64,000 bases of DNA. Source: Pachyseris speciosa. Taxonomy: Eukaryota; Cnidaria; Anthozoa; Scleractinia; Pachyseridae. Of the stretch, positions 1 to 64,000 are shown piece by piece. The stretch covers positions 415,001 through 479,000 of the forward strand of contig JAEMWC010000100.1 in the NCBI GenBank assembly GCA_016490735.1, read 5' to 3'. The notes below the pieces were generated by a model. It saw only the letters and a program-made list of their open reading frames with translations, made no database searches and was not told the origin of the DNA. A program made the position numbers and the translations under genes. Within the stretch, counting starts at the first letter, position 1; every line of letters begins with the position of its first letter.

Positions 1-191
1 TTTTTTTCAGACATTAGAAATGACAAAAAGTAAAACAGAAGTCCAACGTGACACTGAGTTGTAAAGCATGGTTTACACTTAGACAACATAATGACATGGA
101 CATACATGTAATGACATAAGGAAAAGAGGGTTTCAACAAAACATGGATCCCCAGTTTGCTGATCCCCCACTGATCCCTGTACAGATTCCCC

Positions 192-236
192 CACTGATCC
201 CCTACTGATCCCCTACTGATCCCCTACTGATCCCCT
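192..236. repeat. 12-bp tandem repeat, unit CTGATCCCCTAC
   Basis: About four near-identical head-to-tail copies of a 12-bp unit, with looser copies just upstream (from about 158). Confidence 0.8.
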
Positions 237-670
237 TAATGGTCCCCTCTAATAGTCTCCGAAACAAGTACATGTAAAACAACAAAATAGAAAATGAAGT
301 GAGGCTGAATCAAGTTCATGGATAAATTCTGGCTTACCTCAAGTTTCAAAGATGGCGGAAACTTGGCCTGATGGAGGACCAACTTTCTAGCTCATTTCAC
401 AATCATTACAAGCACCTTGGTTCTCTTCACAATATGGGTTCCCCTCCCCACCCACCTGCCTACAGGGTGTTCCAACAGATGTTGCCCTATTTTCCGTCAT
501 TTGGGCAAAGTGCAGTGTTCAACAGAACAAAACAGAAAATTGAGTTTTCCCTGGTCTGAGGAATTTTTTTAAAGTATGTTTTTTAAACAACCTGTACACA
601 TCTGATTTAAAAGTTTTATTTACAATTATATAATAACCAAAGTCAATTCATGTGCTCTGATTGGTCAATA

Positions 671-838
671 AGCTATGGTTTATTGTACCAGTAAACTTAT
701 GGAAATTTTGCGCGTCTTCTGAATTATTATATAAAATCAATAGACCACCGTAAATCACTCATCTGCAGCTCGTGATTTACAAATTCTTCGAGTGTTCTTC
801 CAACATCCCATGTGGTTTATCAGCCAATAAACCATAGA
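671..838. repeat. Short inverted repeat (MITE-like)
   Basis: The arm AGCTATGGTTTATTG near 671 faces CAATAAACCATAG near 826. The ends are imperfect, so this is a probable old nonautonomous DNA element. Confidence 0.45.
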
Positions 839-934
839 AACTTGTGGTCTATTGCTTAAATAAATTCTGCACAAATTTTATAATTTTTAATGCATTATAG
901 ATAGCTACTGATGATAGTTAAAATACAATTGCAG

Positions 935-1044
935 ACAAATTTCTTGCTTTTAAAACACCTCTGGATCCTCGTTATGATGATAACATTCCTGAGGCAAATC
1001 GATTTCAGCTGCCCATGTTGTTTGCTTATCTTCAATCACTAAAG
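935..1044 (+). CDS. RNGTT: RNGTT exon (first one visible)
   Basis: Starts in phase 1 after TTGCAG. It encodes the segment ending [14 protein letters not shown], the N-terminal part of the triphosphatase domain. Confidence 0.9.
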
Positions 1045-4000
1045 GTGAGAGAGACTAATGTAATGGGAAGAATGTAATGTTGTGTACTTTAACCCTTTCA
1101 TTGCTGAACATTTTGCTGAAAACCTGGGGGGGGGGGGGGAGGGGGTTGGGGTACTAAAAAAATAAATACGGGAGGCTCCGGTCTGAGGTCTGACCCCTTA
1201 CCCTTTTGCATACCATTTAAATTGACCATTTAAATTGACAGAAAAGGTACCCCTTTTGTATACCTTCCATTGACAAATTGTACCTCTTTCATATACCTAA
1301 AACAGGAAGTCTTCTTGTCATTTTCATGTAGCGTTCAATAAATAAAAACAGTACAGTCATAAGATATGTGTGTTTGAAATTTTTTAATGAAAGGCTCTTT
1401 TAAATACCTACAAATGACAGATTACCCTACCCTTTCATATACCTGAAACGTGAAAAAGGTACCCCTTTCGGGCAGAGCCTCCCTGTATGGGGGGGGGGGG
1501 GGGGGGCTTTTTGAAGCTCATCGAGCCGTTTTCTGGTCAGAATCTAGCAAAAAATAACCAAAACTGTCCAAAACTCTGTTTCCTGGTTGAGCTCCTCACA
1601 CCCTTCTGTTCCTGATGCTTAATATTAATATGGAAATTAAAATTCTTCAGTCATCGGAGCAAGCTTTCCTTCTCTCATCCCTGCCCCAATGCTTTTGTGG
1701 CTCTCTTCACTTGCTGCTCGTGCCTGCCACTAGTGCCTGAAATAAAACTAATGTGCTGCCGCAACAGAGATCTTGTTTGAGACCAAAGTTTGTTATACAG
1801 TATTCATGCTTCTGATGTGGAAACATGGGAATGAAGTTAAACCTGCAACAATGAAAGCATGGATCAGCTTTCCGGCATAAAATAATAGGCAGTGACTACT
1901 ATGAACTGTTCTTCTGGGAATGGCTATTAAACTTTTTAAACCTGATATCAATATTCATAATCCCCTCACTCTTCCTCCTTTATTTTTGATGGTACTACAG
2001 TATTGAGAATTTGTTGCATTATCAACTGAAGGCATTTCATCTTTTATATCATTGTCTGTATTCTTTCTACCTGTATGTCTGATTTAGCAGTGACATTATA
2101 AGGAGAAATTACATACAGGTTATAGATTCATATTGTTTTATGGCTGACAATATCCATAAAGAAGTTGAAGAGGAAGGAGCAGCTGCTTCCAAAGGAAACA
2201 TGTTCAGTGCAGTGAACATTTCTTGTTGTCGCACATTTGACAGGTTGCACAAAAGCAGGCTTTCCAACAGGCTTTCCAAATAGGCTATTTCCTGGTGTTC
2301 ATCTTTTCATATGAAAATAGTTCCATTCACATACAAATTTAACTCATTTTCATATGAATGGAAACGAATTTTCATATGAAAAGATGAGCACCTGGCCTAG
2401 CTTTGAAAAAGAGGCCAAAGGTAATTTGGAAATGGTCTATTGAATTTACATGTATTTATAGTGCCGTAACATTTTTAATGAAACTACATTGTACTTTCAG
2501 GTGAGGTTAGGATTGATCATTGACTTAACAAACACAAAACGCTTTTATGATACAAGAGAAGTGGAAAAAGAAGGAATAAAGCATGTCAAGATGCAGTGCA
2601 AGGGGTTGGTGAAATAAAATGTTATGTGCATACCTCTTATTAACTGAGTTTGAGGGCTGTACTGTAAGTTACGAACCAAGTTTTTTTCTCGTTGATTTAT
2701 GGCCCAAGTGCAAAGTGCATGGGCTGTAAATTAATGGGAAAAAGTGAGGATCTGTAACTTACAGTACGGACCGAGAAAACAAGGTTAGTAAGATATTTAT
2801 TATATCTCTGAGGTTAATGCGGTGCGCAGGAAAGAAAACTAGTTGAAGTCAAGTGGGCTGTACTGTAGAATACGGCCCGCAAAATTGACCAATCACAGCA
2901 AAAGTAGGTGGACTAAGTGAGAGATAATAATAAAGTTGTAAAATTACATGACTGTATGTTACTGGGAGTTGCCAACCAAAGGTAATAGCGTTTAGTTAGT
3001 ATGAATCCCTTATTTTTTTGAAGCTAATGGTAGTAGGAGATGTGTCCAAGAGGAATCCAGTTGAGAATATTGCAAAATTTTATCACAGTCTCCAAAGGAA
3101 ATCCACAGAATGTATAAAATCCTGAAAATTCAAACTTTGTTAAAAGTCATATGTTCCCTGTGCCAGTAAGAACTGCAAATAATTTGCATTCATATTTATA
3201 TTATGAAAAAAAAGAAAATTAGAAAATATGATACTTTTTGCGGTAGCCTACGCATAGCCGTACCCTCCCCCTCTGGGGGAGAGGGTACGGCTACGCGTAG
3301 GCTATTTTTGCGGTTTACTTCCATGGATGTAGGCTGGTGTGGATAATGGAACTAGAAAATACCTGTAGTTGGTTTACGTGTACTTTAGACGTCATTCTCA
3401 TAAACACACCATAGAACACACTGTTACTGTTACTACAAGCAGTTACTACAAGCAGTGGTCAACAAGAACTATAAATTTGTTGACAGGCACGGTGAGGCTC
3501 CAACAAGAGAGCAAGTGGATCTTTTTATCAGCATGTGTGACCATTACTTAAACCAACACCCCGGAGAACTTATAGGTAAGAAAATGGTATGTTGTTGGGG
3601 AATTATAAGGGATGGTGCAGTGGTGAGAGCACTTGCCTCCCACCAATTTGACCCAAGTTAAATTCCTGTACTCATTAGAGAGATTAAGATAGCGGTTTTT
3701 AGGCATTTCCCACAAACCATGAACGTCAAGAAGTCACATGACCAGTGCCTTGCCATCAGGTTTGCGGTTTGAGGTTCACGTTTGTACGGCTAGACCACGC
3801 TCCAGAGGTAAGTGATTTACCGCAATTTTCTTTTGCACCGTAAAACATCACAATCCCACGTTTGAGAGAAACTACTACCTTTACTACCTTTCTACCTCTT
3901 TCGCTTATTAGTTATCAAAATGTAATTTTGAAGACAATTTCTCAGCTAAAATAGAAGTGAATGAATGAACGAAAACAAACATGGCGGCCGGCTATTTGTT

Positions 4001-7000
4001 GTTAGAACCACCTGCGAATCTTAAAGGAGCACTGTCACAATATTTTGGGTCATTATTAGAGAGATAAAAAATGCATGAAAATTTTAAATGATGCGAAACA
4101 GTGAAATAAAAACTTTTCAGGGAAGATAAGCACCAAAGAGACAAGAATAAATGCAAATATGGCGAGGATGGTGAAGGATGGAGAAGATTGAAACGGATTA
4201 CAAATTATAATTACCTTTTTGAAAAATTTAGGCTAAACTTTTCAAAGAGATAATTTGTAATCTGTTTCAATCCTCTCCATCCTTCACCATCCTCGCCATA
4301 TTTGCATTTATTCTTGTCTCTTTGGTGCTTATCTTCCTGAAAATTTTTAATTTCACTGTTTCGCATTATTTAAATACATTTTTTCTCTTTAATAATGACC
4401 CAAAATATCGTGACCATGCTCCTTTAAGTCCCAAATATGGGCAGATGGCTAATGTGAAACCACTAACCACTAACTGCTAACCACCGCAAACTGCGGTTTG
4501 CCGTTTGTGGTTTGCAATATGGCCAAACCTGTATCCTAATCTTTCTATTGTCATATGGGTTGAGTTCATTGTTGGTTCTTGTTCTTGCTGTGAGGTGATT
4601 TTCTCTGGGTACTCCAGGTTTTTTGTCTCGTCAAACACCAAAAGTTTAAATTCCAGTTGATTCTGTCTGATACCTTAAGTACATTTTGGTCTTTGTTGTC
4701 GCTGCTGTTGTTGTTGCTGATGATGTGTTGTTCTCTTCTTTTCTTTTTGTTTTTGTTTGTTGTTGTTGGTTGGTTGTTTGTATGTTTTTTTTTTGTTTTT
4801 CGTTTGCTAAGCTTGTCCTGTTTAGATTTCTCGCATGGTTCAGTGTATCTGTAACATACCTTAATTTATATACATGTAATTTTCTCCTGTGCATTAGTCC
4901 TAGGCTCTACAAACATTTCCTACATTTCCTACTATATCCCAATAAAGCTCAGCGTCATTTCTTCATTTCTTCGTTTACTTAAAAGTAGGTGGTGGTCAAC
5001 TAGAAAGCCTTCGCTACTTTGACCACCACACACATTTTATAACCTGTACTTTAATTATTTTATCTTGTAATCATCTGTTGTAACTATACTTTTCTTTCTA
5101 TGTTAATTTTATGGAAATTGTGTGAAATAAATGAACCATGAACCTGTGTATTATTGTCTGTTAAGTCCTACAGACACTCAAGTGAAGTGATTTATTTAAT
5201 ATTTAGTTTTGTCTTTTTTGTAGGTGTTCATTGTACCCATGGCTTCAACAGAACTGGCTTTCTGATCATAGCATACCTGGTGGAAAGGGACGACTGGAGG
5301 TAACTGATACTAACAAGTACCATGCGCAAACTACAGTAGGAACAGTCCTGTGAAAAAAATAATGTTTTGTAGCAGTGGTCAGGAGTAGTAGGCAGCAATT
5401 ACTGCCAGTGACACTTGTCTTCTAGAGAGCTCATAGTGAAGTCCAAGTGTGAATTGATAATAATTAATAATAATTTATCACTTGTTTGGCGCAAATAGCA
5501 TTTGGATATGATCAAATGTGTCTTAATAACAACACTGCCCGGGGGGACTTTTACCAGACTGCTTGTAGCACAGTTTACAATTTATTTAATGAAGTAACTA
5601 GCTGAGTTCTGAGTGCCCAGCCAGTAATTTGAATATCAAATTAAGACAGACACTTCAGGTGGTCACTGCCAGAGATTTAGTATGTCCCTAGTGGTTCTTT
5701 TACACCCCACAAAGTCAGATTACCGGTAAGTAAAATTAAGTATGTCATAGTAGGGGGCAAAAACACCACCAGCTGCCGGGACACTGGGCTGCTAGGCTGA
5801 AAAACTTTGTGATTTTTATCATAAGGATCATTGTATTCCTAGACTGTCACAATAGAAGAATTACAGTACATGGCTATCGAACAAAGCACCAATTGTATAA
5901 AGAATAGATTCCTTTATTATACAATATAGCATCAACTGGTACTGTAGTTACTTAAAGTGCTACTACTTTAACTCACTGGTGCTACTCATTTACTCACTGG
6001 TTTAAAATTGCAGTGTGTGATTATGCAGCTTATTAAGTATGCAAAACACGAGTTTGAGAGTCTGAAAGCTCAAAATTCTCATGCTGCACACTAAATCAGA
6101 CATGTTTACACACACTGCATTCTTACTCTTGTTAGCTTTCTACGTCATTTTGTCCTTGATCCAGCTCTCTAAAGATTTTGAAGTTAGCAATGGCGGATCA
6201 CTAAATAGAATATTTCAGTCAGAATAAAAAACTGACTTCTCCAAATTAAAACTTGAAATTTCGGGAGTCAGTTGTTAGGCAAACACACTTTATAAATTTG
6301 AAGAAAAAAGACGAGTGATTTTCTGATCGTAGTAGCACTTTAACTTTGTTTATTTCTTCTTGTGTGTGTCTATGTTTGTTTGTTTTTGTGTTCCTGACCT
6401 AAACATGTAACATATATTTTCTTTGAACTGGATGCCTGGCATTTTAACTCTCAGGTTATTTCAGGTAGCCAGCACCCCTATCATTTGGTGTAACATTGTA
6501 AATTCTTCTTCTTTTTCTTTTTTAACTTCTTGGGTGAAATAAAGTGGTTTTTGTTGTTGTTGTTGTTGTTGTTAACTGGTAAAGAGCAGTAGCATTGATT
6601 CATCCAAGTACAGTGTACTGTATATGTTGTAGGTCAAAATGAAATTCAGGTCAAAATGATTTTAACCTAGTTTGATTCTTAATTTCCTTTGTCTTTCAAT
6701 TTGACCTACATTTACAGCCAGAAAGTGCTAAAAACAGTACTGGTGTGAGCCAACCTACATGCAGCATTATTGCTTAATGTACATTAGCTTTTAGGGCTGT
6801 CATTGACATCCTGGGACCAGACACACATTTCTCCAAACTCCTGAAATTGTTTCAGGCCCGAAAAACTATTTTACATGCACTACTGTAGGTACCCTACCAG
6901 AAATATGATTTCTATATGTTGTTATGATCTTTTAAGAAAGCATGCTATAAAATTGATAAATTCATTGGGCTAGTTTGCCCAAAGTGCCAGTACCAGTAGA

Positions 7001-10000
7001 TAGAAAACCGACTTGTAAAGTAATTCTCTGGTCTGAAATGTTTTCTGGAGTTTTGCAAAATGCATGTCAGGGATTCTTTCTGGATATTTTGAGTCTCACC
7101 TCCAGCTTGTTTGATTGAAATACAGTGTACTGACAATACCACGACAGCTGGAATTTCTGGCTTGTTTTTGCGTGTCTCTGTGTGTACACTTAAAAAATGA
7201 GCAACAGCTGTTAGCTGAAGTGCTAATCCAGGTTAACCTCTATGGCAACCAATAAGTAATAAAGACAGTTATTTTATTAAAAAATGCAAGCAGTAGTCCC
7301 AATCGGACCTCAAACAACTCAACCCTGGTGTTTATTTTCATTTGTGTTTTTTGTTTGTCTTTTAACAGTGTGGAGGCAGCAGTTCGTTGTTTTGCACAGG
7401 TTTGCCCATGAATTCAATTTGAACTCTAAATAAGACTACACAACAGCACTAATGGACTAAGCCACTTTTTAGTTTTGCATGGTGAGGTTTTGTGCTTTGC
7501 TGCAAATAACCTTATTAGCATTACATAATTTTTTTTTGCCTTTTGTCAACCAAAAATTATAGAAAACTAATGACATAATCGTGAAATCGTGAGTGATTCA
7601 TAATTTTACATTATTGCTGGCTCATAACAAAGATTCCATCTAAAATGAGTTTGAGTTAATTGGTGGGTTTGATTTTCCAAGCAACTGAATGCACATTGTA
7701 CATTTGTACCTGTAATAATTGATTCATCTTTTACTGCTACTGCTCATTGCCTTATGCGATCAGGAGTAGCCTCTCAGTAGCATCTTTTAAAAAGACACTC
7801 AAGACATTTTTATTCCAGAAAGCTTTTAACTAATTTTATGTACTCTTTGATCTCATTTTTAGTAGGTTTTATGCATTTTTTTTTGCGAATTAAGTAGTCT
7901 AGGTAATGTTTATAATTTTATTTTAAGCGCTGATGAAAATAGTGATATTGATATCGGTGCTATGTAAGTGTTATTATTATTATTATTTGAATTTCTCTTC
8001 AGCTTTTGTAGGGACCAATATTATTTCAGACAATTCATTGAGGTTGATATCTGATATTCAATATGTGCAGAACCAACTGGAACCCTCACTGGTTAGAAAC
8101 ATACATGGTACTCCAAAATTCCAATGAAAGGTGGCCTACAAAGTGATAAGCTGCTGTTATAATTACTTGTCAATTAAATAGTGAATTGCCATGCCAAGGA
8201 AGCGATTATTACTTGCTACAAACAAGGGAGTAAGGGGACTCGAAAATACATGAATGATACTCAGGGGTTGTTTGCCATTTAGAAAAAAATTGCAGAAATT
8301 TCCTTTGGGAATTTTCATTTGGAAGGAATGGTACATTTTGTTTACCATTTGCCTAAAATTTCCAGGTTGTCACGTCGTGCTTGCTGATTGGAGAGATTAC
8401 GCTTGGCCAATGCCAAGAGGACTGAAACTAGTACGAAACACAGAAACTTCTAAATCTTATGGTAAACGAATTTCCATCAGGAACGTCCCAACCGGGAAAA
8501 CAGGACTACATTTTCAGAACTCCTGTTTGTCCCGGGAATTTTCCAGTGGGACAAACCAAAAAAACATTTACATGTACCATTTACATTCCAACTGGAATTT
8601 CAGGGAATTAATTTTGTGGTAAATGGTAAACAACCAGGGACTCTCTCTCTCTCTTATCTCTTCCAAACCAAATATTTTGGCACCATTGTCCATAATTTGA
8701 AATACTTGAAACGAGGGAGCTGAAGTTAAATTTTGCACTGTTTCTTATCACAAACTTGTAATATAAATGACAAAAATCAATGCCACAAAGCAAAGACCGT
8801 TTTTCTAATTAAAAATTGCAAACATCAATGCTGAAAGAATATTACTTAAATTAACATGAGTTTGTAGAATATGGATTAAGTTCTTGTTTGTTTGTTTATT
8901 TTTTTTAGTGTCGTCCACCAGGAATCTATAAAGGTCATTACTTGCAAGACCTTGTTGGTCGCTATGGCGACCCAAGTGAGTCAATTGCAGCTCCAGATCT
9001 CCCTGATTGGTGTCTTGAAGAAGAAGAAGGCTTCAGTGACAATGAAGAACGAAATGGTGAAACCATGGTTGATGGTGGTCGCCCTGACGGGAGCAGGAAA
9101 AAAATGAAAAGAGATCCCAGATTAAAGGTGAGAGAGTAATCTCTTCATCTTTACGCTACAGCTGCAGGCATGTTACCTTGCTATGTGTAAAAAATGCATC
9201 TTTCATTCTTTCTGTAAGGTTGGATCTTGTCTTCTGTAGCTTGCTGTTCACACTGAAAATATGCCTTGTTCAGTAGAAACTCTTCTCCTATCGGGCTACT
9301 TCATTACAAAAAAGGGATTTCACTATGTTATAGAATATGATGTACACACTCAGTTGAATTGCTTGCTTTTCAATTACCGGTACGGTATTATGTTTTCAGT
9401 TTTATGGAATTTCAAGCCAATCTAAAGAAAAAATTGACATCTGGAATTTCCGTCAACTAGTACAAATCTTCTCTCTGTCAACTGGTTTTTTGTATATACT
9501 ATCTGAGTAAATTCAAATGGAAACCTGATAATCAGGATTGCTCTTCTTGCACTGAGGCTTGCAAATCATCATGATTCTGAGAGTTGTTCATAAATTCACA
9601 CTTAACAAATTAATGAGTAGTCAATTAACCCATTGGCACCCGTGCCGGCCAAAACCGGCCGTAAAAAACTCCCACGCTTCAAAACATTGCAACTTTCTCA
9701 ATCGCACGAATATTGCCTTAACTGTTAGTTGTGAGCACGAAATGGAATGCCCTTTTAATTTGGATATCCAATAAATGCAAGAAACGTAGCGATTTTTACC
9801 AAATATGGCCTTTTGAGTTTGGACAAGAACGAAACTGGCCGTTTTTAACGTCAAAGAGAAACAACAAAAATGCCCCTTTTTGCCTTCATGTTTTTTAGGG
9901 AAATCATCGTCGAAAAACCAAAATTCAACCATCATAACGAAATTCAGTCCTTTTTCTAGCTTAGAAATGACTTTTTTTGTTCATATTCTTCTCCCGAGCG

Positions 10001-13000
10001 TAGATACAGCCTTTTGTTCCAGTGCATTCGGGCCTTCCCGACATTTTCAACATCTTGAGCGCATTGCATGCTGGGAACTAATGAGAATTTTTGACAGCGC
10101 CCGTTCCTTCCCCCAATTCTTCCACATATAAACTAAGTCTACAGCCACTCCGACCTACCGCCAAAATTTCCTGCTCGTGGTCATCTCCAGTACACAGAAA
10201 TTCCAAAATATGTGGCGGTAGGTTGAGAAATTCATCAATAGTCGAGTCCCAAAGGTACTAAGTGTTCGACCGGTGCTGAAAGCAAAACGAAGACTGCGAG
10301 ATTCGACGAAATATAAGAACTCCTATATCACCCAGGACTATGCAAGAGCCATACAAATGGAAAGGAAAGTTTTGATAAAAGCTATGTTTGTAGCCCGAGA
10401 GAAAGGTATGAAGGCAAAAGTTGTGGACAGAAATTTAGTTATTAACAACAATGTTTACAACGTAGATAATATTCCTCATGATCTTAGGTCACCTAGTTTT
10501 TAAAACATCCATTTCACGTAACTATCGCAAATTAATGCACTTTTAGGACGTTAAAGAAAACCTTCCCAGCGCTCAGTTCGCTTGCCCAGAACAAGATGTT
10601 CTACCAAACCCAATGCAAATTTTATCGTATTTTTCTGTTATGTGTTTATCTTAGTTGTATTTATGTCCTGTTTTTTGCACGAGTGTTTTTTTGCTCTTTT
10701 AATTTATTGGTATGTGTGTGTGTGTATAAGGCGGTAGCCAATAAGCGTGTCTGTGCCGCTGCAACAATGCCGGCTTTAAATACCAACTTGGCACCTTCAA
10801 TAATCCCACTAACGAGTTAGTCATCTGCTCTTTAAATGCGAGGGGCTTAGCTAACATTACAAAGAGACGTGAGACTTTTCGATGGCTTAAGACGAAAAAA
10901 TGTTCGATCCATTTTCTTCAAGAAACTCACTGTACTAAGCAAGATGAGGCATATTGGATATCTGAATGGGGGTACACAGCCGTATTTAGCAGTTTCTCAA
11001 GTGCGCGCGCCGGAGTCAGTATTCTTTTTAATAATAATTTCGCTTTTGAAATTTTGAAATTATTTTCCGATCCAGAGGGCCGTTTTATCATAGTTGACAT
11101 CAAAACAGAGAACAAAACTTTGACTCTTTTGAATATTTATGCACCAAATGATGACAATCCTGCTTTCTTTGAGAATGTTCTCACCCACCTTTTATCCTTT
11201 GATTGTGAAGATATAGTTTTCGGGGGTGATTTTAACTTGGTAATTGATATTCAAAAAGACAAGAAAGGTGGTAACCCAGTGACACACACCAAAGCGTTGA
11301 AAGTTGTTCAGCATATAATTGATAGGTTAGACCTTACTGACATATGGCGTCTTCTTAATCCTGATACCGAACGATTTACTTGGAGAAGGAGAAACCCCGA
11401 AATACATTGCCGCCTAGATTTCTTCCTTACTAGCTCCAGCTTAAATACAATAGTAACCAAAGCAGATATCAGCCCTGGATATAAAACAGACCACTCTCTC
11501 ATTACACTTCACCTGGTGAACAATCCAAACCTTAGAGGCCCAGGATTTTGGAAGCTAAATACATCCTTCTTGTTAGAAGATGATTATGTTGCTTTAATAA
11601 AGAAAACAATTGAAGACGTTGCAAAGGAATATGAAAATAATGATGAGGTTGATGCCCCTCTCCTCTGGGATACAATGAAAATGCGTATTCGGTCAACATC
11701 GCTAAACTATGGTAGGAAAAGAAAACGTGATATGAAATCTGAGGAAACAAGTATAGAAAGCGTTATATTGTCCCTCCAAAGAAAACTGGAAGAAAATAAT
11801 CTACTCGAAAACACAAAAACGAATCTCCAAAAAGAATTAGAGGCCAAAATAGCCGAAAGAGAAGAAATTGTAAAATACAAAACCCGTGGGGCAATATTAC
11901 GATCCAAATCCCGTTGGTACAATGAAGGAGAGAAAAACACAAAGTATTTTCTAACTCTAGAAAAACGCCACTTCAACGAAAAAACAATTAAACATTTGCA
12001 AATAAGCGACGATAGTATGATCTACAAGGACAGTGACATCCTAAAAGAAGCAAAATGCTTTTATCAAAAATTATATTCTTCAAGTTTTCCAAATCTGGAG
12101 GCCCCCGAGGATATTTTCTTTCCCAAAGGAAACGCTCCTACTCTCAACGTGCTTGAACAAGAAGAGTGCGAAGGTCTCTTAACTGAAACTGAATGCTTAG
12201 AAAGCCTCAAATCTATGGAACCGAACAAGAGCCCTGGAACTGACGGTTTGCCAGCTGAATTCTATAAAAGATTCTGGAGTGATGTTAATCCATATCTCAT
12301 AAATGCCTTAAACAATTCATATGAAAAGGGCCTACTGTCAGTGTCTCAAAGAAGAGGTCTGATCTCCCTCATACCGAAAAAGAACAAACCTACCGATCAA
12401 CTGAAGAACTGGAGGCCGATCACTCTGCTCAACTGTGATTATAAGATAGCCACGAAAAGTATCGCTTCTCGAATTAGAAAAGTTTTGCCAAAAATAATTA
12501 ATAATGATCAAACCGGCTTCATGAAGAATAGATTTATCGGAGAAAATATTAGGCTGATAGATAGTCTGATAAATTTCACGAATAAAGAACAAATTCCGGG
12601 GCTATTACTCTTCGTTGACTTCGAGAAGGCCTTTGACAGCTTAGAATGGTCCTTTATTCACAAAACCCTCCAATATTATAACTTCGGAAAATCTTTAATG
12701 ACTTGGATAAAACTTTTTTATACGGATATTAGCAGCAGCATTCAAAACAATGGTTGGGCTTCTGAGTTTTTCACTTTACATCGCGGTGTGAGACAAGGCT
12801 GTCCACTCTCCCCTTATTTGTTCATACTTTGCGCAGAAATTCTAGGTAATGCGGTGAGAACGGATAACGGCGTCCGCAGAATAAAGATCCTTAATACTGA
12901 ATGCAAACTGTCCCAGTACGCAGATGACACAACCTTAATTTTGGATGGCTCACAATCTTCTCTCTTAAGAACTTTTGAATTACTTGATGCATTCGCGGCC

Positions 13001-14867
13001 ATATCGGGCTTGAATGTTAATTATGAGAAAACTGAAGCTCTCTGGATCGGCTCTTTGCGGGACTCAAATATCTCTTTCCCTTTAAATAAGCCTATAACTT
13101 GGGCTAGGGAAAAGGTCTTTGCCTTGGGGGTTTGGTTTTCGACCGGAGAAATGAACTTCATCTCCAGTAATATCCAGGAGAAAATTGATAAATTAAAGAA
13201 GATTATAGGAAGCTGGTCGGCCAGACGACTTACTCTTTTGGGTAAAATTACCGTTTTGAAAAGTCTAGCAGTGTCACAGTTGGTGTATGTGTTGGCTTCT
13301 CTCCCGACTATTCACGGCGCGCTGAAAGAAATCAATTCCCTGTTATACGAGTTCCTCTGGGATGCGAAAAACGACAAAATCAAAAGATCGGAAATGATTA
13401 ATGACTACGACAAAGGAGGGCTAAAGATGATTGACATCGAAAGTTTCAACAAATCATTAAAACTGAAATGGATACAAGGCTATTTGAATGACGATAATCA
13501 TGCTAAGTGGAAGCTCTTCTTTGACTACTATTTAGAAAAATTCGGAGGCAAGTTGGTGTTTTTAAGTAATCTTAGCACACAGGATGCTGCAAGTCTTGAT
13601 CTAACTGACCCCTTCTTAAAAGAAGTTCTTGAACACTGGACAAACCTTAACTATAGAGAGGAAAATTTAGATTTTATGAACTCGTACATCTGGCAGAATT
13701 CATTAATCAGAATCGGAAACCAACCTCTTTTTTACCCGTCTTGGTTGGAGGCCGGAGTGACGGTGGTCAAGGACCTTGTAGATATTAAACAGGATTTCTT
13801 AAGTTATGATGTTTTTGAAAACAAATTTCAGATTAAAACCAACTATCTGGAGTATTATAAAATTCGATCTGCCCTACAACAATATAAGAAGAGTTGCTCG
13901 CAAGAAACTGATAAACCCCATACAGAGAGTGCGGTTGAGACTATACAGTCCTCGCAAAAAGTTGTTAAAAAACTTTATAAGCTGCTTATCGAAAAAAAGG
14001 CTACCCATCCTTCAAGAACGGAGGAAAAATGAAAACGGGAAATTCAACCATTTGGAAATGTAACTGTTGATTGGAAAAAATCTTATCAATTACCGTTTCT
14101 CTGTACAAGGGACTCTAAACTCAGAGTATTTCAGTTTAAACTTTTACACAGGAGGATTGCTACAAATGACTTTTTATGTAAAATTGGACTAGAGCAAACT
14201 GACCTATGTTCCTTTTGCAAAGAAACTGCGGAAACTCTGATGCATCTTTTTTGGAACTGCAGACATACAAAGCTTTTTTGGGAAGGAACTTTCGAATGGA
14301 TAACCCAAAATTTTAAGGATCTGGAAAACTTTAAGCTCTCCCCTTCTTTCTGCTTGGGCCTTATTGACAATATATCAGATCTCCTTGTACACCAGATCAT
14401 TCTTATTGCTAGATCCTACATATACACTTGCAAGTTTAAAAGCTCTTTACCAAAGCTGGAAATGTTTATACAGCTAGTTAAGATAGCTATGAAAGTGGAA
14501 AAACAAGCAGCCCTAGAAAATAACACAGTTAGGGCTTTTGAAGTGAAATGGTATCGACTTAGATAGTCCCTCGCATACGAAGTGATTCAAATGGTGGAAA
14601 TGGTATGGCTGCCACTGTTGTTTGCGGTACTTGATTACTGTGTTGTAAGTAGGTTAGTTTTCGTTGTAAGGTCGCGTATTATTGTTTTTATAAATAACCT
14701 CTGTATTGTGTGTAATGTAGTAAGTCACATGTACGATGTAGGTATGGTATACTAGTATAAGTATTATGTGCAATATAAGTGAAGTGTAGTAAGCAAGTAT
14801 GGTATTAAGTACTGTGCAAATATCATGTAAGTAAGTAGAGTGTGGTATGTGATTAATAAAAGTGGAC

Positions 14868-14910
<43 letters not shown>

Positions 14911-15314
14911 GTTCGACCGGCCAAATTCCCAGTTCGTCGAGTAACAAGCCAAATTCAACAACATAGTACATCACCTTGCTTGATTCTTTGAGAAAGTGGA
15001 CTCTTAGCTACCGTCACGCTTAATGATGCTCATCAGGCAGCCGCTAAAGGTGAAAAATGGCTGTAAATTTAGCAGAAATCGCAAGCAAACCGAACTTGGA
15101 CCATTGTTGTCGCTTCACGGATAAAAAATAGCTACGTCAAAATGATGTTTTCAGAAACCTTGAGCCTCCAGTGGCTTAGGACAGCACCACTTTTCCCTGG
15201 TAGTTCAAATAAAGAGTCACGAATTGCTATTCATCGTTTATAGGTGGAAAATCACTCCGAAAATGTAAAAACCTGCGGTAGTCAATGGGTTAATAATCAA
15301 TGAATAAAAAGGGT

Positions 15315-15350
<36 letters not shown>

Positions 15351-18229
15351 GGAGTGAAACACAAGAATTTGGTTTATCAACTGAGTTGATAGTGCACCCA
15401 TGGTATCAACGACCACTTTCCATTCAATTAATTTATTCCTGTTTTCAAGTTATCATGTTACCACCAATAGCGTAGCTCCATCTTCTTTATACCATACACA
15501 ACCCACAGTTCCTCAATTTGCTCTGACGAAGGGCAAATGCTCGAAACGTCAGATTTTTTAATGTCTTTACGGTGGTCAGTTTACATTAAATCAACTCCGT
15601 TGATAAACCATATTTTGGTAATAATCAATGAGTTATCTTCTGGGAATCTTCTTTGCTTCCAACCATTCAGTTTTGCGTTCTGGAGGATTTTAGTGGTTGT
15701 GATAATGCTGCTATCATTTCTGTTCAATTGATAGGAAGCAAAGTTCATGGATGAGGTTCATGGTATAGAGGTTGTACAATCACCTAGTAAACAACAGGAA
15801 ATCCAAGAAATCTGTCAGAATATGTGTTCCTGGCCAAGGTACATGTAATATAACAAACAAACAAACAAACAAACAAACAAACAAACATAATCAGATTTAT
15901 TTTCAAAGTTTGCATGAAAAAAGGTTGACTGACCTGCAGCTAGCTACTGTAGGGCTGATCTAGGTGGACCAGACTTACAATAATTATGAGTAATATGTGT
16001 TTGGGATACATAATTGATTGTATATGGCAAAATATCAAGGCCATAGGTAGTAGGTAAAAAGACATAGGGAAAAGCTGATTGTTTTAAGGTCGGGGAAATT
16101 CTAAATTTTACCTAAAAGTCAGTGAAAAGTCAGGGAATTTACTTTTTAAGCTAGAAACTAGGTTTGTGAAAGAGTTTTGTTCTTGGTAAAGGTAATGTCA
16201 TTTCAAAACATTTCTGCAAAGGAATTGATTTCTGACTAGCTTCCTGGCTGGCTTTATTGCCCAAGGTTTTGTCTTGGACAGTCATTGAAAATAGTTTGTG
16301 GTAAGTGAAAAGTCAGGGAAGTTTTTTCTATCCCAGTGAGTGGCAATCGTGAACCCAATTTAAAGCAAGTTAATTGTTTCTATTGAAAAGGTGAAACTTC
16401 GTTAAATTTCACAGGATCACTTGCACCGAGTTTGTTTCAAGAATGATGTTCTTTGCTTTTCTCTTTCAGCACAATACAGATTTGATTTCATAATGTTTCT
16501 TGTAATAAAGTTGAATACATGTCAGGCATGATCTTTCCGAGTGTGTGATATTTTTTTTGTTTTTTGTTAGTGGTGGGTTTCCTGGTAGTCAGCCGGTGTC
16601 GATGGATGTACAGAACATTAAGCTTCTTCATGAGAAACCATACAGAGTTAGCTGGAAAGCAGATGGTGTCAGGTGAGTGTGTTTATCCCCTTGAGTTGGG
16701 GGAAGGGGGAAGGGGGAAGGGGGAAGGACAGGGGGGCTTATTAGAGAGGGGTACTTATTAAACATACTGTAGGGGCGCTTATTACACAGAGGAGCTTATT
16801 GGACAGGGGGCTTATTAGACCAAGGGGCTTATTAGACAGGAGGCTTAGTAGACAGAAGGGCTTATTAGACAGTGGGTTTATTAGACATAGGGGTCTATTA
16901 GACAGATGATGTATTAGGCAGGGGGCCTATTAGACAGAAGGGCTTATTAGACAGAGGGTATTATTAGATGGAGGGCTTATCAGACAGAGGGGCTTATTAG
17001 ACAGGGGCTTATTAAACAGAGGGACTATTAGACAGGGGACGTATTAGACAGAGGGGCTTATTAGACAGGGGACGTACTAGACGGGGGCTTATTAGACATA
17101 GTGGATGTATTAGACAGGGGAGGTATTAGACAGGAGGCTAGTTTAAAAAAAGCCATTTCCCCGATCAGTAGTGCAAGTTGGCCATTAGGAACTCGTATTG
17201 TCTTCTCTGTCCCATATTTTGTGCTTTGTTCAGCATTACAACCTCCTTGCTGATTAATTTTTCCTTGCACAGGTACATGATGCTCATTTTGAAAGAAAAA
17301 GAAATTTTCCTAATCGACAGAGACAACAATGTGTTTGCTGCACCGCAGTTACACTTTCCTCAGCGTAAATTCCCTAGAGAGCATGTCTACGACACCTTGC
17401 TGGAAGGGGTGAGTACAGTTGCAAGTAAAAGAATTCCAACATGGCAGCTGTTTGGAAATCATGTCATTCCCTTGTGATGTAACGTCGTCATATAAGGACC
17501 CCCAAAGGAATAATGAAACCTTTGGAGCTCCATTGTTTTCAGTTCTTATGCTCCTATGTGCTCAACATGCTTAGGAACCAGAGTAAGATGATGATAATGG
17601 TGGTGATGGTCTGCGAATATTGCATTTGCTTTTATTGAACGTATGTTCGACTTGAAAACTATTCGTGATGGGGGCCTCTTTACTTCAACCAGTTTTTGCA
17701 TCTTTGCTCATTTAATTCAATGAAACATTTCACTACTGAATTTTTATCAACCCAGTTTTTCTGTTTACTAAGTACCTTGAAAATAAAAATAATGGGTCGG
17801 AGTTTTTGTTTTTCCACTTAAAAAAATGTTCAGTGATGGATAATTTGTTTGCTTTAAAGGAAATGGTTCTTGACAGGGAAAATGGCAGAACACACCCACG
17901 GTACCTGGCTTATGATATCATCAGGTTTCAGGTGAGTTGATTTTACTAACTGTGTTACCATTTTAATTCATGGGTTATCAGTTAGAGAAATTCAGATTTC
18001 AGGGTTTTTTATTTTTATTTTTGGCACTATTACCAGATGTTACTATGTACAAAACAATATATTACAAGAACAGAAAAAAAGAAGAACAACAAATTACATA
18101 TTAAATGGTGAAAGATAAAACGTGCGCAGTGACCAAGGTAGCTTAGGCTTTCGAGTTGGTCACTGACACGTGCAATTAACTGGTGTAGACATTTAAGTAG
18201 TAGTTTAAACGCCCATACATATCTCACGT

Positions 18230-18264
<35 letters not shown>

Positions 18265-21200
18265 ACTGTGTTTGTCATGTTAATTAGTAGAGATTTGTAT
18301 CAAAGTTAATGCATCCTAATTAGCTGAGCAGGACTCTTTTATGAAAGTTAATGCAGCAGTTGATTTGTATTGGCGTTTAGAGAGGTGTACATGTGACTCA
18401 AATACTACCCGTAGATTGGTAATAACTGTTATAAATTATTAATGAATTTTACGAATGGAGAAAGAAAAAGGTGCAAAGTCTTCCTTACATATTTGTATAA
18501 AATCAATGGATAGTGATAAATTTACAGTTGTGTGTGCTGTCTTTGGTTTTGTTGCATTGAGTTCTATCTTTGTTTAAAAAATAATCGCACCATTTTCTCA
18601 ACCAATTATACGTCAAAAAACAAAGCCAACCGTGTCTTGCTCGTTCATATTTTCCCGCGTTTGACGACATGCACGAGTTTTGAGTTCTGATTGGTTCAAG
18701 GTGTTGTCTAACATGGTTTTCAATTGGTCTTGATTTGTGCTACGCTCTGATTGGTCGGCGAAACTCTTGCCACTCTCTCAATCTAGATAGAACAATTGAA
18801 GGGCTGAGAGCATAACCGACCCAAATGACTTTTAGGGCTTTTTTCTTTTTTTGGTCCAAATCAGCTGAACGTTTGCATGTGGCCTTTGATTCAATAGAAC
18901 AAAATTGCCCCATAATTTTTTTTGACCATTTTCCACTCTCTTTCAAGAAAAAGCGTATACAAAAAAAGGCCCTAAAAGTCATTTGGGTCGATTATGCTCT
19001 CAGCCCTGCCATTAAAAACAATCACTAGTTACTCGCACGCAATTTCCCGCGCTTAGCACTGGCCGCATGCATTTTCTAGGAATTCTGATTGGGTATTTGC
19101 GCTATTTACGTCTGTTGTGATTCGCCAGAACTGTTCTTTGGCGGCTACTTAGTCTTACGACCGCTATGATTAATTTTAAGTATATGTGAAAGGGACTTGC
19201 AAAGTTTTCTCAAATTTTAATATTCTTAGCGTCAGAATGTTAATCTCTTTTTTTTTCTAACAGGGTCAAGAAGTTGGTAAAAGCAATCACGACATAAGAA
19301 TGATATGCATTGAAAAAGAAATAGAAATGGCTCGCAGCCAAGCAGTAAGTGTTTGTTTAGTAATTACTACACGAGTTTCCCTGCCCTTTCTGGCTCATTT
19401 TTGTCAAGCTAAGTGCAGTAAGACAAACAATAGGGAATGTATACGAAGGATTTTTATTTTCCCATACACTCAGAGTACACTTCTCGTCTTCTCTTTTCTC
19501 CCAGTAACAACCAAACACCAACTTATCTTCGGTGATCATCCCTTATTCTCATTACTTGTGTGCTTGAACAATCAGTGGCACTGTAAGGAGAAGTCAAATG
19601 CTCGTCACTTGAAGCTTGCAGAGTTAGAGGAGGATTCAGTGCCTTTACGTTTGTTGTCTCTTCTTTCTGCAGGCTCAACATGGAGTATTTGACAAGTCAA
19701 AAGAGCCGTTCAGCATACGAGCTAAAAAATTCTTTCCGGTGGAAAAAGCAGAATGGGTAAGTGATCATTAAGTTCACTAACAACTTAAGGGAAGAATTTG
19801 AAAAGCTAGACCGACTTTGTCAAGCTGTTATCCATCGCCATCTTGAGCATTCGTTGGAAAGAACATTTATGTGAACACTTTCTCTGCGTCAGAAACTTTT
19901 TTTACAAACATTTGGCCCATATTCCAAAAAGTTCGGAAAAGCAAGGTTTGTTTGTTTTTTTTTTTTTTAATTTCAAACTGGGATGTTTGTTCGCATTGAA
20001 TGATTTCATAATTCGACCATGAGCTCTCCGAGAAATCAGAAATTTTAGACATTTGCAATAATTGCGGTGTACTGTCTTATAGATGATTCTCATTTTGTGC
20101 AGCTATTGTGATATCTGCAACAACAACAACAACAACAACAATTTATTGAATAATTCAAATAGGTATAAGAAGCTTGTCCCGCAAATAGCCGCAAAGCTAG
20201 TCGAGGCGGGACTAGACGAGCACGAGAACATATCAGAAAAGACAAATAACAATGAATTACAAACATGCAAGAAAAACGGAAAAACTTAACTATACATAAT
20301 AATGCGAGTTTGATTAATGCTATGCAGCAAAATCAAAATAAATTACAGGTAATTTTATTATCATTAATATTGCAATCAAAAAGAGATGAAGAGGGAAAAG
20401 GAGAATCAGATTATACTAGCAAAAGAGAAGGACAAAAGAGGATCAGTCTTTCATTAGGTCAATTATCGTTTCCACTTCAATATAGGAGTCTACAGTTTCA
20501 AGTATGTCAAATAACTTTCCTTTTAGGGAGTTTTTTAAAAGAATTTTTTGCACTTTTTTTTAGCAACTACTTACAGCTTACAAGCAAACGTAATAAAAAG
20601 CCCAGTTCCTGTTCTTCCTCTTTCCACTGAGCATTAATAGTCCACCTAAATGCGTTTCAGTGCCGTATTAGAGCGGTTTTCAAATGAGCTTCGAAAGTAA
20701 ATTGGGTTTGCTTTGGTTTTGCATTGCTTTGCTCTGTGATTGGCCAGCAAAACTCGCGCCACTTTCTCAACATTTGAGAAGCAAAACCACAGCCAATCGT
20801 GACTTGCACGCGTGCATTTTCCCGCGCTTTGCGCCGGTTACGTGTAATTGCTTCGAATTATGATTCAGTCATCTCACTGTTTCGGTCTTTTTGATTGGTT
20901 GGAGTAATTGCTTTGGTTTTGGTTTTACGACATTCAATTGAACACTGCTCTATGTTGAGTATTTGTGTGCTATTGTTTGGTGCATAGTATAACATAGTAC
21001 CAATCGAATAGGATTTAAGTGACGTCAAACTCAGTGGTTTTACCATCTGTCAGTGAGCCTAGCCTCTACTTTTTTTCATCACAGATTCTTGACCACTGGA
21101 GCCCAAAACTCAGTCACGAAAATGATGGCCTCATATTTAATCCAGCGGAAGAGGTAAAGAAGTGACTCAACTAACGACAGGAATAACATCAGGCGTGCGT

Positions 21201-21505
21201 TTCTCAAAACTCCGGAAAACATTTCGGGGCTCAGAAGTATTTTTCAAGTCAGTTTTCTATCGTTTGGTACTAGCTTTTTGAACAAGCTGGCCCAATGTAT
21301 TTCTCAATTTTATAGCGTGCTTTCTTAAAAGATTATAAAAAATATTAGAAATCGAATTTCTGGTAACGAACCTAGTGCACGTAAAATAGTTTTTCGGTCC
21401 CGAAAAGTTTACGGGAGTTTTGAGAAGTGTGCCCCCAGGCCTCAGCTGTTCAAAGAGTGGATAACTCTATTCAGCGGCTAAGCCGCTAGCCAGCGGTTAA
21501 AATGT

Positions 21506-21598
<93 letters not shown>

Positions 21599-24500
21599 TT
21601 TATCACATTTATATCTTCTTCTTTGGCGACAGTGATGTCATCATAAACAGTCCTTCTCAGGACTACAAGGACCGTATCCCATAGTATTGCTTGCTCGTTT
21701 TTCCTCTTGTCTAGTTAGCCATTAGTTCGAGCTGGAACAATTATCGAGAACGTCTTCTTGATTAACTGCTTTTCACTAAAGTACACTAAAGTTTTGTGAA
21801 ATTTAAGAAACCTCGCGAAATACGCGCTCACGTTTTTCGCAAAATTGAGTACGCGCGAAAATGAGGAAAAATAAGCAAGTTGACATGCCTGTCCAAAACT
21901 GGTTTCAAAACATTTCTCTTCCTGTCAAATTTTGGCAATCCTCGGAATTTTCTGCATCTAATTATTTCGACATTACGTGGCCCGTTGACATACACTGTTA
22001 ACTATAACTAGTAAATTCCGCGTCACTACATTACGAATTTCAGACCTTTAGCCCATGTGGAACCTTACGGTAATGACTTGGGTTGGGTTTACTCTGGGTT
22101 CTGAACGACTCCCTGTCTGCGGTTACACGCTGATGAATTACCCAAGGGGAAGGTAAACAACACGGGGTTTCCCTGGGTCTGGCAATCACTGTGATTGGTT
22201 GAGCCGCTTTGAGGTCTCGATATACAATAACACTTACATCTGGAACTGTCATGGGCCGGCAATTCTTTTGTTCTTTTTTGACGTATCCATGGAAATTACC
22301 CGGAGGTAATTTCACTTTGGGCGGATCGGTTACACATAAAAAATTGCTTCCCCGTGGACAAAACCATTTACCCATGGGCAAAATGGCCAGTGTAACCGCA
22401 CCTATTCGCTGTCTATCTCTTCCAGCCGTATGCTCCCGGTCCGTGCCCTGAAGTGCTGAAATGGAAGCCACACACGCTCAATTCAGTGGACTTTGTACTG
22501 AACATAAGGACAGTTAAACAAGAAGGGTAAGGAGCAGTTTTCAATAACTCTCGTTTGCTTTGGTTTTGCGTTATTGCGCTCTGTGATTGTGTAGCAAAAT
22601 TCACACCACTTTCTCAACCAATTCGAATTTGTTTGCATGCAATTTCCCGCGGTTGGCGCGGGCTGAGTGTACTTGCTTCGAATTCTGATTGGTTCGCTGA
22701 TTCGTTTGCGTCTTTCATGATTGCCTAGGGTTACTCTTTTGGTTTTACGACACCAAACACATAGAGTAGTTTTCAATTGAGTGTCGTAAAATCAAAACCA
22801 AAGCAATTACTCCAGCCAATCACAACAGACAGAAACAGTGCAACGAGCCAATCAGAATTCGAAGCAATTTCATGTAACCGGCGCGATTGGTTTTGGTTTT
22901 GCTTCTCAATGATTGAAAAAGTGGCGCAAGTTTTCTTGGCCAATCACAGAGCGAAGTAATGCAAAATCAAAGCAAAACCAGAATTACTTACGACACTCAA
23001 TTGGAAATCGCTCTATTCTGTCAAAGGAATACTCTTGGCGGGAACGACCTGAGAACAGCGCGCAGAACAACCTCCAACCCAGGCTCTCTCTCTTTTCCTC
23101 CCTTGAGAGAGAGACCCTGGTTGAACCTGATCACGTGACCACCCAAAATCTGGGTGGTAAAAAAAAATGATGGCAGCGAGGGATAGCAAAGTCAAGAAAC
23201 TGTTACTGTGACAATTGACCCACCTTCCCTGCGGTATTGTTGTTTTTACTGGTCTCTCTCTCGACGACATTCGGTGCACGTCACGTGCTTGGCGGGCCGC
23301 GAAAGATATCCCGCCAAGAGGTTCCCCCCACCCCCTAAAAAACGCTTATCCGAGTAAACCATATTCTGTTCACTGTTTCCTTAGAATCTGGGCATATGCT
23401 ACTCAGGGTATGGGGTATTTGCTATTATTTTGTGACGTTTTAGTTGCTGCCCCGGTCTCTATTTGTTAAAACAGCCCTCAACATTCCCTTCTGTTAAAGA
23501 AACTGTCAGTGTTTAACTGTTGCTTTTCCACTTTCTCTCCACAAACAGCTGCATCCCTGAAATGGTTGGCACGCTAATGGTTGGCGGCTACGACAAACCT
23601 TTTGCTGCTATCAAGGTTTGAAATTCTGTTTTGTGCCGCTAAGGCTACGTTTTGTTTGCTTATCAAGGATGTGGGGCATAAATCTGAGGAAAGCACCTTC
23701 CATACGGCATTAAAGGGAACCTCCACTCTTACAACAAACTCACGCTAAATTGTTGAAAATAATTATTAGCTTCCAAATTTTGTTTTGAAACGTGGATTTA
23801 ACATCTAAGTGTAAAAAAATCGGTATCTTTATCGCCTATTTTCGCTTTCAAATTTGCCAGGCGCGGCCAATTTAGATTTGATGATGTGTAATGCTTTCAG
23901 CTTTTGTCAGGAAGCAAATGAAGCAGAAAATCCTTTGTGTTAAACAATATGGCAACCATTACGTCACCAAATCCAAAATGGCAGCGCGAAAAAAGGCGAT
24001 GATGATATTCATTTTTTTGTACACTTAAATGTTATATCTACGTTTTAAAACAAAATTTAAAATCTAGTAATTAATTCCTACAATTTAGCGTCAATTTGTT
24101 GTAAGAGTGGAAGTCCCTTTAAACAGTGTTGAGAGGAATACTGTTGATCCGGACTGTGAAGGGGGTTTTACTGTCTACACTAATTAGGTACACAACTTAC
24201 CCAATGTTTTTGGTTGGAAAGCCTGCGCAACAAGAACGTAAAGGAATGGGTTGATTATTAAAAAATCTATTAAACTCAGCTGTGTCTCCTCAAGACAGCA
24301 AATAGATCACATAATCAGTCGTTTAAAGTATTTTCTGACAACTATGGCACTGAAACCCGTAATATTTACCTCCAAATTGCCAGAGGATTTACAGCTACCC
24401 ATACTAGAAAGTCCGACAGCTGAACGTTTGGGGAAGCCTTAGCTGTATACCCTTGATGTATAACCGCTCGTGTTTGTTCTAACGCTTTTCCTGCCAGTTA

Positions 24501-26369
24501 TAAGCTGTTCCATCAATTATGTATTATAACGATAAAATGTATTATCCTTTGTCACACGATATAGTCACTTGTATCTTAAATGATAACATCGGGAGGTGAT
24601 ACACTTTAATCTTATTTCACCTACCACGATAACTAAAGGCGATGTTACACGAGCCGATTTTTAACGCAACAGTGTTCCAGTTGCGTTAAAAATCGATGTC
24701 GTGTAGCGTGGAGCACAGGTCGATTTACAACATGTTGCAGGTTTTTGAAAGCGATTGAAAAACTTTTAACGAAACATCGTCCCAGAATGCACTCATTGTC
24801 CGCCTTATTTGACGAGTGGAAGCCTGGGCTCAAGCGTTGCGCACAATGTTCCGTTAAAAATCGGCTCGTGTAACATCACCGTAATGACCAACACTTCTAA
24901 GATCTAAATCTAAATTGACAACCGTATCAATCTCCCATGCCGGATATATATGATACAGGAGTATGATCAGCAATCTTAGTTACAATAGTGACTAGCGTCA
25001 ATAATCCTTGAAATGTTTTAATGAGATAGGCCATTTTTAAATGTTAGTGGTAATAAGTTCCCTTCTTTACTATTTTAAAGGTTACAAAGGAATTAAAGAG
25101 CTTGAACAAGAAGATTGTGGAATGCACATGGGATTCTCAGAAAAATCAGTGGAAATTTCTCCGAGTCAGAGAAGACAAAAGTTTTCCTAATGGCTACCAT
25201 ACAGCAATGAGTAAGTATCTTTTGTCGCCCTATGATCCCTTGACATCAGTCGACCCTTTCGTAAACAAGGTTTTCTGAACTTTCAGAAAAGTCTGTTGGT
25301 TATTACGATATCGCCACTTATGCATGGTTGGCGCAAAATATACCATTTTGTAATGATCAGTTCCTGGTAAATAGTGGGTACATCTAGTCTTTTGTGGGGG
25401 CAAACGGCCATTTTAGGACGTAATTTGAAATTGTTATTTTGACTATTTGCCACAAAGGAATGGATCTACCCACAATTCACCAGGAACTGATCATTAGCAA
25501 AATGGCGTATTCAGGAATGTTGTTGATGCACATTTACCAACATACCGATTCACATTCACGGTCTACATTTCCATTCAAGATCGTTTAATACATGTACTTT
25601 CAAATTCATTCACATTCACTCAGCAACTCTTGTCCATTTAACAATTTCATATTGATTCAACAATTTTATTTCCATTCCACGCTGTCAAATTCATTCAAGA
25701 ACAAATTATTTCAACTTTCTTCTCATTCATTCAGCAGCCTCTGCGCCAACAGACGTGCATTACGTCACACGATAGTGTGGTTCCCAGAGCCCACGTTAAC
25801 GTGCGAAAACTTCGAAAATAAAAATGGCGAACGGCAGCCGAAGATTGTCTCAATGATTCTGACCAAAAAGGTTTTTTGAAATCAGGGAAATTCACCGACG
25901 ACACTGATGGGTGGCTGTAACTTCTGGTCGAGCAATAACAGTTCATTCCCTTTTTATGAAATCAATGTCTGACTTTCGGATGGAAAGGAATTTAGCCTCC
26001 AATAAAATTATGTTGGTGAATGCAAACAAAGTTCCTGAATTTTGCACCATTTTGCCAACCACACTTTTGGCCAATACACTGCCATACCAGACACAATAAG
26101 CTGCAGTAGCAGTAAGAGTACAGTCTTGCTACCTCAGCTCATGTGGCGTGATTAACCATTTACAGGAAATGTTACGTATTGCAGAAATCTCTACATAAAA
26201 GTTAAATAAATAACATTACTCCTGTCTGTTTTTCTCTGTTGTAGGTGTGTGCAAAAGCATACAGCAGCCTGTTACCAAGGAATGGCTTCTGGAAGTCATA
26301 GAAAAATACCGCTACAATCTCAGCCGACACAGGGATACCAATGCCGCGTCCACAAGTCACGGCGTGTAA
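935..26369 (+). CDS. RNGTT: mRNA capping enzyme (RNA 5'-triphosphatase + guanylyltransferase), 17 exons, 5' partial
   Basis: Nuclear bifunctional enzyme that removes the gamma phosphate from nascent RNA polymerase II transcripts and then transfers GMP to form the cap. Exons: 935-1044, 2501-2604, 3487-3575, 5224-5299, 7369-7399, 8909-9127, 15735-15838, 16571-16672, 17273-17408, 17860-17931, 19264-19344, 19673-19756, 21085-21153, 22426-22526, 23549-23615, 25081-25210, 26245-26369. All junctions are GT/AG and all phases match, giving 566 residues plus a missing start; human RNGTT is 597. The cysteine-phosphatase loop [10 protein letters not shown] (Cys about 105, Arg about 111 of the partial protein) marks the triphosphatase. 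The nucleotidyltransferase motifs follow in order: KADG (Lys about 274, the GMP-linked residue), DGLIF (about 417), LKWKP (about 437) and [12 protein letters not shown] (about 509). No stop or frameshift was seen, so it looks functional. The introns are large and full of transposons. Confidence 0.96.
1166..1488. mobile_element. MITE-like element between two poly-G tracts
   Basis: ATACGGGAGGCTC at the left faces GAGCCTCCCTGTAT at the right. The body repeats the motif TACCCCTTTTGTATACC loosely. G-homopolymer runs of about 11 and 17 bases flank the two sides. Confidence 0.5.
2291..2395. repeat. Palindromic MITE (about 42-bp arms)
   Basis: The left arm CATCTTTTCATATGAAAAT is repeated inverted at the right, so nearly the whole element folds into one hairpin. 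Confidence 0.7.
2501..2604 (+). CDS. RNGTT: RNGTT exon, triphosphatase core
   Basis: Begins [17 protein letters not shown] and ends in phase 2 at a GTTGGT donor, a weaker donor than usual. The residues match the conserved IDLTNT...YD segment of metazoan capping enzymes. Confidence 0.92.
2654..2879. mobile_element. MITE with GGGCTGTACTGTA ends
   Basis: GGGCTGTACTGTAAGTTACG recurs inverted and direct within 225 bp. It looks like a degenerate nonautonomous TIR element in an RNGTT intron. Confidence 0.5.
3244..3304. repeat. Near-perfect 61-bp hairpin
   Basis: TAGCCTACGCATAGCCGTAC pairs with the inverted sequence ending at 3304, with a CCCCCTCTGGGGG tip. It is a foldback MITE rather than a terminator: it lies inside an intron. 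Confidence 0.7.
3487..3575 (+). CDS. RNGTT: RNGTT exon, triphosphatase
   Basis: Encodes [15 protein letters not shown]...HPGELIG, leading into the catalytic loop. Donor GTAAG. Confidence 0.92.
3609..3675 (+). mobile_element. tRNA-derived SINE, 5' head
   Basis: The sequence GATGGTGCAGTGGTGAGAGC resembles a polymerase III A box region. AGTTAAATTCC, about 35 bp on, resembles a decayed B box. The matching SINE tail lies at 4551-4680; an insertion separates the two. Confidence 0.65.
3678..4546. mobile_element. DNA element inserted into the SINE
   Basis: Ends AGAGATTAAGATA (left) and TATCCTAATCTTTCT (right) are approximate inverted repeats. Subterminal GCGGTTTG/CAAACC motifs recur at both sides. 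It splits the SINE and itself contains the TTAA MITE at 4021-4427. Confidence 0.55.
4021..4427. mobile_element. Palindromic MITE flanked by TTAA
   Basis: TTAAAGGAGC at the left and GCTCCTTTAA at the right, with arms of about 190 bp. TTAA at both edges suits a piggyBac- or Kolobok-type target. A second family member lies at 45717-46879, sharing GCATTTATTCTTGTCTCTTT and TGACCCAAAATATCGTGACC. Confidence 0.8.
4551..4680 (+). mobile_element. tRNA-derived SINE, 3' tail
   Basis: CATATGGGTTGAGTTCATTG...TTTTCTCTGGGTACTCCAGG is, from memory, the typical body that follows the tRNA head in coral SINEs. It continues the head at 3609-3675. Confidence 0.55.
5224..5299 (+). CDS. RNGTT: RNGTT exon with phosphatase active site
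   Basis: Encodes [14 protein letters not shown], the HCx5R signature of cysteine-dependent phosphatases. Both catalytic Cys and Arg are present. Confidence 0.95.
6470..6573 (+). mobile_element. 3' end of a non-LTR element with (TTG)n tail
   Basis: CTTGGGTGAAATAAAGTGG is followed by about seven TTG units, a tail form typical of CR1/L2-like 3' ends. Confidence 0.45.
7369..7399 (+). CDS. RNGTT: RNGTT 31-bp microexon
   Basis: Encodes [11 protein letters not shown], matching the human SIEAAVATFAQ segment. It joins in phase on both sides. Confidence 0.88.
7765..7990 (+). mobile_element. 3' fragment of a CR1/L2-like LINE
   Basis: One frame reads [16 protein letters not shown], the usual C-terminus of this LINE class. 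A 3'UTR-like stretch and an (ATT)n tail at about 7969-7988 follow. Confidence 0.55.
8264..8639. mobile_element. MITE with GGTTGTTTGCCATTTA ends
   Basis: GGTTGTTTGCCATTTA (left) faces TAAATGGTAAACAACC (right). Several TTCCA/TGGAA-type inner repeats are present. An open frame of 122 codons across it is not a gene. Confidence 0.65.
8909..9127 (+). CDS. RNGTT: RNGTT exon, end of triphosphatase and acidic linker
   Basis: 73 codons in phase 0. It starts [15 protein letters not shown], then [12 protein letters not shown], then a charged linker that ends in a basic patch. This linker joins the two catalytic domains. Confidence 0.93.
10260..10273. repeat. Target-site duplication of the LINE, left copy
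   Basis: AAGTGTTCGACCGG, repeated exactly at 14907-14920 after the poly-A tail. Confidence 0.85.
10273..10503 (+). pseudogene. LINE ORF1, C-terminal part only
   Basis: About 75 codons open: [16 protein letters not shown], then [16 protein letters not shown]. This fits the C-terminal domain of L1-type ORF1 proteins (RNA-binding chaperone). The N-terminal coiled coil and RRM are absent because of 5' truncation. Confidence 0.65.
10745..14566 (+). pseudogene. LINE ORF2: endonuclease-reverse transcriptase with one premature stop
   Basis: The frame is open from 10745 and recognisable from about 10814 ([11 protein letters not shown]). AP-type endonuclease motifs follow: FLQETH, NIYAPN, GGDFN and KTDHSL. 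Reverse-transcriptase blocks come next: [45 protein letters not shown] and [12 protein letters not shown] at 14030-14032 interrupts the frame. The same frame then goes on through [18 protein letters not shown], a CCHC-type knuckle, to TAG at 14566. The total is about 1,250 codons, normal for the class. No clear ATG opens ORF2 (ATG at 10764 is in another frame), so the start is uncertain or frameshifted. Confidence 0.88.
14869..14908 (+). repeat. LINE poly-A tail
   Basis: A 40-base A run directly before the right target-site duplication. Confidence 0.95.
15345..15620 (+). mobile_element. Penelope-type terminal repeat remnant
   Basis: CTGACG at 15523 and CGTCAG at 15547-15552 enclose AAGGGCAAATGCTCGAAA. 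The layout CUGANGA / short stem / GAAA is hammerhead-like. TGGTTTATCAACTGAGTTGA upstream faces CAACTCCGTTGATAAACCA downstream. I know this combination from Penelope-like element ends in marine invertebrates; the ribozyme core here looks degenerate. Confidence 0.55.
15735..15838 (+). CDS. RNGTT: RNGTT exon, start of guanylyltransferase domain
   Basis: Encodes [15 protein letters not shown]...ICQNMCSWP. It aligns with the FLEGV...QQKCHQFCGW part of the human protein. It follows a 6.6-kb intron that hosts a LINE. Confidence 0.87.
15850..15887. repeat. (CAAA)n microsatellite
   Basis: About nine CAAA units, starting 11 bp after the 15735-15838 exon. Confidence 0.95.
16571..16672 (+). CDS. RNGTT: RNGTT exon with GMP-binding lysine
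   Basis: Encodes [12 protein letters not shown] and later [14 protein letters not shown] is nucleotidyltransferase motif I, where the covalent enzyme-GMP forms on Lys. Confidence 0.95.
16697..17141. repeat. Minisatellite, about 19-bp unit GGGGCTTATTAGACAGA
   Basis: A run of GGGGGAA units leads into more than 20 diverged copies of GGGGCTTATTAGACAGAG, ending about 130 bp before the 17273 exon. It fills an RNGTT intron. It is not a CRISPR: the units are contiguous with no unique spacers. Confidence 0.9.
17273..17408 (+). CDS. RNGTT: RNGTT exon, guanylyltransferase motif III region
   Basis: Encodes RYMMLI...[11 protein letters not shown] and ends VYDTLLEG. It matches the FMIDRDNSVF block of human RNGTT. 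Confidence 0.95.
17860..17931 (+). CDS. RNGTT: RNGTT exon
   Basis: 24 codons in phase 0: EMVLDRENG...[12 protein letters not shown]. Confidence 0.94.
18800..19007. mobile_element. MITE with 38-bp TIRs
   Basis: GGGCTGAGAGCATAACCGAC starts the left end. Its near-exact inverse ends at 19007 (GTCGATTATGCTCTCAGCCC). Both arms go on through AAATGACTTTTAGGGC. Confidence 0.85.
19264..19344 (+). CDS. RNGTT: RNGTT exon
   Basis: 27 codons in phase 0, including [10 protein letters not shown], matching the RLQCIEREI block in vertebrates. Confidence 0.93.
19673..19756 (+). CDS. RNGTT: RNGTT exon
   Basis: 28 codons in phase 0: [19 protein letters not shown]. Confidence 0.93.
20119..20145 (-). repeat. (CAA)n tract, probable LINE tail on - strand
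   Basis: On the - strand this reads TTATTCAATAAATTGTTGTT..., the form of a LINE 3' end with a TTG tail. Confidence 0.45.
20671..20950. mobile_element. MITE, GAGCGGTTTTCAA family
   Basis: GAGCGGTTTTCAAATGAG (left) faces CATTCAATTGAACACTGCTC (right). Inner CTTTGGTTTTG/CAAAACCA and TGATTGG motifs are shared with the copies at 22532 and 22764. Confidence 0.75.
21085..21153 (+). CDS. RNGTT: RNGTT exon with motif IV
   Basis: Encodes [20 protein letters not shown] is nucleotidyltransferase motif IV. Confidence 0.95.
21506..21598. repeat. (TAA)n microsatellite, about 90 bp
   Basis: An uninterrupted TAA/AAT run in an RNGTT intron. Confidence 0.97.
22426..22526 (+). CDS. RNGTT: RNGTT exon with motif V
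   Basis: Encodes [13 protein letters not shown] (motif V). A MITE copy begins only about 5 bp after this exon's donor site. Confidence 0.95.
22532..22763. mobile_element. MITE, GAGCGGTTTTCAA family, copy 2
   Basis: GAGCAGTTTTCAATAACTC opens it, and the right end TTTTACGACACCAAACACAT is the family's terminal motif. It abuts copy 3 and begins about 5 bp after an RNGTT exon. Confidence 0.7.
22764..23013. mobile_element. MITE, GAGCGGTTTTCAA family, copy 3
   Basis: GAGTAGTTTTCAATTGAGTG (left) faces CACTCAATTGGAAATCGCTC (right). It sits head to tail with copy 2. Confidence 0.8.
23069..23160. mobile_element. Fragment related to the MULE-like element at 42117
   Basis: CTCTCTCTTTTCCTCCC, GACCCTGGTTGAACCTG and ATCACGTGACC echo the TIR of the element at 42117-42822 in the same order. 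Confidence 0.5.
23549..23615 (+). CDS. RNGTT: RNGTT exon, OB-fold part
   Basis: Encodes [14 protein letters not shown], matching LLYVGGYERPFAQIK of vertebrates. Confidence 0.93.
23710..24122. mobile_element. Palindromic MITE flanked by TTAA
   Basis: TTAAAGGGAACCTCCACTCT (left) faces AGAGTGGAAGTCCCTTTAA (right). The arms continue through CTTACAACAAA and the CGCTAAATTGT region. Same TTAA target as the 4021 element, but a different sequence. Confidence 0.8.
24638..24880. mobile_element. MITE with GGCGATGTTACACGAGCCGA ends
   Basis: Terminal arms of about 29 bp: GGCGATGTTACACGAGCCGA versus TCGGCTCGTGTAACATCACC. Confidence 0.85.
25081..25210 (+). CDS. RNGTT: RNGTT exon with motif VI
   Basis: Encodes [18 protein letters not shown], nucleotidyltransferase motif VI in the OB fold. 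Confidence 0.95.
25338..25511. mobile_element. Short palindromic MITE
   Basis: ATGATCAGTTCCTGGTAAAT (left arm) faces ATTCACCAGGAACTGATCAT (right arm). It lies in the intron before the last RNGTT exon. Confidence 0.75.
26245..26369 (+). CDS. RNGTT: RNGTT terminal exon and stop
   Basis: Encodes [19 protein letters not shown] and a short polar tail ending SHGV, then TAA at 26367-26369. It lacks the proline-rich tail seen in vertebrates. Confidence 0.92.
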
Positions 26370-28458
26370 ATATAAATGCGTTAAAAACACGCTGGCATGT
26401 CTTTGAAAAACGTCAAATTCCATATTCTGAAACTGAAATTATAGAATTTTTAAAAACGCCAGTCAGTGAGATTGGATTTGCGATTTGCAAATTTCTAACT
26501 TGAAAACTTGGGAGAGACGTCCCTTCAGATTGGTTAGGAAAGATCGCACTGGTGTCCGAGTTGACTTCTTCGTGGGAAATTGAGTGAAATCGACGACGAT
26601 TACAAAGCTGGTGATGTTGTCGTTGTTTGCTTGCTGATCACAGAGGCCGAACGAAGCGCGCGTCGTGTTTTCGTGAAAAAGCGAGTGCAACCGACGGCTT
26701 TTTACGAAGCTGGTGATGTTATCGTGACAAACCGATGGCACCCGATTGGGCGTGCCTAATATATGTAAGCTTGGTTATATCAGAGATCGAACCAAGCCTA
26801 CTGAAGACGTCGGGTTCTCGTGAGATTTCGAGTACACCGAAGATTGGGTTAGCGAATGTGGTGTCTTCGTGAGAATGGGTTAAGTGCGTATTGGCTCACC
26901 GAAGAGGACGCTAACCTCGAAAGATAACAAAGACAGCCGCCTTGCGTTACCGGATATGTTAACCAGCTTCTAAAAGGGCGGGAAGCAGAGGAGGAACGTT
27001 TGTCAGGGGCTGGAGCAAAGCGAGAAAGGATGGTGGCTCGGCAGAAAAGATACGGGAAGTGCGAGTTTTTGAACCCCCTCTCCCCTACGATAATCACTAC
27101 TGGAGGAAACTATGTACAACATAACTCGCACCGTGAGAAGGGTTTGGACCAGCATCATGTAAAAAGAAAACAAAAAATACAACAGAGAATCGGGATGAAC
27201 TTGCACTGGTTAACAGCCGGTACTGGTATCACGGAAAAATCCCCGACAGGTTTCCATGAAAAATTATTCAAACAGTAAGGCCTTATTGAATATCTCTGTT
27301 GCATCGAAAGGGGTTTCGGCTTTCCTAGAAGACTTCCATTCAAACTTCCGCCGTATAGGTACTTAAAGAGTGAATGTTCAGGTGACTTTCATGTTGATGC
27401 ATTTTTAGTTATAAGCAAAATATTTTCATGCGCACAAGCTTTTAGATTAGTTTAAAATTTCGTTCACATGAACAAGGAACAAGAACCAAAGAAACTACCT
27501 TAGATCAGCTTTGCTGGGTCAAAACAGTTGGGTGTCCCGCTCTTGCCGAAAATCTGAAAGATATGAACGGAGAGCAAGCTTAAGCTGCGATTTTGCGATT
27601 ACAAGTGTATTATGTCCCTTTAGTTAGGCAGTTTGTTTAACTCGGAAATACCACCTGAGCTTTCCTGTATATAAGCGTAAGAGAAGGCTTTTTTGTTAAT
27701 GTTATTAACGTTTCTGGTTGAATCCTGGGCACAAGTTTAATTCCTTTTCATGAGCCTAACTCCCTTCTTCCTCAAGAAAATTATTCGACGCAGTACCGTA
27801 ATGAGATCAAGAATTCAAACTTAACACCAGATCATATTCTGCGTGGCACTGTGCTTTCAAAGTTCAGTGACTGGTCTTTTTATGCTTTTCTGTTTTCCTT
27901 GGAAACAACACCGATGCGCTATAGATCAGGATCGCTTCCTCTAATATTGGTCTTTTAATTGTTTTGATTGGCTGACAAAAAAAGATTATTAAATGGTTTT
28001 GGCGTCTTTAATAGAACGCAGAGTACCGTATTACAGCGGTTACCAGTCACACGCGCCCTCCAACGATTTTTCCTTTATCGAAAACTAAGTTTTGGTGGAC
28101 GTCAATCAAATACATCCATGACAATGACGGCGTTTCTTTTAAGCGAATGCAGAGCGAGCGGAGTTTCCAGAACCACTATTTCAGTGTCTATTGGAAAAGT
28201 ACTTGAGTTGCTCTTTCATCTTTACTTGACTCGTCGATAAAGTGTTCTGGTTGAAAACTGAGAAGTAAGCTTAAATCGTGTGAACTCTGCGCCATTTCGT
28301 TCGTCTCGCTCACGGGCAATGTTTTGAAGCTGCTAATTTACAAACAGTGCCGGATAACCTTTATTACAGAATGAAATACAAAAATTTGGGTATTTCAGTA
28401 CCTTTTTACTGTCCATCCCATTTGCCATAGTTCTGCTGAGGGTTTGCATTGCATACTC
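26370..28458. other. RNGTT 3' flank, no gene recognised
   Basis: The RNGTT 3'UTR must start here, but I see no clear AATAAA near the stop. Between about 26560 and 26880 there are three or four diverged repeats about 115 bp apart, each containing a variant of AGCTGGTGATGTTGTCGT followed by a CGTG motif. Open frames of up to 92 codons show no family features. Confidence 0.4.
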
Positions 28459-28461
28459 TTA

Positions 28462-28862
28462 GGGCCTGTTCACATGGAGGTGGGGGACCCCAGGCAGGTG
28501 AGGTCCCCCACATACCCGTGGTCCAAAAAAGCTAGCCTTCACATGCAACCCCGGGGTGCTGGGGTGAGGTTTAAAATGCTATCGCGTGGTCGCTAAGAAC
28601 GTATATTAACAAACGAATTCAGAGATAATTGCCCGGATGAACCTCACCCCACTTCACCTCCAGCATTCACATGGAGAAAACTCACCCCAGCTAAGCGGGT
28701 TACCCGCCCTGGCTGGCCGGGTAACCCGCCTCGGTGAGGTACCCCACCTCACATGTGAACGCTATCGAGAAAAAAAGAGAGATTGTATGGAGAGATTGGT
28801 AACCCCACCTAGGTGGGGGACCTCACCTGCCTGGGGTCCCCCACCTCCATGTGAACAGGCCC
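28462..28862. mobile_element. PIF/Harbinger-like MITE with TTA target duplication
   Basis: GGGCCTGTTCACATGGAGGT (left) and its exact inverse at the right, with about 50-bp TIRs that continue through GGGGGACCCCAGGCAGG. TTA at 28459-28461 and 28863-28865 is the duplicated target. A GGGCC...GTT terminus with a TWA target is typical of Tourist/Harbinger MITEs. A half copy lies at 48804-48932. Confidence 0.8.
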
Positions 28863-29230
28863 TTAGCCTGTCTCGTATGCAACCACGTTTGCAACTCGGG
28901 TTATCTTATAGCAAGGCGAATGACAAGAATTTCTGCGGCTAAAATAATCTGCATCCATAAAAAGCTAATAAAAAGTCGGCTCCACACAACGCGACTCATT
29001 TCAGAGGCCAACTTTTTCAGCTCCCTGATATCTTTTGTTTATTTGACTTTCTCTTCGGCGGATCGCTTACGGCTCCAGCTGTGTTTTCGTACAATCGAAA
29101 CGCCGCCTTCTTCAAACATTTTGCTCACAAAAAGTGTCTCTGCTATATGATTCAAAGACAGACGACGTTGTCTTATACATTAACCTTCCATCTTCAGATC
29201 TTAACGAAATTGGAAATGACTTTGTCATAA

Positions 29231-30086
29231 TAGGGAGTTTAAAGGCCCGTTTAAACGGTTTCAACATTTGACCAACATTCATTCAACAAAATTTGAACGA
29301 ATGTTGGGCAAACGTTTGAAGCAAAAACAAAGTTGTGTGGAGGCCGTTCAAACGGTTCTAACATTGCGCCAACAAAGGAAGCAACACTGAGAGAAATTCG
29401 ATTGGGAGGAACTAAGAACTAGAAATCAGACTCTCCCGTCCAGATTTTGCGGCCTGATGAGCATAAGATGAGCATGCGTGTGCCCTACAATTGTTGAACG
29501 GAGTGTTCAAACGGCTTCAACGCCATTCAACATTTTCGAGAACAAAGGTAAAGTTGAATCGATGTTGAAAGAAAGTTTAAACCGATTTAAATTTGATTCA
29601 ACACGCTCTCAACAAGCTTTCAACATTTTTTACGCTTTCAACAATGTTGGATGACCTGTTCAAACGCACCCGACATTTCGTTCAACAATGTGTTGAACGC
29701 ATGTTGAAGCCCTTTAAACGGGCCTTAAGAAACGAGGACGCGGACGTCAACGAGAACGTCACAAAACAATAGGTTTAATGATCAAAAACAATAGCTCTGC
29801 ACGTGCGTTTTACATTTTGGTACATTTCTTTACTGTCCTCTGCAAAACAACAACGTGAAATGACCAAATTTTAGGTTTTGGCGAGAACGTGTGCACATGA
29901 TGGCAAATTTTCTCTCTTTTTCTTTACTTTAACGCCCTTCATAGAAATTTATAGTTCCTGGATAGTTCGCCGACATTTTACAAGTTGAACAAATTGAAAT
30001 AATTACGAAAGTGTTACCAGAACGAGAATATATATTTTGATATGACGTTTTCGTTGCCGTCGCGTCCTACTTTCTTAAACTCCCTA
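29231..30086. mobile_element. TIR element (GGGAGTTTAAGAAACGA family), interrupted
   Basis: The left end GGGAGTTTAA is cut by the inner element, and AGAAACGAGGACGCGGACG resumes at 29729. The right end is TTTCTTAAACTCCC. Another copy lies at 57681-58394. Confidence 0.75.
29239..29728. mobile_element. TTAA-flanked MITE nested inside the 29231 element
   Basis: TTAAAGGCCCGTTTAAACGG (left) faces CCCTTTAAACGGGCCTTAA (right). The interior is rich in CAACATT/AATGTTG repeats. It splits the host element exactly at its TTAA. A duplicate lies at 49307-49808. Confidence 0.85.
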
Positions 30087-30094
30087 GTAACTGA

Positions 30095-30212
30095 TAGGCT
30101 GCGTAGCTAGCGGTATTGTGGGCACGCCGGAGGAGGCGGCTGAGCCGTTGAAAGCGAGCGGCGTAAGCCACGAGAAATACCGCCGGCCAGATAACCAGAG
30201 TAGCTCAGGGTT
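30095..30212. mobile_element. Small TIR element (GGCGGTATT family)
   Basis: GCTGCGTAGCTAGCGGTATT at the left and AATACCGCC toward the right. A related, inverted copy is at 43957-44092. Confidence 0.5.
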
Positions 30213-30595
30213 TTTGAATGGCCGCCCACTTTTATCACTTGAACTCAAAGAATAGTTAATGACAGGCCTGCACGGACTCCCCTCGTGGTTATTGGTTTCG
30301 ACGCTCTTTTGCCTTTGTTCAAATTTTTCCTCTAACTAGCATATCTTTGAGAGCTTTCTCCTTTATATGATATATATGGGAGGCTTTGTGTAGATTTTTT
30401 TCAGCAACGGCTGATTTTATTTTTATTAAAGCCCAGTTTTTTTAATTTGGAATATGTTGTCAGACATAAGTGTAAAGGTTAATTGATATTATTTAGTGTC
30501 TCAGCAGGACGGGCGTTTCGATTCTTAAAAATAAAAACGCATTGCACATAGCTCGTTACATGTCTTCATCTTCTTTGGAATTTTGTCTTTAAAAG

Positions 30596-30753
30596 GTTTT
30601 ATTCGTTACGAAACACGTGTAGATCAAGAGGTAGCTGTAAAGGAAGTTCCACAGGAGAAATTCCGTCTGTTTAAACGAGGAGAAAAGGATTACTCCTGTC
30701 AAAAGCTAAAAACCTGGATCAACATGCCGCCTTTCGGGTTTGTGTGGATGTAA
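30596..30753 (+). CDS. Probable terminal exon of an unidentified gene
   Basis: After the acceptor TCTTTAAAAG, two bases plus 51 codons are open to TAA (30751-30753). The peptide runs FIRYETRVDQEVAVKEVP, ... KFRLFKRGEKDYSCQKLK, ... TWINMPPFGFVWM. Its composition is globular and unlike the repeats around it. RNGTT has already ended at 26369, so this would be the end of a separate gene or an alternative last exon. I do not recognise the family, and I found no upstream exons I can support. Confidence 0.5.
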
Positions 30754-31068
30754 ATTTGCTTAAAATTATTCACACCAACCAAGCGCTTTCACCTCATCAC
30801 AGTTTGCGAGCCTGGAGAAAAGGGAAGGAAAGGAATGTTTGATCTGCTAGTACTAAATTAGTAAGGAACATGTAAACCAACTTTCCGGAATTGCGCTAGG
30901 CGCAACACGAAGAACGTTTGGGTTTATAGAGAAGTGCGGTAATTTCTGCCGGTGTGTACGAACAACTTAGTGGCGCTCATTTCCTTATGATCATCTAGTT
31001 GTTTTCATCGATTTCTGCAGCACGATTCGAGCTGTTGTTGAAGTCTTGAACCTTATAAGGACTTCCAA

Positions 31069-32281
31069 ACGGGTCGGTACAAAACGTGGACCCCCCTTCT
31101 GGACCCCATTCTGGACCCCCTTCTGGACCCCTCGATTTTTCTGTTGAAAAATAATAAAATGATATTTAACAGTCTTCGGTTTGGATTTCAACTTCGGCCG
31201 GTTCGTTGATATACAGACAGTATTACAGTAATCGCGAACATTACCACAGCCAGTTGCCATTTTCATCCCGAGAATTTTCTCGCAAAGGTTAGATAAACGT
31301 TAAAGATGCAAATTACTGTTCAGCTTTCAACTGGGTTTCGAAGAATATGAACCGAACTCAAAAACTATCTTTTTTTTCTGTTTGGATTAGAATAAGGCTA
31401 TGTCTACACTATACCGGATAGCTCTTGTGCCGGCACGAAAACCATATCGGATAGGGCTGTTGTTCACATTCAAAACGATGATTTCGGCACGGTTTTTTGC
31501 GTCGGAGCGATGCCGGGTCGCTGCCGTCTTGAAAGTGAATCGTCACATATCGGATAGGTTTTCGTGACACTTTCTGGAGTAGTGTGAACAGAGAATCGAA
31601 CCGAAACGGAAATCCACAACGAGGAGCAAGGATTGGATTATAGTGGCAAGATGGCGGCGGTTTTGGGCCACTGCCGTTCACACCAGGCTGGAGTATTTTT
31701 CACAACGGCATAAAATGCTATCCGGCATAGTGTAGACATAGCCTAAGCACTGCTAGTTAATGTTATCACTGCAGCAAAAAGGTGAGCAATGTTTTCTTCC
31801 ATGCTGGCAAAATATAGTCGAAAGCTTGCTCTGAAAATCCGCTGAATGATGGAATGAAATATGATCACTCTGGTTGCCTAGCACGTGACATAAATCTGCC
31901 CCGATAATAACTTTCACATTCTCCGAAAGCCTGTTGAAAGCTGAACAGTAATTTGCATATTTAACGTTTATCTAACCTTTGCGAGAAAATTCTAAAGTAT
32001 TTGGTATTCTAAAGTATTTGGTAACAACAACAAAAATCAGCAACGCAAATTCAGCGAAATTCAAAGCAAGTCTTTCTTGGGATGAAAATGGCAACTGGCT
32101 GTGGTAATGTTCGCGATTACTGTAATACTGTCTGTAACTATCAACGAACCGGCCGAAGTTGAAATCCAAACCGAAGACTGTTAAATATCATTTTATTATT
32201 TTTCAACAGAAAAATTGAGGGGTCCAGAAGGGGGTCCAGATGGGGGTCCAGAAGGGGGGTCCACGTTTTGTACCGACCCGT
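31069..32281. mobile_element. 1.2-kb foldback element with GGGGTCCAGAAG repeats in each arm
   Basis: ACGGGTCGGTACAAAACGTG opens the left arm and CACGTTTTGTACCGACCCGT closes the right. Each arm is about 250-350 bp and carries three or four copies of GGGGTCCAGAAGGG next to the terminus, then a shared block ending in the GCGAGAAAATTCT region. A TAA-flanked MITE (31396-31743) sits in the middle. No coding capacity is recognised. Confidence 0.75.
31396..31743. mobile_element. TAA-flanked MITE (GGCTATGTCTACACTA ends)
   Basis: GGCTATGTCTACACTATACC (left) faces CATAGTGTAGACATAGCC (right). TAA is duplicated at both edges, which fits PIF/Harbinger. It is nested in the spacer of the foldback element. 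Confidence 0.8.
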
Positions 32282-32992
32282 ATTTAAGAAAATGACGTCA
32301 GTGTTTCATTTGCATTAAACACGGGGGCTGCCTATAAAAGGAAATCTTCCTTAGGAAGAAGTGATCGAGTAGGAAGACCTTAGATAACAATGACCGAGAA
32401 CAGATTCAGTGATCAGCGGTTTCAGTGAAAACATGGGTTTGTGGGGGGTGCTCATTCTCGCCAGCTCATAAAAACTGGTTGCGGTCGTTGTTACTGCAAA
32501 GGATTTCCGATCGAGTAACCAGCAAACATGGCGGGCACCATTTTGAATTCTCCCGCGTGTCGTGAGAGCAAATGGCGATAGCAAGATATTTTGTGCCTTA
32601 TCATTGGTGATAAAGAATGTCTATAGAAAACCTTATTCTATTGGTTCTTAGCTAAACAAAGGCATAACTAAACGCGAGGGCTACGCGAACAACACGTGCG
32701 ACGCTCGCAGCATAGTCTAGGCTGATTTAGCAAAGACAACGGGGACTTCTTGACAACGGCGCGCGCAGATCTAAAAACCGACTTGACCAATGACAGAGTA
32801 GTAAATTGAGCACCGGAAGTCGTGTTCAGTCCTTTCCGTGCGCTCTCGCGTCCTCAAATGACGTTCCCATTCTGTTGCTAAATTAGCCTAAATTAGTGAT
32901 TTTCATGCAACCGTCGATCCAGGGAAATTAGCCCAAGAGCCTTCTCATAGCAGCGAAAATGTTTCGTGTTCAAGTGAGTTTATTACTCGGGC
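32282..32992. other. No gene recognised
   Basis: Contains a TATAAAAG at about 32332 within a promoter-like context, and an ATGGCGGGC-type stretch. Neither has coding or splice evidence nearby. Confidence 0.3.
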
Positions 32993-34402
32993 TGCCCGCG
33001 TCTCGCGCGGCGCCCGGGTCTAAGATTACCGACGGTTCTTCTTTTTCGTCGTCGAGTATCATCCACAAAGCTCACTTCCGGCGTTTCTGCGCAAGCGCTA
33101 ACTATTTTTAACAGAGTGATGCCTGTTGTCACGTATCGGAAAATGTCGATTCACCTTGTGTCTTTTGAAGTCTGAACAAACAATATGTTAAGAGAAGTGT
33201 CTATGCGAATGTTTGCAAGTTCAACGGCGAGAAGAAAGCTTTTAACATGAGTAAACTTAACTCCAGATGGACTGCCGTGTTTCCTCGTGTCTGCTTCAGT
33301 AGACTGCCAGTAGTCTCTAATTTTGGCGATGGATTGTGGGGCGGGCGAAAGACACGTGCGCGCGCGAAGTTGCGAGGAGACGCGACGCGAGGGGAGCGCC
33401 AAAAATTAGAGACCACAGACAAAGGGAGTTTGACCTTTCACGGCCGAGTGATTCGAAGTGTAAATCTCATATCAACAGCAAGAATGATGCCTGTTGTCAC
33501 GTATCGGAAAACGTCGATTCACCTTGTGTCTTTGAAGTCTGAACAACTAATATGTTAAGAGAAGTGTCTATACGAATGTTTGCAAGTTCAACAGCGAGAA
33601 GAAAGCTTTTAACATGACCAAAATGGACTGCCGTGTTCCCCGTATCCGCTCCATTGAGATGTACATTTTGTTGAATAACTCAAGTACGGGATATCACACA
33701 CCCTGAGACTTTGACAGGTAGTTTATTTACTATTTTCCCACAATATCTCAATTTCTGGACTTTACTTTTTGAATGATAAGCGATTAGTTTTTACAAATGT
33801 ACTAGCGTCACTTGAAACTGTCCAGAAACGTTCCTTTCTTGTGTTTCAAATGACCCTGGATTGACGTATTTGTAAACAGTTTCACTCTGCTAATTAATTT
33901 TCTACTCACATTTCACCGAGACTCCATTAACGTTTATGCGAAAAAAATCCTACATCGTTCAATAAGCGTTTCCTTTCTCAAACAATTATCCATCGAAGCG
34001 AAAACAAGTGTGCTTAGTTTTTTTTGGAATCAATACACTATTTTTATCACCTTGCATAACGATAAACCTCTGTGGCCTAAAGGTCATTGTTCCTGCCTGT
34101 GACGCAGCTAACCCGGGTTCGATGTCTTTTAGTGGTATATATCACGGGCTTTATTTTTTCTGTTTCTCTTTTTCTTGTTCTTTTAGAAATATTTTTTACA
34201 AGTGTTATAATTATTGTTCTCAATGGTTGAGCTGTATTTTAGAGGAATATATGTTGATAGGGGTCTAAAGAAATAGACAAGCTAAACACAATGCGTCCGA
34301 TGTAAGAAAGACAGACTTCCCTCTATTCTTTTGTTTAGCGCTAAGTTAGGGATACAATACTGTTTTTTGCAAGCCCGAGTTTAGGCTAAGTGTAGCCTCT
34401 TG
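32993..34402. mobile_element. 1.4-kb element with ACTCGGGCTT/AAGCCCGAGT ends
   Basis: ACTCGGGCT at 32995 faces AGCCCGAGT at 34372. A second, shorter copy (45841-46780) shares AAAGCTCACTTCCGGCGTTT and TTTGCAAGCCCGAGTTTAGG, and a fragment sits at about 51748-51790. Inside, a block of about 130 bp is duplicated (33118 and 33484). Between the copies is a small TIR insert (TAGTCTCTAATTTTGGCG...CGCCAAAAATTAGAGACCA). Confidence 0.7.
34071..34126 (+). promoter_or_regulatory. tRNA-like polymerase III box region inside the repeat
   Basis: TGTGGCCTAAAGGTCA resembles an A box, and CCGGGTTCGATGTC, 30-40 bp on, resembles a B box (GGTTCRANTCC). The second element copy has a decayed version (about 46428-46480). 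It could be a SINE-type promoter; folding into a true tRNA was not evident. Confidence 0.45.
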
Positions 34403-34515
34403 TTTGTTAACTCGTTTGCCAATGCTCTCGGTCTCTGTAAAAGAAATGGTGGTACACATAACACTAGGTTACGATCGATGTTCCCGAAAGCGAACTGGGT
34501 AGAGTTGAAGCTGTA

Positions 34516-35664
34516 ATGACGGCTCTATTGCTACACAATTGGGAATACGTAAGCCACAGACGCGTTTCTCGGCGAGCAAATTCAGGTAAGTTTTGTCTAG
34601 AGATCACTTATAATGCAAATTTATCGCAACTCTTATTTGCTGTACAGTATGCTTGATTTATTCTCATGCAAATGTACTCTAACAAAGGTTCCCGTTTGTA
34701 TATTTTATGCCCGATGTATTTTCGAACTCGGTTAATTTACTATCTGTTTATTAGTTTCGGCTTTCCAAACATGTTATTGCTTTGATCTTGGAAAGATTTT
34801 ATAAAGCTGGTGTAATAATGAATGCCGTTACGGTGGAAATATCAAAGAATATTTACAGCATTCGAAATATTGTCACAGAATATTAACATTGTGCTTGTAT
34901 CATTTTGCTGTTGTAAATGATAGAGCAAGCTCTTAATAAACGTCTACGTCGAAACATCTGAAATCAGCATTTCCAAACTTTGTTCGTTTTCTTTGTTTCA
35001 CAAGCGTTGCCTTTTGCAGATATCTAAATACAACACGAAGCATGTTTCGATATCGTGTTCAGTACAATCGTTCGTTTTTTGAGAGAGAGAAAAAGTGGGC
35101 ACTGAAATTTTATTACATTTCATTAATTCATTGGTGTGTTGGTCTCATTACATATGCTACTGTGTTTTAGGAGTTGCATCAGGACAAAGTGGACGTGTTA
35201 GAAGTGCTGATGTGGAAGCACCTGTGGAGGCCACTGCTGCAGAGGCTTCTACATCAACACCATCTGGACCAGAGCGAGTACAGGCAGAAGATCCATGGGT
35301 AGACAGTGTGCTAGGCGGGTTGGAAGATCACCCTCCCTGTCCACACTGTCTGATGGGTCCTTGCATAACTGTTGGTGAATTGCCCCGCATGCAAGGATCC
35401 TGTGCCCCTGACATAAGAAACCATACAAAGCGCCATAAAGACTATCAGAAGTTCTGGAAAAGTCTAAAGGACAGGGGTCTGTGGCAGCATGAATTGCACA
35501 TTAACCGAAAGACTGCAGCTGGTCTTAGTGAAGTAGAGCTGCGCGAGCTCATGCCCCAGTGTGTCCTAAATGACACCCGGAAACGGTACCCAAACCCTCC
35601 TGGTGTGCTTTTCCTGCATGACATCTCTTTGCCGACAGCCTTGCCGTATGCTGGTGATCTGTAA
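34516..35664 (+). CDS. Small cysteine-motif protein, two exons, paired with the transposase-like gene
   Basis: Exons 34516-34585 and 35171-35664 are joined at phase 1 (donor CAG/GTAAGT, acceptor TTTTAG), giving 187 residues. The N-terminus is basic (YVSHRRVSRR). Residues 35-65 are Ala/Glu/Ser-rich and low in complexity. A putative metal site CPHCLMGPC lies at 80-88. Then come YQKFWKSLKDRGLW and MPQCVLNDTRKRYPNPPG. I recall this C-terminal pattern from multicopy cnidarian proteins of unknown function; it is loosely like the Cys-rich cytosolic domain of P2X7-like proteins. It converges on the - strand transposase-like gene, which ends 47 bp away. Its function is unknown; it may be a transposon accessory or DNA-binding protein. 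Confidence 0.7.
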
Positions 35665-36863
35665 TCTGTTTCATCTGGGTCTTGCTTCCATTCCATCACT
35701 AGGTTTTGCATTAATAGTTCTGCTGGAAAAATTTGAGCCATACTTGCTCTCTGAACTGGAATGATTTTGGTACAAGATTCCTGTGCCCTGTTCTGCGGTT
35801 GGGCTGCCGCACATCTTGTATTAAACTTATAGACGTTGCCTCTTGATTGACATTCTCGTTCTGCAAGGACAATGCGTTTCAGTTACATGTACATACATAA
35901 ACCAAATGACAGATTCAAATATACTTGATTTTCAAATTGATATCACAAAGACAATCAGGTGGCATCTTTGTTTGTTGGACACCCCATCTCAACTAGCTCT
36001 GAGTTGTCATTAATGTTTACCTTCAGGCAAAAGATATGTCGGGATACTTAGAATAGGTAAGAACCCTTTTTCCTCCCAACCCACCTTTGGGAACAAGACT
36101 GGCTTGTTACTCACCCAGTCCATTACTGCCAGAGCAATGCGCATGTTAAAGGTGCGGTCAGCAAAGTGGATTCTCTTTGGGCAGTATATAAGTATCGTGT
36201 TGTTGAAAGACTCCACCCAGTAGGTGTCACGACACTGCAAAGCAATGACAACAGAAAACATGCTATTGAAAAACATGCCCTTGAAAGGGGGATTACATTG
36301 AAAAATGTTTCATTTCATGACAATATATTTTTTCTTGTTTTGCTGCTGTCACGCAAAGGCTCCAAAAAGGCTACATTGCGCACTGACCACTCAATCTACA
36401 ATAGATAAGGCAACAGTAAACTGGTGGTTACCAGGTAGTAGTCCTCTGCAAGCTTGTACACTTTTGAGTCCAAGACGAATTTCCGCAGTGTAGCTATTGC
36501 TCTTGGGTTGGTAAGCATCATTTTACTACACCTATACCCAGGCTGTCTACATTTGGATTCAGGAATCACAGCTGATGTGGTTAAGTACGAAAGCCATTGT
36601 TTTCATGAGTTACATTTATTGTGATCATTTCACATCATTAAGAAATCAAATAGTGCTAAATATACTGGGATGAACAGCTGATCTACTGTTATGTTCCCTC
36701 TATGCTGTTATCTGTATTCCAGAAACCATTGAAGATCTCAAAGATGTTTTGGCTATTACATTACTACCTGATAATGATCAACTATTGTCAAAAGTCTTCT
36801 CCTCAGATCGTCTGGACTGTTGCAATTCTTAATGGAGTAATAGACATGCCGTTTCACACTATA

Positions 36864-36952
36864 TAGCTTCTGCAAGTATTAATGGTAAATTTATATGAGA
36901 ATCACACTAGCTTCTGCAAGTATTAAAGGTAAATTTGTATGAGAAAAAAATG
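36864..36952. repeat. Tandem duplication of about 43 bp over a splice acceptor
   Basis: AGCTTCTGCAAGTATTAA...ATATGAGAA occurs twice head to tail. On the - strand each copy holds the ACTTGCAG acceptor of transposase exon 6. Confidence 0.75.
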
Positions 36953-37174
36953 ACTTTTAATAATGTTTTATTCCACACTTCCAATGTATTGTCTCTTAAT
37001 GTAACTGCACCATGAAACATCATGTAAAGCAATCGATTGCATTGACTTACGCTTGTCTGACAACTCTGCAAACCACTTTTCTCCCTTCCATTTCTGCGCA
37101 CCACTGCTTATTTCTTTCATGGCCTTAGCCACTCCCTTTGTTCCTGGAAACCAGAAAAAAAAGTGTACATTTTT

Positions 37175-37206
<32 letters not shown>

Positions 37207-38157
37207 AAGTGATTTCTGATCAGCTGTTAGATTCTCATTCCAAATTGCCTTTTGTTTGCGTTTAACAGAAAAAGAGAATTTAACTGAACATCAAGAGTCA
37301 CTTAGGGCCTTATTCCATGCAAACCATCAATAAATACATTACAATGAAGTATTATTTTAAGAAATTAGATTTTGACTGGGTTGATATGTAAATAGCAAGG
37401 AAATCATGTCTCACCATGCCAAGTGTCGAAGGAATTCTGTATGTTTTGACCCAAAAGCCAATTTTTTATTTTCGGCACAAAATCGTGTGCCACTTCTATC
37501 ACAGTAAACCCTAAAACAAACAAAGGTTTTGTGTTAAATTAGTACAGCAGTAGACAAGCTTCTCTTGACTTGGGCAACAATGGTAGAGATGAATTACCTG
37601 TGTGTGTGTAAAACTAGTGAAATAGAAGTTGTAATCACAAACTCTCACAGCCAGTAACAATATCAACCCTCTTGGCAGTACTGTCCCTAAAGGTTTGCTC
37701 ATAGGAGAGCTTATGCCATTTACCTCTTCCCAGGTACTGTATCCATCTATCCATCTATCCATCTAATAGTAAACAGTTACTCGTTAATGTGCATAATAGT
37801 AGCAAAAAGTGGTCCCATCACTTCTTACACCTACTTGAGGTCATTGAGAGACCATAATTTTATTGCATTGCCAGAAATATATCTTAAATTTAACAGAAAT
37901 TTAATTCCATGTGAGTGCCATGCAATACTCAGATTAGTGACATGCCTACCGCTCCATTCTTATCCTTGTAGATGTCAGTGTTTTTAACTTTTTGGATGCG
38001 ATCTGTGATACATTCATCTACAGCTTGCACAACTGTCTGTATATAGCTCATGGTGTCATATACTGTAAAAACAATAACATTTCTTTAAGACAATCAGTTC
38101 ATCAAAGAGAAGGAATTAAGTCTTTTACCCTAAGTTCAACACAGTTGTATACACCTG

Positions 38158-38280
38158 GGGTCAGTTCCTGAAAGGTGTAATAACTCTATTCCAGTAATAA
38201 ATCTGCCTTATTCCAGGAATACCTTTTGGAATAAGGCAGATTTATCTCTGGAATAGAGTTATTACACTTTTCAGGAACCC
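38158..38280. mobile_element. Palindromic MITE (TTCCTGAAAGGTGTAATAAC family), copy 1
   Basis: TTCCTGAAAGGTGTAATAAC (left) faces GAGTTATTACACTTTTCAGG (right), with TTATTCCAGGAATA-type centres. It lies in an intron of the transposase-like gene. A second copy is at 57849-57973. Confidence 0.8.
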
Positions 38281-39751
38281 TTCTCTGAAGAGTAAATAAA
38301 TATCACTTATTGTATTGGCATGCATGTTATAGGATGGAAATTTTAACCCCAATAATTCCATGCATAAGACTATCACTTTAGGCAGAATGAGAACTTCCGA
38401 AGCATTAAATGTGATTTTGCTGTCAAATCCTGCATAAGGAAAAGTAAGAGGAAAGTTATTTTTCTTTTGTGAATGTTCCCTTCCCATGCATGTCTCACAA
38501 ACATTGAAGCATTTAATGAAATTCTCACAATAGATCTCACCATTGTCAACATACTTGTCACCAACACTACCAATCTTTGCGGCTTCAGCACAACCCTGGT
38601 ACTGACTTTCCAGAATACTTGTGAAACCATATTACAAGTTTCCCGCCAAAAATAAATATTGGAGCTTTTACATTGAAAAAAGAGAATTAAAATTGTACGT
38701 GCATCCTATAGCTGACAAACACGTTTAGGTTTGGTTCTGAATAAAAAATGAATACTAAAGAACGCAAAATTATCACATTTTAGCTTGTCATGTTGTTGAA
38801 ACCTATGGTTGGTTACTTAGTAGCTGTTGTAGAAGCTTATAGAAGTTAGCAGTATAATAACTTTCAGGACGTTTGTGTTTATACAATCAACGCGAAATGG
38901 CCTTGGTTGTTTAAGAAAGACTACAGTAAGCTTAAATGAAAAATAAAATGTTTCCTTTAAACCTACAGTTGGCAGTATACTTATTGCCAGGAATCGAGGA
39001 ACTAGCCCACTTGATTCTGTGGCTGCCGAGTTCACAACAAAACTCCATCCGAAGCACATGCCCATCCATATTCATGTTCTCCCCGTCATAAACATAAGGA
39101 GAGCCACATGCACAACCTCTGGCAGTTTCCTGCAACAGAGTTAGTAGGCTGTGCTGCCCGCAGACGAAAAAGCTTTCCGAGTTGTAGGCCGGAGACAAAA
39201 TTTGTCGACATGGTGGAGCATCTAATTCTCCACACGGCCACTGACACTGAAAATCCCGTCTGTGCACTTGCCTTTCAACATAAAGCTGGAATATTGAATC
39301 TGTCGCATTCGCCTGAACTGCTACTGCTTGCATTTCCTTGGGTTTTTCTGGGTTTTTGCCTTCGTAGCGATCCATTAGGTAAGGCTTGCAAAAAATCGGC
39401 GTTGGTACGACCGGGTCAAAGCACAGGGTACCCAGAGAATCTGTTTGTGTGACCCTTTGTTATTTTATAGTAAATGTATGGGATTTACCATATGTGTCAT
39501 GCTCTAGCGACGAATCGCTAGATATATGTATTGAACAACGCTAAATACAAGTTAAATTGCCTTACCTGTAATGTACTGTCGTCCTTTTGCCTCAATAGTG
39601 ATATTTTAAGCGATTTTGTCGGGTTTTGTCTTCGCCGCCGACTGTGCCTCATAAGAAACGAAAAGGGTGGAAAGACCTTTGAACGGCTCCAGCGCCGAGG
39701 CGATTTTTCGCCAGAAAATCGCATCGCTCAGCTTCCAAACCACACAACATA

Positions 39752-40527
39752 AAGGCCGAAACATTCACGCTTCTTCTCTTGCCTCTCGATCGAAAATCCG
39801 CCCAAGCGGTCCCGAACTAGCCCTCGAATAAATTCAAAATCAAGTGATCGAAATGCGTAGCAAGATCTTCATGTGCCAGCTGGAAACCGTCCTGCTGATC
39901 GCCTCTTTTCTGATTGGATGCCGTTAAATAATAACTTATTAAACTTCCCCACCACCGAACGTATTTGAATCGGTTATTGTTAAACGGTGTCCAATCAGAA
40001 ACAGGCAATCAGCACATAGGCTTCCCAAGCTCAACAAAGGTGACGCGTAAACATGTTGTTGTGTTACTGACTGTAATAAAAAGTTTTAATTTGTACGGGA
40101 AACAAACAGGACATATCACACTTTCTTAATAAAATCAACTTACCTCGATACAATGCTGTACCCTTTACTGTCTGGTAGTTTTTAGGCTGGTTTTTGGCGA
40201 TTTTAGCCGGATTTTCGCCGTTCGGTTTTCCTAACGATAATAAATATGCGAAAATCCGGCTAAAATCGCCAAAAACCAGCCTAAAAACTACCAGACAGTT
40301 AAGGGTACAGCATTGTATCGAGGTAAGTTGATTTTATTACAGTCAGTAACACAACAACATGTTTACGCGTCACCTTTGTTGAGCTTGGGAAGCCTGTGAT
40401 CAGCAGGACGGTTCTTGCTACGCATTTCGATCACTTGATTTTGAAGTTATTCGAGGGCTAGTTCGGGACCGCTTGGGCGGATTTTAGATCGAGAGGTACG
40501 AGAAGAAGCGTGAATGTTTCGGCCTTA
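39752..40527. repeat. Large near-perfect palindrome, about 370-bp arms
   Basis: GGCCGAAACATTCACGCTTC (39757) is mirrored at 40505-40525. The inner core GGCTGGTTTTTGGCGATTTT is mirrored around about 40235. One stretch of the left arm (near 39900-40000) has no partner on the right, so the right arm carries a deletion or the left an insertion. Confidence 0.85.
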
Positions 40528-41424
40528 ATAATATACACGAAAAAATTACTCAATTCTTATTGGCTAAAAAAGCAGTGCAGTTTTGCTGTAACACAGTGAA
40601 AAAACGTGTAACACGAGTGCAAAGCTGTAACACAATGCAATTACAAATGTATTTTGATTGGTTTAGAAACAATAGACATTTGAACGAGCCAATCAAATCG
40701 TAGCTGTTTCTATAGCAACAAGTTCGCGGTAAGTTTGAGCCGCGTTGAAAACTGTGAAAAACATCAAACAATGGCCGACGTTTTGAGCAGCTTTCCTTTC
40801 GCAGAGGAGTTGAAAACAGCTCTAAAAACGAGCACGGTGCGAAAAGCATTGCTTTTCGGCTGTCTGTTTGGAGAAAGTGATGTCTACAGAAGGGAATTAC
40901 CGACGAAATCGAAAGTTATCAGTCCGTTGAACTTGAATAACACTTTGCTCAAGCCATTTTACGTCGAGAAAACAACAACAAACAAGACGGTTATGAACCA
41001 GAAATACTGAAGGTAATGATTATACAGCATCAAACAATGGCCGAGGACTGCTTTTCGGCTGTCTGTTTGGAGAAAGTGATGTCTACAGAAGGGAATTACC
41101 GACGAAATCGAAAGTTACGAGCCCGTTGAACTTGAATAACACTTTGCTCAAGCCACTTTACGCCGAGGAAACAACAACGAACAAGACGAAGATTATGAAC
41201 CAGAAATACTGAAGGTAATGATTATACAGCATTTGATAGATACTTGAAAAACGAAGCAGCCTTATAGCTATAGCATACAACTTTTCAGACGGCTTTTGCG
41301 GCTTAAAAACTTTAAAAACATTGACTAAACTGTTGTTTTGACCTGCGCGTGATGAATAAATTATTTTTGCACGTGGTTCACCTGCGTTGCTTATGCAACA
41401 CAATTTTTTCGTGTATATTATTAA
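40525..41424. mobile_element. TIR element carrying a dead recombinase-like exon
   Basis: TTAATAATATACACGAAAAA (left) faces TTTTTTCGTGTATATTATTAA-type bases (right), about 20 bp. It sits inside the foldback element. Confidence 0.65.
40771..41214 (+). pseudogene. Decayed N-terminal exon of a tyrosine-recombinase-like (Crypton/DUF3504-type) protein, tandemly duplicated
   Basis: It opens with ATGGCCGACGTT (MADVLSSFPFAEELK). After a frame change the peptides SIAFRLSVWRK-stop-CLQKGITDEIESY, then HFAQATLRRG, then DEDYEPEILK run to a GTAATG donor. This resembles the N-terminal region of the cnidarian recombinase-like family (ELN...YEPxTL). Stops stand at the expected Trp (TGG to TGA) and before HFAQ. 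A 199-bp unit from 40852 is repeated from 41051. Confidence 0.5.
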
Positions 41425-41428
41425 TATG

Positions 41429-41435
41429 TAATCAC

Positions 41436-41471
<36 letters not shown>

Positions 41472-41485
41472 TTGTTAATCTTTGA

Positions 41486-41521
<36 letters not shown>

Positions 41522-41538
41522 TCGAAATCATGTGATTA
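41429..41538. repeat. Palindrome of about 110 bp
   Basis: TAATCACATGATTTTTCTCG faces CGAAATCATGTGATTACC. AATTTGGAATAAATAAGCAC is mirrored inside. Confidence 0.85.
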
Positions 41539-42105
41539 CCTATACTTATGTTGCGTGGTTTGGAAGCTGAGCGATGCGATTTTCTGGGGAAAAATCGCCT
41601 CGGCGCTGGCTCAGTGCTGGAGCCGTTCAGAGGTCTTTCCACCCTTTTCGTTTCTTATGAGACACAGTCAGCGGCGAAGACAACCCGACAAAATCGCTTA
41701 AAATATCACTATTGAGGCAAAAGGACGACAATACACCACAGGTAAGGCAATTTAACTTTTATTTAGCGTTGTTCAATACATATAACTAGCGATTCGTCGC
41801 TAGAGCATGACACATGGTAAATCCCATACATTTACTATAAAATAACAAAGGGTCACACAAACAGATTGTCTGCGTCCCCTGTGGTGGAAGCTTAGCCATA
41901 TGGCGAAGTCGAACAAATCTCTCGTTTGTCGCTCTCATCTCTTCCTCTTCGCCGAAATTAAATTGAAAATTTAAACTGAATTGTGACTTACGCGGTTTCT
42001 CTTTTCTTTTTGCGTTATATATTTTCTGCTGATCGAATTTAGCTTTCTTCGCCGAAGGTTCGCCTGACCCCAACATTTTTACAGAAGCACGATTCCCGTG
42101 TTTAC

Positions 42106-42116
42106 GTTTGTTTACC
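42106..42116. repeat. 11-bp target duplication, left copy
   Basis: GTTTGTTTACC, repeated at 42823-42833. The empty site is visible in the duplicate at about 50914-50926. Confidence 0.85.
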
Positions 42117-42822
42117 AACCTCGTTCCCAGGGTCTCTCCTCTTCCCGCCCCCTGGAGCGAGAGAGAAGAGACCCTGGTTGGGTCTGGTCACGTGCCCCCA
42201 GAATCTGGGAGATTACAAATGGACAAGTCGAGGGAGGGGCGGATTAGGATACGATTATCATTCTTCTCATGTGTACCACACCACGTTGATTTGTTACAGC
42301 ATGAATTCGGGTGCGTCAAAACCAAAGTGTTAGCGAATAAAAGGGAAACTTTTACACAGCAACCATGAGGAGTTCATGGGCATATTAGGATTCTTATATC
42401 TTTCTCATATGCCGTCTCAGCCGGGTCGGGAACGCGCTATTCTTATCAGATAAGACACTAACTTGCGGTTGCATTTCGCATCACTCCATGCTCACCTTTC
42501 GATACTAAATCAGCGATGGTGATCGGAAGCTTTTTGAATATCAGAGAAATAAACCTTTTAGTTCCAACGGATGAGAGTTGCTTTGAAACCGATGACTTTC
42601 CTAGAACCCAGTCGATCGGCAGACTCCATAAAATTGTCAGCGAGTAGAGAACACGAAAGCGTCGCTTGGATTGTGACAAAAGGAACGGCGACAAAATATT
42701 GAGATATAAGGACCCCTCCCTAACGTCTTCAATTGTCTCAGACACACGTGACCAGACCCAACCAGGGTCTCTTCTCTCTCGCTCCAGGGGGCGGGAAGAG
42801 GAGAGACCCTGGGAACGAGGTT
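42117..42822. mobile_element. MULE-like nonautonomous element, 11-bp TSD
   Basis: AACCTCGTTCCCAGGGTCTC at the left and its inverse at the right, with near-perfect TIRs of about 76 bp reaching GGTCTGGTCACGTG. The 11-bp duplication suits Mutator-type transposition (8-11 bp). It landed upstream of the transposase-like start. The interior has no transposase frame. Confidence 0.8.
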
Positions 42823-42829
42823 GTTTGTT

Positions 42830-43605
42830 TACCAGCAATTCCCTCCAAATTTTTCAATGTTTGCACTATCCACAGAGCCAATCACAAACATTGTTGTATA
42901 TGTTAAAAAAACACTATCCAATAGTCGGTCTCTATAGAACAGAGCAACCTTGAGCAACAGGAAAGTCCGTGGAGGAATAGGTCGATTCAAACTAACACAA
43001 CATCGAGCGAGCGCGCGCGCAATATTTACACGGGAAGCGTACAGGTAAATTAGTTGGACTACTTTGGATTAAAGAAGCAGAACGCACAAGTTCAACAGTG
43101 TTTTAAACTTTTATTGATTAGTTTACCTTCAATAGTTGCATTTCATGATGAAATGGAGCAAACTGGATTACCGCTTCGTAACGACCGTTTGGCCGCCATG
43201 TTGAACAGGGGGAACCCTATTTATAGCGCGCCCGGCGCCCGCGTTTAAATTTGGTAACCAGGTCGCAGGAACATGGCAAATTAATGGCGGGCGAAAATTG
43301 TAGAGTTTTTGGACGCAAAAAATACCATTTTCCTTTCACGTATGACAATATCCTTTTTGGATATGTTGTACTCTACTAAGTGCACCACCAATTAATACGC
43401 GAATAAAAAAGGTAAATAAAAATTTGATCGAAGTGGCACTTTTAAAGACAACGTAGCTGTGGTGATTTGTAGGGAAAGATATTCTTTGATTGCACTCACG
43501 TGATAAGACGGCCATGTTGGTGCCTAAACAATACAAAAATGTAGCTCAAGGTTTGCATAATAATAGAGTCTAAACTCCCCGAAGACTGTTTCGCTATTGT
43601 TCTTT
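42830..43605. repeat. Segmental duplication, part a (matches 50930-51716)
   Basis: The 5' flank of the transposase-like gene, nearly identical in both copies. It includes GAGCGAGCGCGCGCGCAATA and TATTTATAGCGCGCCCGG. Copy 1 has lost about 25 bp before the second motif. Confidence 0.85.
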
Positions 43606-43747
43606 CCACCAACATGGCCGCCGTGACGTCAGGTGCAACCAAAGAATAGAGTAGATTCTCAATTCCGTTCCCGACTGAATAATTGATTGGTGATGGAAAC
43701 CGCCATTATTTTTACAAATTGTCTGTCAAATGCAAGACAACCTTGGG

Positions 43748-43880
43748 AAGTATGGGGTACTTCTGCATGTACCGGAGCATATAGGCACCGGAACATACTG
43801 TATTACTATTGTTTTTGGGGTTTTGTGATAGGCGTTTCTTTGGAGCTCCGGTACATACAGAAGCTGCCGAAGTATGCGAG
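43748..43880. repeat. Inverted repeat (TACTTCTGCATGTACCGGAG)
   Basis: The left arm TACTTCTGCATGTACCGGAG faces GCTCCGGTACATACAGAAG about 90 bp on. Confidence 0.6.
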
Positions 43881-43956
43881 GGATCATCTAACATTTGATT
43901 GACGTGTCTACCTCTCTCGATCAATCCGTTTTTCCAGCACACTGGTACGCGGACTA

Positions 43957-44092
43957 TTCAAAAACCCAGGGTTTTCGGGCAGGCGGTATTTCAAATGACT
44001 CCTCCCCATTCTCCTCGCGGCTTCGCCTCTCGCTTTTAGCGGCTGTTTACCCCACGCGCCTACAATACCGCCAGCTACGCAGGCTAAATATC
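43957..44092. mobile_element. Small TIR element (GGCGGTATT family), copy 2
   Basis: GGCGGTATTTCAAATGACTC at the left and CAATACCGCCAGCTACGCAG at the right, in inverted orientation to the copy at 30095. Confidence 0.5.
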
Positions 44093-44837
44093 CCAACGAC
44101 GATCGAACATGGCCGTGAAACTGACACGAAATGAACAGGACTATTGTCATGGAAACATTTGATTGGCGCCCACCAAAACTTTTGAACTTTTGAAAAAATC
44201 ATTGGAGGGCGCGTGTGACCGGTTTACAAACGCTGTTAAGTTTTGCTGTTGTAAATACACTAATTTCGATACATTAAAATTTAGCTGAAACAATAGACCT
44301 CGGCACAAGGCTCCGGGGAATAAACCGCCCCACAAACTCTGTTGTTATTCACCGGAGCCTCGAGCTGAGGTGTATTGTCTTAAGCTGAATTTTAATATAT
44401 CGACCTTTAGACTTACCAAAGTGTATTAAAGTGCGAGATGAGTAACCATAAAACATCTTGTTTTTGTTTGGACATCATTCCCCCCCCCCCTCCCCTCGGT
44501 TGGCTTGTAAGGGGAAAGAAGATGAAACGGGGCTATATTCCTCGTCCTAAACTCCTCTATCTGAAACTGGGACTCGCATAACGCTTGTTACTGTATGTAT
44601 ATCTCAACATTATCATGTATACCTTGACAGTCGTAAATCTGTAAACTTTACAGTACAAATAAACGTTGTTGTTGGCCAGTTTTGAAGATAAATCGACCCA
44701 CATGGGTAAAATACAAAAAATAAAATATTTTCTTCGTACCGAGAATCCAAGGGTTAATGCGCACGGTTCTTTAGAAGACCACTTTTTAGTGATAAGGATC
44801 CCGTGGTTAAATTAAGTTGTTATTATTATCATTATTA

Positions 44838-44900
44838 CAGTCGAACCTCGATTATGTGGACTTCTCAATTATCCGGACCCATTTTTTTCATGAATATTAA
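44838..44900. mobile_element. Terminus of a pogo/Tigger-like element
   Basis: TACAGTCGAACCTCGATTAT followed by TTATCCGGACCC is the form of a Tc1/mariner-pogo end with a TA target. The other end was not found. Confidence 0.45.
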
Positions 44901-45045
44901 TAAGGTACGATGAAGATTCCTAAAACGCTATTCTTTTGAATTCGTTTCAAAGTGCGTTTAAAACGGCTTGGTTTTCCTTTTAAACATCGCCGGAATTTCT
45001 AAGTGCTGGCACACGTAAATACAATGCAATTACTATACAATTATT

Positions 45046-45128
45046 ATTATTATTATTACTACTACTACCACCTACCACTACGACCACCACCACCACCACC
45101 AACACCACCGCCACTGCCACTGCCACTG

Positions 45129-45181
<53 letters not shown>

Positions 45182-45221
45182 GCTACTACTGCTACTACTA
45201 CTGCTACTACTGCTACTACTG

Positions 45222-45289
<68 letters not shown>

Positions 45290-45302
45290 GCTACTACTAC
45301 TG

Positions 45303-45361
<59 letters not shown>

Positions 45362-45368
45362 GCTGCTG

Positions 45369-45400
<32 letters not shown>

Positions 45401-45449
45401 GCTACTACTACTACTACTACTGCTACTACTACTACTACTACTACTACTA
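45046..45449. repeat. Long (TAC)n microsatellite, about 400 bp
   Basis: Nearly pure TAC/CTA triplets with scattered TGC and CCA variants. The poly-Leu, poly-Val and poly-Ser open frames across it are artefacts. Confidence 0.97.
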
Positions 45450-45716
45450 TAGTTGACATAGTTTTCGTTCAGTTCCCCTGGGACTGGGACTAGAAGGAAT
45501 AACAATCCCCCATTTTAGTCGGCACGTGTTGAGGGTGTAAGGTTCATTAGTTGGTTTCTTGTCATCCCAGTTAGACAGTTGATTTCTACAAAATAAACAA
45601 AAAAACGAATGACACTCGTTTGAAAAGTAAATCTCTACTGATCCGTCGAATTATCTTGTTTATCCTGTTAGGCCTCGTTTTGATGCCCAGCTTATGTCCG
45701 TGCTTCAGCCAGTTGT

Positions 45717-46879
45717 TTAAAGGAGCTTTGGATTTTGAAAAGTTAAGCCTCAATTTTTCAAAAAGGTCATTTGTAATCGGGTTCACTATCCTTCATCATC
45801 CTCGTCATATATGCATTTATTCTTGTCTCTTTGGTGCTTATTACTCGGGCTTCGAAGAGCGCCCGAGGTTTAAAATGTCGTCCGTTCTTCTTTTCATTCT
45901 TTGTCGAGTTTCATCCACAAAGCTCACTTCCGGCGTTTCTGCGCAAGCGCTAACTATTTTTAACAACTCACGTATCGGAAAACGTCGATTCACCTTGTGG
46001 ACTGCCGTGTTTCCCCGTGTCCGCTCCATTGAGATGTCCATTTTGTTGAATAACTCAAGTACGGGATATCACACACCCCTGAGACTTTGACAGGTAGTTT
46101 ATTTACTATTTTCCCACAATATGTCAATTTCTGGACATTAGTTTTTGAATGATAAGCAATTAGTTTTTACTTGCGTGACTTGAAGGTTCCTTTCAATTAT
46201 GTTTCTGGCTGGATTTACGTATTTGTAGACAGTTTCACTCCGCTGATTATTTTTCTCCTCACATTTCACCGAGACTCTATTAACGTTTATGCGAAAAAAT
46301 CCTACATCGTTCGATAAGCGTTTTCTTTCTCAAACAATTATCCATCGAAGCGAAAACAAGTGTGCTTAGTTTTTTTTGGAATCAATGCACTATTTTTATC
46401 CTATTGCACTACGAGGAAACTCTGTGGACTAGAGGTTACTGTTTCTGCCTCTGACGCAGTTGGCCCGAGCTCGATATATCGCATATTGCGGTTAATTTCT
46501 TTTTTTTTTTTTTTTTTTCGTTTCTCTTTTTCTTCTTCCTTTAGAAATATTTTTACAAGTGTAATAATTATTGTTCTCAATGGTTGAGCTGTAAAGTAAT
46601 TTTGTAATTTTAGAGGGATATACGTTGATAGAAGTCTAAAGAAATAGACTCCAACACAAGCTAAGCACAATGCGTCCGATGTAAGAAAGACAGACTTCTC
46701 TCTGTTCTTTTGTTTACCGCTAAATTAGGGATACAATACTGTTTTTTGCAAGCCCGAGTTTAGGCTAATTGTAGCCTCTTGTCTTCTCTGACAAATTGTT
46801 ATTTCACTGTTTCTCACAATTAAATGCATTTTTTATGTCTCTCATAATGACCCAAAATATCGTGACCGAGCTCCTTTAA
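45717..46879. mobile_element. TTAA MITE (4021 family), split by another element
   Basis: TTAAAGGAGCTTTGG at the left and GAGCTCCTTTAAG at the right. The bases match the 4021 element up to TTTGGTGCTTA (45840) and resume at about 46785. An ACTCGGGCTT element fills the gap. Confidence 0.75.
45841..46780. mobile_element. Second copy of the ACTCGGGCTT element
   Basis: A shorter relative (about 0.94 kb) of 32993-34402, nested in the TTAA MITE. It includes the decayed tRNA-like box and a run of about 20 T near 46499-46518. Confidence 0.75.
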
Positions 46880-48800
46880 GTAAAAAACTTGCGCTTTCAA
46901 ATTTCCCGTGAGTTTGCTGTTCTAACTTTTTTTGTCGCTGGGTGCGGCGCTACTCAGCGGCTAAAAATGTGCTTACCAGTCAAATTCTCTAAATACGAAT
47001 CAGTCTTACCTTTTCTGAAGGCGTTCGAATGACGTGCTAAAATGCAAACTGCTAGGATTTCACTTTTGAATTCTAGACGTCGTTGAAGCAAGTAAACTCA
47101 GTGTATGCACCAGAGAGTCGAGGTAAGGTCACAAAAAATGACAGAACTTAATTCTTGTGATGTCCTTGTGTCAGCTGATGAATGTTGTGGGCGAACGATG
47201 AAAATCGAATCAAACTACAAATGATTTCTTCATGATCAAAATTGAGTTCATCTACAAACATTTCTTGGGCTCCCGTTGCCGACCGACTCGTTACCTGGTT
47301 TACAATCTGACCAGAGGCTAAGAAAGAAGCCATAAATTGGTCGATTACAGAAAACGAATAAAGCATATATCATAATGTCAGTCACGGCCAACACAAATAA
47401 TATATAAGCTTAAGTCTTAATTAGTTGAATAACTGCAAAGTCCGTGAACGAAGATCCTGCTTGCTTGTACGTTGCTTGTACAGGAGATCTAATCAACCAA
47501 ACTTGAACAATAGACGATTAGAGGTTCAAGGTTGATACAACGTAATATATTTGAGAACAATATTTCGCTGTTACTAAATTCTAATAACGAAATTACAATA
47601 TTATATCATGGAGGATTTTGCAATACGTAGGAGGGGCGGAAATGACGTTTACACGATGCTGCAAATAAAAAACAATCGAACAAAATAAATAGAATAAAAT
47701 AATGCAAGATTAATTACTGACTGTCGCAGTACTGGACAGCTATGTCGTCAATATGAAAGTCGTAAAACGAACCCCATTCGGAACGGAAAGAGAGAACGCG
47801 CTTATAGCTTTACTTTCTTCAATTCTTTGCCCTTGAGAGTAAGACGCTGTTTATAATTCGGTTATTATTAATGGTTCCAGCCAAGCAAAAGTAGACAACC
47901 GCATTTTTAGAATTACAGGGGGAGTCCCAGATTTATGAACTTTCGTATGTGTAAGACGACTGCTTCGGAGGAGAAAATGTGTTCAAATTACTTGCGTTTT
48001 CTCGTGAGTCCACAGCAAATTTTGACCACTGTGATGACGAATATCGTTGTCGATAAGAGTATAGACAACGCTAAACCACATTCGATTTGTTTTTTACCAC
48101 AATATCAGCGTCAAAGAAAATGTTAATTTCAGAGCGCGCGCTGAAAAAGGCATTGCGCGACACGTTGACGCAAGCAGCGTTGTGTAGACTCTTATCGACA
48201 ACGGTAAATTAGCTAATCAGATTGCGAGATTACTAGCAATTGTGGTAAAAAAAATGTGTTGAAAACTTCAAACAGAATGTCCTCGCCAGCACAGTTTAGC
48301 TATATAGCTATTTTGACTGAATCGTCTTACTTTTTGCTGCCCGAAGCAGTTAAGTACATCTCATATTGCTGTTTAAATCTTCTCCAATTTTCTGACGTAT
48401 TTCCATCGAAACTCAAAGCACTAGGTTTGTGAAAGCTATCCATGTTTTAAATCCCACTGCTAACACCATGTCAGGATTTCAAATCTGACGAGGCCTTCCA
48501 GAGTATGCTTTCGAAGTCACACAACGTTCTAACGTGACAGCGACTATTTGAATGAATAACATCTTCAGCTAGCCTCCTTCGCAGACGTCTTTGGGCTCGT
48601 CACGCGTTCGTGGGCAAGGAACGCGTGACGAGCCCAAAGACGTCTGCGAAGGAGGCTAATGTTCAGCTCGTTTAAGACAAACTTGATAGTTTGTATATCT
48701 AGTACTTTGTATCGAATGAAACCTTTAAAAGGTCCTGAATTTTCAGTGATCGAATTCCCTTATTTACAAGCATTTGACCCAGAAAAAATAGCCCAACAGA
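46781..48800. repeat. Segmental duplication, part b (matches 51790-55795 with insertions)
   Basis: Near-identical to 51790-53268, 54205-54613 and 55650-55795. The second copy has gained or kept two extra blocks. A conserved - strand frame (47148-47366, with VIDQFMASFLASGQIVNQ) occurs in both copies, but it meets a GTAACG donor-like site and its function is unknown. Confidence 0.8.
48573..48660. repeat. Perfect 40-bp-arm hairpin MITE
   Basis: TAGCCTCCTTCGCAGACGTC mirrored exactly by GACGTCTGCGAAGGAGGCTA, with GTGGGCAAG at the tip. A copy with one base change is at 54522-54610. Confidence 0.9.
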
Positions 48801-48803
48801 GTG

Positions 48804-48932
48804 GTGAGGTACCCCACCTCACACGTGAACGCTATCGAGAAAAAAAGAGAGATTGTACGGAGAGAATGGTAACCCCACCTAGGTGGGGGACCTCACATGC
48901 CAGGGGTCCCCCACCTCCATGTGAACAGGCCC
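48804..48932. mobile_element. Right half of the TTA-flanked MITE
   Basis: Matches 28734-28862 including GGGCCTGTT on the other strand. The left half is missing. The flank that follows (to about 49900) matches 28863-29818, so MITE half and flank were copied together. Confidence 0.8.
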
Positions 48933-49306
48933 TTAGCCTGTCTCGTATGCAACCACGTTTGCAACTCGGGTTATCTTATAGCAAGGCGAATGACAAGAAT
49001 TTCTTCGGCTAAAATAATCTGCATCCATAAAAAGCTAATAAAAAGTCGGCTCCACACAACGCGACTCATTTCAGAGGCCAACTTTTTCAGCTCCCTGATA
49101 TCTTTCGTTTATTTGACTTTCTCTTCGGCGGATCGCTTACGGCTCCCGCTGTGTTTTCGTACAATCGAAAAGCCGCCTTCTTCTAACATTTTGCTCACAA
49201 AAAGTGTCTCTGCTATATGATTCAAAGACAGACCACGTTGTCTATACATTAACCCTCCATCTTCAGATCTAACGAAATTGGAAATGATTTTGTCATAATA
49301 GGGAGT

Positions 49307-49808
49307 TTAAAGGCTCGTTTAAACGGTTTCAACATTTGACCAACATTCATTCAACAAAATTTGAACGAATGTTGGGCAAACGTATGAAGCAAAAACAAAG
49401 TTGTGTGGAGGCCGTTCAAACGGTTCCAACATTGCGCCAACAAAGGAAGCAACACTGAGAGAAATTCGATTGGGAGGAACTAAGAACTAGAAATCAGACT
49501 CTCCCGTCCAGATTTTGCGGCCTGATGAGCATAAGATGAGCATGCGTGTGCCCTACAATTGTTGAACGGAGTGTTCAAACGGCTTCAACACCATTCAACA
49601 TTTTCGAGAACAAAGGTAAAGTTGAATCGATGTTGAAAGAAAGCTTAAACCGATTTAAATTTGATTCAACACGCTCTCAACAAGCTTTCAACATTTTTTA
49701 CGCTTTCAACAATGTTGGATGACCTGTTCAAACGCACCCGACATTTCGTTCAACAATGTGTTGAACGCATGTTGAAGCAAATGTTGAAGCCCTTTAAACG
49801 GGCCTTAA
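49307..49808. mobile_element. Duplicate of the nested TTAA MITE
   Basis: About 97 percent like 29239-29728 by eye, with a short extra AAGCAAATGTTG near the right end. Confidence 0.8.
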
Positions 49809-49899
49809 GAAACGAGGACGCGGACGTCAACGAGAACGTCACAAAACAATAGGTTTAATGATCAAAAACAATAGCTCTGCACGTGCGTTTTACACTTTG

Positions 49900-50425
49900 G
49901 TCAGTGATGAATTCACAACTAGACGGCCAAAATTATTGTGCGATCTCTAACTGTTCATCACTGAGTTCTATATACTTGTGGAATTTAAGTCGTTTCGCGT
50001 GTAATAATTGCGATTTAGGTTAAGAGGAGCTGAGCGAGTTCATAGAAGAAGCCAACATGGATTTAACTAAATAAATCGCTCGCGTACACTACACTTTAAT
50101 CGTCACATCTAAAAAACGTTACTCCCCACCTCGTTTTTCGTCTCTTCTCTTGCCCTTGCTAAAATAATATCAAATACAGCAAAAGCAAATAAACACGTGA
50201 GATGATATTAACAAAAGAAATTATAACTGAATGATAAAATAATGCGTCCCTTCCGCTTGCTTTCGTCCATGGCGACAGCCGTGAAGGAGACTACATGTCT
50301 GGAAATCACTTTCCATGGCGGGAAATCACTTTCAGTAGGGCCTAAGCTCCAATATATCACAGTATGTCACCTTCTCTCCAATGTTCATTGTAATATACTT
50401 TTTGTTTATTACTCTTTTCCCATCC
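49900..50425. other. No gene recognised
   Basis: Unique-looking sequence between two duplicated blocks; no exon or TIR that I can support. Confidence 0.3.
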
Positions 50426-50510
50426 GTGATCCGATCCGATCCGTGATCCGATCCGTGATCCGATCCGATCCGATCCGATCCGTGATCCGATCCGATCCGA
50501 TACGATCCAG
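50426..50510. repeat. (GATCC)n pentamer microsatellite
   Basis: Alternating GATCC and GTGATCC units. It abuts, and is read through by, the truncated transposase exon. Confidence 0.9.
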
Positions 50511-50519
50511 ATTTTGTCG

Positions 50520-50884
50520 ACGCCGCACTGAAAATCCCGTCTGTGCACTTGCCTTTCAGCATAAAGCTGGAATATTGAATCTGTCGCATTCGCCTGAACT
50601 GCTACTGCTTGCATTTCCTTGGGTTTTTCTGGGTTTTTGCCTTCGTAGCGATCCATTAAGGTTCGCAAAAAATCGGCGTTGGTACGACCGGGTGGAAGCT
50701 TAGCCATATGGCGAAGTCGAACAAATCTCTCGTTTGTCGCTCTCATCTCTTCCTCTTCGCCGAAATTAAATTGAAAATTTAAACTGAATTGTGACTTACG
50801 CGGTTTCTCTTTTCTTTTTGCGTTATATATTTTCTGCTGATCGAATTTAGCTTTCTTCGCCGAAGGTTCGCCTGACCCCAACAT
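50520..50884 (-). pseudogene. Truncated first exon of the transposase-like gene, copy A
   Basis: Starts at ATG 50884-50882 (MLGSGEPSAKK) and runs without the foldback insertion to RQVHRRDFQC, about 120 codons. It then breaks into the (GATCC)n tract at a GTCGACAAA shared with the intact copy. This copy serves as the empty-site control for the 39417-41882 insertion. Exons 2-9 are absent nearby. Confidence 0.75.
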
Positions 50885-50929
50885 TTTTACAGAAGCACGA
50901 TTCCCGTGTTTACGTTTGTTTACCAGCAA

Positions 50930-51716
50930 TTCCCTCCAAATTTTTCAATTTTTGCGCTATCCACAGAGCCAATCACAAACATTGTTATATATGTTAAAAA
51001 ACACTATCCAATAGTCGGTCTCTATAGAACAGAGCAACCTTGAGCAACAGGAAAGTCCGTGGAGGAATAGGTCGATTCAAACTAACACAACATCGAGCGA
51101 GCGCGCGCGCAATATTTACACGGGAAGCGTACAGGTAAATTAGTTGGACTACTTTGGATTAAAGAAGCAGAACGCACAAGTTCAACAGTGTTTTAAACTT
51201 TTATTGATTAGTTTACCTTCAATAGTTGCATTTCATGATGAAATGGAGCAAACTGGATTACCGCTTCGTAACGACCGTTTGGCCGCCATGTTGGAATCCT
51301 CTTTGATCAAATTAATTGAACAGGGGGGGACCCTATTTATAGCGCGCCCGGCGCCCGCGTTTTAAATTTGGTAACCAGGTCGCAGGAACATGGCAAATTA
51401 ATGGCGGACGAAAATTGTAGAGTTTTTGGACGCACAAAATACCATTTTCCTTTCACGTATGACAATATCCTTTTTGGATATGTTGTACTCTACTAAGTGC
51501 ACCACCAATTAATACGCGAATAAAAAAGGTAAATAAAAATTTGATCGAAGTGGCACTTTTAAAGACAACGTAGCTGTGGTGATTTATAGGGAAAGGTATT
51601 CTTTGATTGCACTCACGTGATAAGTCGGCCATGTTGGTGCCTAAACAATACAAAAATGTAGCTCAAGGTTTGCATAATAATAGAGTCTAAATTCCCCAAA
51701 GACTGTTTCGCTATTG
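50930..51716. repeat. Segmental duplication, part a, second copy
   Basis: Matches 42830-43605. It lacks the MULE-like insert and keeps the TTGATCAAATTAATTGAACA stretch lost in copy 1. Confidence 0.85.
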
Positions 51717-51789
51717 TTCTTTTGTTTCGCTATTCTTCTTTTGTTTATTTGTACTGTTTTTTGCAAGCCCGAGTTTAGGCTAATTGTAG

Positions 51790-53268
51790 CCTCTTGTCTT
51801 CTCTGACAAATTGTTATTTCACTGTTCCTCACAATTTTAATGCATTTTTTATGTCTCTCATAATGACCCAAAATATCGTGACCGAGCTCCTTTAAGTAAA
51901 AAACTTGCGCTTTCAAATTCCCCGTGAGTTTGCTGTTCTAACTATATTTGTCGCTGGGTGCGGCGCTACTCAGCGGCTAAAAATGTGCTTACCAGTCAAA
52001 TTCTCTAAATACGAATCAGTCTTACCTTTTCTGAAGGCGTTCGAATGACGTGCTAAAATGCAAACTGCTAGGATTTCACTTTTGAATTCTAGACGTCGTT
52101 GAAGCAAGTGAACTCAGTGTATGCACCAGAGAGTCGAGGTAAGGTCACAAAAAATGACAGAACTTAATTCTTGTGATGTCCTTGTGTCAGCTGATGAATG
52201 TTGTGGGCGAACGATGAAAATCGAATCAAACTACAAATGATTTCTTCATGATAAAAATTGAGTTCATCTACAAACATTTCTTGGGCTCCCGTTGCCGACC
52301 GACTCGTTACCTGGTTTACAATCTGACCAGAGGCTAAGAAAGAAGCCATAAATTGATCGATTACAGAAAGCGAATAAAGCATATATCATAATGTCAGTCA
52401 CGGCCAACACAAATAATATATAAGCTTAAGTCTTAATTAGTTGAATAACTGCAAATTCCGTGAACGAAGATCCTGTTTGCTTGTACGTTGCTTGTACAGG
52501 AGATCAGTAATCAACCAAACTTGAACAATAGACGATTAGAGGTTCAAGGTTGATACAACGTAATATATTTGAGAACAATATTTCGCTGTTACTAAATTCT
52601 AATAACGAAATTACAATATTATATCATGGAGGATTTTGCAATACGTAGGAGGGGCGGAAATGACGTTTACACGATGCTGCAAATAAAAAACAATCGAACA
52701 AAATAAATAGAATAAAATAATGCAAGATTAATTACTGACTGTCGCAGTACTGGACAGCTATGTCGTCAATATGAAAGTCGTAAAACGAACCCCATTCGGA
52801 ACGGAAAGAGAGAACGCGCTTATAGCTTTACTTTCTTCAATTCTTTGCCCTTGAGAGTAAGACGCTGTTTATAATTCGGTTATTATTAATGGTTCCAGCC
52901 AAGCAAAAGTAGACAACCGCATTTTTAGAATTACAGGGGGAGTCCCAGATTTATGAACTTTCGTATGTGTAAGACGACTGCTTCGGAGGAGAAAATGTGT
53001 TCAAATTACTTGCGTTTTCTCGTGAGTCCACAGCAAATTTTGACCACTGTGATGACGAATATCGTTGTCGATAAGAGTATAGACAACGCTAAACCACATT
53101 CGATTTGTTTTTTACCACAATATCAGCGTCAAAGAAAATGTTAATTTCAGAGCGCGCGCTGAAAAAGGCATTGCGCGACACGTTGACGCGAGCAGCGTTG
53201 TGTAGACTCTTATCGACAACGGTAAATTAGCTAATCAGATTGCGAGATTACTAGCAATTGTGGTAAAA
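51790..53268. repeat. Segmental duplication, part b, second copy
   Basis: Matches 46781-48247 at very high identity, including the - strand frame at 52164-52382 and the + frame at 52953-53144. Confidence 0.85.
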
Positions 53269-54204
53269 AAGAGTCTAGACAACGCTGCTCGCGTCAACGT
53301 CTCGCGCAATGCCTTTTTTCAGCTCGCGCTCTGAAATCAACATTTTCTTTGACGCTGATATTGCGGTAAAAAACAAATCGAATGTTTGTTAGCGTTGTCT
53401 ACACTCTTATCGACAACGATATTCGTCATCACGGAGGTCAAAATTTGCTGTGGACTCACTCGGCTGCGCCTCGTGAATCCACAACATTTTGACCACTGTG
53501 ATGACGAATATCGCTGTTGATAAGAGTATAGACAACGCTAAACCACATTCGATTTGTTAAAATGACCGCGCGCTCCACGCAGTCACAGTCCTGTCTCGGC
53601 TTCTATCGAGTAGGACATTTTCGAAGTCCAACGTACATGGATTTTGTTTAGTTTTCGGATATCTTTCAACATTTTAAGATAGAGTGAAAGTAAAATCACT
53701 TAAATCCACTTCAACATTTGAAGAAAGTAGCGTATAACTTTGTCAAATTTTTGTTTTCCCTAAAAATTTCGCTATATTCGCAAAGATTATGCTTCAAAAT
53801 TTGGGAACCTGGGGTCGAAAATTAAAATTTGAAGCAGATGTCACCCAATTTTTTGCATTTGATTAGGAGGGTTATAAGAAATCTTAAAAATTCGTTTACG
53901 GTCGTAGAGAGATGAGTCTGTTCTTTATACTTCATAAATAATCTCAGTACAAATGTCTTTCAAAAGACATTTTCGCTCTTAAAATCCGCCTCTTTGTAGC
54001 GGCGTTACAGCGGTTCAAAGTCGGTGCATACATCACTTACTGTAATTTTAGCCTTGTTTGTCCCCCAGTCAAGATGGTGTCATTAACCGTGAAAAGGTCC
54101 ACTGATGTCTCTCGAAGACGACGTTCTTCCTGGGGTTGCAGTACCGCTCAAATTATTCAAGAACTTTGTCCAGCTTCTTCTCCGGTCACCTTCGGGAACT
54201 GAAA
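53269..54204. repeat. Block present only in the second duplicate, with inverted copies
   Basis: The first 200 bp are an inverted copy of 53000-53215 (GATAAGAGTATAGACAACGC and relatives). A third, direct copy follows near 53460-53560. From 53580 to 54204 I see no gene or repeat ends. Confidence 0.6.
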
Positions 54205-54721
54205 TGTGTTGAAAACTTCAAACAGAATGTCCTCGCCAGCACAGTTTAGCTATGTAGCTATTTTGACTGAATCGTCTTACTTTTTGCTGCCCGAAGCAGT
54301 TAAGTACATCTCATATTGCTGTTTAAATCTTCTCCAATTTTCTGACGTATTTCCATCGAAACTCAAAGCACTAGGTTTGTGAAAGCTATCCATGTTTTAA
54401 ATCCCACTGCTAACACCATGTCAGGATTTCAAATCTGACGAGGCCTTCCAGAGTATGCTTTCGAAGTCACACAACGTTCTAACGTGACAGCGACTATTTG
54501 AATGAATAACATCTTCAGCTAGCCTCCTTCGCAGACGTCTTTGGGCTCGTCACGCGTTCGTGGGCAAGGAACGCGTGACGAGCCCAAAGACGTCTACGAA
54601 GGAGGCTAATGTTCAGGATACTTCACAAATTAATGTGATCAAGTAAGCTGAAGCCACTCAAAAGGCACTAAGGCCACATGGTAGCGGGCATTACCCCTTA
54701 AATCTACCAAAGCAAAGATTG

Positions 54722-54805
54722 AGCCCAAGCATTAGCAGCCATGGACAGCTGTTTCGGCCTTGTTAGGCCTCATCAGCATGGCATAGCTAATGCTCAGGCT
54801 CAAGT
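54722..54805 (-). ncRNA. Type I hammerhead ribozyme motif, copy 1
   Basis: On the - strand: CTGATGA, stem II GGCC-TAACAA-GGCC, GAAA, CAGCTG, then TC before CATGG. Stem I is long: GAGCCTGAGCATTAGC pairs with GCTAATGCTTGGGCTC. All core bases are present; predicted cleavage is between 54744 and 54743. Stem III is the self-complementary CAGCTG, so an efficient fold probably needs a dimer. Confidence 0.8.
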
Positions 54806-55024
54806 ACCCACATATCAATAAAACAAGCAACGAAAACGTAAAGCTTGTGGGATGTGGCTGGAGTGACAAGGATACTTCACAAATTAATGTGATCAAGTAA
54901 GCTGAAGCCACTCAAAAGGCACTAAGGCCACATGGTAGCGGGCATTACCCCTTAAATCTACCAAAGCAAAGATTGAGCCCAATAAAACAAGCAATGAAAA
55001 CGTAAAGCTTATGTGGGTACTTGA

Positions 55025-55106
55025 GCCTGAGCATTAGCTATGCCATGCTGATGAGGCCTAACAAGGCCGAAACAGCTGTCCATGGCTGCTAATGCTTGGG
55101 CTCAAT
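55025..55106 (+). ncRNA. Type I hammerhead ribozyme motif, copy 2
   Basis: CTGATGAG from 55048, the GGCC/GGCC stem, GAAAC and CAGCTGTC; predicted cleavage after C55080. The flanks GCATTAGC and GCTAATGC form stem I. Confidence 0.82.
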
Positions 55107-55351
55107 CTTTGCTTTGGTAGATTTAAGGGGTAATGCCCGCTACCACATATCAATAAAACAAGCAATGAAAACGTAAAGCTTATGTGGGTACTTGAGCCTG
55201 AGCATTAGCCCGCTACCATGTGGCCTTAGTGCCTTTTGAGTGGCTTCAGCTTACTTGATCACATTAATTTGTGAAGTATCCTTGTCACTCCAGCCACATC
55301 CCACAAGCTTTACGTTTTCGTTGCTTGTTTTATTGATATGTGGGTACTTGA

Positions 55352-55433
55352 GCCTGAGCATTAGCTATGCCATGCTGATGAGGCCTAACAAGGCCGAAAC
55401 AGCTGTCCATGGCTGCTAATGCTTGGGCTCAAT
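55352..55433 (+). ncRNA. Type I hammerhead ribozyme motif, copy 3
   Basis: Identical core to copy 2, with CTGATGAG from 55375; predicted cleavage after C55407. It lies 327 bp downstream of copy 2 in the same orientation. Confidence 0.82.
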
Positions 55434-55979
55434 CTTTGCTTTGGTAGATTTAAGGGGTAATGCCCGCTACCACATATCAATAAAACAAGCAATGAAAACG
55501 TAAAGCTTATGTGGGTACTTGAGCCTGAGCATTAGCCCGCTACCATGTGGCCTTAGTGCCTTTTGAGTGGCTTCAGCTTACTTGATCACATTAATTTGTG
55601 AAGTATCCTTGTCACTCCTGCCACATCCCACAAGCTTTACGTTTTCGAGGCTAATGTTCAGCTCGTTTAAGACAAACTTGATAGTTTGTATATCTAGTAC
55701 TTTGTATCGAATGAAACCTTTAAAAAGGTCCTGAATTTTCAGTGATCGAATTCCCTTATTTACAAGCAATTGACCCAGAAAAAATAGCCCAACAAAACAA
55801 GCCATAAATTCTAAACATTGCAAAAAAATTACTACTAATTTGACATGCACGAGGTCGTATCAAATTCCGGTAGAAGAGTTCCGGATTTGTGCAAATGTGT
55901 GGCTTGGAGTACAAAAAGTGGTATTGAGGGACTGTATAACTTGAAGGTTTTATCAATAGAGCGTTTAAAACACAAGGTT

Positions 55980-56099
55980 GTTATCTATTGCATAACCTAC
56001 GTATTATACAAAAAGTTATACATCAGCGAAACAGGAAGAAGATTAGGTGACCAATTCCGAGAACATCTACGTGATGTCGAGAAAGATGACAAAGATTAG
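55980..56099 (+). pseudogene. Penelope-like GIY-YIG endonuclease fragment
   Basis: YKKLYISETGRRLGDQF then REHLRDVEKDDKD matches the GIY-YIG nuclease tail of Penelope-like retroelements (usual form YIGETGRRLGDRFREHL). No reverse transcriptase is visible beside it. It lies about 330 bp right of the ribozyme array. Confidence 0.65.
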
Positions 56100-57600
56100 G
56101 GACAATCTAGATTTCGCGGGTCGCGGGTGAAAAGTCGCGGGTCGCGGATAAATTGTCGCGGGTGAGAAACTAGTAATTAGAGTGCTCGTCTAATCTCTTG
56201 CTTGCTTGAACATGCTCGTGGCATGTGGAAGTAACGGAGATAGAAGCTAAACTTGAGCTTTATTTTGAAAACAGCTTATACCTTTCTCAAGTAAGTAAAA
56301 CTTCAAAGATTAGCGCGCGCTACAACAAAAGGTCATGTGTTATGGCAGGGGTACACGTGAACTTTGAGTGAAATTTGAAGGAGTTTGAAGAAGGGATCGA
56401 AATGGGGTAAAATGTTTTGAAACACCACAAGACAGTTGACACCCCACAAGGACACTGCAGGTTGCTGGGGAACTGTTTGGTGACCGTCAACCTATTTCTA
56501 ACTTCAACCCAGTTTTCAACCTTCATTAAATCTTCAATATTCCCTGTTTCCCTAAATTTAACTAACCCTTTGAGAAAAATTATTTCTTCCTAAATATACC
56601 CCAAAATCACCAAACAATTCACAAAATATCTCACATCATAGCTTCGTGTTATGAGCATAGAGATTTTTGATTGCTTGAAACACGAACAAGTTATTAACAT
56701 TAAATCCATGTTAAGCGACCTAAAAACGGTGTTCAGGTGTACCTCGCCTTAATCATATTATACACCTGATACAGTGGAACAACGGTCACATTTCGACGTT
56801 GGCCACTTTTTTCTACCAGCGGATACACTCACTCACTCACGACCACTCTCTACAACAGCCACTTAAATACCTGTGTCTTGAAATGAAATAAACTGAACGC
56901 AGACTTTCAAACTGTTCTTAATTTGACGTCTTTGACTAAGTTCTAATAGCTTGTGGGACGGCTGTCATTAAAGAAACATGCTATAGTGTCTCTCCTATTT
57001 ATCCTAATCATTCTATTTTATTTATTCAATTCTATATCACTCCACCCATGCTGCACAGTCAACTTTCCAACCTAAACCCCACCCCCACCCTATGTTCGTT
57101 CCATTTTGAGCAGCTCGCGTTTAAGACGCTGCGAGGCATTTAAAGAGCTCGCTTCTAAGCTTCCAAGCTCGCTGTTCAGCATTCCTTCTCTTTTTGTACC
57201 TGTCAGTTCTGAATTCAAAAAAGTAAGCACTCGATTTAGTTTCTTGAAGAACTATTAAATATTTCACGATTTTTCTTACCACAGAAGGTTGCGAAACGAA
57301 TGAAACTCGACTGAAAATACGACTTTCATAAATTTGCCTTCGAATTTTCACCGTTCAGTCTGTTGAAAAGGTTGCAAAGAAGCTTTGCCTACGTCGCAAT
57401 CGAATTGCAGGGAAGAATACAATATACATCAATACTATAATCCTTCGGGGACAAAATTATCAAAATTTGAGTTTTGCGCTGTTTGGTAAGAGGAATAATT
57501 AATTAATGTTGCGATTGGTAAGATTAAATTTACAAAATGGGTAAACGAAGGCGAGAAAAGCTAAAAAATTGATTTTTTGGATTATTCGCTCTCGATTTCT
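56100..57600. other. No gene recognised
   Basis: Contains a short TCGCGGG repeat (56115-56165). ACAGTGGAACAACGGTCAC/GACCACTCTCTACAACAGCC motifs near 56770-56865 recall pogo-type repeat DNA. No exon is supported. Confidence 0.35.
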
Positions 57601-57658
57601 ATGCGTGATAGCTGATTCGGGCTGCGTCCTCATCAGCTATCACGCGATAGAAATCTCG
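57598..57658. repeat. Hairpin with degenerate hammerhead-like core (- strand)
   Basis: ATTTCTATGCGTGATAGCTG faces AGCTATCACGCGATAGAAAT. On the - strand it reads CTGATGAGGACGCAGCCCGA then ATCAG. GAAT stands where a functional ribozyme needs GAAA, so it is probably inactive. Confidence 0.5.
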
Positions 57659-57848
57659 AGCTCATAATCTAATTGTTAAATAGAGAGCTTAAGAAACGAC
57701 GACGGCGACGGCAACGAGAACGCCACTAAACAACAGGCTTAATGAGCAAAAACAATAGCCTTGCACGTGCGTTTAACATTTTGGTACATTTCTTTGCCGT
57801 CCTCAGCAAAACAACAACGTGAAATCACCAAATGTTAGGTTTTCTGGA

Positions 57849-57973
57849 GCCGGTTCCTGAAAGGTGTAATAACGCTATTCCAGGGATAAATCTGCCTTAT
57901 TCCAGGAATACATGTTGGAATAAAGCAGATTTATTCCTGGAATAGATTTATTATACATTTCAAGAACCGGCCC
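57849..57973. mobile_element. Palindromic MITE (TTCCTGAAAGGTGTAATAAC family), copy 2
   Basis: GCCGGTTCCTGAAAGGTGTA (left) faces TACATTTCAAGAACCGGC (right). It is related to 38158-38280 and nested in the 57681 element. Confidence 0.8.
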
Positions 57974-57999
57974 CAGGAGACCGTGAGCGTATGACGGTG

Positions 58000-58219
58000 A
58001 ATAGACCATTTTACAGTTGCCGGTGAAAGCGTGGCTGGGGGTGACCTTGTTTACCTACCTTTTTTTCTGTAAATCATGTTTTTCTTACGCTAACTAGTGT
58101 TTAATCAGCATAATTTCCATAAGAAAAGCAGGTAGGTTTGTGTCAAAACAAGGTCACCCCTAGCCTCGCATTCAATCAAGGCCAGGGTACATGGCAAAGA
58201 ACTGTAAAATGGTCTATTC
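58000..58219. mobile_element. MITE with AATAGACCATTTTACAGTT ends
   Basis: AATAGACCATTTTACAGTTG (left) faces ACTGTAAAATGGTCTATT (right). GGGTGACCTTGTTT and AAACAAGGTCACCCC form a second, inner pair. It is nested in the 57681 element. Confidence 0.8.
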
Positions 58220-58779
58220 TTTTTTCTTTTACCCAACTTCAATGCCGTCTTTACTAATTTAGCTCCAGGATAGGTCGAAGCAAATTACAAGTTAAACTGG
58301 TTGGAAAAATCGCGAAAGAGGTACAATAACGAGAAATTACATTTTGAAATGACGTTTTCTTTGCCGTTGCCGTCGTCGTTGCTTAAGCTCCCTAATAACC
58401 AAACGAACACTCCGTCTGAACGTGGAATTAACTTTGCCGCGATTGAGTGAGACTAGTTTGTCACTTATCCTCTTCCGAGAGATCCTCTGTTGCCCTCTAT
58501 TGGTCGGCGATATTACCGCTTTGGCACCACGCTCCTCCAATGAAAACTGTGCAAATCTTTGGAGGCCAGAAACTCGGGATTTATTTTTGTGTGTATTTCC
58601 TCAGGTCGAACCAATTAATCTTACGCTAGATTTATCAGATTGTAACGGAATTTAGCGAAAATGTTCCTCACACGTTACCGCACCAAATTGTACGAGGTTT
58701 TTACAAATTCGAAATATTCTGAGTCCACATTCTTACCTGATCTTTTAAAAATATCAACAGAAGCAATTCCCATCATTTG

Positions 58780-60060
58780 GTTGTTAAGTCAGTTCCATAG
58801 TATAGCACCGAAATATCGGATAGACTTCTATGCAAAACCAGTCCTTGGTCTCGGTGTATTTAAAGACGGTTTTTGCCTCAAGTTCTAATTGGACTCGCGT
58901 CTGACGAACAAATCCTGAAGCGGAGTAGGAATCAACCCATAATAACATTTGCAAGATAAAACTAGGAATCACAGCGTTGAAAGTAAATATGTCTTAAAGG
59001 AATCCACTTTACAGTACTTAAAACTAGTTCGGTAGGCGTACACCAGTTAAGACGGTAAATTATCCTAGCGGCTCTGGCATGAATGCGATCAAGTTCATCA
59101 AACAGCGATTTGTTGCACGAGCCCCACACAATTAGACCATATAGTAAGACACCATATAATACGATTGACGGTGATAACCACCATATCAGGGGTAGTACTC
59201 ATAACACATATGGTGGTATCATCAGCATACATATGCAAATCACCCTCACAGTCAATCACAATGTCAGGTAAATCATTACAAAACAATGAAAATAAGGTAG
59301 GACCGAGCACAGATCCGTGAGGAAAACCGAATGTCACTTTTGGCTACGATAAGTTGGAACAACAACCGTTAATCATGGTGACTTGATACCTTTTTGCTAA
59401 ATAATCTTTCATCCATAGCCAAAGGTCTCCAGAAATTCCCATGCTTTGCAGCTTTTGGAGAAGCACAGTATGAGATATTGAATCAAACGCTTTTTTAAAA
59501 TCCACAAATACAATTCCAACTATCATGTTTCTGTCGAGTGCCCTTCTCGAAATTTTCAGTCATTTTACGTACCGTGGGATAGCCTTTCTTGTATGCCAAT
59601 TGGTGGGGGTTTCTCAAGTTGTGATCGGTCATGTGCGAAATAATAGAGGAAGATACAGGTCACTCCATTGTTTTTCCAGGAACGCTAAGTAATGAAATAG
59701 GACGATAGTTACATTTGCCCGTCTCGTCATCCTTCTTGTACATGGGGATTACATTTGCGATCTTCCACATGGCTGGAACAAATGTCACAATAAGCGCTTA
59801 CCTTAAAAACAGACATCAACGCCAGTATGATGGCTTTGTTGGCAAGCTCTAACAATTTTGGCGCATCCGCATTTGACAATTCGTACTTCATGTGTCACTT
59901 GCATTTGATTTCTAAACTCCCTATATTTTGTCCACAAAGCAGGATCATTGGAGGCTTTAGCCTTCAGCAGAGTTTTAAATCTTTTTTTTCATCCTATGCC
60001 GTATCTGAGGAGTAATCCAGGGAAGTGGTTGTTGTCTCATCTCAGCTTGACTTAACATAC
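58780..60060 (-). pseudogene. Decayed CR1-like non-LTR retrotransposon, reverse transcriptase region
   Basis: Read leftward in shifting frames: PWITPQIRHRMKKRFK (about 60030), ALWTKYREFRNQ, MYKKDDETGKCNYRPISLLS (about 59700), GIVFVDFKKAFDSISH (about 59510), GFPHGSVLGPTLF (about 59330), MYADDTT (about 59230) and RIHARAARIIYRLNW (about 59070). The order is that of a CR1/L2-type ORF2 from linker to C-terminus. Frameshifts and stops (breaks near 59526 and 59340) show that it is dead. The endonuclease is absent. Confidence 0.8.
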
Positions 60061-60141
60061 CAGACTAAATGATAAAAAGTCTACGCGTCAAAATTATATA
60101 GTTAAATACTTCATTGAACGTAAACAATCCTCTGAGATCCA

Positions 60142-60800
60142 GGGGCAGATATTCAGGATGGGACTCAAGAGTTGACGGGCAAATTTGGGATTAGCCAAAG
60201 TTTACAAGATGGGCGGCAGAGCCCCTTGGGACATTCTTTTACCCGACTAGTTCCAGAAGCCATTAAAATCCAGTGTTCTGATTGGGCGGAAATTTCCGGG
60301 CATTGCATTTTTCTGCCTAATCGGCGATCAGCATCTGATATATCGCACTCTTCTCGTGACTTCTTATACCAACAGGTAAATCCTCAATCTGCTGTCGGCC
60401 TTATTTTTGATCGTTTTACTTGTCTCGCTCGTTCGACAGGGTATCCTATACGAGGAAAGTTCTGGTGGAAAGGGGTTCATAAAACCCATCCTCGGAGACC
60501 CAGGGGCAGAGAGTCGGGTTGGGACGAAGATTCAGGACGAGCGAAAGTTTACAAGACAGTCGGGAGAGCCCCTGGGAACATTTCTTTATCGGACTCGTTC
60601 CAGAAGCTATTGAAATCTAGCTACGTGATTGGGCGGAAATTTTCTGGCAAGGAATTTTTTTCTGCCCAATCGGCGATCAGCTTATATATCGCACTCCTTT
60701 CGTGACTTCTTACACCAACAAGTAAGCCGTCAATCTGCTGTCGACCATATTTTTAGTGGTTCCACTTGACTCGTTCGTTGGACAGATTTATCCCAAGAGG
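60142..60800 (+). repeat. Tandem duplication of about 360 bp with TATA-type promoter
   Basis: AGGGGCAGA... begins unit 1 at about 60141 and unit 2 at about 60501. Shared parts include AGTTTACAAGA, TTCCAGAAGC, TGATTGGGCGGAAATTT and AATCGGCGATCAGC. Unit 2 has CTTATATATCGCACTC at 60680; unit 1 has the variant CTGATATATCGCACTC. An inverted third copy occupies 63700-64000. Confidence 0.75.
60683..60688 (+). promoter_or_regulatory. Candidate TATA box (TATATA)
   Basis: GCTTATATATCGCAC, preceded by an inverted GGGCGGAAATTTTC/CTGCCCAATC context and followed about 210 bp on by ATGAAGACCGG. The mirrored copy has the same TATA at 63817-63824 on the - strand. Confidence 0.4.
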
Positions 60801-60895
60801 AACATTTTGGTGGCAAGGGACCCACAAAACCCAGAAATCCACAAATTAAAATTGAACTCAAGCAACAATCACTTGTAAGGAACTAGAAAAATCAA

Positions 60896-61200
60896 GATGA
60901 AGACCGGCCGCAGGCATCGTAAACTTCACGCGAAGAACAGCATGCGGGAGCATGTAACTCGGTCTCTTTCTCTGGTTAGGAACATTGTTGTTAGGTTTGG
61001 GCTTTTTTCTCTGGTTTACGTACGGGCAGTGGGCCGCTCCTGAAACTCTTCGGGGCGATGAAATTTCTGTTGCACGGGCCAAACAAGTTTGCTGATCGGG
61101 CGAGAAGCACTCAGCTCGGCGGTTTAATATTTTGATCAATCCTTGGAATCGACCGTTTCAGCTCAATATCGAGAGAGACACGAAAAGTCCTTAGAGAAAG
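60896..61200 (+). pseudogene. 5' exon region of a RecQ-linked repeat gene, left copy
   Basis: Matches, in inverted orientation, 63310-63640: AAATCAAGATGAAGACCG, CGTAAACTTCACGCGAAGAA, GGGCCGCTCCTGAAACTCTT and GAAATTTCTGTTGCAC. It is interrupted by a stop in the best frame (MKFLLHGPNKFADRARS...). The right copy leads into a RecQ-like motif; this one does not. Confidence 0.5.
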
Positions 61201-63114
61201 TATACAGTTCCACTGTGATACATTGCATTGTTTTGGTTTTCATATTTTTGACTGGTATCTGTTGGATCTGTTGGCCAATATGCTTTTCTTCCCAAGGTGT
61301 GCATAAAAATATGCAGATTACCTTGCAGTTGTGATAATTGCTAATTGTGTTGTACTGTATATGCAAGATGCATGGTAATTTGCACAAGCTTTCCATGAAC
61401 TCTTTTACCACAGTGGTGCTGAGCTCAGTTAAAAAGTTTTAAAAACATATTTTAGAGTGGGCTTTTGCAACATCTTGCTGGAAACATTTACATTATGTTG
61501 ACTGTGCTGCAACTTTTAGGTTGCAAAGTTGCAGATAAAGCTGTTTAGAAGTTGATGCAGGATGTTTAGTGTCTTGTATGCACTCTTGTCTTTATAAACG
61601 CTCATGTGTATCCATAATATAACAATTATTAAATTCCATTTTTGCATGATACAGTTGTAGTTTCTGTGATTGCCAAGCCAATGGTACACCAGGAAAGGAC
61701 TTGATTTCTCCCATGAGACCACACCAATTTTGGAATGGGTTCTTCCTGTCACTGCCCTTTTCCTTGACAATTTTTAAAACATGAGAGAATGCTTTCAGTT
61801 AACTGAAAAAATGATTCCTTAAAAGGAATCATGTTTTCAGTTCCTCGCATACATGTAGTGTAAATGTGTTTTGTGCCAAAAGACCCTCGATAACCACCTA
61901 TTGACAAATTATTCTCAACTATACAGTTCACTGAGTCAAACAGGCTGATACAATGGTATCGCTAAGTATATTTAAATTATTTTTAAGGTAGGTTTCAAAT
62001 TAAAGAACACTACAAACAAACCATACCCATAACCTGAATACAATTACAAAATATGTTAACATGGTCACTCAAAGGACAAAATTTAGTAGCTTCTCAGTAA
62101 GATATCCCCTTTTAGATAAAGTGGAAATAAAAAAAAAACAATAAAATAATAAAATAAAACTAGAAGGGATTGCTAATTCATTTATTTTTTGTTTGTTCAG
62201 AAGTTTTCTTGATAGTGAGATGTAACTTTAAATTCAAGTTTCCAATGTAATCTGTTTGGATATTGTAGTCACTGTGATTATTTGTCACAAGCCTTATGGC
62301 CTCAGAGTTGTTATTAGGTTTTAGAGTAGCTGACTGGAATCTAACAGAAGGTGGCTTTTTTATGAGAATTGAAACAGCCTTCAAAAAACGTTGGAAACTT
62401 TTCATTGAAAAGCAGGTGGCTCAAAATGTAAAGAAGCCACTTTTCAGCCAGCTGCCAGCACTTCAGGAGAAGCCTACCTTGTACTAAATGAAATTTCCAA
62501 TGAGTATACCCAAGAAGAAATTACACCCACAGTTTCAGAGGGGGGTGCAAAAAAATTTAAAATTATTCTTAAAATTTAATTGTCCATCTGTTATCTGTTG
62601 GTCTTTCACTTTGCTTTTCTACAGCGGCCCAAAAGGGTCAATCACAAATCAATTTGCCAAAACAAACATCAGTTTCCCATAACATGAAACAGTTTCTCAA
62701 AACACAAACAATTTCCCGAAACACAAGTCAGTTTACCATCGCCATTCACTGAAACACCTGTAATAGGCTAATCATAGTAAGTGCACTGCACAAGATGTTC
62801 AGCAATACCATATCACACTGCCTAATTCCTAGGAGCTATGAAAGCCCTGTAATGCTACAAAAGGTATCAGGTCAATACCGTACCCCAATTACCATGCACA
62901 ACATCTGCCACAAACCTGCTAAGGTCTCAAAAAATTATTATGCTAACTCTAATAAGAGTGATGATTTTTGTAAAAATCTGTTTTCATCTTCACATAATAC
63001 ATGCCATTTTCCATTCCTTTCCCTCCAAAACACTGGAGTAGTTCCTGTTCGAGTCTTACTCTATAGCCAAGGTAATCACCTATTTCAAAAGCATAATCTG
63101 AACTCACATCAACG
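61201..63114. other. No gene recognised (spacer of the inverted pair)
   Basis: AT-rich, with a short repeat of AAACACAARTCAGTTTCCC type at about 62635-62745. Open frames up to 122 codons (62795-63163) lack family features. It may be intron or element body. Confidence 0.35.
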
Positions 63115-63189
63115 TCAAAATGGCATCTGTATGCAAGACAATGTCAGAGTATTGGGAAACTGATTTTGATTTGATAAATTGGTTTGTGA

Positions 63190-63297
63190 TTTCGGCCTCC
63201 GTACTTTTTCAAAAGCAGCCTTCAAGCCCAATGACCTTAACGACTTAACCTGGTCTTTCATGACTGTCATAATATAAGTGGATGGAGAGACAACCAC
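63190..63297 (-). pseudogene. RecQ-helicase-like motif Ia exon fragment
   Basis: After a CCCGTAG acceptor-like site the - strand reads VVVSPSTYIMTVMKDQVKSL then RSLGLKAAFE. This matches the RecQ block VVSPLxSLMxDQV...G. The preceding Walker A exon (GxGKS) is not present, so this is a fragment or a gene missing an exon. The family is common as multicopy genes in corals. Confidence 0.6.
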
Positions 63298-63309
63298 GAC
63301 TACGGGTAA

Positions 63310-64000
63310 ATTATTTTAAACTGGATTTTCTAAGGCCATTTCAAGGTCTCTCTCGAAATTGAGCTGGGCTGACTTAGAGTCGATTGTAAGCAGTCGATGG
63401 TTCGATTTCGTGAGCAAAACAAAATTCAACGGCTGCGTTTCACTCGCCCGATCGGTAAACTTGCCTGGCCTGTGCAACAGAAATTCCATCGCCCTAAAAA
63501 GTTTCAGAAGCGGCCCGCTCCCTGTGAGTACACCAGAGAGTAACTAAAACTCATACCAAACAACAACAATTGTGGCCGAGTTGTCAACAGTTCTTCGCGT
63601 GAAGTTTACGATACCTGCGATCGGTCTTCATCTTGATTTTTCTAGTTCCTTACAAGTGATTTTTGCTTGAGTAGAAGTTGAATTTGTTGATATCTGGGTT
63701 TTGTGGGCCCCTTTCCACCATAACTTTCCTCGCAGTGTCGATACAGCGATCGAAAATATGGCTGACAGCAGAATGGACGTTTGACCATCGGTATAAGAAG
63801 TCACGAAAGGTGTGCGATATATAAGCTGATCGCCGATTGGGCAGAAGAAAATTCCTTGCCAGAAAATTTCCGCCCAATCACGTAGCTAGATTTCAATAGC
63901 TTCTGGAACGAGTCCGATAAAGAAATGTTCCCAGGGGCTCTCCCGACTGTCTTGTAAACTTTCGCTCGTCCCGAATCTTTGTCCCGTCCCGACTATCTGC
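63310..64000 (-). repeat. Right arm of the inverted pair: promoter and 5' exon region
   Basis: Inverted counterpart of 60500-61200. On the - strand the order is TATA (63824-63817), a 5'UTR-like stretch, ATGAAGACCG (about 63634), then MEFLLHRPGKFTDRASETQ. The match probably continues beyond the window. Confidence 0.65.

Follow-up and report, generated by a model that had tools for sequence, protein, structure and literature searches.

The window analysed here, the whole stretch of 64,000 nucleotides from Pachyseris speciosa, includes a repeated block of 1,030 bp at 54617-55646 in which three complete hammerhead ribozyme cores are found, the first on the minus strand and the other two on the plus strand. 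The block is bounded by two copies of a 15-bp target site duplication (TSD), and a paralogous sequence located approximately 6 kb upstream has the same target site without the insert. The features of the locus are listed below. Unit positions are numbered in the ribozyme sense, position 1 being the base directly 3′ of the predicted cleavage site.

48252-48798, plus strand: paralogous empty site, with one copy of the 15-bp target at 48652-48666 and no insert
54520-54608, no strand assigned: near-perfect palindromic MITE-like repeat of 89 nt, whose end overlaps the left TSD copy; not part of the retrozyme
54602-54616, plus strand: left TSD copy GAGGCTAATGTTCAG, 15 bp, perfect, present once in the empty site
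54617-54982, minus strand: left cDNA, antisense of the 254-nt unit, positions 127->1->254->16, 366 nt or 1.44 rounds
54738-54782, minus strand: hammerhead type I core 1 (RF00163, 33.9 bits; RF02275, 32.5 bits), with cleavage predicted from its sequence 3′ of the C opposite 54744
54980-54982, no strand assigned: junction of the two cDNAs, with the 3-nt microhomology CAA
54983-55646, plus strand: right part, 664 nt, a copy of the 327-nt variant in the sense direction, in which 156 nt between 28-nt repeats are skipped once
55042-55086, plus strand: hammerhead type I core 2, with predicted cleavage 3′ of C55080
55146-55209, plus strand: first 64-nt insert, consisting of inverted 187..152 (36 nt) and direct 185..212 (28 nt), flanked on both sides by the 9-nt repeat CCGCTACCA
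55369-55413, plus strand: hammerhead type I core 3, with predicted cleavage 3′ of C55407
55473-55536, plus strand: second full copy of the 64-nt insert
55647-55661, plus strand: right TSD copy GAGGCTAATGTTCAG, 15 bp, perfect
55977-56096, plus strand: GIY-YIG endonuclease remnant, about 320 bp downstream and outside the retrozyme, 85% identical over 40 aa to P0123 (PF01541)

The three 45-nt cores are identical to one another and complete. Each is composed of CTGATGA, a GGCC/GGCC stem II, GAAA, CAGCTG, and TC, followed by a long interrupted stem I; stem II has 4 bp with a 6-nt loop, and stem III is the self-complementary sequence ACAGCUGU. By analogy, such a stem III would allow the ribozyme to act as a dimer, as has been demonstrated for the axolotl (PMC7229834). 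It was confirmed that the motif pieces reported in a preliminary description of this DNA are present in three copies and that both strands of the locus encode ribozymes. The covariance search with the type I model, proposed in the same description, gave matches by E-value. In an Rfam search of 1.7 kb evaluated by E-value, RF00163 (Hammerhead_1) matched 3/3 copies with 33.9 bits (E 3.1e-6), each core lying 0.1 bit below the gathering score of 34. For this reason, the default Rfam scan at the gathering threshold gave 0 matches within the 64-kb window. When the whole window was searched with E values up to 0.05, RF02275 (HH9) matched the same three places with 32.5 bits (E 2.9e-4), and no ribozyme match was found elsewhere in the 64 kb. 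The 79-nt HH9 match spans the whole 77-position model, whereas its score is lower than the family's gathering score of 52. Within the window, the hammerhead unit is a single locus.

Hammerhead patterns were also searched for in IMG/VR. The strict pattern gave 0 loci there, while the pattern lacking stem III gave 26 loci. The loose pattern gave 39 matches, in 8 of which stems I and II can each reach 4 bp or more; these 8 are other sequences with a hairpin-like stem III. Two groups of hammerhead-like sequences in viral contigs (L003, L005, L022, L024, and L032; L011, L025, and L031) share a 5-bp stem II, and their stem III is of either the CCCG..GGG or the CCTTATTAGG type.

The repeated block had been described as spanning 54617..55647. 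The left edge stands, while the right edge must be moved to 55646, as bounded by the 15-bp TSD. The empty site is 99.5% identical to the left flank (415 nt, 2 differences) and 98.6% identical to the right flank (148 aligned nt). Thus, the combination of the 15-bp TSD and the empty paralog indicates that the block arrived as one piece, and, judging from these borders, 54617-55646 is a single retrotransposon insertion. Most simply, this insertion would postdate the separation of the two flanking copies. Inverted arms of 265 nt within the array are 100% complementary, and such arms are hard for short-read assembly. However, a perfect TSD together with an empty paralog is hardly expected of an assembly artefact made from a simple tandem array, which I regard as very improbable.

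The surrounding DNA includes a segmental duplication of approximately 99% identity (46737-48666 versus 51752-54616, in pieces of 1,519 and 415 nt). Its second copy is broken by an extra block at about 53270-54202, which has an inverted 191-bp piece (48004-48193 versus 53459-53269, 93%). The 89-nt MITE-like palindrome recurs at 48570-48658 with one difference and yields miRNA-family matches below the cut-offs. All miRNA-family matches from Rfam are under the gathering scores, and those inspected sit on palindromes or inverted repeats; they were taken as chance hairpin similarity. A long trinucleotide microsatellite that is open in several frames lies at 44980-45500.

The order of the segments and the junction can, like the borders, the TSD, and the empty site, be read directly from the sequence. 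The left part is antisense to a 254-nt unit, so that the unit of about 254 bp given in the preliminary description holds for this part. In the sense part, by contrast, the repeat spacing is 327 bp (300 nt, 100% identical), and there is a further spacing of 171 bp. The 327-nt variant is the 254-nt unit plus the 64-nt insert and a duplicated 9 nt, and the 156-nt skip, which occurs in one round of the right part, is by arithmetic 327-171. The right part is composed, in order, of inverted 179->152, 185->254->65, inverted 187->152, 185->212, 57->254->65, inverted 187->152, 185->212, and 57->166. It had been claimed that each block is copied both ways. The mixed orientation is indeed present, but the pattern is simpler: as far as its sequence tells, the array requires one main inversion, plus the 36-nt inverted piece within the 327-nt variant. 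The sense and antisense arms may possibly form long dsRNA.

A model of two cDNAs rebuilds 1,029/1,030 bases of the element, the sole mismatch being T for A at 55619; the model includes one base, position 167 of the inverted pieces, that was set from the window. The three inverted pieces have a common base at this position, differing from the direct copies, and therefore were probably inherited together. The breakpoints also repeat exactly (inverted 152 to 185 in 3/3, 65 to inverted 187 in 2/2, and 212 to 57 in 2/2), which points to a template already carrying them. The junctions of the 36-nt inverted piece have 1-3 nt of microhomology. At the main junction, a palindrome was looked for and none was found. 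Since a random junction shares at least 3 bases in 6.4% of trials, the CAA microhomology there is suggestive but not strong. Both halves exceed one unit in length, and the predicted cleavage site is crossed without a gap, once in the left half and twice in the right half.

Could a tandem array have been inserted first and reshaped later, through inversion, duplication, or gene conversion at the DNA level? The identical 300 nt at 327-bp spacing would also fit a recent tandem duplication. However, the inverted half directly abuts the TSD, so that a DNA inversion would have had to reach the element border to the base. I consider this order of events quite unlikely.

Judging from the sequence features, the element agrees with the metazoan non-LTR retrozymes described in corals and sea anemones. 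Like these (PMC7229834, PMC4918200), it has a type I hammerhead, with core and stems matching RF00163 at 3/3 copies. Its unit is small and repeated (254 and 327 bp with three ribozyme copies, for a retrozyme range of about 150-450 bp), and its GC content is 0.457, below 50% as in retrozymes. No stop-to-stop ORF of at least 60 aa lies wholly inside 54617-55646; a minus-strand ORF at 55581-55859 overlaps the right end of the element. The TSD exceeds the 4 bp of the retrozyme definition and is accompanied by an empty site, and its 15 bp equal the TSD length reported for the Nematostella vectensis repeats (PMC4918200). The retrozymes of Acropora millepora are approximately 225 and 245 bp in length and give rise to circular RNA (PMC7229834), and a stable predicted circle fold is another common trait. 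Thus, of the retrozyme or Penelope-type element proposed in the preliminary description, the retrozyme is supported by the hammerhead, the small unit, the GC content, and the TSD, while a Penelope coding frame is absent from the inside.

The tandem copies, circular RNA, and TSDs of animal retrozymes are already known (PMC7229834, PMC4918200, PMC7761336). Unlike metazoan retrozymes as described in these sources, the present element has both orientations in one insertion, as well as two unit lengths (254 and 327) and a 171-bp spacing. In the text of PMC7229834, supplements aside, none of the words "inverted", "opposite", and "orientation" occurs. In a literature search whose scope stopped short of most subscription journals and of supplements, no paper joining "retrozyme" and "twin priming" was found, and none of the matches listed had a title on inverted or both-strand retrozyme insertions. 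As in twin-primed L1 insertions, the copy is partly inverted, with a TSD and microhomology at the junction of the halves, between which there is a single inversion. In contrast to those insertions, the copy exceeds one round of the unit and has no poly(A) end.

It is probable, leaving the enzyme out of the claim, that a retrozyme was inserted by priming from both strands. As inferred from its relatives, transcripts of the 254-nt non-coding unit would be cut by the hammerhead to unit length and closed into circles. A staggered cut, 15 nt wide, would then provide two 3′ ends. The top strand would prime at position 127 of a ribozyme-sense 254-nt circle and be extended for 1.44 rounds. The bottom strand would prime, at the right TSD, on a ribozyme-sense circle of the 327-nt variant at position 166, and its cDNA would run about 2.5 rounds with one skip between the 28-nt repeats. 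The two cDNAs would meet and join at CAA, the TSD being generated when the staggered ends were repaired. Followed from the TSD towards the junction, each half is antisense cDNA of the ribozyme strand. Since both can be first-strand cDNA of ribozyme-sense RNA, the main inversion may have arisen without a switch to the opposite strand.

The circular form of the template, the priming from both strands, and the number of template molecules are what I infer from this arrangement. That each half runs past one full unit with no scar at the cleavage site fits a circular (or uncut multimeric) RNA. The left half is of the 254 type in two passes, and the right half is of the 327 type in two passes; thus, two template molecules are suggested. 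The alternative is that the insert was skipped repeatedly, and one or the other must be invoked. A multimeric linear RNA would, by analogy, be an alternative template to the circles, because unprocessed RNA dominated among the in vitro substrates of PAc, a Penelope-like element of the anole, and ribozyme cleavage was not needed (PMC11167929). If that type of enzyme acts here, this preference speaks against a need for circles.

It is less easy to explain the array by one reverse transcriptase making one continuous cDNA with repeated strand switches, either by template switching or by fold-back self-priming. The 36-nt inverted piece within the 327-nt unit does call for a strand switch at some time, which the microhomology of 1-3 nt at its junctions would suit, and inverted repeats are frequent in Penelope elements, many of them having a palindromic junction and being ascribed to self-priming on an antisense template (PMC3846280). 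On the other hand, the exact recurrence of the breakpoints and the lack of a palindrome at the main junction speak against repeated switching, and this explanation is unlikely. With priming from both strands, the 36-nt piece is the only part needing a strand switch, and it was most simply inherited from the template. Thus, the origin of the mixed orientation in reverse transcription, as put forward in the preliminary description, is supported by the TSD and the empty site, while the template switching suggested there is half right, as it would apply to the 36-nt piece only.

The predicted folds were also compared with those of shuffled sequences. The 254-nt circle has a predicted free energy of -91.2 kcal/mol (z -5.3), whereas 60 shuffles gave -66.3 +/- 4.7. 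The antisense circle is predicted to be nearly as stable (-83.8 kcal/mol, z -4.8), and the stability of the fold is therefore not a mark of the ribozyme strand. A 171-nt circle would have -60.1 kcal/mol (z -4.3). The strong predicted fold of the 327-nt circle (-151.7 kcal/mol, z -14.3) is expected because of the inverted piece. In the best predicted fold of the ribozyme region, the core is mispaired (-50.5), and the hammerhead fold is 6 kcal/mol worse (-44.5) in this calculation, which ignores tertiary contacts.

Which enzyme mobilised the retrozyme? LINEs and Penelope-like elements have been named as candidates, the latter as strong ones from co-occurrence, shared hammerheads, and tandem copies (PMC7229834), and retrozyme repeats are described as showing no motif that tells the mobiliser (PMC7761336). 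I lean weakly towards a Penelope-like element rather than a LINE. A distance of 39 nt separates the two cDNA starts (127 and 166), and between them lies the most A+C-rich 24-mer of the unit (19/24, rank 1/254 windows); the whole 39-nt interval has an A+C rank of only 10/254. Random pairs of starts agree with both features in 0.45% of cases, and with each singly in 8.7% (30-40 nt apart) and 17.2% (enclosing the A+C-rich window), figures that are uncorrected for the choice of these features after looking. The comparison of start sites rests on one insertion (n=1), and the link to Penelope is post hoc. In the predicted circle fold, the A+C-rich stretch is only partly in a stem.

The purified PAc protein cleaves and extends both top and bottom strands in vitro. 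It uses two neighbouring start sites within the RNA, usually in an AC-rich stem loop, and what lies between these starts corresponds to the 30-40 bp "tail" seen in genomic copies (PMC11167929). In the rotifer Penelope examples, one end carries an inverted repeat and a 31-bp tail is optional; TSDs of 8, 9, and 10 bp occur in three described cases, and other insertions lack a TSD (PMC3846280). The present insertion resembles these elements (Pen2a_Av, PMC3846280; PAc, PMC11167929) in its inverted repeat at one end with direct repeats opposite, its tail-like difference of 39 nt between the ends, and its short TSD of 15 bp, although this architecture is seen in one insertion. In the Penelope-type architecture the target is AT-rich; here, 8/15 bases of the TSD are A or T. 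Unlike Penelope-like elements, the insertion has no reverse transcriptase or GIY-YIG frame inside, and the palindrome that is frequent at their inverted junctions is absent. Unlike PAc, which starts within the AC-rich loop, the starts here flank the A+C-rich stretch. The hammerheads of Penelope elements are described as minimal variants (PMC7761336).

Outside the retrozyme, an 86-aa downstream frame gave no match in Pfam, while a protein search with it gave 86 matches among 90 candidates, several of them with PF01541. The GIY-YIG remnant at 55977-56096, which I take to be of the Penelope type, suggests that such elements have lived in the genome, but no more than that. Two fragments of another reverse transcriptase were found on the minus strand at 59101-59559 (RVT_1, 26 and 28 bits, for a Pfam cut-off of 29.6).

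LINE machinery may instead have carried out ordinary twin priming without a Penelope protein; the mechanism would be the same as that preferred here, and only the enzyme would differ. L1 offers the precedent of copies that are inverted and truncated and have TSDs (PMC2837659), the Nematostella TSDs of 15 bp were termed LINE-like (PMC4918200), and a LINE with endonuclease and reverse transcriptase domains lies in the window at 10745-14566. However, a poly(A) was not found at the right border, and the starts are internal to the unit. The L1 nick consensus is TTTT/AA. The nick sites here are unlike it, though this consensus is that of L1 and may not be that of the local LINE. Twin priming by a LINE is conceivable but somewhat doubtful. 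The LINE itself, on the plus strand, has endonuclease, RT, and zf-RVT domains in one frame with one in-frame stop, and is 99% identical over 91% to the public protein P0001. Among the best 120 of 692 matches of the LINE search, there are four proteins of the stony coral Oculina patagonica, the best being 60% identical.

Tentatively, then, animal retrozymes may be copied by Penelope-like reverse transcriptases that start at two fixed internal sites of the circle, which lie approximately 39 nt apart on either side of an A+C-rich segment, and that extend the two cut strands simultaneously; this locus could be the footprint of such an event, with two different circles, one per strand. Priming from both strands would be a simple account of the head-to-head repeats of Penelope elements as well. 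Where both cDNA starts, the junction, the TSD, and the empty site are preserved, as in this insertion, the mobiliser of retrozymes becomes a testable question.
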